Below are positions 1 through 64,000 of a stretch of DNA of 64,000 nt, in pieces. Made by a program: the position numbers and the translations under genes. The number at the start of each line of letters is the position of its first letter. Positions within the stretch are counted from its first letter, which is position 1. This DNA is from Cornus controversa (lineage: Eukaryota > Streptophyta > Magnoliopsida > Cornales > Cornaceae): assembly GCA_026545225.1 (NCBI GenBank), contig CM048846.1, positions 14,285,975 through 14,349,974 of the forward strand. The letters are read 5' to 3'. Under the pieces are notes generated by a model. It was not told where the DNA came from, did no database searches, and saw only the letters and a program-made list of their open reading frames with translations.

Positions 1-461
1 CCCACTGTATATTATTTTCTTTTTGTTTCTGAAATGATGCAAGTCATTCTTATGATTTTTAAGTGTTGCATATTAGTCAGACTTCTTTATTTTTCCAAAT
101 ACTCTGAAAAGTATTGTTGAACTTGGTAAGTTTCGAATTTTTCAGTTCCAAAAGAAGAAAAGGAAACATGTTTCTTATTTCTTTTTGCCCTCAATAAAAC
201 AGAAACATGAAACATTTTTGGTAGAAATATTTGTTGTGCAAAGAAATGAAAACAAAAACAGTAAGGCTTGTTTGGCATTGAAAAATAATGTTGTTGTCAA
301 AATATTGATATCCTATATTTCAGTTATTCATTTAATCAGCATTTTTGGCTAATTGAGCAATGAGACATGGCGTACTGGTTTTCTCTGTGCAATCTAATTT
401 CCAGTACTCAAAAGAAAAAGAGAATTCAACTCCACATAATCTGCGACTGCACAGTACTTAC

Positions 462-655
462 AAAGTAGGGAGAAACCCCCCTGCACTATACTAGTTTTTG
501 CAAGTTGTCCCTCTGCATTGCGATTTTCCCCCTTAACTATTGAAAATGTTGCAGGATACCTCTCTCTGGGGGGAGGCAAATTGTAACATTTTCAATAATT
601 GAGGGCGGCAACTTGCAAAAACTGGTATAGTACAGGTTTTTTTTGTTTTGCAATT
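462..655. repeat. Fold-back (inverted-repeat) MITE in a VPS35 intron
   Basis: The left arm reads CTGCACTATACTAGTTTTTG and continues into CAAGTTG. The right arm, on the opposite strand, reads CTGTACTATACCAGTTTTTG and also continues into CAAGTTG. The two arms are nearly perfect inverted copies with a short central part containing TTGAAAATGTT and its complement. This is the structure of a small fold-back or MITE element. No open frame is present. The target duplication was not resolved. Confidence 0.55.
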
Positions 656-1412
656 AACCCTAGAAAGTAATTTCAGCTAAGTCCAAAGTGTTAATATATC
701 TTTTGTGGAAAAGGTGCACTGGTTCTTTCTATGCAATCTAATCCCAATTACGTGTAAAATATAAAAAACAAAGCAAATACGTTAGCTAATGATACAAATG
801 CTAAAATGATATGCTCATATCTGGTAAATGTTTGAATGATTGGAGAAATAAACAACAATGTGCTTGCAAATTGAATAATAATTCAGATTTGTTATAATGT
901 ATAAGAGATATTGGAAGAAGAGAGAGTAATATATATATGTAATATATAGAGGAATATGAGAGAGAGACATGCACTTGGAGTTAAAGGATCAGGGTTGGGA
1001 GGAGGTGCGGCAGATTGGGGTGGTTAGAAAGGGGATGGGGGTGACTTCAGAAGTTTGGTGAAAAAACGAGTGGAATCATGTTTTTTTCTGCTTAGGTGGT
1101 CGGAGGGTGACCTGAAACAACTTTCTTTTTCTTTGTTTTCATATTTTGTTCCTTTTCTACAAATAGTTTTCGAAAGAAAAAAAACACACACACACCAAAC
1201 ATGTTTTAAAATTTCTGGTGTCAAAATTTCCGAAAGCAAAAACAAGAAAATCTAAAACTACACAATTACCAAATAGCCCTTATATCGTCCTCTTCTTGAC
1301 TATCCTCACATTCTTTCTATTAACTTTTATAATTTTTTCTACATTCATTTTGGAGATTGGGAGATGTGCATTGAGATTGCAAATGTGATACCCATGCTAT
1401 ATGTTGATGCAG

Positions 1413-4400
1413 GTGATTGAAGCACAGGTTGACATGCCAACTGCTGGAGCTGTAACTTTATATTCATCCCTTCTTACATTTACCATTCATGTTCACCCAG
1501 ATCGGCTTGATTATGTGGATCAAATATTGGTAGGTCTCCTTTCAGCTTGCTTTCATTTATATGTATAGTTCCTAGTTTCACATGTACTCTTTTCTTGCCT
1601 ACACACCAAGATTTGTGTTCATGTCATTTAGCTGATTTCTTGGTCGTTCTCTCTCCGGATTGAGTTAAGAATCACAAGCAAAATGAAAATTTTAATTTAT
1701 TTGGTTCGTTGGTCTTCAATTGGGAGCACCTTAATTTTTTCTTTTTCCCAGTAAGGCTGCTCATGGATGAATGTCCTTTAATGGATGTCTTAAAGAGTTC
1801 TTAACTCCATTTGACTCATTAAAGTTATAATGGGATTTTTCTATGTTTGCTAGGAGGGAAGGAATGAGGAGGAAGGGAAGAGAGGAGGGATGAAACAACC
1901 TTCCATTGTTTGGTAGAAGGGAAAGGAAGAGGGGAAGGATGTGAGGAGGGATAAGACATCCTTCAGATTGCACCATTTTGCGTCCATCCAAAGGTGGGAG
2001 GTGGTAGATAAGAGAGAAAATAGATATTTGTTGGATAATTTGCAAAGATGTCCCTACCCTCATTTTAATATATTTGATTTATATACTTAAGGGTATATTA
2101 TTAAAATAATAATAACATCTATTTCCTTCCCTTCCATCCAATTAAACAAAAGGAGGGATGAATACCATCCCTTCCCTAGGGCTGCCTCATCCATCCCTTC
2201 CCCTCTCCCTTCCATCCATTTTTGCCTCTCTTCTACTGAACGGAGCATTAGAGAAGTATTATGATTAATTAATGTCCTGTAATTGCAAATCTTTTTGGTT
2301 TTGTAAAGTTTGACAAGCCTGAATATAACAATGTACTTGTGCAAATTTTCAGAATTCCATAGTGAAAGCACAAAAGGAACTAATTTAAAGGCCATGAAAA
2401 GGCGTGTACCCAGTGCGGTGCCATCAGTTGATGGTGCGAGGAGAGATATATGGGGTACACACCTAGCTTTTGGCATTATTTGCATAAAGTGGCTGCCATT
2501 AGACTCAAGCCCATGTGACATGCAAGTTGCTATATTTGCATTTGAGCCTTTTTTCCTTCATATGACATGCAAGTTGCTATATATTAAAATGTACCTCGAT
2601 TCTCTGCTAGTTCAAGGCATGGGTTTTGAGGGATTGTACACTGGGTTGCACTCAGATTATATGCTCTATTTACTTTTTAAATACTTGGTTGGGAGTACTC
2701 ATTTAGAACCTAATTGGGAATGGACTGGAACTCTAACAGTTATTTTATGGGCTTGTTCACTAGAAAAATATACTCACTTCAGGTAGGTTCACATCATTGC
2801 ATTTATTCTGGATGGTCTGCGTGGACTTGTTTTATTTGATTTTGGAATTTGATGAATGAGATATTTCTCAGGGTGCATCAATGCTGTTTGGATTGACTTA
2901 AAACAGTGTCAGCATTTATTAAATTCATCTTTCCCATCTTCTTCAGGGAGCATGTGTAAAGAAACTCTCTGGCAAAGGAAAGCTTGATGACAGCAAAGCT
3001 ACAAAACAGATTGTTGCACTTCTAAGTGGTCCATTGGAGAAATATAATGATATTGAGACTGCCTTGAAGCTTTCTAATTATCCCCGTGTCATGGAATACC
3101 TAGATGATGAAACAAATAAAGTCATGGCCGGTGTTATAATTCGAAGTATCATGAAAAGCAAGACTTGTATTTCTACTGCTGACAAGGTTTGTATATACCT
3201 CTACTGCTGACAAGGTTTGTATATACCTCTGATGTATACTGCTATTCGAGATGGTGCTTTTATGACATTGAACTTTTGGGTTTTTGTAGGTTGAGGCATT
3301 GTTTGAACTAATAAAAGGGCTTATCGAAGATTTGGATGGGAATCTTCACGACGAGGTGTTTTGGAATAATTAAATGAGTACATTTTGTTTTAATGCTTAT
3401 TGCTTAGAATTTTATGCCAAGACTTGCATGATTTCTTCCACTTTCATCCATTTCATTAATTTCTGTTTTATATTAGTTTTTGGAAATGAGCCACTCACAT
3501 GATAGTGTTCATCATATACTTTTTTTTTTCTACGGTCAGCTTGATGAGGAGGATTTCAAGGAAGAGCAGAATTCTGTTGCACGCCTTATTCAGATGCTGT
3601 ATAATAATAGTCCTGAAGAGATGCTAAAGGTAATAATAATTCTTTCTTTAAAAACTTCTGTAGGTATTTGTCTGTTGACTCTGTTATACATAAAACATAT
3701 ATATGAACATAGATGTCAATGGTGTCGTTGTTAGTAACAGTTTGGTGCAAGCCTTACAACATTTCTCACTTCAGAAAAAAATAAAAAAAATGACAGTTTG
3801 GTGCATCAACTGAGGTTATTTAAAATGTAAGAGATAACTATTCAGTATAAATGTTGTTGGATGACTTCTCTGCTGAATATACACCAAGTTTCTTTTCTTT
3901 TTATTTTCCCCATCTCTTGATAACTAACCTTGGTGAGAAGAAGGAAGCTAGGTTGGCTTCTAATTTACATTGAGAGATACCATATACCATCTTAATTTGA
4001 TGTGTCATTTTTACACTTCCTGTTTTGAAAAGTTCATTATCTACCATGGAGTTGAACCAAGTATGTTGAAACTTACTTGCCAGACATAAGTGTGCCTAGT
4101 TTTGATGTTTACTTTTGCCCGACAGAAGTATGCCTAGTTTTGATATTTACATTCAAACTTCCACTGTCCTTCGTGAATTAGTTCCACCTTCCGCTGACTA
4201 AGTTTCGGCTGAATTAGAAGCTCAAAGCCTTGGTTGCATCAGTTGCTTCTGTGAAATCCTATCATCTACTCATCTTATTCAAGCTTATAATTATTAATAT
4301 AGAGTTTTGATCTTCTGCATTTTTTTTAATTGTTTGCATTATGCCATACTTTTTGTCATTTCTATGATTGATATATTACATCAGATTCCCCCACTATACA

Positions 4401-7400
4401 TAAGATTTCTTTTTCCTTATTTTTGAACAATTTAAGCATGCCTATATGGTCATTCATTTTCTATTTTATCTGGGCTGCCCAAAGAGGGAGTGGGGGTGTA
4501 GGCTTCACTTTAGTTTCTCATGACAGTGTATTTGCTTACATTATCTATTAATTTCAGCAACATCTGTTTCCTTTCTTTTTCTTTATGGTGTTGACCCCGA
4601 TTTATTTGTTGACTTCCAGATCATATGTACTGTGAGGAAGCATATTCTGAATGGAGGACCAAAGCGGCTTCCCTTTACCATTCCTCCACTTATTTTTAAA
4701 GCACTAAAGGTTTGATTCTGTCTTTAATCTGTAAGTCAAAATTGTGTCATCTGATGGTCCTAACTAGTTTGAAGATGTGGAAAGCAGTTCCTGCAACATA
4801 TTTCAGTATTGGAATGCATAATGGCAAGTTAAATTCAGGATGCGTTTTGTGGCTGTATTGTTAATTATAGACACATTGTAACACATTCCATTTGTGATGC
4901 AAACTTGTTAATTCTAAACTTCTTATTTAGCGAAGCGAAGCTAGTAGTGTGATTGATGAAGGCATAGAATGCAGGATAGCTATCCATTTGATTAGTGCGT
5001 GTGCACACATGTTATATTGTATCATAAACAGATTTGTTGACGAAATACTAAAAATAATGCACACCTAAGCCAAGGTGACTGTAGTAAAGTGGGTAAATGT
5101 TGGCATCACATCTAAAAGGGAGGTGGGGTTATGGGTTCTTTTCTTAGCGTTGATAATGTGTATATATATTGAACATGTAGTTAAAACTTATTTTGATGTT
5201 AAATTCAGCTATAACTATGTCGGATTTTTTATTTTTTTTGTAAGTAACTATAATTATGAGGATAAAATACCAAAGTGGGCATTATAATTTTCCATGCGGT
5301 ATAAATGTAACATAGATGTGGGCATGTGACTGCTTAGTTGAGTTGGTTGAAACATTGTTTAAATTGTAATATATTCGTCACTTCATGAAATACTGGTCAA
5401 AAATTGTTTAAATTGACTTAGGGCCAGTAAGGAGAATTTAAATTAGTGTGCTAATAAATATAGTTAAAATGTTTGTATATCCTCAAATTATATAGACAAT
5501 TCCACTCTATCTGAATTTTATGCCAGTTTGACCTTTTATTTGATAAAATGAAATGAGATTTTGGAATTGGATTTGCCATGATTATTTAGACTGATCCGAT
5601 ATGTTGTGTTGTTAAAGTGAAAATTAGTTTCAGAATAAATTGAAAAAAATCCAAAGGATGCGATGATTATTAAGACTGATCCAATATGTTTTGTGTTATT
5701 AAAGTGAAAATTAGTTTCAGAATAAATTGAAAAAAATACAAAAGATGCATTTTGTTGCAAAGGTATCTCAGTCCATGGATTTGGGGGAACAAGTCAGACC
5801 AATTTTCTTGGGAATTCTAACCTAAAATGGTCCTGATAAATTTTAAACAAAAATACAGAAATCTAAGAGCATGCATTATATAGATCCACAAATTTTGACT
5901 GGCATTTATATATATATCTTCAATGCATTCTTAGATTTCCAGATTTATGTATCTGTAAAAAAATATCCAGGTTTATTATTGTAAATATACACAGAAATGA
6001 ATGAAGTCTTCCTAAGCATACGGCATCGGCATTGTAAATATTGTATAAAATTTGTTTTTCAGAAAAATGCAAAAAATTATGAATTAAGAAGCCTTCCCCC
6101 TCCCCTCCCTTTTCTATGTTCCCTCTTTCTAGAAAATTATACTTCTCTCTGCCCAAAAACTTATGGATACCGGCAGTATGTATTGGTAAAGATAATTTTG
6201 GCACATAACTGAAATTATTTGTCATGTGCAGTTGGTTAGGCAATTGCAAGGTGAGGCCCGCGAGGATGAGAATGTTTTTGGAGATGAGGCATCAGCAGCT
6301 ACGCCAAAGAAAATTTTTCAGCTTTTGAATCAGGTAACTTCTTGTTGGAAGGGGGATTATATATGATGTTTTCTATTCAAGTGGTATTGCCAATAAATTG
6401 ATGCATCACACTTTGGTTGTTTGACATTATAATCTTTAAGCGTGTAGTTCATTCTTTTGGGTATAATTGTATTTTTTTTTTGGTAAAATTGTTTGCTTGC
6501 TTTTTTTTTTGAACTTTAACATTTTCCTGTTGCATTTTATCTAACTGGATTGTTTAACTTGATCTTGGTACCTTTGTGCATTTATGTGGGTTTTTTAAAC
6601 TTGATATTTAAGCTTGGGATACATTGGTGATCCTAATATGTTACAACAAGACTTAAAATAGATCATTACTGTCAATTTTTTTTATAGCTCTGTCTTTTTC
6701 TCTCTCTCATTCTGTTTTTTTTTTTTTTTAATATGTCTGCACATGATCTTTTTCATGCTATGTTGATATGGAAGGCTTGTCTGTCTGTCAATTTCTATGC
6801 AATGTACATGTCTTCCATCTTACTATCTTCATTAGTTTTGTTTCCTTTTTGTTTCAGACAATCGAGGCTCTGTCAACTGTTCCAGTACCTGAACTGGCAC
6901 TGCGGTTATACTTGCAATGTGCTGAGGTACATGAAAATGCTTGGCCTTAGACTATTTGTAGGACCGAGCAGCATAATCATGTTAGTTATGACCTGCATCT
7001 GTTTCTGTTCTCTTAAATTTCAGGCTGCAAATGAATGTGATTTAGAGCCTGTTGCCTACGAATTTTTCACCCAAGCATACATACTATATGAAGAAGAAAT
7101 TCCGGTAATTGAATACATACTGAGCTATTTTGCTTGTATGTGTCTCTGTTTTTCCTTTTTCCGGGGGACTGACTGTGTTCTTAGAGCCTTGGAAGTGTTA
7201 AATGAATGAAGTAATGCTTATTTCTTCTTCGTTTCTTGGTTACGGATGTTGTGATAGGACTCCAAAGCACAGGTGACTGCAATGCACCTGATAATAGGGA
7301 CTCTTCAGAGGATGCATGTATTTGGTGTTGAGAATAGGGATACATTAACACACAAGGCCACTGGGGTAATAATTATAGCATATGGTCTATTCATAGACAT

Positions 7401-8270
7401 AGACTCATTTCAGCCTAATTCCGTCAAATTTCTGATATGAAGCTTTTCTTGTTGAGCAGTATTCTGCTAAGCTTTTGAAGAAGCCTGATCAGTGTAGAGC
7501 TGTTTATGCATGTTCACACCTCTTCTGGGTTGATGATCACGATAGCATGAAGGACGGAGAGAGGTGCATTACTGTACACTTCACATTCATAAAAGGCCTC
7601 ATAATACCTGTACATGTTCATGGTTATGTATCATCATGTGGGTGTAATAATCATGGGAGGAATATGTCCAAGCGCAGATTTGCTGTAACTAGATCACATA
7701 AGCAGTACTAGTTTTTTTTTTGTGTGGCTGAATCTGATCATTCCTTGTTTCTATAAAATTTTCTGTGCTTGTTAAGAAAAAAGATTGAATTTTTCTGCTG
7801 CTTGGTTTTTCATCAATTTGGTCTTGTTTCCAGGGTCTTGCTTTGTTTAAAGCGCGCATTAAGAATTGCAAATGCTGCTCAACAAATGGCCAATGCGGCA
7901 CGTGGCAGCAGCGGATCAGTCATGCTCTTTGTTGAAATAATGAACAAGTAAATAGTTCCATGCTTCATAATTGTTCATTTGTTAAATCACTGCATTTTTT
8001 TTCCCTTCAATTTATAACTAATGGAAAATTTTATGTTTTTGTAACCTCAGGTATCTCTATTTCTTTGAGAAGGGGAATCCGCAGATCACTGTTGCTGCAA
8101 TCCAGGGCCTGATTGAATTAATCACGACTGAGATGCACAGTGACAATATGACACCAGATCCAGCTGCAGATGCTTTCTTAGCTAGTACACTGCGGTACAT
8201 CCAGTTCCAGAAGCAGAAAGGTGGTGCAGTGGGTGAGAAATATGAGGCCATTAAGGCATTAGCTGGATGA
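1413..8270 (+). CDS. VPS35: VPS35, retromer core subunit (3' half, 12 exons)
   Basis: VPS35 is the alpha-solenoid scaffold of the retromer, which retrieves sorting receptors from endosomes and prevacuolar compartments. Twelve in-frame exons with GT-AG introns were read: 1413-1529, 2947-3186, 3290-3355, 3540-3629, 4620-4709, 6232-6333, 6858-6926, 7024-7104, 7258-7365, 7460-7563, 7834-7947 and 8051-8270 (TGA). They encode 466 residues. The reading includes plant VPS35 motifs such as HPDRLDYVDQIL, YPRVMEYLDDETNKVMA, DQCRAVYACSHLFW and LRYIQFQKQKGG. Plant VPS35 is usually about 790 aa, so this is the C-terminal part, which holds the HEAT-like repeats that contact VPS29. The start and N-terminal exons lie before base 1. 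No break is seen in the frame. Oddities are a 28-bp duplication over the donor of the 2947-3186 exon and several intronic repeats. The identification is firm; the exon edges were placed by eye. Confidence 0.95.
1840..2252. repeat. MITE-like element with G-rich and C-rich ends, in a VPS35 intron
   Basis: The left side is a purine-rich block (AGGAGGGAAGGAATGAGGAG). The right side is its approximate inverse (CCCTTCCATCCATTTTTGCC) ending near CGGAGCATTAG. The ends resemble the element at 53.0-53.8 kb (a GTTTGGTTG-type terminus followed by GGAGGGATGG), so the two look like one family. The borders are approximate and no clear target duplication was found. It lies in the intron between the VPS35 exons at 1413-1529 and 2947-3186. 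Confidence 0.5.
3172..3228 (+). repeat. 28-bp tandem duplication spanning a VPS35 5' splice site
   Basis: Two adjacent identical 28-bp units at 3173-3200 and 3201-3228 each contain GCTGACAAG followed by GTTTGTATATA. The first copy holds the real exon end (codons S-T-A-D-K) and donor. The second holds an exact copy of the donor 28 bp downstream. Use of the second donor would add 28 nt and shift the frame. Confidence 0.85.
5573..5748. repeat. 87-bp tandem duplication in a VPS35 intron
   Basis: Two consecutive near-identical copies of about 87 bp share AAAGTGAAAATTAGTTTCAG and a following AATAAATTGAAAAAAAT block. They lie in the intron between the exons at 4620-4709 and 6232-6333. The repeat is non-coding. 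Confidence 0.7.
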
Positions 8271-8550
8271 CTGGTTTCTGAAGTAAGTAAGCGTATTCAT
8301 TACGTGACAGCAGGAGATAGCTTTTGTTGAAAGGGGGTTCATAAATGATTTTTCGGTTTTGGACCAAGTCTGCGGCAACAGAACTAGGTGGCTGCTATGT
8401 TTCTGGTGGAAGAAAGGCTTGTGTGTCCTAGTTCAATGCAATATTGTCTTTAGGGAAGTGTACTGCTTTGAAAATTTCATGACGACTACAATAACATTTT
8501 TGATTATAATGAAAGGATTCAACTTTGAGCAAAACCTCTTTCTTTAGTTA
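8271..8550 (+). other. VPS35 3' UTR (approximate)
   Basis: This non-coding sequence directly follows the VPS35 stop. No perfect AATAAA occurs nearby; an AATGAA-type variant near 8508 is the best weak poly(A) signal. The end is therefore uncertain and could run to about 8700. Confidence 0.4.
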
Positions 8551-8559
8551 GGTTTTGGA

Positions 8560-9834
8560 TAAGATGATTCAGGGAAGCCATTTTCCATGCATTATCCTTT
8601 TTTCTTCTTTGCTTCACACACACAGACACACATATATATATTCCCCTCTTTTCTGATTCTTCCTATGAACAAACTGCTGCCTCCACTTGAGACTCAACCT
8701 GTAATAGTGTCATGTGATGGGTGATGTTTTTCTGCACCAACATTTAGTTTTGAGTAACTCAATACTTTTGCTTGGACCATTTGCACTCGCATGCAAATAT
8801 GTGAATCAGAAACAGGTATGTATGCATGTGGTCAATGATCCTTGTATGTGACAAGTGCATTGTACGCACCATATATCTATTATCAGTTCTTGAAAAACAT
8901 TACTTTTTTTACATGTAGCCAACACAAATTTCATGGATTAATAAGAGCAAACCTCCATTCAGGTCGTTTAGACCACGTCCACTTGAAAAACAGAGTTGTC
9001 CTCCACAGAAAATTTTCTTATTTCCTTTGTAAAATTTCAAATATAAAAAAATACTCCATTATAAAAATATATATTCCCCACTGAAATTTTAGCTCTAACC
9101 TAATCACTATTTCTATTATCATGTTGACTTGTTGTATGCCATTATAAATATGCAACTTCAAGAGTTAAATATTCGTTTTACTAAGGGAATACTCAGTTCT
9201 TGCTTTGTATGATATATTTGTTTCCGAATGATTCATTTTCTGCTTTTGAGAAGAAAATTTTAATTTTTCTTATTCAATTTTTATCCAAAAGAATGTTCTT
9301 CAGTTGTTATCATAAAACTTGATGATCAATCTGATACTGCTATTGTATATGTGCACTCTAGCCGTGAGTTTGAAAGATTAAAAGGAATTGGTCATCTTAC
9401 CAAAAAATAAATAAGGTGTATTCATTAGTTTATTTTCTTGTGACATTGGCATTGAAAATATACTCAATAAATGTTAAAATTATTTTGTTTATTATGAAAA
9501 AAAGATGTTCTTTTTGTTTAAGACTGACCCCTTTCAAATAATTTTTTAGATCTACCTGCATGGTAAAAATGTTGACAAAAAATTGATATGATACGTATTC
9601 ATTGAGTGGACATATCAATTACATGATATGCTTGATGCACCCAATATCAGTTGGTGGTACAATATCTCACACCGTAAAAGAATTGAAGATTCAGCTGATC
9701 AATGAAAATTTGTATATACTCCAAAAATTAAAGTCTTACATATATAAAGGAAGATAGATTGATCCACTCCTTTCCAAATTAAACGTGAAGTGAGAATAGT
9801 GCAAGAAAAGCGTCATTTCTTGTTATAAGGATTT

Positions 9835-9868
<34 letters not shown>

Positions 9869-12800
9869 AGTCAACAATTCTCAACAGGTAGTACAACTGC
9901 TAAGTACCTGTTTGGCAACCTTTTTGTTGCCATTTGAATACTGTTGCAATTATTGTTGAGAAGAGATCTAAATTGAAAACAAAAAATTAGTGCTTCTTAA
10001 TGTTTTGGCACGGTAGCAAAAATACTATAGAAGTGAATAGTATCCAAAAAAAAACCCTTTAGGTGACTTTTTCTATCTAATCATTTTGTTTTTCAATCTT
10101 ACAACACTTTTTACCAAACATATATTTTCATATTTTTGCTTCCAAAAATCTTGCAACAAATTTTACGTTAGCAAACATTTTTTTCAATTACTTGAACACA
10201 CTCTATAACAAAAACGGTTGCTTAACACAAAATAAAAACAGTTGCCAAACAAATACTAAAGTAACTTTTAGAAACATCAATTCTTTTAAACAATAACGGG
10301 TAAGTATATATTTTTGAAAATAAACAAATATAAATAGATTATATAATATAATATTTCATTCACCCAAAAATCTATCAATCCCCACATGAATGAAATATTA
10401 TTAAAATTACAAGTGAATATAAGTGAAAATTTATGCATGAGCAATAAACTATAGAAGCCCATCTCCCTCCATGATATGGATCCGGCTAACACGCTAGTCT
10501 CGAGGCATCACTTCATAAAGATTTATTAATATTTTCACACTGCCTCAACATATTTGTTTTTCATCATTCTCTTTCATTATGCTCTTTTATGATTTTATTT
10601 TTTTATTTTTATGATGTATGCATCTACATGTTTCATGGAAAAATATGAGCACCACAGAATACTGTACTCCTGTACTCCGATTAACGAAAACTCTCTATTT
10701 TTTTTAATAATAAAAATTAACAATTCACCGTTGACAATGAGTACAATACCCGGAGTACCCAATGCTTCTCCCTATTTCACATATTTACTCAATGTGTGAG
10801 TCTAACATAAAATAAAATTTCTCTCTCATAATTAACCTAGTAACATATGGCTCACACCACTCTTGTACACTAAATAGTCTCAAATTTACTTGTGACATGT
10901 TTTTTATATACATATGCCCACATTAAATAGTTTCAAAATTACTTGTGACATATCATTTACACACATGCGTACTCAAATTCACATGTGAAAGAAAAATTCT
11001 AATTTAAGACACTAAATTGCAACTCCCACATTAAAATATAAGTTTGTCACAATAATAGTGATTAATTTCTAATAGCAATCAAATTCTGAAGTTAGTAAGT
11101 CACAACTTACCACGTGTTAATGTTTCATATCATACGAAAATTCTAGAATTAAATAAAGATAATTTTTCATTTACTTTTGTTGATGGTGGGAGTTAAATCA
11201 CATTCGTAGGCAACCTCTTAGGTTAGGTCTTCAGACTCTATGTTTGGAAGTCACCCTCTTTTTGCACCTATTTGAAGTTAGCTCTTTTTTTAAAATGAAT
11301 TTTAAAAATGAGCTTAAATTTGGTTCACCGTGACATCACGAGTCAAGGGACTCTCGACCTTTTACTCAACAAGAGCATGATTTAACATCACAATAAAATT
11401 TAAAGCAATGTTACACGTCCCGAATAAATATTTTAAAATATATGTCGAATTTATGTTTTTCATTATTTTAAAAGATAAAATTAAATAGTAAGTTAGTATT
11501 AGTGAAATTTCTCCCATACAAGAAGTTCTGGTGGTATATATGATGATGTCTATTTTTAAATAAGCTCCATATTTTCTGTCACATAAATTTAAAATATATT
11601 TCGGAATATTTATTCAAGACATGTAACATTTTCTTAAAATTTAAGTAACCAATACGATAACCTATTGTTACAATTCTTTTCTATATTACAAAAAATAATG
11701 GCTACCCGAATTTCATGTACCACCCTAAAATAAAAAGAACAGATATCGAGAAACTAAATAAAATTCAATCATAAAATACCCTAACAAAAATAAATAAATA
11801 ACAAAACCTAGCACGAGCACCCCATAAAGTCTTTCTCAAAAGCGTCACCGAGCACCAAATTTAAACACCTGAAATGTGAAAAAAAAATAAGGGGTGAGCT
11901 TGGAGTCCAATAAGTAATATTATAGTTAATCGATAAGAACCATCATATCCCCGTAGTTAGTACAATTATATTAAAATAACACAATTATGCAGTGCAGTAT
12001 ATTACTTAACTACTAAGGAATTAGACAATAAGATCATATAAAACCAACGAGGAGTTACCAACCATCTCTCATTAAACTCCAACCCCTCTACTAATCTAAT
12101 ATCATGTATCCAACTAACCGCTATCCATAGGCATCCTAAGCGCCAACCTAAACAAACAAACCATCACCATAACTATACTGAGTCTGCGCCTCATACGAAA
12201 TGACCAAAAATCTATCATATACATAGTGATAGGGCCCATACGAAACAGTGCCCAAATCACTATCATGTGGGAAGCTCTAATCACGGTGATATAGGTTTAT
12301 AAGAAAAATTAAGTCAAACAATTACTTGGAATGTGAAAATATTGTCCTTTCCATGTATCACTTCTAAATATGCACGCGAATCAATAAAATGATCATTTTA
12401 TATATCTATTTTTGTTTGGAATAGATAAACACACCCAACTTTTTACTAAGTAAATATGTGCATCTTGAATAAGAATAATGGTTTAAAGAATAAATTGCAC
12501 AAAGGTACTCAATTTTTTAGACCAGTTTGGATCAATTTTCTAAAAATAATTCTCAATAATCAGAAAACTATTTTTAGGGATAGTTGTAAGAAAATTATTT
12601 GAAAACAAACTAAAGTTATAAAAAAACAGTTTTCAAAAATTATTAACCAAACAAAAATTTCTTCAACTTTCTGATTTTCAATTCTCAATAAGGCAATTTG
12701 CTTTAAGATTATTTTTTGCAAACTCTTCGAAAAACAAAAACTGAAAAAGCATAAAAGATTGAAAAATCATTTGTCCTTCGAGTAGCTTTCGAATTGATAC

Positions 12801-13157
12801 AGGTTCTTTTAAACAAAGGCTAGAAGGAACATGTTCAATTAATTGTAGTAGCAGCAGTAATGAAAAGAAACAAATATATGAGTATGGGAAAATACATTGT
12901 GAAACTAGTGATAAGTCAGTATAACAACCATTTAAAAGTCAAAGAGTCTATTTGGTGTAGTTAACCCAAGTCAATTGAACAAGGTCAGTATATTCTTCAT
13001 GTTCTAAAATGAAAACTAGCATAACAAAACTTACCAGTCAATGAAGTAATCCAGAAACCAATGGTTCTGAGTGTAAAACTGAATCTTGCTAGAATTTATG
13101 AAAATAGAGATTAATGTTTCTGATGAGAGATAACTCAGTGATAAGGAAAAAAGTCAT

Positions 13158-13201
<44 letters not shown>

Positions 13202-13340
13202 ACCCACAAATAAGCAAAGCAAACTATAGATTTCTCCTCAGGACAGTACAAGTACTCATCACAATTGGGGAAAAAAATAGTTAAAAAAATTGAAAAAGAA
13301 AAACATAACTGCATCACTCACCCTGAAGAAGGAAGGACAA
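8560..13340. other. AT-rich intergenic region without a recognised gene
   Basis: No credible coding sequence was found on either strand. The region holds a MITE at 9903-10262, (TA)n tracts near 9840-9868 and 13157-13198, and an imperfect ~60-bp duplication near 10860-10985 (CAAATTTACTTGTGACAT and CAAAATTACTTGTGACAT). The part at 11790-12300 resembles degraded repeat DNA but could not be assigned to a family. Confidence 0.5.
9903..10262. repeat. MITE with GTACCTGTTTGGCAAC-type terminal inverted repeats
   Basis: The left end GTACCTGTTTGGCAAC and the inverted right end GTATTTGTTTGGCAAC differ at two positions. TAA flanks both sides, fitting a 3-bp target duplication of the PIF/Harbinger (Tourist) type. 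The interior of about 330 bp is non-coding. The family assignment is inferred from TSD size and terminal style only. Confidence 0.55.
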
Positions 13341-13346
13341 GAGGAA

Positions 13347-14046
13347 CTAAGAGACTTTCAATGAAACCAAGCTGTTGACATGGAATCCGTATGTGTATGC
13401 ATGTCTGTCATTCATGCCCAACACAAATGAAGAAACTTTTCCTGTCTTGAGGTTGTAAACAAGGTAAGTTTTAGATGTACCTACTAAACTGAAGATAACC
13501 AGCTCTCCATTTTTTAACGTGGCAATGGGAACCAAACAACGATCCAGAGACAAATTTTGTTTTGATAAGTAATGATCCAGAGACCTGAATTCACTTTTCG
13601 GGACATTAAATAAATATTTGCTCAATCATGCATCTTTGACTTCCATGATGGCACATACCGATCAAGGTTGGGCAAAAGTTTGATATCAATCTGTCTCCAA
13701 GCATTATCAGTACCCACGGATAATATTAAACAGACAGTAGAATCGTTTTCATCACAAATGAAAAGCATCACTTTGTATCTTCCGGTAGAGCGAACATATG
13801 TTATATGAGGATGACTTATATGCCATGTTTTAAAAAATGGGGGGAGGATCACTACTTGTTTCGTAATAGGATTTGTAACATAGCAAATGTGCTTATCCCC
13901 GATGTAAGACAAAACTAAACCATCACAACTACCAAAAATAAGCAGAGGAAGGCTGAGCCCTAAATCTCTTAACTGAATCAGTCCAATTTTAGAGTCAGAC
14001 CAGTCCAGAATCGGTTCAACAACATCCCAGTCTAGTCCAGTACATC
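13347..14046 (-). pseudogene. F-box-associated (FBA) domain gene remnant
   Basis: Read on the - strand, the frame from about 14046 gives GSCDGLVLSYIGD, then VTNPITKQVVILPPF, then GRYKVMLF and GTDNAWRQIDIKLLPNLD. This is the normal order of a plant F-box-associated interaction domain (substrate-recognition part of SCF ubiquitin ligases). After about 13622 that frame closes. The C-terminal FBA block continues in another frame (TLKNGELVIFSLVG, YLVYNLKTGKVSSF, HVNSLVSLK, stop at 13347). The NGVLYYLA-like stretch expected between them is not visible, so at least one frameshift or small deletion is present. No N-terminal F-box was found upstream before the sequence becomes repetitive. It is probably a decayed F-box gene copy; a distant first exon cannot be excluded. 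Confidence 0.7.
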
Positions 14047-14049
14047 AGT

Positions 14050-15600
14050 GCACCAGAGAACCGAAAAAAAAGAAAAACAGGAGATTTGTTGCTGTTTTGA
14101 CTAGACTTCAGTAAAGGTACACATGCTTCCTTGTGAATTGTTCTTATCTATACGTCGAGTCAATGAATTTACAAAAGCTCTTTATTTGAACTACAACCTA
14201 CCCTATTCTTTTATTTATTTTATTTTTTCTAACACCATTTTTGCACCCACTCTCTTTGCATTGAATTAGTTGGTTTTGTTAAGACAATCCGTTGCGAACC
14301 AACCACAATCACGAAACACAATAGAAAACGAAACAAACACAACACACAGAATAAAAGAATTTATGTGATTCGGCGATATGCCTACATCCATGACTTAAGA
14401 TCCGGTGACAATTTCACTATTCGAAAATAAAGAGATTAAAGTTTCAACCCCAAACGATAGCTCTCACTCTTTCTCTCTTTCTACATTTTCAGTGTTTTCT
14501 TTCTTAATCCCACTCTAAACCCTAGATGCCCTTATATACTGAGCTACAAGAGAGTCCTAATCAGGGTTCAAAACTTGTAAGCGAAAAACGGGTTATAAAA
14601 TTATTTTTCGGGGCAAATTTTTAGGGTTAGAAACGGATCCTTGAGACAAAATTCGGACCACAACAAAATAAATCTCCACCTTGACTCGAATTCTGCCAAG
14701 TTCCACAATCCCCCAGCTACTGCTTTCGCCTCATTCGCATGCTTCCAAGAGCCTCAGCAATTGCAAACACTAATCAAGCTCAGACAATGCCCTAGACCCC
14801 TGTGGCTTTGGGCCACACAAAACCCATTTTTTGGGTCAAAATCGGGTCGCAACGCAATCGGGCTGAGATAAATTCAGCCCACAATGTAACAAGTTCTCAC
14901 ATAGTGGTGCCTTCACATAATTTTCCTTACTGTTGTGACTCTGCCCGAGACAAAACTCAAGCCACAAGATAACAGATTCTCAGACAGTAGTGCCTTCACA
15001 TAATTTTTCTTACATGTATTTTGTTTCTTATGTGAGCATTGTTGTGATTATAATTTTGGGTTACTTAATTCTATTTTAGTAATATATTGGCATTTTGTCC
15101 TTAACCATTTTCATGGCCATACCATCCCCTTGAGACCACCACAACCACCCATGACTTATCTTACAATAGGAATGACACATTTGTCTCCCCAAAGTTTAGA
15201 TTGAGCACTAGAAATACTCACAGTTGTTATTATGACGAGTCCACATACCACTATCGTGACACTTTTGTTAGTCTAAGACCATCACGAGATCTTTACATGA
15301 GACAAACCAACTTTAGAGAGGGGTGAGTTCCATATTCTAGACAGCCTCTACCATATGTTTACCATCGAGTCACAAGTTATAGGTTTCTATATGAAGACTT
15401 TGAGGATTTACTTGAAATTGAAGAATTGCATGAGATGATCGCATGGATCATCAAACACCTTTTAGACCTCTAGTTGTCCAATCAAATTTTTAAACATAGG
15501 CATCTACCTAAGGCTTTAGGTGACCTAAACAAGACTGGACCAATCCCTGACCATATGAAAAATCAGATGGGCACATGAGACTTACTATAATGATGTAATC
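14050..15600. other. Repeat-like intergenic DNA, no gene recognised
   Basis: The segment holds stretches such as the run-up to AAATCTCCACCTTGACTCG (about 14671-14689) that look like terminal or untranslated parts of LTR elements. No clear LTR pair, primer-binding site or reading frame was found, and the short open frames show no recognisable domain. It may belong with the Gypsy remnant that follows. Confidence 0.35.
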
Positions 15601-17760
15601 CCATATGTATTCATGGGATAAGATGATTGGACAGGCACAAACAATTTATGCATATATCTCAAATGTGGAGAAAAAGTAGTCAAGATCATTATTGATGAAA
15701 GAAGTTCAATAAATGCAGTGTCGAAATTGGGTGTTGCAAGAACGAAACTAAAGCTTGAACCTCACTCACAACAATATAGGATGGCTGGGTTGATGAAAAT
15801 TTCTTGTCTGTCACATAAAAGTGTTTAGTTCATATTCAAATAGGTGAATACTCCAATGAGATTTGGTGTGATGTTTTACCTTTGACTATAGCATACGTGC
15901 TACTTGGTTACCCTTGGATCCATGCTTTAAATGTGACTCACCATAATTGATAGGCACTGAATGTTACACATTCTAGCCTCTTAACTTGCATATTTTATTC
16001 TCTTAGTGATAGATTTATTGTGATTTTATTTTATTTTAGTGTTTTTCTTATATTCAAGTCATTAACAGTAAATTCACTCAAACTATGACTTTTGAACTTT
16101 TAAAGATGATATTCAAGAGGGTTAGAAGAAGTCTACATCAATTGAACCAAGTCAAGTTAATATTTCAATTCAAAACAGCTCAAGGAAGAGCTCTAAAAAG
16201 AGTGCATACTTAAGGAAGTTATAGGGTGAAATCCAATTATGCAAAAAGGAAAGTTCTGAACCCGTTTTGATATTCTGGCGATAACTTCTTATTCGATTGT
16301 CAAAACGGCCCAAACATCATTGAAGAAAATTTGATTCTGGATGTTTTTGTATTTCACAAAAATTTCGTAAAATGGACATTTACTAAATCAAAATTTGGGC
16401 CAAAGTTTAGTAAAAAATCCACCTGATTGGAGCTGGGAAAACCCTAAGTCTCCTATTTTGATTTGGAATCGTGATGGTTCTTTTGAGATATAAAAGTTAT
16501 GACTTGGGGATCAACAGGGGGGAACCTAGAGAGCAGCTAAAGGGCAATTTGGAGGCTAATTTTCAGAGGAGAAGAGGCATGAAGATGATGTTCCTGTCAT
16601 TTATCAAGTCTCTAATGCAGAGCATGATCGGCTAGACCTCCACCTAAGGGATTGATGTAACTATAGCCAAGCTTCCATGGTTTGATTATATTTATTTATT
16701 GGGAATTTATAATTAATGTATGATGATTGCATAACTATATGTAATACAATAGTTGTACTATTGTATTTGATTTTCATGATTAAACTCAATTACTATGGAT
16801 TCTATTATTGTTTTAGATAGGGTTTTGTTGTGATTGATCTTAAATCACCTTTGTTTTTCGTGATTACAAATTTGATGATTATGAAATAATATTAATTGTA
16901 CATATAAATTAGGAATTTAATAGTTCATACCTAGGGAAGACGATTTATACTCCACCTTAGATTAAAATAATTAGGTAGACGATTCATACCAACTGAAAAT
17001 GGATTATGCTTAGTCTTAATTATATGGATTTTTTAGACGATATCGTTGTGTGCTTATAGTGACACGAATCATTATCATACATAAATTATTTTTCTCATGT
17101 TAAATATAATTGACCAGGGTTGTGATATTAGTGGTGAAATCAGTACCTTAGTCTCTTTCTCTTTATTATTTCAATTATATTAGTTGCACTTAACTTTTTA
17201 GTAATTTGAATTACATTTAAACAGTTAATCATTTAATTCTTTGAATCAAATTAGAAGTAATATGACAACTCAGTAATGTAACCGAACTTAATTACGTCAG
17301 TCCTTGAGGTTCGACACCATTTCAATAGGTATATAGTTTCAAGTACTATAGTAAAATGATCATGCTAAAGCCCGTGGATCCATCAATATGTGGTTCTAAA
17401 GCATTGCACAAGCCTTCTCATCAATCTTGTGATAACAAATGCATTTTGACAAAAAAAGAAAAAAGTGCCTCGGAAGGTTTCTCGTGTTGCATCCGAAAAT
17501 GTGTTTAATTCTTCACCATCTGAACTTAATATACATCATCCTATGCATCATAGGGAGTGTGTTAAACATGAACAACAAATTATTAGATTTTCAAAGAAAC
17601 ATTTCATTGTCAATAATTCTTCTATTGTGTCAAAAAGGGATGTTAAGTATAAAAGTCATTTTTGGAAAACACTTTGGACATTTTTGGGCACCAATTTGAA
17701 ATGACAATTGATTTGAGTAATAAAAATTATGAATTTACTACACATGCAGGTAGTTTAATA
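15600..17760 (+). mobile_element. Ty3/Gypsy retrotransposon fossil (protease-like and integrase-like pieces)
   Basis: This is a broken fossil. A retropepsin-like region lies at about 15640-15960 (IGEYSNEIWCDVLPLTIAY, then LLGYPWIH, in the usual Gypsy order). A piece resembling the C-terminal integrase core lies at about 17610-17705 (KSHFWKTLWTFLGTNLK). The segment between them, about 15950-17400, looks like inserted LTR-type repeat DNA starting near TTGATAGGCACTGAATG. The element carries many breaks and no matching LTR pair was recognised. It looks old. Confidence 0.6.
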
Positions 17761-18720
17761 GTGTTTGATTTTGAACTCTATTAGTTAGATGAGATTTAAA
17801 ATTTGTAAAATCTTACTGAATTAATATTGGGTTTGTTTTATGGGTTAGTATTGAGAGAACTTCAGTGTGTTCTTATTTTGCACCCAAAAAAAGGCTATGA
17901 ATGTTGTATTGGAACTTATCTAAGACTTGTAGAATCACTGAATGTTCTTCACTAATTTTTGGTTCGGTTGAGATTAACAAACAGGTTCAGGATATGTTCA
18001 GTTTTCTGACAATGGTGACTGACAATGATTAGGGGTTGTTTAGGTGGTAGGATTTTGTTATACACAAATGGTATTTAGTCTTTTCACTTCAGGTAAAAAT
18101 CTCTATATATATAAATATATAATACATGAGCATAAAAATAAAATCACATATTACCGTTACTCACTTAGACAACTGTCATTGATAAGGAAGGTAAATGGGA
18201 TTATGAAACAAAGAGAGGAGGTATGTGGAATATTGACAAATCTCCTTTTTTTTTTGTCTTCACATGTAGCAGCATAACTCCCACTATTTTTTGCGCAAAA
18301 ATTTATATTTATATATCTATTACATATATGTGTGTGTGTGTGTGTTTTTTTTTCACATAAACTTTTATAACTTTTACTACAAATTAAATTTTTTGATAAA
18401 ACCATTTCTATTATAAAGAGAATTCTGAAAGCTTCGATTTGAGTATCACTTTGGCTATGTTCCCACATAATTTAAAAAAAATTAAAATTATTAAAATATT
18501 ATTATTTTTTGCTAGCGAAAATCTGGAGAATCTATTGTGAGCCAAAAATTGAAAATTCTGACATGGTGATGTGACTGACTAGAATGCTGACATGTGGTTA
18601 GAATTTGAATTTGGATAACAACTATTAAAATACTTGTACGTGTCAATCATCATGCATAGTAAGAATGAATAAGGAAATTCTTGGAGTGAAATTTTGAATG
18701 AGTAAACAAAAAAGCAGTGG
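17761..18720. other. AT-rich intergenic stretch, nothing recognised
   Basis: No gene, RNA gene or clear element was found. A (GT)n tract near 18330-18344 and poly-T/poly-A runs are the only landmarks. Confidence 0.4.
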
Positions 18721-18724
18721 GGCA

Positions 18725-18860
18725 AGTCCACAGTGGCCTAGTGAATAAGTACCATTGCTTTGCACCCTGGACGCCCATGTTCAATTCCCCTCCCCTCTAA
18801 CTACTATCCCTTTAACATTGCATTCCATATATAACAACTTGACAATTAAATAAATAATGT
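18725..18860 (+). mobile_element. tRNA-derived SINE-like element
   Basis: An A-box-like motif TGGCCTAGTG (18734-18743) and a B-box-like motif GTTCAATTC (18779-18787) lie about 36 bp apart. The spacing and wording fit the internal RNA polymerase III promoter of plant tRNA-derived SINEs. The sequence between (GCTTTGCACCCTGG) and the following CCCCTCCCC also match the usual head of such SINEs. No tRNA cloverleaf is complete, so it is not a tRNA gene. The 3' border and target duplication were not resolved. Confidence 0.55.
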
Positions 18861-19029
18861 AATTATTTATCTATTTTTGCTTTCTTATTATTCCTCCATC
18901 TTCCTTGTCAGTACCATTGTACATTCTTCTCGTTAGGTATGGCGAATTGCAAGGTTTTAATAAGAAGGAAACGACAAATAGATATGGAAATGAACAAGTC
19001 CACAAGTGACGTCGTAGTTATGATATGCA

Positions 19030-19619
19030 TACACTCAGTTGTTAAGGGCTCAAGGCGTCGAATGTCTTCTAGAGTCTAAGTGCAAGGTGCAATATAAGGT
19101 GCGAGCTTGATCGAAGTAAGGCGCATGTGTAATACTAATACATATTCAAAAATATGTTATTATATTTATTCAGAATCATCCATTAACTGCAATTAATGTA
19201 AGCAATGAACCATAAATTTATGAATTTTTTTAAATATTTCATTAGAATAGACAATATGATATACGATATAGAACATTTTAATTTAGTAGTCATTAAATAA
19301 AAAAGAAAATGATATGAATAAATGATTAAAAATAAAAAGTGCGTCTTTTTTTTAGCCTAGAGCTTACTAAAAAGTGTAAGCCTGATTAAAAGGGCCTGAC
19401 CTATACTAGATTGAGGTGCTGTAGCTAAGCCTTGATGAGCCTAGTGCTTTTTTGGAGCTTAGGTGCACCTTTAACAACTATGCGTCCACCTAATGGCAAG
19501 AGTTTGGAAATATGAGTTGAGGCGCTCTAATTGAGCCTTAATGAGCTTGGGTCTTTTTTGGAGCCTATGGGCACCTTTAACAACTATGTGTCCACCCAAT
19601 GGCGAGAGTTTGGAAATAT
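19030..19619. repeat. MITE-like element with a duplicated right end
   Basis: The left side reads GTTGTTAAGGGCTCAAGGCG. The right side reads AGGTGCACCTTTAACAACTA, so the ends form an imperfect inverted repeat (GTTGTTAA and TTAACAAC). The right part occurs twice in tandem at about 19425-19510 and 19535-19619, sharing CACCTTTAACAACTATG and TCCACC followed by GAGTTTGGAAATATG. The element is non-coding and the family was not determined. Confidence 0.5.
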
Positions 19620-20063
19620 GTGTTTAGAGAGTTTAGACTTTTGGATTAGAGGACAATTGGCAAGACACTGGATTAAAGGTTGGATTTGACTTTGTATATA
19701 TGCTTTTCTTTTCTTGAAAATGATGTTTTGGGTTAAGGACTTGTTGATTAAGCAACTGTTTGTCGAAAAAGATTGGCAAAGAATTCTTAAAATTCTTCTA
19801 ACCTTAAGTCCAAATGAACAAAGTCAATTTTGGCTTTTTTTTCATCTAATGGAAAAATCAATGTGAAGTCAGCTTATCAGCTTGCTCTGAATTTAAAGAA
19901 AAGCAAGGCAGACGATGGTAGAGAAGGGAGTAGGCAGAGAGAGGGAGGCTTATCACCTTGGCAAAATGCCTTCGAGATCTAGGACTGAATTTATGTTTGT
20001 TGAAGAGTTGCCTGATTTCATTTGTGAAAAAGTTGCTATTAATTTATTATCCTAATTTAATTT

Positions 20064-20570
20064 AGGGTGAAGTGCAAAAAACACCATCACTATATACCAA
20101 ATGTGCAAAAAATCCCTGCAGTGTAAAAAAAAACCGTCACTATTTACAAAATGTGCAAATAAGGACATTTTGTCAATTTAACAACTAAAATGTCTAAAAC
20201 ACTCTTACACTTTAGTGTCATGTTTAGATGTCCAAAAAGGGCTCATCCGAATATTAATTTCTTATTTACTTATAAAATGTGCGAATACTCCTTTATTTCA
20301 CTCGTCGAGCCCATCTGAAATAATAAAATAATTAAAATATATTTTTAGTTAATATAAAAATAAAAAAAATAAGAAATATTGCATCCAAACATGATACAAA
20401 GGTTTTAAAGGTTGTGAGGGGCATTTTGATCATTTAAAAAGGAAATTTTGATGGAGGGGGGTGTTTACACATATTGTAAAAATGTAGGGAGGTTATATGC
20501 ACATAATAAACTGCATGAGAGTTTGTTGCACATTTTGTATAAAACGGAAGTGTTTTTTACACTTTACCCT
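20064..20570. mobile_element. Non-autonomous element with ~45-bp terminal inverted repeats
   Basis: The left end begins AGGGTGAAGTGCAAAAAACA. The inverted right end begins AGGGTAAAGTGTAAAAAACA, and both continue into ACAAAATGTGCAA or CAAATGTGCAA blocks. The interior is about 400 bp, AT-rich and non-coding. AATTTA-like sequence flanks both ends but an exact target duplication was not fixed. Long inverted ends suggest a Mutator-like MITE; this is inferred. Confidence 0.6.
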
Positions 20571-21179
20571 TCAATTTATAATATAATATCTATCTTTGCC
20601 TTGACAAAAAAAAGAAGATAAATATCTATTGGTGATGATGATCCGACATTTGCCACGTGTGCCCACGTGGCATTTTCTCAATACTACTTTAACTTTTCCA
20701 CAAAATCGAGGGGACGTGGCAACTAGGGTCCTCACCAAGGAAAGGACCTCGGGCTACCTTGCCTTTTGGAAATGACGCGAGGAGTATCAAAGAAGGCTCG
20801 CGGACCCCTCCAAGGAAAAGGCCTTAGGGTCTGGATTGGAATCCTTATCTTATATGATGTGCAAGTAGATGTTCTCTCTTCTGTCGAGGAGTTTCTCCCT
20901 ATGGATAAACCTCGATTTGCGACGAGCTCCTCTCTACGATCAAACATTACAGGAGGTCCTTTCTGCGGATCAACCTCATAATGCAAGGAGGCACTCCTCT
21001 CTATGGATAATCCTTGCGAAGAGTTCCTCTCTACAGACAAACCTTTAACAAGTCTTTTTCTTTCACTAGGATAAGCCTCGAATGGTGATGAGCTCCTCTT
21101 TACGGATAAACATCACAAAAGATCCTCTCTACGGATCAACCTCCATGTATCCTCTCTACGAACACTACAAGAAATTTAA

Positions 21180-21720
21180 TTTTTTCCCACGGAATATTTC
21201 GTAGTAAAAAGTCAAAATTTCGTGGCAAAAACTATTTTCCCACGAAATATTTTCGTAGCACCAACCGTTGCAATATGTGGCGTCTCTAATTGTAAATTTC
21301 AACGAAATCATATTTCGTGGCAAGTTATGGGATAATAGCGACGGAAATATTTCGTCGCAATACCTATTATTTACTACGGTAAAATTTCGTAGGTAATATA
21401 ATTATTTGCTACGATAATATTCCGTCGCTAATTCTTATTATTTCCCACGAAATAATATTCCGTTGGAAAAAAAATGTATTTGCTACGATAATATTCTGTC
21501 GCTAATTCTTATTATTTCCCACGAAATAGTATTTCATTGGAAATAAATGTATTTGCTACGATAATATTCCGTCGCAAATTCTTATTATTTTCCACGAAAT
21601 AGTATTCCGTTGGAAATAAATGTATTTGCTACGAAATTTATTCCGTCGCAAATTAGTAATTACTACGAATTAAAGCGTCGAAAATTAGTAATTACTACGA
21701 AAAAAAACCGTAGCAAATTA
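21180..21720. repeat. Left subterminal repeat array of the CACTA element
   Basis: It holds repeated words of the type TACGA, TTTCGTAG and CCGTCGC on both strands. Units starting TTTGCTACGATAATATTC recur at about 21405, 21479, 21552 and 21625 with a 73-74 bp period. In En/Spm elements such subterminal motifs bind the element's TnpA-like protein; that role is inferred here. Confidence 0.75.
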
Positions 21721-22009
21721 TAATTATTTTTTTAAAAAAAAATATAAAATAGTGATTATACAAATTTATATAATCACTAGTAATGCCCATTTCTCTTGCC
21801 TATGACATGAACAAACAACCTCCAAATAGACTAAACCATATATACTTCAATGTAGGGTATCAAACCAAACATACTTCAAAAACATCCTTGATAATTGCAA
21901 CAATTGAAACAAAAGTGCTAGTTTTTCAATGTTGGTTAAATTTTAAATAAATTATACAGAAATGCAAAAACAAATCCTATATTGTTTAATCAGTAATCCT
22001 ACCAAATTC

Positions 22010-22288
22010 CTAACAAGCTGCTACAAGTCCTGTGGAGATTATGAGAGCTTGAGCAGTAGGATTGAGATAGGCTCTAGCCCAAGGTAGCATCCTCACACTA
22101 GCCAACTGCATGTTCAAAATGTCATCAGTTAACATGTTAAATGATATGTGTGTGTGTGTCTATATATATATATATAACTAAAAAGAAATGGAAAGCTAGA
22201 GAGTAATTGTGGGGGAGAAGACTTACAGTTGGTATAGTTGTAGCAATACTAGCAACAATAGCCGCTTTAGCTCCTGAGATAACCCCTT
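22010..22288 (-). pseudogene. Captured ENOD93-like gene fragment (two exons plus intron) inside the CACTA element
   Basis: On the - strand, exon 22227-22288 (62 bp) encodes GVISGAKAAIVASIATTIPT. A canonical 121-bp intron follows (GTAAGT donor, TGCAG acceptor). Exon 22010-22105 (96 bp) encodes LASVRMLPWARAYLNPTAQA, then LIISTGLVAAC and a stop. This matches the core of early nodulin 93 proteins, small membrane-associated plant proteins with a conserved VPTLVAVR, PWAKANLNYTAQALIIS block. The frame is open across both exons and the splice phases agree. The first exon was not found, and the C-terminus ends early compared with remembered ENOD93 proteins. The retained intron points to DNA-level capture by the transposon. 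It is probably non-functional, but expression cannot be excluded. Confidence 0.75.
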
Positions 22289-24346
22289 CTGTGGTTCCAA
22301 TTGGATTTTATTTTAAATAAAACCAGTAGAGTTAGCAAGGATTAAAGGATATTAAAACAATATTTATTCTGCTAAAATGAAGGGAATTAATTAAATCAGT
22401 TTCAGATATTTCTTGATGGGAAGTATATTACTCTATTAAATAGGAGATATGATAGTTTTTAGCACCAAGTCACGTGGCCTTATATTAATATACGGTATAT
22501 AAATTCATGCTGATCGACCAGTAATCATCAATCTTGACCATAAGATCAGTCAAACTAAGGCTCAATTAAGTTTTTGTGCATCATTTTTTATTGAATAGCT
22601 CAATATTTAAGGAGGTTATAGTAGGTAGAGATCAGAATTTGCAGATTTCTATGGAACAACTAAACAAAAACAAAATCCAAGAGAGAGAGAGAGATTTAGC
22701 TAATTGGAAAGTTCGTAGCAGCAATAGCTTTAGCTAAAATATATTTAGAAAGTTATGATCACACAATAGTCATGATCATGTAGGAAAGATTATTTATGTA
22801 AGTATATATTCCTAGTTTTTGGCTACTACAGGAAACAAAAGTATTTATACATAGCATGGTTTAGTTTCAAAATGCTCCCAATTACTTAAACATTTCTTAG
22901 AAAGAAAAAAAAAATGCATGACATCATGATTTTTAGGATCCAATCTAAAGCTAATAAGACATTTCAGGCCACTAATTCTAAATATGATCATCTGACAGTA
23001 TAATTTAAATTTTGTTTATGTCATATAATTCATCATTTAACATGTAGAACTTTAATTTAAGCATATAGTAATTGTAATGTCCAACATAGATATCAAAAAG
23101 AACAAAGAACTAATAATTAACAAAAAGTGAACATGTGCAGTATATAATGTAAAAGAAATCACAAATAACAATGGCCAAGTATGTTAAATAACTCAAAGAG
23201 AAGTAAATGTAACAAAGAGTGCAAATGACAGCCAGAAAGGTTTCATAATCAAGATTCTAAGATGATTCAATAAGAATACGAGTACAGGGCAACAAGCACA
23301 CACAAGTGAACATGTGCAGTATATAATGTAATAAAGATCATCAAAGTCTTTAAAATTAATGATTTCCATGATTAGATTTAAGAATACTAATAAGAACATC
23401 AGACTACAAGGACAATAATGCATGCTATAATTATGTTCATAATATAAGAATATTATGTGATTTATCACAATAATCTTTGAGAGATAAAAGAAGACAGTTT
23501 ATCCTAAAACTAATTATCTGAGATCTAAAGGAAAAAATCTCATCACAGTGTGTGAAGAAAAACATGGCAAACCTACTTACCAAAAAAGAAAACATGAGCC
23601 AACCTATCCTTCCAAATAAATTGAAAGACTAAGAAAAAGTAAAAAGAAATTAGGGCTACACTTCAATTCTATTTGTTATTCAATAACCATAACACCATAT
23701 GTTCATAATACAAAATTAACCAAACAACTACAGGGGAGGGATGCTAAACAATTGAATATAATGAGTCAAGCGTAAATTTTCAACACAACCACCAGAAAAA
23801 TGAATCATTTTCTCTCTCTTTGAAATATATGCATCTAACCTAGTTCTTAATTACAAATTCCGAACAAAAAATTTATGAATACAATCAAATCAAAAATAAA
23901 AATAAATCTAACCTATTTCTTAGTTCCAAATTATACACAGAAAGTTTTTGAAAATACATCAATCTAACCCATTTCTTAGTTCCAAATTATACATGGAAAG
24001 TTTTTTGAAAATACATAAATCTAACCCATCAGTACAATAAAAGATCCATGAAACAAGAAAATTAGAACCATCACAAAACTACTCAAGGCAAACAAAACAC
24101 AACCCATATGATTAAATTTGACAAGTATTCATACAAATGCAATATGCAAATCCCTACAAGTATACAACCATCAACTCCGAAAGTCCCCCAAAAACACCTC
24201 AACTGAAAAATAGCTAATGCGAGATATATGTTTATATATATACACACACATATCACATATGTATATATCTATAGAGAGAGAAAGAAGTAACAGAGATCTA
24301 GGGGGAGGGAGTTACGAACCTCGGGCAAAATACAACTTCAAATAGA

Positions 24347-24460
24347 GGGTTAGGGCTTCGATTTTCGTTTGATCACGTTGACGAATGTTAGGCAAGGGTT
24401 AGGGCTTCGATTTTTGTTTGATCACGTTGATGAATGTCAGGCGAGGGTTAGGGCTTCGGT
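24347..24460. repeat. 49-bp tandem repeat within the CACTA element
   Basis: GGGTTAGGGCTTCG recurs at 24347, 24396 and 24445, each of the first two followed by a GTTTGATCACGTTGA block. This gives a 49-bp period with about two and a half copies. Confidence 0.75.
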
Positions 24461-24589
24461 TACCATGCTTTGATTGGAGGAGGGACACAGAGAGAGGGTT
24501 ACGGTATTAGACGAGGATGCCGTGTTTGGGTATCACCGCGGCAAGTTTAATTTATGATGGGTTATTTAATACGAATTTGTTTTTTGTAG

Positions 24590-25075
24590 AAAAAAAATTA
24601 GACTAGTTACTACGGATTCAGTATTTCGTAGTAAATAAATCTACTATTTACTACGAAATTGAATTCGTAGTAAATATGATAGGTTATTTACCACGAATTT
24701 ATTATTTCGTAGTAAATACTTTATTACTTATTACGAAATTGGATCCGTAGTAATAGGTATTTTACTATGGATTTAATTTTTCGTAGTAAATACCTTACTA
24801 TTTACTACGAAATTAGTTCCGTAGTAAATAACACATGCTATTTACTATGATTTTTTTTTCCGTAGCAAATAACTTACTATTTACTACGAAATTGAATCCG
24901 TAGTAATAGGTATTTTACTACGGATTTAGTTTTTTTGTAGTAAATACCTTACTATTTACTACGAAATTAACTCCGTAGTAAATAACACATGCTATTTACT
25001 ACGGATTTTATTTTCCGTGGAAAATACCTTACTATTTACTACGAAATTGAAACCGTGGGAAATGGTCTGTGGGAA
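24590..25075. repeat. Right subterminal repeat array of the CACTA element
   Basis: Words TTTACTACGAAATT and CCGTAGTAAATA alternate in both orientations, giving many short hairpins. A larger unit of about 150-170 bp, marked by AACACATGCTATTTACTA (near 24829 and 24983), occurs twice. It is the counterpart of the left array. Confidence 0.75.
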
Positions 25076-26355
25076 AAAACCTGTTTTCTTGTAGTGGAAT
25101 AAAACCTTGCGAAGGTCCTCTATACGGATTAACCTCCTTAACACGAGAAGTTCCTCTCTACGGATAAACCTCGTAACAATCCGAGGTCCTACGGGGGGTA
25201 GGAGCTCGGATCACTGTCAAATGGGAACCAAGGGCTTGGTTTGGTGGCTGAAATCTAGGGTATGCTAAATCAATAGTGGACCCTATTTCTAGCTAGGATG
25301 GGGTCCCTATACTGTTAATTGGCTTGTCACAGAGGAAGGAATAGAACCCTTATGAAATGAGCAAACCTATTTTGGTCATGTAATCTCGACCCTTGTTTCG
25401 TAAATATTTACTATATCAAAACCTCGATCATTGATGGAAGAGGTATTTTTGTCTATAAATAGAGGAAAAAAATAAGAAAAAAAATTATATAAAAGAGAAA
25501 CCTTTTAAATCTACTATTTTCTCTATTACCATAAAATCAGAAAACCCCCTTCTAACTCTTCTAAGAATCCACATAGAACAGTAGACCCCTCTATAACAGC
25601 TTAGACTCCCACTTGGATTTCTACTCTCTGGTGACTATCATTGTGGAAAGTTTGACCTTAATTTTCAGGACCTACTACAAACATTTGGCGACTCCATTGG
25701 GGAGGTGATCCTTACCACTATGAGTTTTCAGAGCCAGTGAGCGAGTCGAACTCAACCAATTGATCGAGAAGTCCCTCAAGAATAAAGTGCGAGCAATGTT
25801 CAATGTGTACGAGATTGAATGACGAGATCCGCATTGAGGACCTCCCAAGGTGGGAATACCGAGCTATCTCATCATATGGACCGTCTCGATCAAAATTAAG
25901 CATAGATTATGACAGCGTTTCATAGGATGGCTACCAATAGACAATGGGTGGATGAAGAGCGAGGTCCGGTCACGCTAGTGCAGTCGGGTGCCTATGTAGA
26001 CTACCAAAGGCACTCAAGGTTTGCGGAGCCTGAGTTATCCCTCCGAGGTCCTCGAGGAGCCCTGGCACCAAGACGTCCCCCAACGCGATGAGTGTTGTTC
26101 GTTATGCCCCTCAATATGGGTTGTCTGAATGAGCACAATCAGAGAGCAACGTATCCCCTCGATAGGGCTGAGTTGGATCCTCTATTAACTCCTTATGCCA
26201 CAGTGGCAGATGTTTGAGCTATTTTAAATGTTGAACAGGGTAGCCAAACTTTGGATGTTGAGGTTGAACCATCGTATTCTAGGGCTATAGCTGTCATGCC
26301 TTATCTAAAAGGCTACCTCCAATAAAAGTTTGTCAAATTTGATGGAAGGAAAGGC

Positions 26356-26874
26356 TAGGGGTGACCACGGATCGGATCGGATTGAATTATGTATAATCCT
26401 AATTCGATCCGCGGATTACGGATTGGCAAAAATCCAATCCGATCCGATCCGTGACAATTTGCCAATCCAATCCGTGATTGAACGGATCAGATTGGCGGAT
26501 TGGGCCTTTACTCCTATTTGATTTTTTTTTTGTTTACTTCAAAAATTCCAAGAAAAAAATTCACAACACTTTTTAATTCACATCTCAAATGAACACAATT
26601 GTTAAATAAATAAATATATTGAGTTTTTAGGTTTACCCATGTAAGTATGTAGCATATTATATTATTATACATATACTTACTAATTATATATATATATATA
26701 GTGATGGATTGCCACGGATCGGATCGAATTTCTGACCCTCCAATCCGTAATCTGATCCGTGGCTAACGGATTCTAATTTTTTAATCCGCCACCAATCCAT
26801 TAGCTAACGGATCGGATTTGTCTGGATCGGATTGGACCGAATTCGCAGATTCATGAATTTTTTGTGCACCCCTA
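26356..26874. mobile_element. Non-autonomous hAT element (MITE) in the Gypsy gag region
   Basis: The ends are TAGGGGTG and its inverse CACCCCTA. They are flanked by 8-bp duplications GGAAAGGC (26348-26355) and GGAAGGGC (26875-26882), which differ at one base. The 519-bp interior is non-coding and contains many copies of CGGATCGGAT or its inverse near both ends, so it can fold extensively. Its TAGGGGTG terminus is shared with the larger hAT element that starts 78 bp downstream. Confidence 0.88.
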
Positions 26875-26952
26875 GGAAGGGCAACCCGCGCGAGCACGTA
26901 GTAAGATTCATCAAATCCTTGGGGAGGTATGCTTACGATCATGCTCTCCGAC

Positions 26953-29900
26953 TAGGGGTGGAAATTCATGTTTGCGGGTCGTGTTTGGGTCGTGTCAAGA
27001 CAAGGGTATTCTGATAAATGGGTCAACCCGAACATGACACGATTAGTAATCGTGTCAGATAGTTTCAACACGAACACGACCCACTTATTAAACGGGTGAC
27101 ACGACATGACCCGTGTAACCCGTTTAATAAATGGGCCGTGTTGGGTTTGACACGACACGACCCGAATAACCCGTTTAATGTGTCGTGTTAGGCTTGACAC
27201 GACCCGTTTGACACGACACAATTACAGACCCATTTAACTCTTTAACCCATTTAATCCATTTATAACCTGTTTATAAAAATAAAAACATTTTAACCTTCAA
27301 GATGTCTATTACAAACATCTTTAAAATACTAACTCTTCATTATAACCTGTTTATAAAAAATTAAAAACTTTCAAGATGTCTATTACAAACATCTTTTAAA
27401 TGCCAACTCTTCATTATAACCTGTTTATAAAAAAATTAAACATTAAAATGCTTATATAACCTGTTTATAAGCATTCCAAACTATTAGTTTATTCCATACT
27501 TAAAATTACAAAATCTTTCAAGCACATCACTTAAACAACTATTAGTCTATTACAAACATTTCACGCTTAAAATAAGGCTTCATGTAACACTTAAAAACAA
27601 TTTAAGCACTATCACTTAAAATAATTTAAAATTAGACTCATTTACTTTTTGGAAGCATTCCTTACAAAATGTCTTTTGTTTTCTTTTTTGTCTTTGGAAC
27701 ATTCCTGCAAGAATAAAATGAATAAATATTATATTTCAGGATATGGAAAAATATTGTAGCTGAGAAATAGTGTTTTACATTGTGTGTGTATCTAGACAAT
27801 ATTAGCTAGTGTTCAAGTTAGAGAAATAGAATTTTGACAAGTATTGTCCAAACCTCATAGATCCATAACTTCACAAGTATTTGAACATTGGGTTGAATGA
27901 GTGCTTTCTTTGTTACTAATGATCAAATCACCAAAGTCCACAATAAGGTAATCCAATTGAAGTTGCGCGCTATCTTCATTTAAACAAATCAAAAGAAAAT
28001 TTAAGATAAATTATATTGAAAGTAACTCATTTTAGACAATAAAAACTTTGAATAGATTACCTTTCAAATTAAACAACCAATCCCTAATGCATACCAAAGC
28101 CTCCACATTCTCGGGTTTAAGAGAGCTACGGAATTGATCAAGATTCGACCACCAACATTAAAAGCAGCCTCGGAAGCAACTGTAGACACCGGAATGTTTA
28201 ATACATCTCGAGCCATACAAGAAAGTATAGGATACCTAAATTGGTTAGCCTTCCAAAATGCAAGCACATTGAGGTCTACCATCCTATCAATCTTTTTCTC
28301 ATCCAAATACACTTCCAATTCTGATTTGTGAGCAATAGCAAATTCATCACTTTCAAGAATATCAAATTCCTATATATAAAAAAAAGAAAAAAAAGTAGTC
28401 AAAGAAATATTTTATAACAATAAAAGTAAAAATAGTTAAATACATAAGTTAAAAAATAAGTTTCCAATTACCTACATAATATCTCTACTCTCTTTCTTTC
28501 GATACATTGTTACATGAGAAACACTTCTAACATTCTGTGAAGAGAGATTTGTGCTACTAGAAAAAGGAGAATCATGCATGTACTTATTAAAAAGACTAAA
28601 CAAATTTTCACGGACCCTCTGGCTCTCTCTAGAATTATTACCATAAATCTTAGTGTAACTAAAAGTCACAAATCCAAGCTTGTAACGAGGGTCCAAAATC
28701 ACAGCAATAGCAAGGACCATGCTAAATTCTGACCAGTATTTTGAAAACTTTATATGCATTTGAGTTGCCATGTTATGCAAAAAGTCATCTGGACTATCCT
28801 TTTCTTCAATCAATCTCCGTTGAACTAAAAATATTTCAGGAAAATACAAATTTGCATAGCATATTTTGTTCCAGAAAAGATTTTCGTAACATTATAAAAT
28901 TCACTTAAGAAATCACAAATCCTCTTCGCTTTGCTCCACTCCTCTTCGGATGGATATTACTTATAATTTGAATCACTTAATAACAAATGACAAAATGCAC
29001 GACGATAATAAATGGCATCAAGCATTAAATAGGTTGAATTTCATCTTGTAGAAACATCTTGCCTCAAACCTTTATTAGAATCCAAAGAAACATGAGAAAC
29101 ACATTCCAAAAACTTTTGTTTTCTACCTTGAGAATCTTTAACATATTTAACACTCTCACGTATTATACAGACTGATGCATCAACTTCTTTCAACCCATCT
29201 TGTACAACTAAATCCAATATATGAGCATAACACATAATGTGAAAATAATTACCACCACTCAACAATGCATCATTTAAATTCAATTGGCACTTTAACATGT
29301 CAACAAATGAAGTATTTGAAGAAGCATTGTCCAAAGTAATTGAAAATAATTTTTTCTCAATCCCCCACTCAGTTAACAATGTATAAATTCTTTCATTTAT
29401 GATAACACCATTGTGTGGTGATGGAATGTAACAAAAGTTCAAAATTCTTTTTTGTAATTTTCAGTTATCATCAATAAAATGTGCAGTGAGACACAAGTAC
29501 CCATTAGTAGTTAAAGAAGTCCACAAATCTGATGTCAAACAAATCCTACCCTTCATAGATCCTAACAAATATCGAAGCTTAGTTGTTTTAGTTTTATGCA
29601 TTTTCAAAACATCAACCTTAGCAGTATTCCTACTAATTGGTTGAAAATCCTCGCATAAATAGCGAAATAATGTTCTAATGCCCTCATACTCAACAAACTG
29701 AAATGGTAACTCATGCATTATAATGGCAGCAGTTAACAATTCACGAAATTTATTAGGATCAAATTTATATGCATGCGTGGATAAAAATCCAGAAGTCTGA
29801 GTTAAAAGAAGCTGACCTACATCACATGTGTCCCTTCTAACATACATTTCCATATGTCGTATCATATTACCTGTTCCATTCCTACTATCAGCTACACTTC

Positions 29901-32734
29901 TTGCACTTGCATCTTTGCTTATTGTCGGAACCGAGAGGAAGCATTTCAAATAAACTCCAAACTTTAGAAGTAGTCCTCCTTTTCTTTTTTGTTGACTTTT
30001 TTTTAGGTAAAATTTTGTCAGTAGCTTTCAGCTCTTCAACTTTATCACCATTTCCTTCAAGAGCTTCAAGGTCTATTTGAATGTCATTTGAATCCATCTA
30101 CAAATTATAGCAAAAATAAAAATCCCATATCAATAATAAAAAAAAAATACCCATGTCAATAATACTAATTGGTCCACATCTTCTCTTCAATCCTCAAAAC
30201 ATTTGATTGATTACTACTAATTGATCTTTAAATTTAGTAGTCTCAAGTTCACCCTTTCTCAAACTTATATCCACTAGCCAATTCAGATTCTCAATCTCCA
30301 GCCTCAATATGGACTTCAAGTCTTGCTCAACAAATTGTAATTTAGAAACTTTAATAATCTGCAATGTTAGAGGTTCACCCTCTCACCAACTTATTTTCAC
30401 TCGCCAATTTAGATTCTCACTCTCCGGCCTCAACATGGACTTAAGTTGTGCTCCACACATTGTAAATTTGTAATTAAACTAATTGTTTGTAATTTGGATA
30501 TGTGGCCCATGTGGGTGTGAATGCATGTCATCATAAAAACAAGCTATTGTGTGTTCATGTAGCATTAAACAATTAAACAAATTACAGTCAGTGACTAAAA
30601 TATAAACATAATACTACTAATATTTTTATTAAAAATATTAGACTTTGATAAGCATCCTTTACTCACTGTCAATTAAGCAATCTAAAACATTTTTACTAGA
30701 ACAATTGGGAGATTAGAGTATAATGATAGTTTTTTGAATTGTCGAGAAAGGTGTACAATTTTATCTAAAACAGAGCTACCTATTAAAATTGAACACTTGT
30801 TACATTTTGTAGTTGGTGATGTGTGTTTGCACTATTTTACCTGCTTTATTCAGATTAAGTGACTCTTCTAGTGTCTTTTAGTGTATGTGTGTTTTTATTC
30901 TTCTTTTTATGTTGAGTTTTTATAGACTCAATGATAAGTCAGATCTAGTGCATGTTCTTAAGGCTTACTATTCTTTGTTTTTTTTCCACCCCTCAAGATC
31001 TGAATATTATTTATGTATATGTATATCAGTATATGTATATCATGATCAATTGTGTGTGCATACATGTATACGGATGTGAGTTATTCAAATTGCGCCATGA
31101 GACTTGTGTGTGTGGTGTATACTTTTTGATAATCTATAATAGAAAAGCTATAATGAGGTGCAGCTCATTATATTTCTGTTATTTTCATCTTAATCTTGCT
31201 TCTGTTTCTCAGAAATTACATATGTATTAGTTCCTCTCTTTCTCACTCAAGGCAGTGAGACTTCACTACCTAGAGGGACCAATTTAAGCACAGAAGTATT
31301 GAACACATAACAATTGGTATAATATAATGAAAAGTCTAATTGTAAGAATATAAGTACTACTTATAAAATAATTTTTATTTTTCTTTACAATAGAAAAGAA
31401 AAAAAAGAAAACCAAAACAAAATAAAACTGAAGCATATCACATCTTCAAACAGTATTACAAAATCAAGCCAAACTCAAAGAAGAGATCAATATAGTATAG
31501 AAATAACTTACAATTAATTGAAAATAATCAAAGCCCATAGGAGATAATTGACCGCATAATTTAGAATATAAAAAAAACAACATAAACTAGGAAAAATAAA
31601 ATTAAGAAAAAAATTTATTTAATAAAATTGAAGTTGGAGTGGGTGAATACTTTTGACCTTGGTGTGTTAGACAATTAGTTACATTAGAGTGTGGCAGTCG
31701 TCCTTTTATTTATTTTTATTTTTTTGGGTAGGTATGATAAGTTTTATTTAACTAAAAAAAGCATGTAAACAATAATAGCCCAAATAAATTTATATGAACA
31801 AAAAACACACAGCAAATAAGAAACAAATTAAAATTGGTCACGATTCCAACGAATAAATTGCAGCAACAAGTAAATAGTCTAAATTGAAAGTCCCTAAATT
31901 CATCCATTGAATCAATAGTATAAAAAAATTCCTTTTCTTTTTGAAATTTTATCTTTACCCAAAATGATCCTTTCATTGTCTCAATTGTTCTAAATTTAAG
32001 ATTAAAAAGTGTGGTTTCCTATTATTATAGGAACTTGTCTCACATTTGAATTTGTGGCCTTGTAGTAGCTCTCTCTCTTGAAGGGTGTTCCAGCTTTATG
32101 AATTCAATCAAAAAATTTCCCAAAAATGGAATTTTATGAAACATAAAAATAATAAATAAAGGAGCTCAAAGAATCAGAACACCCAAGTTCAACAGCACCA
32201 CCCAGAATTTCAAACATAATTGTGGACTATAGTTAGATGAATGAATGCTTACAGTTGCCATAAATGTTGCTCGCCGTCTAGTGAGAGAGTGTGAGATTGA
32301 GAGATTATGCCGGAGAATCGATGATTCGGTGGTTTTGTGACTTTGTCCAGTGGTGCTCGTCTTCAGTGGCGATCGTCGTCGATGCTCGTCTAGGGTTACT
32401 GGGGTGTTAGCGATTTGGTTTTTGGGACGCTAGAAGCAGAGGCGCGGAGAAACGAAAACATAAACTTGATGGAAATTTAGGGTTAGGCCCGTTAGGGAAA
32501 AAATAATTGGGTAGTCAGTCATAAACCGGTCAAGCGGGTTGATTCTATCCATGTTGACCTGACACGACCCGTTTACTTAAACGGGTTATGCAGGTTGAAC
32601 CCGAACCCAACACGATTTTTCTATGTCATAAACGGGTTTACACGATTACGACCCGAAACCCGTTTAGTCCAAACCCAAACCCGTTAAATTCGTGTCGATT
32701 TCGAGTCGGGTTGTGTCCAATTTTGCCACCCCTA
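26953..32734 (-). mobile_element. hAT DNA transposon, 5.8 kb, with a decayed transposase
   Basis: The ends are TAGGGGTGG and CCACCCCTA. They are flanked by a perfect 8-bp target duplication TCTCCGAC at 26945-26952 and 32735-32742. Subterminal regions at about 26965-27240 and 32540-32725 are packed with ACACGAC or GTCGTGT and AACCCGTTTA words, as expected for hAT transposase binding sites. The transposase lies on the - strand in the middle (28064-30097). The element sits in the gag region of the Gypsy fossil. About 2.4 kb between 30.1 and 32.5 kb is AT-rich and non-coding, probably the leader and intron sequence of the transposase transcript. Confidence 0.9.
28064..30097 (-). pseudogene. hAT transposase (RICESLEEPER/Ac-type), frame-broken
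   Basis: Read on the - strand, the usual hAT domains appear in order. A BED-type zinc-finger start lies at 30097-29888 (SKVWSLFEML, then RCKCKKCS). The region with DLWTSLTTNGYLCLTAHFID lies at 29949-29461. The RNase-H-like core is at 29442-29041 (SITLDNASSNTSF, CYAHILDLVVQDGL). The AVILDPRYKLGFVTF block is at 28849-28472. The C-terminal hAT dimerisation domain is at 28318-28064 (VSTVASEAAFNVGGRIL). Adjacent blocks lie in different frames or are parted by stops: 29949-29461 overlaps the BED frame, and gaps occur at 29443-29460, about 28850-29040 and 28319-28471. Some gaps might be introns, but several simple breaks are likely. The transposase would cut and paste the element in the nucleus; this copy is probably inactive. 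Confidence 0.85.
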
Positions 32735-35700
32735 TCTCCGACTCTGAGAATTTTCCAAAACCCTGACTGACAGAGCTTATAAGTGGTATGTTAACCTAGA
32801 GCCTGGTTCCATTACCACGTGGGGTCAGCTGGTGTCTCGTTTCCATACCAAAAGATTACTACCTTTTTGTTAATAAATGAAGTCCAGGGGCAGAACGAAA
32901 CCTTTTCTGACTATGTCCGTTGTTTTCATAATCAAGCAATGGAGTGTTATGAGAACAGAAATAAAGAGGAGTTGGCTAAGATTTGCGTCCAGGGGATGCA
33001 ACGAGACTATCGAATTCACCTAGTTAACCTTAAGTTACATTCCTTTGCTAAGCTAATTACGGCAACAAGGAACTTAGCTAAGGATGTGACTCTTACTATG
33101 GGGAACTTGATAGCAAAGGAAAGCCGAGGAAAGCGAAGGCCCATGGTGCTAGTGGCCGAAGAGCACAATCTTAAAAGAGGAACATGGGCTCAAGTGCCCA
33201 GGCATCTGGATTCGTTACCGCTCCCATTCACATGCCCTCCTGAGCAAGTGATGGTAATTGTTAAGCAATGGATAGTCGATGGGTCGATTACGCTTCCCGA
33301 GGTGGAGACCTTAACCACACTTGAGCAAGAGAGTCATCTGAGGTTCTGTATGTATCACTATCACGAGGAAAAAATTAACCCTGGATTCACCTGATGTTAG
33401 GAACAATCCTTACCCCGCTCACGATCACAATATAGTGGCAATGATATTGTCACACGAGGAAGACGAAGAGCTTGATCCTTGAGTATTGGAGGTGGCATTG
33501 GTGGATGAGGAGTACAGTCAAGCTTTTAATTTATTAGAAGAACTGTGTATCAGATTAGTGCTGGAGCAGCTCGAATTGTCACCTCTAGCTCAAAAAGAGG
33601 TCGCAAGGGTCTTTGTACGGGTTATGGGCGAGCTGGTTCGAGAGCTGCCCTCGATAAGTGAGGTCTTCGAGCCTTTCGAGCCAAAATGTTCTATTACCTT
33701 GGCAGAATCAGATAAACAGGTTCAAATTCCACATAACCGGCCATTATATGTTCTCGTACTTTTTAATGAGGTCGAGCTGAAAAGAACTTTCTAGACAATG
33801 GTTCATCTTTGAATGTGATGCCTCTATTCGTTTTTGAAAATGTCGATTTGCGAAAAGATCATCTGGTGCAAAAGCTTATAGGCATCATGGGTTTTACAAG
33901 CAGCTCGCAAAAGACAGAGGGCTATATGGTGGCTCAACTCAAGATTGGAAAGTTTTCAGCCCTTACGATGTTCCACGTCATTGATGCAGAGATTTCATAT
34001 CATCTTTTAATTGGCCAAGGATGGATAGATGTATGAGTTTGGGGTGGTCCCTTCATCGTACCATCAATGCATGAAAAGAACCTTGAAAGGGAAAAATATG
34101 ATGGTATTATGTTCTAAGTGGTTATTTGCAACAGGAGAGGTGCACATGGCCGAAGCCAAATTCTTTAAGGAGCTCGACGAAGAACTGAGCTAGCCGTCGA
34201 GGTTGAGAGCTACTTCGTTGCCCAAGTGGAAAGACCTATATCCCGAACCCATCAGGAGTTCGAAGAAGTTAAAAATGAAGCCCAATGAACCTTGCTCATG
34301 GAAGACCGAGGTGAAGCTCGCAGTGCCCTGCTTGCAAAAATTGAAGTATACTATTGAGCGTTTCTTCCTCCTAGATGGGAGAATGGCTTATTGACCATGG
34401 CGGTACGAGGGATCGGAGCTTAAAACCAGGGTATCTGATCCCTTTAAGTTCAGCGAAAGTTTGACAATACAAAAATCTCATGATGTGTTGGACCTCGACG
34501 AGGTAAACTTGTCTGATGATGGACCTACTCGGATTACTTATGTATGCAAGAATTTAGAGGGAATGCCACGAGAGATGTTGGTATCGTTACTCAAAAAGTA
34601 CAAAGTCATTTTTACTTGGATATTTGAGAAAATGTCGAGGTTGGATCCCCAAATGGTTTCTCACCGTCACAGTGTTTGGCCTAACATCACTCTTGTCAAA
34701 CAAGCATATTGGAATTTCAGGGCAGAACTAGAGTTCCAAATTCAAGAGGAAGTACAGAAGCTCCTCACAACAGGTTTCATCAAGCCCATACTCCATCCCA
34801 CTTCGCTAGCCAATATAATGCCAGTGAAGAAGAAAAATTAGAAAAAGCAGGAAGGCAAGAATAACAAGTGAACAAGGCAGAGGCTCGTCTAGCGATCAGT
34901 AAGAGGGGGCCAGATACGTAAGAAGAAATTGGCAAAGCCTAAAAGTGCCTGTTGAAGATGGGAAGATAACTGATAAGATAAGAAGAGGAATGAAACTACT
35001 CGACCATAGGGAGAGAAATTAAGAAGCAGAATAAGAAATGGAAGGATGCTCAAACTCTATATGCGAGATGCAAATTACTGTTCAAGAGACAGACCCTAGA
35101 GAAAATAAAGTCCATGAAGACTAGAAGAGGGACTTCGTTGTACCCTTACTTGTCTTATAGGTCATTGTAGAGTAGACCACTTACTTAGGTCCTATCCGTT
35201 GCTTCTGCCCTATCAGTTTGTTCACTCAATGCGCTTCTTTCTCTTTCAATCTCACTTGACCACAAAAGCACATCTTTGTATGCCACCACCCACCCCCTTA
35301 GCTATGGCAAAATAAGGGTATACATGGACTTTCGAGATTTGAATGCCACATGTCCTAAAGATAATTTCCCCTACCAAACATCAACACCCTGATAAATTCT
35401 GCAATGGGCCTCAAGATATTTTTATTTATGGATGGATACAACGGATATAATCAAATCAGAATGTCCAAGGAAGATGTTGAAACAACGGCGTTCAAAACTC
35501 TGATGGGCAACTTCTATTTCACTGTAATGCCTTTTGGGTTAAAGAATGCAGGTACAACCTATCAACAAGCTATGACGACCATTTTTTTATGATATGTTTC
35601 ATAAGAGTGTGGAAGATTACATAGATGATCTGGTTATCAAGTCATATCATCGGGATGAGCACCTCGCAGATCTGGAGATCATTTTCTGCAGATACAGAAC

Positions 35701-36634
35701 TTACAATTTGAGAATGAACCCTTTCAAATGCATTTTTGGAGTTAGCGCGAGGAAATTTTTGGGTTTCGTGGTATACGAGAGAGGAATAGACGTGGATGGC
35801 AGGAAGGTGAGGGATAGACATAGCTCGCCATTTCTTCACCAACGACCATGATCGCCCCTAAGGCAGGGATTTCTTTGAAATTGTACTTGACCATAACCTC
35901 AAAGTCGATTGGAGCGCTTTTGGCTCAGGAGTTCGAGGGCCAGGAATGTCATGTGTATTATATTAGTAGGATTGTGAAAGACGCAGAGATGAGATATTCC
36001 CCTATCAAAAGACATTGTTTATCCCTCATCTTTGTAGCTAGAAAGCTTCGGCACTATTTCTTGTTGCATACAGTGGAGCTCATGATGAAGTGTGATCCAT
36101 TAAGATACATGTTCTCAAGGGCCATCCTGTCCGGCCGCATGACACGATGGCCCCTTCTGGCTGAGTTCAAAATCAAATACCTCACCCCTAAGGCTATACT
36201 GAGCAAAGCACTGGCAGACCTCATAGCTCAATTTTCATCGGGGGAACTCGGGCTACTGGATGATGATTTGTCAGGTGCAGACTTGAATTTTGCATGCTCA
36301 ATCGAGGTTGGGGGTGAATGGACGGTGTCATTCGACGAGTCTTCATCTTCCAGAGGAAGAGGAGTTGGAGTAATTCAACTTCTGAAACTGGAGAAAAGAA
36401 AAGTTTGTGTAATAAACTCAATTTTGTTTGTACTAATAATGAAGCAGAATACGAGGCTTTTATTCTGGGCCTTCTAGCCATGCAAGAACTCGGCATCAAA
36501 AGACTATGTGTCAAGGGAGATTCGAAATTGGTGATAAAATATACCAACGGGGAATACGCTATTAGAGAGCCATCCTTGGCATCGTACAGGGACGTGCTTC
36601 ATAAGTTAAGCTCGAGCTTCAAGGAGCTGCATGT

Positions 36635-37737
36635 TGATGATCTGACATTTGCCATGTGTGCCCACGTGAAATTTTCTCAATACTACTTTGACTTTTTAAC
36701 AAAATTGAGGGGACATGGCAACTAGGCTCCTCATCAAGGAAGGGACCTCGGGCCACCTCGCCTTTTGGAAATGATGCGAGGAGTATTAAAGAAGGCTCAC
36801 GGAACCCTCCAAGGAAAAGACCTTGGGGTTTGGATTGGAATCCTCGTCCCATATGACGTGTAAGTAGATGTCCTTTCTACAGATCAATCTTTTCTGGTGA
36901 GGAGTTCCGGATAAACCTCGATTTGTGACGAGCTCCTCTCTACGGATTAAACGTTATAGGAGGTCCTCTCTACGGATCAACCTCCATAATGCAAGGAGAC
37001 ACTCATCTTTATGGATAAAATCTTGTAAAGAGTTCCTCTCTACGGATAAACCTCTAACGAGTCTTTTTTTCCTATAAGAATAAGCCTCGAATGGTGAAGA
37101 GCTCCTCTCTACAGATTAACCTCCTTGAAGTGATGAGGCACTCCTCTTTACGAATAAAACCTCGTGGAGGTCTTCTATACGGATTAACCTCCTTAACACG
37201 AGGAGTTCCTCTCTACGGATAAACCTCATGACAATCCGAGGTCCTACGGGGGGTAGGAGCTAGGATCACTATCATATGAGAACCAAGGGCTTGGATTCGG
37301 TGGCTGAAATCCAAGGTATGCTAAATCAATGGTGGACCCCATTTCTAGCTAAGATGGGGTCTCTACATTGTTAATTGGTCTATCACAAAGGAAGGAAAAG
37401 AACCCATGTGAGATGAACGAACTTATTTTGGTCATGTAATCTCAGCCCTTATTCATAGATATTTACTATATCAAAACCTCGATTGTTGATGGGAGAGGTA
37501 TTTTTGTCTATAAATAGAGGAAGAAAATAAGAAAAAAATGATATAAAAAAGAAACCTTTTGAATCTACCATTTTCTCTCAAACCATAAAATCAAAAAACA
37601 CTCATCTGACTCTTCTAAGAATCCACATAGAACAATGGACCCCTCTATGATAGATTGGACGCCCACTTGGACTTCTACTCTCTAGTGACTATCATTGTGA
37701 AAAGTTTGACCTCAGTTTTCAAGATCTACTATAAACA
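36635..37737 (+). repeat. Right LTR of the Gypsy fossil (uninterrupted)
   Basis: It starts TGATGATCTGACATTTGCCA and ends CTACTATAAACA. It is about 1.1 kb and rich in repeated CTCCTCTCTACGGAT units. It preserves the empty CACTA target (TTTACGAATAAAACC near 37149), which proves the insertion in the left LTR. Confidence 0.8.
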
Positions 37738-37741
37738 ATAT

Positions 37742-38755
37742 CATTGACACCCCATGTGTTTGGACGTATTTAATATATTCAAAGTTGGAGACTTTTCCAT
37801 GGTTTGACACCAAAAACAAAATAAACTGATAAACAAAGATAGATGCAATGGTGTTGATGCGGGAAAGTGTTATGTCAAGATTACACCCTGGGCTGGAATG
37901 AATGGCTCTACGTTGCTAAGCCTATCAAAGGTACTTTTATCTGTAAAAATTTTGTAGAATACAATCATACCTATCATATTTATAAAAACAATTAATGGGA
38001 CATTAATTATGTATATACATACACACATATTACACACCTTCTCACCATCTCCACTAGCAAGTTTCACTTCCACCCACCACTTTGCCGTTTTCGAGTAGAC
38101 CCACCTCCTTGTTATTGAGTCAACAACCATAAAAGACCACCACAGTTCATCGGACCACCATCTGGTTCTCCTTTCAAACTCACTGCCAGTTGCTGTAATG
38201 TTCACTGGAGCACCTCTTCCGTGAAACCACTACCCAAAATTATACCACAAACACTCCACCGTCTCCACCAAGTTCACCACCGAGAAGACCCGTGAAGTTC
38301 CATTCCGAACTGCCGGACCACTTGTTAGTCAATGAGAGGACTCCATCTCCGCCGATCACCATGCTCCATCACCGCCGCAAAGAACCACCACCGTTCATCA
38401 TCACCATCCATTGTCTAATATTCCACCGCAAACCATGGAGAGCCACCGAGAAGATCCATGAAGAGACCCACTTCCGGTTCCTTATCACCAACTGAGGAGC
38501 TCCATTGCCGAGCCACCAGTAATGGTGGCAGCCATGAAGAAAAGATGAAGTTAGAGTGTTCCGCTAAAGAGAAAAGGCTGAGAAAAAATTTTGATTGTAT
38601 ATTAGAGATTTCATACTTAAATTAACGACGGTAGAGATGGAAATATCGATTAGATTTATATGATAGTTATAAACAAACTTTGATTTCGTGTGAAATAAAG
38701 CCAAATCACAAGAGGTATCGTTACAAATAAAGCCAAACCACATGCGGTTTTGAGA
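37742..38755. repeat. Possible Mutator-like non-autonomous element
   Basis: The left end (ACACCCCATGTGTTTGGACG) and the inverted right end (AAACCGCATGTGGTTTGGCT) are loosely alike. The interior is richer in CACC and CCACCG than its surroundings (38050-38520) and has no recognised domain. The borders are tentative and no target duplication was fixed. It directly follows the right LTR of the Gypsy fossil. Confidence 0.3.
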
Positions 38756-39223
38756 AAAAAATTTTGATTACTTGTCAGTCATTGATTTATTGTCTTGTGA
38801 AATAACTATTATTTTAGTCATTTAGCATGTATCTAAAGTTCATTTGTTGTATAGAATTTTGACATATACTATCTAAAATTCATTTGTTGTATAAAATGTT
38901 TATTATTTTTTTAACTTGTGTTTTTGAAAGATTTTTCATCACATTCATTGCACGTGAAGTTTACTAGTAAAAATGAAACGTTGGTCACAGTTTATTAGGC
39001 ATTGATGGGTGATTCCCTTGAAAATTATTTTCTACGAACTCTTTAAAAAGTATAATCTAAAAAAGGATAAAAGAAATATAAAATACAATGTACCACTTGA
39101 TCTTTGTAGGTAATGTAAGGCTCCGTGGAAGGCAATTGTGTGTAACACGATAAGATAGAGATGAGAGGCGAAATCACGATGACTCTAGACAGTCAGATTT
39201 GCGTTTAGACATAAATGCTACAT

Positions 39224-39569
39224 TTGGAAATGAAATAGAATGGAATGCAAATGAAAATGAAATGGAAATGCAAGTGAGAATGGAATGATCAATTTCATTC
39301 TACTGTTTGATTACAAATATGACATAATGTATGAATGGAATGATCATCACCATTCTAGTATTTGGTTAGACCAATTTAAATCCTAGAATGGAATGAATTT
39401 CAAATTGAATTTTACAAAATACCCCTCTCAATGACAAATAAAATAAATTAATAATATAACATTCTTTAATTATTTCGTGCATACCAAACACAGCAAAAGA
39501 GAATATGGATAAAATGAGCATTTCATTCTATTCCATTCATTTCGTGCATACCAAATACAGCAAAAAAGA
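39224..39569. repeat. MITE-like element with GAATGGAATG-type arms
   Basis: The left arm is built of GAAATGGAAT and GAATGGAATG words. The right arm is their inverse (CATTCTATTCCATTCATTTC followed by GTGCATACCAAA). The ends resemble the MITE at 44.88-45.70 kb (TTTGGTATGCATGAATG...). The element is non-coding with approximate borders. Confidence 0.45.
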
Positions 39570-39689
39570 ATATAGTAACCTACTAAAAAGTAAAACATAT
39601 TTATTCCTCTTCAATACCAAGAGTTAGATCAGTTTATTTAGACACAATTGCATGTTAAGAAGCAATTACTAGTCTTATTTTTCAGCTTC

Positions 39690-40490
39690 AGTATGTTGTG
39701 GGATTTTACCTACTTTCTCCCATTTTGCAGCTTCCTCTGCTGCTTACTTCGCCTTATACTCTTCCATTGAAAGTTTATAGCAGTGGCCAAATCAGTTGCA
39801 TCCGCACCATCACCTACAAATGATGCCGCAAAATCAATGCCACCCTCCTCTGCAGCCTTCTTAGCAGCTTCAATTGAAAGTTGCAGGGCCATTGCCAGAT
39901 TTGGATCCACATCATCAGCTAAGCCACCACCAGCTGCAGCTGCAGTCGCAAAACCACGACCACCTTCCCCCATCCCCAGATGTTTCCTGTGGCTGCTGCT
40001 GCTAGTTTAATTCTACTTGTTTCAAGCTCATTTGTTCTCTTAATTTCTTAATCAGGACCATTACATCATCATTACTGAAATATAAAACTAATTAAAAGGA
40101 AGAAATAAAAGAGACCAAAGAAAATAATAATTAAAATAATACCTTGGTCCTATATTATTAAAATATAACCTCCTAGTTTCATTACTGTACTGAACAAAAG
40201 AAAAACTTTTCTTGATAGGGTAAGGGATGCAGTTCAATGCTTCACCAAACTCCATAAACGATGAAATATCATCTCCCCACAATTGAGACAGCATATTCTC
40301 GTAACATTTTTTCTAATATGGGTACTGCTCTGAATCTTCTAATGGCAGTTCTGATACAAGAACTCCAAAAAGGCAGCCATACTCACCATATTACGTACCG
40401 GGCCGTCTCTACGAAGTATACTGTTTCTTTCTCTATTAATTTCTGCTTTTAGAACATTAATCTCTTCTTCTAAGATTCTAGCCCTGAAAT
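39690..40490 (-). pseudogene. Broken host gene with a ubiquitin-interacting-motif-like segment
   Basis: The - strand holds several exon-like pieces. At about 40490-40370 the frame reads ARILEEEINVLKAEINRERN, then SMAAFLEFLYQNCH and a stop. At about 40075-40020 it reads SNDDVMVLIKKLREQMSLKQ. At 39973-39710 it reads EGGRGFATAAAAGGGLADDV, then DPNLAMALQLSIEAAKKAAE. The last stretch fits the ubiquitin-interacting motif (acidic start, ALxxS core) and is reminiscent of the UIM region of the proteasome subunit RPN10. The pieces after it do not match RPN10. A further block MEEYKAK, then KWEKVGKIPQ, lies in another frame near 39770-39690. At least two frame breaks and an in-frame stop are present. The parent gene was not recognised; this looks like a decayed host gene copy. 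Confidence 0.45.
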
Positions 40491-40636
40491 TAAAAGCAAG
40501 ATAAATCAGTCATGTAAAATTAAAGATAATACAAAAAACCCCATAAGATGAAACCCAAGTTGAGTGAATAAAAAAATAGGAAAATATTAAAAATTTGGCT
40601 TTTAGCACTGATGCAGGACATAATATACCTCATATT

Positions 40637-40920
40637 TTCATGTGAAGGCCCCGATCCTTAATCATGCTCACGTCGAGGTGTCTCTACCAGTGCCCTCGTC
40701 TCTTGATTGATAGTGAAACAACATGCCCTCCCATCTCAGTTCATGTGAAGGTACATCTCAGGTAGTTCATGTGAAGCCCCAATGCTTGATCATTATCACG
40801 TCGAGGTGTATCTATCAATGGCCTCGTCTCTTGATTGGTGAGTGAAACATCATGCCCTCCCATCTCAGGCAGTTCATGTGAAGGCCCCAATCCTTGATCA
40901 TGCTCATGTTTAAAAACTCG
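40637..40920. repeat. Tandem repeat, ~107-129 bp unit, about 2.3 copies
   Basis: TTCATGTGAAGGCCCC-type starts recur at 40637, 40766 and 40873, each followed by CTTGATCATGCTCACGTCGA-like sequence and CCTCGTCTCTTGATTG in the full copies. The first unit is about 22 bp longer because of an internal partial copy. It is non-coding and of unknown origin. Confidence 0.75.
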
Positions 40921-41059
40921 TTTGAATTGGTAAAAATTGTGTTTTGTATTGATTTTTTTGTTTGATATATATACATAATAAGGGAATATTCTAAAGTACC
41001 CGTAATAATAAGGGAATATTAAAAAATAATAATCAAATGAGATTACAATCAGTCCTGGA

Positions 41060-41760
41060 ACTAATCTATTTTGTTATGATTTGTGAGATAAATGTTTATG
41101 CCTGCTTGTGCATTCTCATGCCACTTCAAGTTGGAGATGGAATGGAAATGAAGTCCCAACTTGCTTCGAAAGAAAATGAAGGACACATACCGAGTGACTA
41201 GAGTACCCATAGTAACATTTTCACAAACAAAATGATAATCTAGTTCAATATGCTTGGTCCTAGCATGAAACAAAGGATTAACCAATATGTACAATACACT
41301 AACATTATCACAAAATAACTGAGGCTTGAGTAAAGGAATTCCAATATCACGAAGAAAAAATGTGCGCCCAGTGAGTTCCGCTGTAGTGAAAGCCATAGAG
41401 CGATACTCGATCTCCAAATTAGAACGGGTAACTGTAGATTGCTTTTTTGAACACCACGAGATGCAGTTTACTCCTAAAAACACATAGAAACTGGTAGTAC
41501 TGCGCACCTTGTCGTCGGACACCCTACCCAATCGACATTGAAAAAATCATACAAAGAGAATGAATAATCCGTTTAACAGCCTTGAGATGCAACATGGTAG
41601 GATTATTAAAGAATTGACAAACTCTTTAATTGACAAACTCGGTTGACAACATAGGTAATATCGGGCCAAGTAAAAGTTATGTATTGAAGAGCACCTACTA
41701 AACTTGTAACGACCCGACATCCCTTGGGAGTTAAATTTCATAACCAGTCTCATTCAACAA
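41060..41760 (-). mobile_element. Ty1/Copia retrotransposon fossil fragment (RNase H end of pol)
   Basis: On the - strand, STTSFYVFLGVNCISWCSKK, then TVTRSNLEIEYRSMA and HARTKHIELDYHFV are the classic RNase H motifs at the end of the Copia polyprotein. A short more upstream piece of the same polyprotein lies at about 41560-41720. It is a truncated and broken fossil, and no LTR pair was identified for it. Confidence 0.8.
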
Positions 41761-42231
41761 TGCGGAAGCAAAAATATACAATCAAGCTCATTCCTTATAC
41801 AAATCGAACCCATAAGCAATTTAAATCATACATGACCTCGATACAAATTCCAAACCTCAATATCATTCAATTTCATTGATCTACAATTACATACCCATGT
41901 CATACATCATCTCAAAATAAATACAATTCCTATGAAATATATAACCCTGACTTAAAAAAATAAAAATAAAATAAACACGTTCACCAAGTGCAAGGATCAC
42001 CCATCACCCTGAACTCCAATGTCTTCAATTCGCCAACGGTACCTGAAACTGGGGTGGTGAGACGAATTGTCCTAGTAAGATAGACACTAACCAAAGACCC
42101 TAAGAGGGTTTTGATGTACATGATACATGCCACAAAAAAGAGACTCATGTGTGCATATGATACTACACCATAACATACTTTAGCATTTCCATAGATAAAC
42201 AAGCATTCCCTAAAAATCATCTAAATTTACA

Positions 42232-43445
42232 TACTTTTTTATGATAAATGACGAGTGTAGATTAATGGATGTTTGTCGTTGCTTTTCTACACTTCGTACA
42301 AAAAATAATAAAACCTGCAAAAACTTTACTAAAAACTATACAGTAGTAAGCAGGGTCGAACCACTCTCAAGTGAGATTTCGAATGAGCTCAAATTCACAC
42401 ATTAACTTATGGAATAAAAATTATTTTTTAAAAAATATTTTTTATTTTGGAATTATAATGAATAAATGAAACTATAATAATAAAATAAATCTCAAGGGAA
42501 GGGAATCTACCACCACGAATCCACATAAATAAATTTTCTAATATTCTTATATAGTTTTTCCTCCAATAATCAATACATTTCACCAATCCAATTAGAACTT
42601 AGAAAGATGAAGAAAAATATGGAATAAAAAAGAATGACTTGATTATATATAAGAGAGACATTTCTTTAGTTAATCTGATGCACATTGGCTAGGTAAACAG
42701 AGGTAGGCATTCTTCGAATTACCATTATTTAGCAAACACGAAAAATCCTTCCTCTAATTTTAAAAAATAAAATCCAAAATAGAAGAGTAGAAGAATGCTC
42801 TTGGGAGGAAAAAGTAGACAAGAAAATAAAACAACTTACCTATACTTCAGTCATGGTGGCTTCATCACTCCCTTGAGAATTGTGTTTATAAGAAAAAGAA
42901 AATAAATACAAAAAAAATATATTTACAACTACACTTTATTTTTTTCTACAATTTCTAACCCCTTTCACCATCCCCTAAGACCCTCTATTTATAGAGTTAG
43001 AGGGGCATGGTTTAGGTGGGAAAAATTTTAAATACAAAATTCAAAATACAAATTTAAAATACCAGATTCAAAATTCAAAATTCAAAAACAAAAATTCAAA
43101 ATACAAAATTTTGAATTTAAATATCTAAAATTTGATTTCCATATATTTAATTTCAATTCTGGACTGCAGACGTGGCCGTGTACAAAATATTTGGCAAAGT
43201 TTTGAACTTGAGACCTCTTGTGAAGTAGATTGCACAGAATACCATCTCTCCTACAATTCTTCTTATGTTCATCTTTGGCTATATATATCCTTTTTAGCCC
43301 TCTTTTGCTGCTTTTCTTCTTATTTGAAAATCAACCCCTATAAAACATAAAATGCAAAGATAAGAACCTTTAAATAAAATAAAAGATGAATTAAAAACTT
43401 ATTTTAGGATATAAAATAACATGTTTTGTACACTTATCAATAAAC
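42232..43445 (-). repeat. Possible solo-LTR-like repeat
   Basis: Read on the - strand it begins near TTGATAAGTGTACAAAACAT and later shows GGTTCGACCCTGCTTACTAC. Its style is close to the insert at 15.95-17.4 kb, which begins TTGATAGGCACTGAATG and has GAGGTTCGACACC near its end. No coding frame or partner copy was found, so the LTR nature is inferred. Confidence 0.3.
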
Positions 43446-43689
43446 ATGCCAAGTACTTGAAGGTAAATTCACATGGGAACAATACATATAACTTAAAAAT
43501 AGAATCTACATTGTCAAGAGGAATGGAACAACAAATCTTACAAATAAATTTCTGCCCAATAGACGTTCAAAATTTTACATAAAATTCAATACTCATCGGA
43601 ATGATACAAACTAAAAATCTGTGAAAACTAGACTTACAATACCACAAATATAAAAAAAATTCATAATATTCCGATGTCAAAAAGTATGT

Positions 43690-44045
43690 AAGTTGAAATG
43701 GTATCAGAGCCGAACCAAACCGGAAGTGTGCCGACGGGGACATCGGGCCTCTTCGGAGGTAAATTGTGGTGACCATTGTGGGCGGGTGTGATGTGGACGG
43801 GTATAAGAGACACTGGGCAAGCTACCACATTACAGGTTACAGGGTGCTCAATCTCACATCGCCTGGGTGTGGAGAAAGGGAAGTGCTTATATGTAGTGTG
43901 TTCTCTCCAAATGGTATAAGACCTTTTGGGGTAAAACTCAAGAACAAAACCGTGCAGGTTGAACCCAAAGCGGACAATATCATACCATATGGTGGAGTGG
44001 GCAGTTACAAAACTCTGATAATGAGTAGCATCTGTGCAAGAATGT
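43690..44045 (+). repeat. LTR/TRIM-like block with a TGGTATCAGAGC primer-binding-site motif
   Basis: TGGTATCAGAGC (from 43699) is the standard match to the 3' end of plant initiator methionine tRNA, used as a primer-binding site by many plant LTR elements. About 150 bp later comes CTCACATCGCCTGGGTGTGG, then TATAAGACCTTTTGGGG and AAAGCGGACAATATC, a wording known from LTRs of small plant TRIM elements. No gag or pol follows. It is probably the remains of a short retroelement, old and incomplete. Confidence 0.5.
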
Positions 44046-44160
44046 TCTTACATTGATAGAACTCTCAACCATTCCTGTGCACTCTCAACCATTGCGGGAA
44101 TGTTCTTACATTGATAGAACTCTCAACCATTCCTCTGCACTCTCAACCATTCCTGTGCGG
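44032..44160. repeat. Short tandem repeat, ~60-bp unit
   Basis: GAATGTTCTTACATTGATAG and the following AACTCTCAACCATTCC occur twice (starting near 44039 and 44097). Each is followed by further ACTCTCAACCATT copies. Confidence 0.75.
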
Positions 44161-44789
44161 GAAAATAAGGAGTAAGATAGTTCCATCAAAAATTTTAATT
44201 GCAACCCCCAAGAAATAATGAAAAGCTCCTAAATCCTTGATAGCAAACTCAAAACTCACTCGAGACTCGAGACCAAGCAATCATTCATTAACTCATTTCA
44301 TAATCGATTATGTAGTTGAGTCTTATGATTTTTATTGCAGAAAATATTTTTTCTATAGTTGCAATAGGTAAGAGTAGTGCCAACTTCACAAGTAAATATA
44401 CTAATGGAGTGGGTTACTGCTTTACTAGTAAAAAAAAAAGCTCTCATTAAGTTTGTTTTATTATCATATAAACCTTGCAAGTTATATAAATTGCAATAAG
44501 ACGCAAAAAATAATTTTATTTATTATATGTATAGGAATTTAAAAAATAAAATAAATGGATACGTTCAAACCCACTCGAGACTTGATAGTTCCGCCCCTGT
44601 CTGTGATTTATTCAGAGAGAGGGTTATGTGAGAGAAGTGTGTAGATACTAGAGAGTTGTGCAAGAGTGGGTTATAAATCAACTCCACAATTAATTAATAT
44701 GCATCGTGTCACTTTATGGTTTTTTTATTTTCAAACGCCAAATATGCTGCGAAACTGAATGTCATGACAATAATTTATTGAAAAACTTG

Positions 44790-46534
44790 CTAATAAGTCC
44801 TACTTTTAAACTCTAAAGACAAATAAGTCTTATAAATTTTTCATAAAAACAAAGAAATCCTACTTTTAGGGCTAGTTTGGTATGCATGAATGAAATGGAA
44901 TGGGAATGGAATGAAGCTAGGAACGGAATGAAATGAGAATGAGAATAGAATGGAATGACCATTCTCATTCCAATGTTTGGTTGCAGATAGAGAATGATGT
45001 AGTAACGAAATAATAATACCTTCCAACATGTTATACTTATCCATAAAACATAATTAATTTTAAAAATGGGACATTTGGCCAACTTTAATTTAATTATCAT
45101 GTAAAAAAAATTAATTATCCATTCAATTAAAACTTTCTAAATCAAGATATAATCCGTCTTTTTATTCTAGTCAAGAGATTAATATAATCTTTTGTACAGA
45201 AAAAAATTAATACTTTATTAAAAACTGAAAGTGATAAAACAATAATCTTCTTTTTCTTTCACAACTTAAAATATAGCAAGTTATATATATGGGCATGTGA
45301 CATGTATATATATATAGGCGTGTTACAAGTATATAACATACATATTATATATATAGAGAGAGAAATAATATGTGTGTTATATATTCATAGAATGAGTTGT
45401 AAATTGCACAGAGTGAAATTAAGGCTAATTACCTAATAACCTAATATATATATTCTGGAGTGAGTTGCAAAAGATGGAGATAAATTAATGAAGAAAGAGG
45501 ATGATTTTAATAAGAAGTGAGAATGAAATGACCATTTCATAACTCAAGAAGAGGAATGGTTTTGTTAGAATGAGCATTCCAAGGGAATGACTAGGAATGA
45601 CCATTTCATTTCTAATGTAGTACAATAAACAAGAGAAAGGGAATCAAATGTGGAATGATTATTCCATTTCACATCCATTCCTATGTACCAAATTAGCCAC
45701 TAAACTCTAAAGACAAATAAGTCTTATAAATTTTTTACAAAGATAAATAAGTCTTAAAAAAAAGTTTATCAGACGATGAAGTCCTACTTTTCATAAAAAA
45801 TACCAACAAAGTCTATAACTAGTACAGGAATTTTACCCTTTTCATATATGATGTATGTTGCCTAACTAATTTTCTCCAAACTATTTTGCTAAAAACTTTA
45901 TTGAAAATAAATAATTTAAGAAAAAAGTTTTATTTCAAATTCATATTATATTCAATTTATTAAGATAATTTGATAATCTTTTTAGATAGCATTGTCTTAA
46001 ATTCATAGAGAATTTTATTATTATTATTGTGTTTTTAAGCAATATTAAATAGAAAATTCGAAAACAATAGAAAAAATCATTTATTATTCATAAATGTAAT
46101 GAATGAAAAGTATTCCATTGTATTTTAATATGTTGTGAGTATTTACGGAAAGTGAATTTGATATAATTTTTTAAATGTTTTAGGATTATTAATTTTGGTA
46201 ACAATTAATATTTTTTTAAATAGGTATTAGTTACAAAATATTGAAAGTAGAGAGAAAATTTGTATTTTAGTGTGAAAAAAAAGGCACTAATAAAAATTGA
46301 GAAATAAATGGCAATACTAAAAAAAAGTTAATTATTTATAAAATTTGAACTTAGTTGGAAATATTTTTTAAAAGTAGAACTTATTTGTCTTTGTAAAAAT
46401 TTTATAAGATTTATTTGTTTTTGTAAAAATTTTATAAGACTTATTTGTCATTAATGTTTAAAGGTAGGACTTGTTTGTCTTTTTAAAAATTTTATAAGAC
46501 TTATTTGTCTTTAGAGTTTAAAAGTAATTTTTCC
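44790..46534. mobile_element. Inverted-repeat element (arms of ~75-150 bp) interrupted by a MITE
   Basis: The left arm (44790-44875) reads CCTACTTTTAAACTCTAAAG, then ACAAATAAGTCTTATAAATT. The right arm (about 46370-46534), read on the other strand, gives TTACTTTTAAACTCTAAAGA, then CAAATAAGTCTTATAAAATT. The ACAAATAAGTCTTATAAA unit is repeated several times in the right arm and again after the inner MITE at 45.70 kb. The AT-rich interior is non-coding. The structure suggests a fold-back or Mutator-like non-autonomous element. Target duplications were not resolved. Confidence 0.6.
44874..45703. mobile_element. MITE with GGCTAGTTTGGTATGCAT ends nested in the inverted-repeat element
   Basis: The left end GGCTAGTTTGGTATGCATGA and the inverted right end GGCTAATTTGGTACATAGGA are imperfect inverted repeats, followed by GAATG-rich arms. 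It interrupts the ACTTTTA / ACTAAACTCT arm sequence of the surrounding element, which resumes right after 45703. The interior is AT-rich and non-coding, with a short TATATA tract. Confidence 0.6.
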
Positions 46535-47560
46535 TAATTTATTTCTGTGCCATATATTTTGGGTCTCCAGTTCATGGTAATTACTATTATGTCCTGTTAC
46601 CATTCCAAACTATTTCACTCTCTCTGTAACTCTCCCTCTTAAATCCACAAACGCAAATGAACTTTTACCTCTGCGTTTTTTGATCCATTAATAAAAAACA
46701 GTAAATTTTCTCCTGCATCTTCCACGGTAATATTTGAAAAAACATTAAATTTTCTTCGGAGATCAATTGCGGCATCACAGTAATTAGTCAAAACACTTGC
46801 TTTAGCAATGAAACCAGTCAATATAGTCCCATTTTTTAACTTCACACACTCGATATTTCATTGTTGTCTCTGTCACCATCCATGTCGTTTTGTTCAAATA
46901 TCCTGAGTCTTTGGATATCTTCATTTGTTGCATCACAAGAGTTAGGGTTTCATCGAGATCGAGTCTTCATATGTGAATAAATAAGGGTTTTGCTTTTAGC
47001 CAAAATCTTCTAGTTGCAAAATTGCAAGTTCTACCATGGTAGAGAGAGAATCGAAGTTAAAAAGGCTAGTTATTTATACAGGGAAAAGGAGGGAGACAAG
47101 AACCATATATGTAGATCAAATTATAAAGAGAGATTCAGTTATGAGAGAAGAGAATTGGAATTGTACTTAAAAAACCGTTCAGATATAAAATTTGGAAAAA
47201 GAAATAGGGGCTGGCACAACAAATGGGTTATATAAGTGTATGCTTGTTACGCCGAAAAGGAATATTATTACACTAGGGAAATTATAAATGCAATCATTTC
47301 CAAAAATCCACCACCACATGAATCAGACTTCACCTTATTTTCAAAGGTGTACACAGCAGAAAGAAGAAGCAGGAAAATCATAGAGCAAGTCCTAGTGAAC
47401 CAATAAGCTAGTGAGCACCTGAATAAATTTATAAAAAAATAAAAAAACTTTGGACTGGGGTTACACATCACAAACATGTCCAAGTAATGAATCAAAATAC
47501 AATTGCGTCACAAACATCTCCAAGTTTTGAATCAAAATACAAAGTAATGAATACAAAACC
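46535..47560. other. Intergenic stretch between repeats and the ROP gene
   Basis: An open - strand frame at 46639-46845 (KLKNGTILTGF, then NVFSNITVEDAGENLLFF) reads like protein but matches no family I can name. It lacks a clear ATG and is bounded by stops, so it may be a gene fragment. Nothing else recognisable was seen. Confidence 0.3.
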
Positions 47561-47874
47561 ACCGTCACAATGCAGCAAACTTGTTTTCTAACTGGGATCT
47601 TCTGGTTTTAAGTACATAAAGCAATTAAAAAAACCAGTAAGGTAGGCTACAACACGGTGTTGCTAAACAAAATTAGATCCCAAGATTCGCAGCAATACAT
47701 GATAACAAGCCACCACCTCACATTGTACAGAGATCCTAAGGAGTGTCGGTAACGACTACATACCAGGACCACCTCCTGCTTCCTCTTATAGACAAAGGGA
47801 GGAGAAAGAGATGCAAGGATAAATGTGATGAGAACTGCTGGACAGCATTTATCCTTCGGACCTATTTTTTTTTA

Positions 47875-51400
<3,526 letters not shown>

Positions 51401-51429
51401 CTCTGATTGGATCATTTTAACGCTTTTCT

Positions 51430-52960
51430 TGCGGATTACATTTTGTGTTTGGTTTTAGTACTACAATAATTCAATTTACCAAACACTACTTAAGTTTTAT
51501 TATATACAGGGTTAAATCATAAAACGCCATGGTACACGTGTATAACACCGTTCAACTGACAAATAAACTCCCCCAAGATACAAAATTGATAAATAAGTCA
51601 TTTCCGTTATTAGACTTTGTAATTTGTTCTCACCATTTAATTAAATTTAAAGGACCGCGATATTCGCACTTCTCTTTTATACTCTTATTTTAAATGAAAT
51701 GACACTATAATTTTAATTTTATAAGTGAATAATTATTATTTTTATCAAATTATACAATTACCCTCTAAAATAACCCCTCTTTGTTTTTCATCTTTAATAT
51801 TTTAGGTTTCTTTTGAAAAAATTTTAAAAAAAAAATTATCTCTTCTAAATATGTTCTCTCGTGACAGGACAAAAAAAAAAAAAGTTATTTATGCTAAATA
51901 AATTATCTATTTTTACCGGATTAAAAAAAAAAGTTATCTATGTTAAATAAAAAGATTTCTTTTGACAAGAATTGGGGGAAAAAAAAAAAACTCTCAAGAA
52001 AAGGTAACTTAATTATTTCTTTTAACATGATTCAAAAAAAGTTATCCTATGTAGAATAAATAATCTCATTTGAGGAAAAAAAATATACTACACAAAAAAA
52101 GACCCAAAAAAATTTATCTCTACTGAATAAATTATATCTTTTGACATTGCTCCAAAAAAATAAAAAAAATGTACTAAAGAAGATAAAAAGAGTTAAAGTT
52201 TATAGGATAAAGGGTAGTTATGGTATTATAAAATAAAAAATGATGCATTAATAAGTTTATGAATTTTTTTGTCATTTCTTTTAAAAGAAAAAAGGTAAGT
52301 GAAGTGCAATAGAAGATAAGGGGAGTGCAAATATCACCTCCCAATTTAAAAACTTAAAAAATAAAATAAGGGACATTTTGGTCATATATAGCTAATAATC
52401 TCATACGTGTCACTCATGTGTGTCATTTCCATTACTATTTGACGGCAAATTGACAGATTGAGAGTACATTGATGGAATATTGAAAACGCATGGGGTTTAA
52501 CGAATTTTAAGTAATACAAGTAGAGGTGTGACTTGGGGGGGCTAATCCGAGCTCCAACCCTATTTTTCATGAGCTTGGGTAACCATTTTTACACTTAGAG
52601 TTGAGTCTGGATTAAAAAATATCAATGTAAACTTAATTAGGATTGGGCTTAGATTGAGATGCCAACAATCCGAACTCAATTTTTTATTTTTCTTATAAAA
52701 ATAAAAAAATGTATAATATATACATTTTTTTAAAATATATAATATTCAAATTGTAATAATCTTTTCTTTTCAACTTCCTTTGTTTAAATATTAAATTATT
52801 GTATGTTAATACTTTAGAGAATGAGTTTCTTAAGATTTTATTTATATTGTTTAGAAATTTGTATTAAGTTTTTTAAAAAATTAGGAGTAATCCAATCTAA
52901 AATGAGCTTAAAATCACAATAAATTTTTAGTGTGAAGATTGGTCACATGGACAATTCGAA
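51430..52960. other. AT-rich intergenic region with A-run repeats
   Basis: No gene was found. Between about 51830 and 52200 an imperfect unit with long A-runs followed by AGTTATCTATGTTAAATAAA-like sequence and TCTTTTGAC recurs several times. Read-through of MITE-like ends near 51510 (GGGTTAAATCATAAAACGCC) and 52497 (GGGGTTTAACG) is possible but too weak to call an element. Confidence 0.35.
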
Positions 52961-53011
52961 TTAACCTGACTTTCTATCTCAAAATCTTAACATGTGTTAC
53001 AAATTAGAGTT

Positions 53012-53812
53012 TAATTCTATGTTTGGTTGAAAGGACGGATTGAGGAGGGATGGATGAGAGGGGGAATAGATGATGTTTCTTATATTCGGTTGGAGGAAAG
53101 GAAAGAAATGGAGGAAGCATGGAGGGATGATGTATCCCTCCTTATTTTCTGCTCTGTTTGGTTTGGTTGGAAAGAATGATTGAGGAATGATGGAAGAAAG
53201 AAGAGATAGAAGAACTTTTTTGTGTTTGGTTGGAAGAAAAGGAAGAGAGGGAGAAAGCAAGGAAAGATGAAGCATCATTCCTTCCTTTGGGTTTTTTTAT
53301 CTACCCAAAATTGAGCGGAAGAGATGACGGAAAGGTAGTATAATCACCTACAAATATATAATTTCAAATTTATCTTTTCAAAAAAAATGCAATTTTCCAA
53401 AATTGGGCAGAATATATAAAAAATATATATAATTCTGATTTTCTATTTTTTTTAATTATGTATAATGAAGGTATATTGGTAAAAAAAACTCTCACGTGCT
53501 TCCTTCCAACCAAACATAAAAAATGTGTCACCCCATGCATCATTTCTACTGTCCCTTCAATTAAACCAAACAAAAAAAAATTAGAAATACAACTTCACTT
53601 CCTTCTTCATCCCTCCCCTCTCCCTTCCATTTATTTTTCCATCCCTCCAACCAAACAGAGTTGATTATTCCAACCGTCATTTCTACTATCTCTTCTATTC
53701 AACCAAACAAAAGGCGAGGGAAACACATTCCCTTCCCTATGGATGCCTCATTCATCCTTCCCCCTCTCCTTTCTATCCATTTTTCCATCCCTCAAACCAA
53801 ACAGAGCATAAA
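53012..53812. mobile_element. MITE-like element with repeated GTTTGGTTG-type termini
   Basis: The left end CTATGTTTGGTTGAAAGGAC and the inverted right end ATGCTCTGTTTGGTTTGAGG are imperfect inverted repeats, each followed by GGATGG-rich sequence. Further internal copies of the terminus in both orientations (near 53155, 53223, 53505, 53648 and 53696) suggest several copies inserted into or joined to each other. It appears related to the element at 1840-2252 and is non-coding. Confidence 0.6.
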
Positions 53813-54349
53813 AATTGTAGAATGAGTTAGGCTTGAGTCGAGTAGTTAGAGTTCAATGTCAAATTAAGATTGAATTAGGGTTGAACATTTCATATATTGG
53901 ATTGAGTCCAAATTATACTTCTAACTTGCCCGACCATTCAAGTTGTCGCGTATAAGTATGTGATTAAATTTTATAGTATAGAAGAGTTATATGAAATAAA
54001 CCTACCTTATATATATTCAAAACTAAGAATATGCTAATTCTCAGCAAAATGGAAGACCACTGCATTTAATACACAACTACGTTGGATGGCCTGTAGCTTT
54101 TGTTAGTTGATAGCTGAGATTTATCTCTCTTTCTTTTTGTTTTTTATCTACGAGAATACCTATCCTCTCGGATAGACCTGATAAAATTTTTATTCGAATT
54201 CGATTTAATAATTCAATATGAATTGAATATTTATTTTGATAATTCCTTAAATTAACAAATCATATATAGATTATGATGAATCTCATTCCTTAATAATTTG
54301 ATCCAACCAAGTATAATATGTAGTGTGATTGATATACATATATTATTTA

Positions 54350-55240
54350 GAGTTAAATTTACTGACCTTCCTTGAGATTTAGTCAAATTACACTCGAAGA
54401 GATTGTTTGACCTTTATTTTTTTCACCTCTCTTAAATTAATTTTTTCGGTAAATGAAATAAATTTTAAGAGTGAAAAGACAATTTTGCTCTTACATTATA
54501 ATATCACGTTATATTTTAAGTATGATAAAATATAATGACATCCCCTGAGATTTGTTGTAATGGCACTAACCTCCCCTAAGGTTTGTCGTAATTGCACTGA
54601 CCTCCCCTATTATGATTTGAGATAATATTTTAAGATGATTTTACCATTATACCCTCAAATAATTTAATAAAAATAAATAAATAAATCTGATTTCTAATAT
54701 GATATGTACGCTTCCACGCACACGGCACCACCAATTTGTCGTTTTCCCAACCCATACCCGTGACTCATGACAAAATCCAACAACTCGGTCCACAGATCCA
54801 ATCATATGTATGTGTTTATATATATATCACCATAATCAAAAATCTATGAAAAGAAATTGTGTACGATTGATTAGATATGTTAAGAGTAAGATCGAAGATC
54901 AATGGTGGTCGTGAGTGATGATGGTGGTGGTGTAGCAAGTGTACAAAGAAGACTGAACAGAGAGAGTATAATGTAGGCAAAAATGTCATTTTAAAAATCA
55001 AAATTTTTTTCAAGGAACGTCAGTGCGATTACAACAAACCTCCAAGGAAGTCATTGTATTTTACCCTATTTGAAATATAATGTGATATTATAATGCAAGA
55101 GCAAAATTGTTTTTTCACACTTAAAATTTACTCTGATCACCGAAAAAATGAATTTATGGGAGGTGAAAGAAATAAAAGTCAAATGGTCTCTTCGAGTGTA
55201 ATTTGATCAAACCTCAGGAGAGTTTAATGAATTTAACTCT
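54350..55240. mobile_element. Long-TIR transposable element (~165-bp inverted ends), non-autonomous
   Basis: The left end AGAGTTAAATTTACTGACCT and the inverted right end AGAGTTAAATTCATTAAACT continue for about 165 bp as clear inverted copies (shared blocks CAAATTACACTCGAAGAGA, TTTTTTCGGT and ATTATAATATCAC). A 7-bp duplication ATTATTT lies at 54343-54349 and 55241-55247. Inside, a second inverted pair (GATTTGTTGTAAT... and its inverse ATTACAACAAACCTCC) is nested. No transposase frame was found. Long inverted ends are Mutator-like, although the 7-bp duplication is shorter than the usual 9 bp, so the superfamily is uncertain. Confidence 0.75.
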
Positions 55241-55692
55241 ATTATTTATCTTTCAATTAGTATTTAGTTAATGAAAAAATTAATTAAAAATGTTGTTTAC
55301 ATAGTGTTTCATTATGTACAATATTGGAATTTTTAATTATATTAAAAAAATTATAATTATTTTCTTCCTCCTATTGATTTTTTTTTACTCTTTATTATTT
55401 TTTTTCTTTAACTAAGAATCAAACATGTAATTTTTTCTCTTTTTGTGCATATTTTTGGGTCCTCTTTCTCTCTACTTCTCTTATTTTTTTAATTTATTTA
55501 AAAAAAAGTAACAAAAAATAGTTTAATAGCAGATAATCCGTTAATATTGTTGGAGTCAATAAGAGAGTAAATTGAAGTTGGTAAATTTTCGTTTTGGGGA
55601 AAGGAAAAAGAAAGAAAAAAAGAAATTATATGTAAAATTAACGATAACGTTTTCAATTGTGGTGCACTCAATCAGGAGGTTCAGGACTTGGG

Positions 55693-55696
<4 letters not shown>

Positions 55697-55747
<51 letters not shown>

Positions 55748-55755
55748 TATATATA
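55697..55755. repeat. (TA)n microsatellite
   Basis: This is a long uninterrupted TA run preceded by a poly-A stretch. The open frame across it (YIYIYIY) is a repeat artefact. Confidence 0.9.
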
Positions 55756-55969
55756 TTTGAAAAAGTTAAGTACGACTCAAAATATATTAAATCGAGATGA
55801 CTCTCACTCAATCGTCAACACACAACGTTTAACTAGCATTGCCCCCTACTATTGACTACTAAGACTGAGAGGTTGGATTTAGTTCAACAAAACAGCATCA
55901 CATACTCAACCAAGCTTTGTGGATGCTTAAAAAAGAGATGAGCAAGGGTCTTAACTCATAAACATTTTA

Positions 55970-56161
55970 CACCTATGTTCGGAAGCACTCAGTTAGCGCC
56001 TTGAATCTGAAATCAAAAGAAATTTAGTTCAAAGTTTGAATAGAATTTCTTCTAATTCTAATGCACACCTATGTTTAGAAGCACTCAATCAGCGCTTGAA
56101 TTAGAAATCAAAAGAAATTTAATTCAAAATTTGAATAGAATTTCTTCTAATTCTAATGCGC
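55970..56161. repeat. 96-bp tandem duplication
   Basis: Two adjacent copies begin CACCTATGTT at 55970 and 56066. They share AAATCAAAAGAAATTTA and GAATAGAATTTCTTCTAATT. The repeat lies downstream of the dehydroquinate synthase gene and is non-coding. Confidence 0.8.
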
Positions 56162-56678
56162 CGAATCTGTGCTCTCAAACCCACCATTTGATGTAACTGA
56201 AAACATGATCTTACAAGGATCTTACTTCCTTCACACAAAACCATAAAAAGAGTTGGATCACTTTGTTTCTCTAGTTTTAGGGTTTTTCACATTTTCATGG
56301 TTTCTCAGACAAGCGTATCATGCGAGCTCGCGCTCTCAGATGTTGGATTGAAAAACTATGAAAGTGCATTTTCTCTATCCAATAACTTACGACCTGCACA
56401 ATGATAGCACCCTCGAGAAATTATTAAATGGTCCCAGAAAAGTCCCAGGCAAACATAATTTGACATGTAAGCAAATGAATCAGCTTTGTGTAAGCTTTTT
56501 TTTCTTCAAATTTTTGATTGCATGTCAACTTGTCATTGACCTGGTACCATGTAATAATTTCTCTAGCACCCTCGTACACCCATTCAGAACTAGCATAACT
56601 ATATAAATTCATGAATGGGAAGTAACCAAGTAGACTTCAGAAAAACAAAAGGTAAAAATACAATTATCTGGATCTAAC

Positions 56679-56684
56679 TTTATT
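56679..56684 (-). terminator. Candidate poly(A) signal of the DHQS gene
   Basis: AATAAA on the - strand lies about 190 nt downstream of the TGA stop of the dehydroquinate synthase gene. The spacing fits a plant 3' UTR. Confidence 0.45.
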
Positions 56685-56872
56685 GACCAGGCAATGATAT
56701 TGCTTTCTAATTAGCATGGTTTATTAGCTTCTACCAAAGGATACATGGGAAAGCCCACAAGAAGAGACATTCAAAATACAGGGAAGAATAATAATTTGAC
56801 AATATAAACACATCACAAAAAGATCTGGTACAAAAATTGCACATAGCTTGGAACTGTCAGCCAGACTTGTAA

Positions 56873-59800
56873 TCATGACTTGCAAAATGCATGGAGTGTT
56901 TCATCAAGGGCCTTTCTGTCGTAATCCCCGGTAAATACACAATTACCCAGAGGACCTTTCAGAAGTATGAGCCTTAGTAGCCCATCAGCTACCTTCTTGT
57001 CAACCTGATATTCGGAAGAACACAAAAACATCAAGGATGGCAGAAACAATTAAAACTTCACGAGATAATGTTGGCAATTTAATCTCCCTTACCGCCATAA
57101 CAGTCTTAAACATCTCCACAGTCATAGATTCAGGAACAGAAGTGGGTAGCTTAGCCTGTTTTAAGATGTTGTGAACTCGCTTCACAATTGAATCATCAAT
57201 CCAGCCCATGCGATGGGACATGTCAACAGCCATGACCTAAACATTGGCAGACAACCTCCTTTAGCATTAACATGTCACATGAGAAAACTACAAATCTCCC
57301 TCTCTTTGAGGAATTGGGTTATTTGAAGAAATATAGTAGATGCAATACCATGCCAGCTGCGACAGCTTCTCCATGAAGCCACTGCCCATAGCCCAAACCA
57401 GTTTCTACTGCCTGAAAAAGACATGAGATGAGAAAAGCATAATTTCCCGATGAAAAATAATATAGAATGTGATAATTTCAGTAAAAGATAATATAGCATG
57501 TGATAATAAATAAAGCCCCAATACGATAGCACAATCACAACAAAAGGATTTTTTAAATACACCATAAAATGTGTCTGAACTCAATTTCCCCCTAAAAATA
57601 AATTCTTAAAAAAAAAAAAGTGCATTCAGAGACTTTACTAGCAAGCCGTGGTATATCGGCATTAGTGGCAAACAAGTAACTATAGATCTCAGGCAGTAAT
57701 ATTACAGCACAAAAGAGTAAAACATAATGCCTACGAATATTCCTAGGACAGACTTCAAAAGCAAGTGTGCAACAAAACGTATAATCAAGGACCTCCACTG
57801 CACATTATAATCTTTCTGACAGAGCCAGTTTGTCCAGGAAGACCATTAAGAACTGATGCAATAAATTACATGGAAGACCATTAAGAACTGATGCAATAAA
57901 TGACCATCTGAATGCAACTTGATTATGGAAAGCTAAGAATCAAGTTTGCCCTAATGCCCTGCCCCCCACACCCCAGAAAAATAAATAAATAAATAAATAA
58001 TTGTCCTAATGTGTATGGAAATCATTCATACACACAGAGATGCTGAATAATAAGAAAGCGAATTAGGTGAACTGACCCCATCTATACACTAGAAAAAAAG
58101 AAAAAATATCAGATGGTATCAGTTGTAATTAAACTTCAGAGAATTTGCGTGAATGACCTCGTCTATAAAGAACAATTATGAAGAATGACGTATCACCTGT
58201 TCCAATAATTGGATTACATTTAAACATAAACTGTCACGGTTCTTCCCAAATTCAAAACATAAACTCAGGAGGGGTCTAAGCCAAGCCAAGCCAAGTTTGA
58301 AGATGTATTTAGTTGGCTCAGTCAACCTCGGTTCCAACTCAGCTGAAACTCAATCATATTTGATCGAGCTGAGCTGCTCGGTGCTCCTTGCTTGCTCAGC
58401 AATATACAGTATTGGCAGGCGCCAAATCACTTTTGATCATTACAACTCTTAACATTTATAAGTTTAACCTATTGACTATCTAAGATTGCCACCACCGAGA
58501 GCTCATATTACCAGCCTGTTGAGCTAAGAGTCAATTGAGTTCGGCTTGATAAAAGTAACAAGCTAAAAGATATGCTAAAGCTCTGCTTTGTTATACAAAA
58601 GAAATGAACCATCCCAAACGACAGTTTCAAAACCTAGTTGGGTCAACTTGGTGATCAGATAAATCAAGTAAGCTTTTAGTTTAATAGGTTCTCAGATTAA
58701 TCTTGTTTATAAATATAAATAATAATAATAATAACAATAATAGGTTCTCAGATTAACACAACGAAGCCTTGATTTCGTATAGGCTTCATTTCAAATAGAC
58801 CCATCATAAACCACCTTGCAATCTCAGCTCTTAGTTTATCACCAACCTCAAATGATTAAATCCATAGCTATAAAATAAACTTGCCAAAGCAAGCAGAAGA
58901 TGGTATGATTACTCTCAAATCCTCGGAGAAGGCCACCAATTCAGAAGGTGGGACTGGGGAGAGTGAATTCACAGAAAAATATATTTTACAGTACACAGCA
59001 GCCTTGCGATGGCAATAGCATATACTGATGAGCTAATTCTTGTGATGGTGCAACTTTAATGGCAAAAGCTAGAGCACAAAGATGTTTTAGGAAGCAAACT
59101 GACATAGCACATACATGTAATCCAGTAATAAGTTAATGCTCTGCGTGTTTCAATTCTTTATTTTCCTTTCGGTTAGTGTATATAACAGAGTGAAATTCCC
59201 TTCACCAACATTCAGGTTTTGAGAAATAACTTGATCCCCATGCCTATAATTATGTGACCTATTTGATTAATTTTTTTATTCAGCCCCCCATATTCTGGTC
59301 ACATGTTACACTCAATAATATCAAGATCACAAAATCCAACAAACCATCAACTCAATAAATCATAATTGCAAATTTCCTATAAAGTAGAATCAAAGCATAA
59401 TGAAACAAGCAGGTTTCACAAGCTAAAAAAAGGAATGCTCAATTGCACACCCAAGAACTTACATGGCCAAAAGTATGACCCAAGTTCAATGTTGCCCTCA
59501 GTCCACCTTCCTTCTCATCTAAAGAGACAACCTCAGCCTTGTTTTCGCATGAACGCTTGATTGCATAAGCCAATGCATCAGGGTCCCTGCAAAGGATCAA
59601 CTGATATTCATGCATAAAATTCTTCTAGAAGCCATAGTATTGGCAAATATGAATAAGCATGGCTACATTATGAAAGTAATCTGGTATTATCCATATTTGC
59701 TTATATGCCAATGCATGCCATAAAGCTTTATTGGGCTGTAAACAATGACAATCAACAAATTTCTCAAGGCCTAAAACAGCAAAATGTTTTGAACTTCATT

Positions 59801-62800
59801 TATTCAATAGGTTTAATGTTCCAAAAGATGATCTATCATGCTTCTTATTTCAGGAACGAAAAATCCATGTGCCAATTCACTAGGTATGGAAGCTTCTCAA
59901 ATATTCTCTACAAGGTATGCTCAATTGAATTCCTTGAAAAAGAGCAGATGCCTACTTATTGAACAGAATGGTGCAAAAATTACACAGCTATCGTAATATA
60001 TTTTACTAACTATTTTTTTTTTTGTCCAAAAAAAAAGGTGGTTGTAACAACAAAGATATATTTTACCTTGCCATCAATGCCTGCATATTCTTCTCTTGCC
60101 ACTCGAAAAATTCAGCATCTCTAATAAGCCCATACTTTATGACCTCAGCAAACCCCGATGCTAATTCTCTTTCTGGCAATGTGTTCAGTGTGTCAGTGTC
60201 TATAAGCACACACTGAGGTTGGTAGAATGCGCCAATCAAGTTTTTCCCGAGGCGGTGGTTTATTCCAGTTTTCCCACCAACAGAAGAATCCACCTGGAGG
60301 AAGAAGAAAAACAAACATTAGAAGGCATCTGAAAACTAAATAGATGCTCATTATTTGAAAGAGAACAGAAGAATGGATCTGAAAGTTGCAGCAGACCTGT
60401 GCCATCACAGTTGTAGGAATCTGAATGAAATTAACACCACGGAGGAACGAGGCAGCAGCAAATCCACACATGTCACCAATGACGCCACCACCGAGGGCAA
60501 CAAATGTAACACGTCGGTCCAACCGTGATTCAATGGCTTTGTCAAACACTTTCATGAGAGTATCCTATTGAAGCATAAACACAATGCAACATTCACTTTA
60601 GCCAGCATGCATTCAAAATTACACATGAAATATTATAAAAACCTCAAGATCCTACCATGTCCTTGTACTTCTCACCATCTGGTAAAATCACACTCTCAAC
60701 AGAAACACTTGGATTTCCATTTGTCAAAGCACTAACAACTTTATCCAGATATATTGGTGCAATTGTGGTGTTAGTGACCACAAGAACTCTCTTTCCTTTG
60801 ACATGCCTACAAAATAGTGATGAGTTTAAATAAACAACAAAATCAGAGAGAACATAGAAAAAGCCTTGAGTTTACAAAACATTTCAATTTCTTGTACTTC
60901 TCTAACTGATCGCCAACAATATCGAACAAACGAAGCGGGGAACTCTTTTCAATAAATAAATAAATAAACTAATAAACTTGCATTCTTACATTTAGGTTCC
61001 TATAAAAACAGCACGCTAAAGTTAGTTAAACTAAATAATTGTATAATAACTACTAGAGTTTTTTTGTTTGTTAATAAAAAAAAAACCGAAGGAAACCAAC
61101 ATACAAGTACCAAGGAGGAACAAAATAAAATTCCCCAGCCAAGGGTCATGGAGACCCCCATGGGACAAACCAGCTATATACCCAATGCCAGTGCCTATTT
61201 AACCTGAAGATCCTAAGGGCGTCCAATATTTGAAGGATTTGAGAAGGACAAAGCACGTCACAAGAGTTATGGGACCCCGTTATTAGCAATTATAAGGATC
61301 TTGGAGAGAGAGAGAAGCAATTTGAGACGGCAACTATAGAGGACACTCATGTATGACTACCCAACCAGCCAAGCTCCAGAGGCAACGACGGAGTTACATG
61401 GGGCCTACTGGCCTAGGGGGCAAGTGCCCCACCTCCCATCCCAATTTTTTTTTTTTTTTTTCATTTTGTATATGTAGAATTTTGAAATTCCAAAATTACA
61501 CCCGCACTTCTAATCTTTAGCTCCCAATTTAAATCTCTCTGACAACTAGACACTCCATATTTCCATCTTTAATCCTCTCTTTGCCTATGTTACAAGATTC
61601 ACTTTCAGCTATTCTCTATTTAATAAAGAATCACAATTTCTAAGAAGGTACCAAAAAAAACCCTAAATAAAGCATCCTTATCTACTTATCGTTTATTGTA
61701 TATGATACACATAAATCATGAATATACACCAATTAGGAAAAAGCCCCGTATTGTAAAGCGCACAATTTCCTTGTTTATTTGGTTCAGTCTAATTATCAAT
61801 TGGTTTTTGATTTTGGGAACCTAACTGAAAATAGTTCAAGTTCTCAATAGAAAGACAAGTTTCATTCATTAAATTTTAATTATTTCAAGCAAGGACTTTC
61901 TAGATTTGTAGAATTCTTACTTGTTGGAAAATTCTTAATAGTATTCATTGTAAGAGCAAATGAGGGATACACTAGAACACACACACACTTGAATTTGTTT
62001 TGTTTTGTATAATTGTGCTACTTAAATATGCGTACTTTTTCTCTTAAATTTGTATGAAAATTCATCAACGACAATTGTAAATATAATAAACAGAAATATA
62101 ATCAATCTATTATTTGTTAACAAAATTTTTATCTTATTATTGTTCAACAACACCACTCTCCCCCCCCGGGGCAAAAAAAAAAAAAAAGTGAATTTCTAGC
62201 TCCGTCATTGTCCAGAGGTGGAGCAACATAGCTAACACTATGCAAACAATAACTTGTGAATCCCCTTCAAACGCATCCTACCCCAAACAGACTCCACCAT
62301 TATCAGTAGCTAAAAGTGTGACTTTAGCTTCTCCATACTCAGATGTGACCATGGACAAATGGTCAGGCCCAGCAACCTCAGGCTCAACATCAATCTTGGC
62401 TTTAGTTCTTTATTTGAGAGAATAACAGGAGAGAATAGACAGTATAAAACAAGAGAAGCAAAGAAAGATTAAGCTTATTAAAGTTCGTCAATTTGGCTTT
62501 AAAAACTTGTGTTATTTTTATCTGCCTCTATTTCTCTCCAAATCACTTCATCTTTGGAGTGATAGCCTTTGAGGTACTGGAAGTACATATTATCTCCTGA
62601 TAACTCCATCTAATTTTTTTTCTCCCCTCATTAAGTGAACCAAACCATTAAAAGATGAGAGATTTAAAGTTTCTCTTCTTCTCTCTTCCTCCTAATCAAA
62701 CCGTATGGTACTTCTTACTCAACGGCGTCGTGTAGGGAAGACCAGCTCTAATTAGCAGCTTCATGATCCTGCACCCAATAAAACTGGGGAGGACTTACAG

Positions 62801-63665
62801 GAACCAATAAATGGGAAAAATAAAATGTTTACTCTCAATTTCTGATTTTTAGTTCTTACATGAATGATTAAAATCTCGAATTCCGTCTACCAAATTATTG
62901 TACGATATATATTGTCTTATTTTAAATAAAACCATCAAACAATGTAAAGTTTCAATTCGCCTCCTGTTTTCGCACAATTTCTCCCCCATTTAAAAGTGGC
63001 AATGAGGTTTCATTTTCTCTCTCTCTCTCTGCTATGGTTTCTCTGCAACCAAACAGAGCTAAGAAATTGAATACAGCATTACCATATTAACAAGTTTAGA
63101 ACTTTAGACATAAGTGACTGGTTCATGGCCTAGTTCGTCATCTGAAAGCAAATGCCATTCAAAAATGCTCCAAGGCATGCAAACACAAAGAAACTTCAAT
63201 TGATTATACAAACATTATCCTCGTATATATCAACCAAAACTTGCGTGTAAAGAATCCCGCTACTTGGAATCGAAATGAGAAAGCGATAAAGAGCAAATTC
63301 AAATACCTCTGGAGAAGATCAGGTTGGTCCAGAAGTCCGGCCCCGATGTAAATCGGGTAGCTCCGGTCGCCTAAATCGACCTCGACGATCGTCGGAACCC
63401 TAGAACTCGTCTTACTCGGCGACTGGTCCATCACCTGAGTCGAACTCGCAGATACCCTCAATCGCATTCCATCCACATTCAACACAGAACCACAGCTCCG
63501 ATTCAACCCAGCAAAACTCGACGAAACAAAAGAAGACCGAAGAGATGTCGAATTGGAGTTGCGGAATCGGAGAAAGAACTCAGGAGAGCTGGATCTAGAG
63601 TGAGAGAAGTGTTTGGAGGATTTTGGAGAGAGATAGATATGAGAAATGGTTGCGGAGGAGGCCAT
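56873..63665 (-). CDS. DHQS: 3-dehydroquinate synthase, plastid precursor (complete, 455 aa)
   Basis: This is the second enzyme of the shikimate pathway: it converts DAHP to 3-dehydroquinate with NAD and a metal ion, in plastids, feeding aromatic amino acid synthesis. Eight in-frame exons are read on the - strand: 63665-63307, 60806-60656, 60564-60397, 60293-60067, 59586-59463, 57411-57349, 57236-57093 and 57004-56873 (TGA). The first ~75 residues are rich in Ser and Arg, as in a transit peptide (start [12 protein letters not shown]). The enzyme follows: [16 protein letters not shown] (from 195), [20 protein letters not shown], and metal ligands Glu 276 (GFAEVIKYG), His 339 (GHTFGH) and His 356 (LHGEA). 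The 17-residue His-His spacing matches E. coli AroB. An in-frame upstream ATG at 63821 would add 52 residues; the MASS start is preferred because it looks like a transit peptide start. The large introns hold repeats. It appears functional. Confidence 0.96.
57412..59462 (-). other. DHQS intron 5 (2.05 kb)
   Basis: This intron joins the exons that encode the two metal-binding histidines. It contains short simple repeats, including (AAAT)n near 57980-58000 and (AAGCC)n near 58278-58294. A duplicated TGGAAGACCATTAAGAACTG segment (near 57835 and 57871) is also present. No other gene was seen in it. Confidence 0.7.
61383..62210. mobile_element. hAT-like MITE in intron 1 of the DHQS gene
   Basis: The ends CAACGACGGAGTTA and (inverted right) CAATGACGGAGCTA differ at two positions. 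A perfect 8-bp target duplication TCCAGAGG lies at 61375-61382 and 62211-62218. The 828-bp interior is AT-rich and non-coding, with a poly-T run near the left and a C-run/poly-A near the right. The 8-bp duplication and short inverted ends are typical of the hAT superfamily. It lies well inside the 2.5 kb intron and should be spliced out. Confidence 0.85.
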
Positions 63666-64000
63666 GAAAGATGTTTGGTTAGAGAGAGAAAGTGTGTGTT
63701 GGAGAGAGAGTTGGTGTCTGTCTCGGAATATGGCATTTTGTTGTTGCCGTTTGGATGAAGAAGAAGTGAAAAGATTTTGGGGTAGGTAAGAGTCGACCGG
63801 TACAGGATGGCTATGGGACATACCTGTAGTTCCGGTTTAGACTTTCTGGTACAAGTTCCCCAATCTGTCACTTCACAAAGAATGGTAATCCTGATTCCTA
63901 TCATATACGGAGTATGTGTAATTCAATATCCATTTAAATATGACAATATGTATCACACTATCACGTGTGTATAATGAATATTCATGCAAAGGTAAAAATG
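63666..64000 (-). promoter_or_regulatory. DHQS 5' leader and proximal upstream region
   Basis: Just upstream of the chosen start the coding strand is rich in CT runs (the AG-rich run at 63679-63712), as is usual for plant 5' leaders. No clear TATA box at the right distance could be fixed. The region also contains the in-frame upstream ATG at 63821. Confidence 0.3.

Follow-up and report, generated by a model that had tools for sequence, protein, structure and literature searches.

The window, a stretch of 64,000 nt from Cornus controversa, contains a CACTA-type transposable element of 3,934 bp (21163-25096) that lies within an LTR-like repeat and holds, on its minus strand, two exons and the intervening intron of an ENOD93 gene fragment (Table 1). 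The element opens with CACTACAAGAAA and closes with TTTCTTGTAGTG; both ends read CACTACAAGAAA inwards, forming perfect terminal inverted repeats of 12 bp, and a longer comparison finds agreement at 23 of the first 28 bp of the two ends. The trinucleotide GAA directly adjoins the element on either side. A 3.9 kb CACTA element with perfect ends and a GAA duplication had been proposed in the first-pass annotation, and both features are present as described.

Table 1. Positions in the window of the CACTA-type element, its ENOD93 cargo and the repeats around it
Feature	Position	Strand	Characteristics
CACTA-type element, whole	21163..25096	- (strand of the cargo)	terminal repeats, GAA duplication, empty site in related repeat
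Left terminal inverted repeat	21163..21174	+	CACTACAAGAAA
Right terminal inverted repeat	25085..25096	-	
GAA target-site duplication, left copy	21160..21162		
GAA target-site duplication, right copy	25097..25099		
Left subterminal repeat array	21281..21730		periods of ~73 and ~147 bp, with shorter units
Right subterminal repeat array	24563..25063		periods of ~80 and ~154 bp; inverted pairs, TTACTACGAAAT / CGTAGTAA type motifs
ENOD93 exon A	~22295 to 22227	-	23 codons; profile positions 9-31
Retained intron	22226-22106	-	121 bp; GTAAGT...TGCAG; phase 0
ENOD93 exon B	22105-22013	-	31 codons; profile positions 32-61
TAG stop	22012-22010	-	closes the ENOD93 frame at profile position 61/78
Candidate transcription leader	24320..24560	-	proposed from composition only
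LTR-like repeat split by the element, left part	20633..21162	+	
LTR-like repeat split by the element, right part	25097..25683	+	
Related LTR-like repeat lacking the element (empty-site relative)	36632..37737	+	

Inside the terminal repeats, the subterminal arrays at both ends are composed of short repeats whose motifs include TTACTACG and CGTAGTAA. The single-strand folding of the right end (24563-25096) is stronger than that of all 100 of 100 shuffled sequences (z -14), as expected for a region with dense inverted repeats. CACTA elements generate 3-bp target-site duplications and have subterminal repeats of several hundred bp (PMC8978399). The CACTA-initial terminal inverted repeats, the 3-bp target-site duplication and the direct and inverted subterminal repeats place the present element in the CACTA (En/Spm) superfamily.

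The target of the insertion is also represented in the window. In particular, a self-comparison of the window aligns the two flanks of the element to one unbroken stretch, the related LTR-like repeat. The two copies, each about 1.1 kb long with TG at the start and CA at the end, are 87.5% identical across 1,088 aligned columns, a value whose uncertainty amounts to a few junction bases at most. When the element is removed and one GAA is retained, the alignment is continuous through the junction, where both copies read ACGAATAAAACC, and the empty-site relative has a single GAA at the position corresponding to the insertion. The copies do differ near the junction, with a 12-bp gap about 13 bases leftward and agreement at 28 of 40 bases in an ungapped comparison around it. 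The relative that lacks the CACTA element also has no ENOD93 exon. The first-pass annotation had named two observations that would speak against its reading: the lack of an ENOD93-family match for the exon translations, and the presence of these exons in an ordinary chromosomal ENOD93 gene at this locus in relatives without the CACTA ends. Both outcomes, as far as they go, favour capture: the protein search does match ENOD93, and what is found for the second is an empty site in a related LTR of the same window, the comparison being with a related repeat and not with the same locus in a relative species.

This alignment bears directly on whether the exons belong to an ENOD93 gene or pseudogene resident at this chromosomal site, with CACTA-like ends flanking it by chance. 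ENOD93 genes can cluster, and seven of them lie in one region of rice (PMC3053390), so a multi-copy parental locus would be unsurprising; nothing else favours a resident gene. Against it, the related LTR aligns across the site, where it lacks the entire 3.9 kb and has one GAA, and perfect 12-bp ends together with subterminal arrays are found on both sides. A resident gene is thus extremely improbable and is rejected, as it is contradicted by the empty LTR relative.

The divergence between the two LTR-like copies indicates that the retroelement is old, and the nesting indicates that the CACTA insertion is younger than the retroelement. The retroelement spanned by the LTR-like pair (20633-37737) has RNase H and RVT_3 matches at 35824-36722, where open reading frames beside the second LTR copy match retroelement RNase H domains (35824-36474 and 36318-36722). 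It looks rearranged, since a scan of 10 of the 22 long open reading frames gave no integrase match and the outer ends of the pair have 5-bp flanks that do not agree. Between the LTR copies the minus strand also holds a hAT-type transposase that seems to be broken (28475-30027); its hAT-like RNase H domain (28475-28891) is matched with E=9e-29, while two open reading frames neighbouring that domain have no Pfam match.

The cargo was identified by comparing its translation with protein family profiles. The spliced 54-aa peptide matches the ENOD93 profile PF03386 with E=2e-22 and 79.3 bits, where the curated Pfam cut-off is 25 bits, which excludes chance as the source of the match. Taken separately, exon B with ten preceding intron-derived residues reaches 46.2 bits (E=4e-12), and exon A with four preceding residues reaches 23.2 bits (E=6e-5), under the cut-off of 25; in a six-frame scan of the element, exon A scores 19.6 bits and is again under the cut-off. 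The two halves of the profile abut exactly at the splice junction, with zero positions lost or duplicated, and the intron is consequently very likely parental, captured from DNA together with the exons. The earlier reading of two exons with matching phase around a canonical 121-bp intron therefore holds (GT-AG, phase 0), as does the ENOD93 identity assigned to them, and the retained intron supports the proposal that capture took place at the DNA level. The captured intron includes a TG/TA simple repeat at 22146-22177, which might provide a marker to tell sibling or parental copies apart.

The fragment is incomplete at both ends of the domain. The match spans 53 of the 78 profile positions (9-61), leaving positions 1-8 and 62-78 unmatched, and a six-frame Pfam scan with stops read as X found no significant match to the remainder of the ENOD93 domain elsewhere in the element. 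Exon A has no in-frame ATG and is preceded, four codons upstream, by a stop in the same frame; once the exons are spliced, their frame has its first ATG in exon B, within the conserved core. If the RNA were left unspliced, an ATG inside the intron would open a 41-aa frame into exon B. The fragment accordingly does not combine the complete domain, open frame and start codon that a functional PF03386 gene has, and because both domain ends are missing no ENOD93 protein function is expected from it. The claim that the frame is still open is correct for the 54 codons themselves and fails for the fragment as a coding unit, given the absence of an ATG in exon A, the TAG and the loss of both domain ends. 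Further, the element core, which includes the ENOD93 exons, offers 2,638 start positions per strand, and a contiguous open window of 54 codons begins at 72 of those on the minus strand and at 7 of those on the plus strand; the openness of the frame by itself says little about selection.

Past the TAG, with stops read as X, the ENOD93 match still ends at profile position 61 (81.6 bits). When three further codons of the tail past the TAG are omitted by hand, the match extends to position 70 with 82.9 bits, within the 79.6-83.1 bits obtained for 9 hand-made scrambles of the tail; one of the 9 scrambles scored as high as the real tail (83.1 bits), and none of the 9 aligned beyond position 64. At the other edge, the minus-strand sequence CACAG|AAGGGG at about 22290 resembles the acceptor of a preceding intron. 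Judged from these letters, the upstream edge of exon A would be either this acceptor-like site or a capture breakpoint, and exon A may represent an internal exon in its entirety.

The rest of the element has little recognisable content. A six-frame Pfam scan recognised no transposase domain, with the limit that remnants too divergent for Pfam would escape it. With stops read as X, ENOD93 is the only family above its cut-off in the whole element, and other captured genes were not found; the same scan gave no match above cut-off between about 22300 and 24300. A plus-strand match to Csd3_N at about 23559-23702 (E=0.005, 17.4 bits against a cut-off of 27) is taken as chance. The absence of a transposase domain is relevant to the element's autonomy, not to its membership of the CACTA (En/Spm) superfamily, and makes the element most likely non-autonomous and of the Pack-CACTA type. 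In agreement with the definition of Pack-TYPE elements, host-gene coding sequence (22013-22295) is enclosed between terminal repeats with no recognised transposase. In the self-comparison, no second copy of the element was found within the window, where a single marginal match of 38 bp was obtained. Searches for relatives elsewhere gave 59 pattern matches in a viral contig scan, of which 0 were confirmed, and two matches in a PDB sequence search, whose E values of 3.9 and 9.2 are taken as chance.

Several systems in which CACTA elements carry host sequence are available for comparison. Pack-CACTA elements are known in Arabidopsis and maize, those of Arabidopsis having CACTACAA ends; like the element described here, they have CACTA-type ends, a target duplication and a gene-derived interior with no recognised transposase (PMC8903248). 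The Chenopodium CACTA elements, which contain captured gene fragments, share with it the subterminal repeats and the presence of a short gene fragment; transposase domains are found in the ones described (PMC8978399), whereas none is recognised here. In soybean, the 5.7 kb CACTA element Tgm-Express1 of the wp allele lies in an intron of F3H and carries five gene fragments, which retain exons, introns and canonical splice sites as the ENOD93 fragment does (PMC1947982). In contrast to those five fragments in an F3H intron, the present element has one recognised fragment and lies in an LTR. Among the matches listed in a search of titles and abstract openings in the open-licence PMC literature, there is no report of ENOD93 capture by a transposon, which is not proof of absence.

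Overall, the observations are best explained by a non-autonomous, Pack-CACTA-type transposon that acquired a genomic piece of ENOD93 and later inserted, as a single unit, into an LTR belonging to an older retroelement, a reading that can be held with high confidence. The confidences given to this reading and to its rivals are not mutually exclusive. In the earlier step, a genomic ENOD93 piece, consisting of two internal exons with their intervening intron, would have been taken into a CACTA element, probably through aberrant excision or repair involving adjacent CACTA ends. In the published model of CACTA capture, neighbouring insertions are mobilised or excised jointly, resulting in a hybrid element that encloses the intervening DNA (PMC8903248; PMC13317346). 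The lack of a transposase domain suggests that transposase would have been supplied in trans from elsewhere. In the later step, the element and its cargo would have inserted together into the LTR.

The ENOD93 piece may instead have entered an existing CACTA element by a separate insertion, or as filler during repair, and not between neighbouring CACTA ends. Such a route would be compatible with the fact that nothing recognised in the element marks the limits of the captured DNA. Repair filler is itself one of the proposed capture routes, and this alternative differs from the preferred reading in mechanism more than in outcome; a spliced retrocopy is disfavoured by the retained intron. Entry by such a route is considered unlikely.

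A different question is whether the fragment, once captured, has acquired a role. The first-pass annotation suggested that capture of this kind may carry the sequence to new promoters or lead to silencing RNAs. The G+C content of the element peaks in the 200-bp block 24363-24562 (47%, against 24-39% in the other blocks), immediately inward of the right subterminal array. This block holds a 49-bp tandem repeat, is C-rich on the minus strand and resembles an untranslated leader. Maize Spm has a G+C-rich leader in a similar place. If the right end were the promoter end, to judge by this composition and layout, the ENOD93 exons would lie downstream in the sense orientation. Any minus-strand transcription could then splice the exons in sense, and would give a truncated chimeric RNA that is probably non-functional.

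Recruitment of the fragment would mean that the leader is spliced to the ENOD93 exons. The product, either a truncated peptide or an RNA with a regulatory role, would act on the parental ENOD93 and, through it, on cytochrome oxidase. The cargo does lie in sense to the G+C-rich candidate leader (24320-24560), its intron signals are intact and its frame is continuous across both exons. There is also a precedent in Tgm-Express1, the exons of whose fragments are spliced into chimeric transcripts; the transcripts isolated there, however, started at the promoter of the host gene F3H, not in the element (PMC1947982). Recruitment is further opposed by the splice signals and by the frame. The donor-like GTs at the end of the candidate leader (24319 and 24315) are weak and off the GTRAGT consensus, and a minus-strand scan for GTRAGT found three sites (24877, 23580 and 22226) with none at the leader's end. 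The lack of an in-frame ATG in exon A, a first spliced-frame ATG that falls inside the core, and the stop at position 61 of 78 likewise count against a recruited product. Recruitment is accordingly improbable, somewhat more so than entry of the piece by a separate insertion. It is more doubtful still, to the point of being a long shot, that the right end makes a sense, spliced RNA with the ENOD93 exons and that this RNA, small RNAs or a truncated peptide modulates the parental ENOD93 and through it respiratory complex IV; if true, a regulator of mitochondrial respiration would be carried by a transposon.

Rfam (gathering threshold) and ARAGORN scans of the window gave 0 matches each. Elsewhere in the window, a fold-back element of about 894 bp at 54348-55241 has 223-bp inverted arms that are 82% alike and is bordered immediately on either side by TTATTT; it is perhaps a fold-back MITE with a TTATTT target duplication. 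An exon of a 3-dehydroquinate synthase gene lies on the minus strand at 60196-60564 (Pfam E=1e-19; best PDB sequence match 3zok, E=1e-29). A minus-strand fragment at 13625-14044 has weak matches, under the curated cut-offs, to beta-propeller families of F-box proteins, and a tandem duplication of about 120 bp with 86% identity occupies 40637-40884.

The ENOD93 family is distributed across plants and other eukaryotes and acts at mitochondrial cytochrome c oxidase (complex IV); the family has a relative in the N-terminal portion of yeast RCF2, and its plant-type members have about 90-130 residues with, typically, two predicted helices (PMC11530774). The cargo has the domain core in common with these genes (E=2e-22), and differs from them in having only 54 codons and no usable upstream start codon in exon A. 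Describing it as a nodulin-family sequence, as the first-pass annotation did, is an overstatement, since ENOD93 is a mitochondrial complex IV factor that occurs throughout plants (PMC11530774), and the name should not be taken to imply symbiosis in this host. Because ENOD93 acts at cytochrome oxidase, the consequences of any influence on the parent gene would lie in respiration and nitrogen use and would reach beyond nodulation (PMC11530774).

The captured ENOD93 fragment is taken to be a passenger of the Pack-CACTA-type element. Capture of gene fragments by CACTA elements is well known in kind, and the element at 21163-25096 is a new example of it, not evidence of a new mechanism. As a case of CACTA capture it is clean, with both ends, the target duplication and the empty relative of the target in one window, and with exons that retain their intron. 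It is thereby useful for studying how CACTA elements acquire DNA, and for the cleaning of gene annotations, because such a fragment is readily mistaken for an ENOD93 gene.
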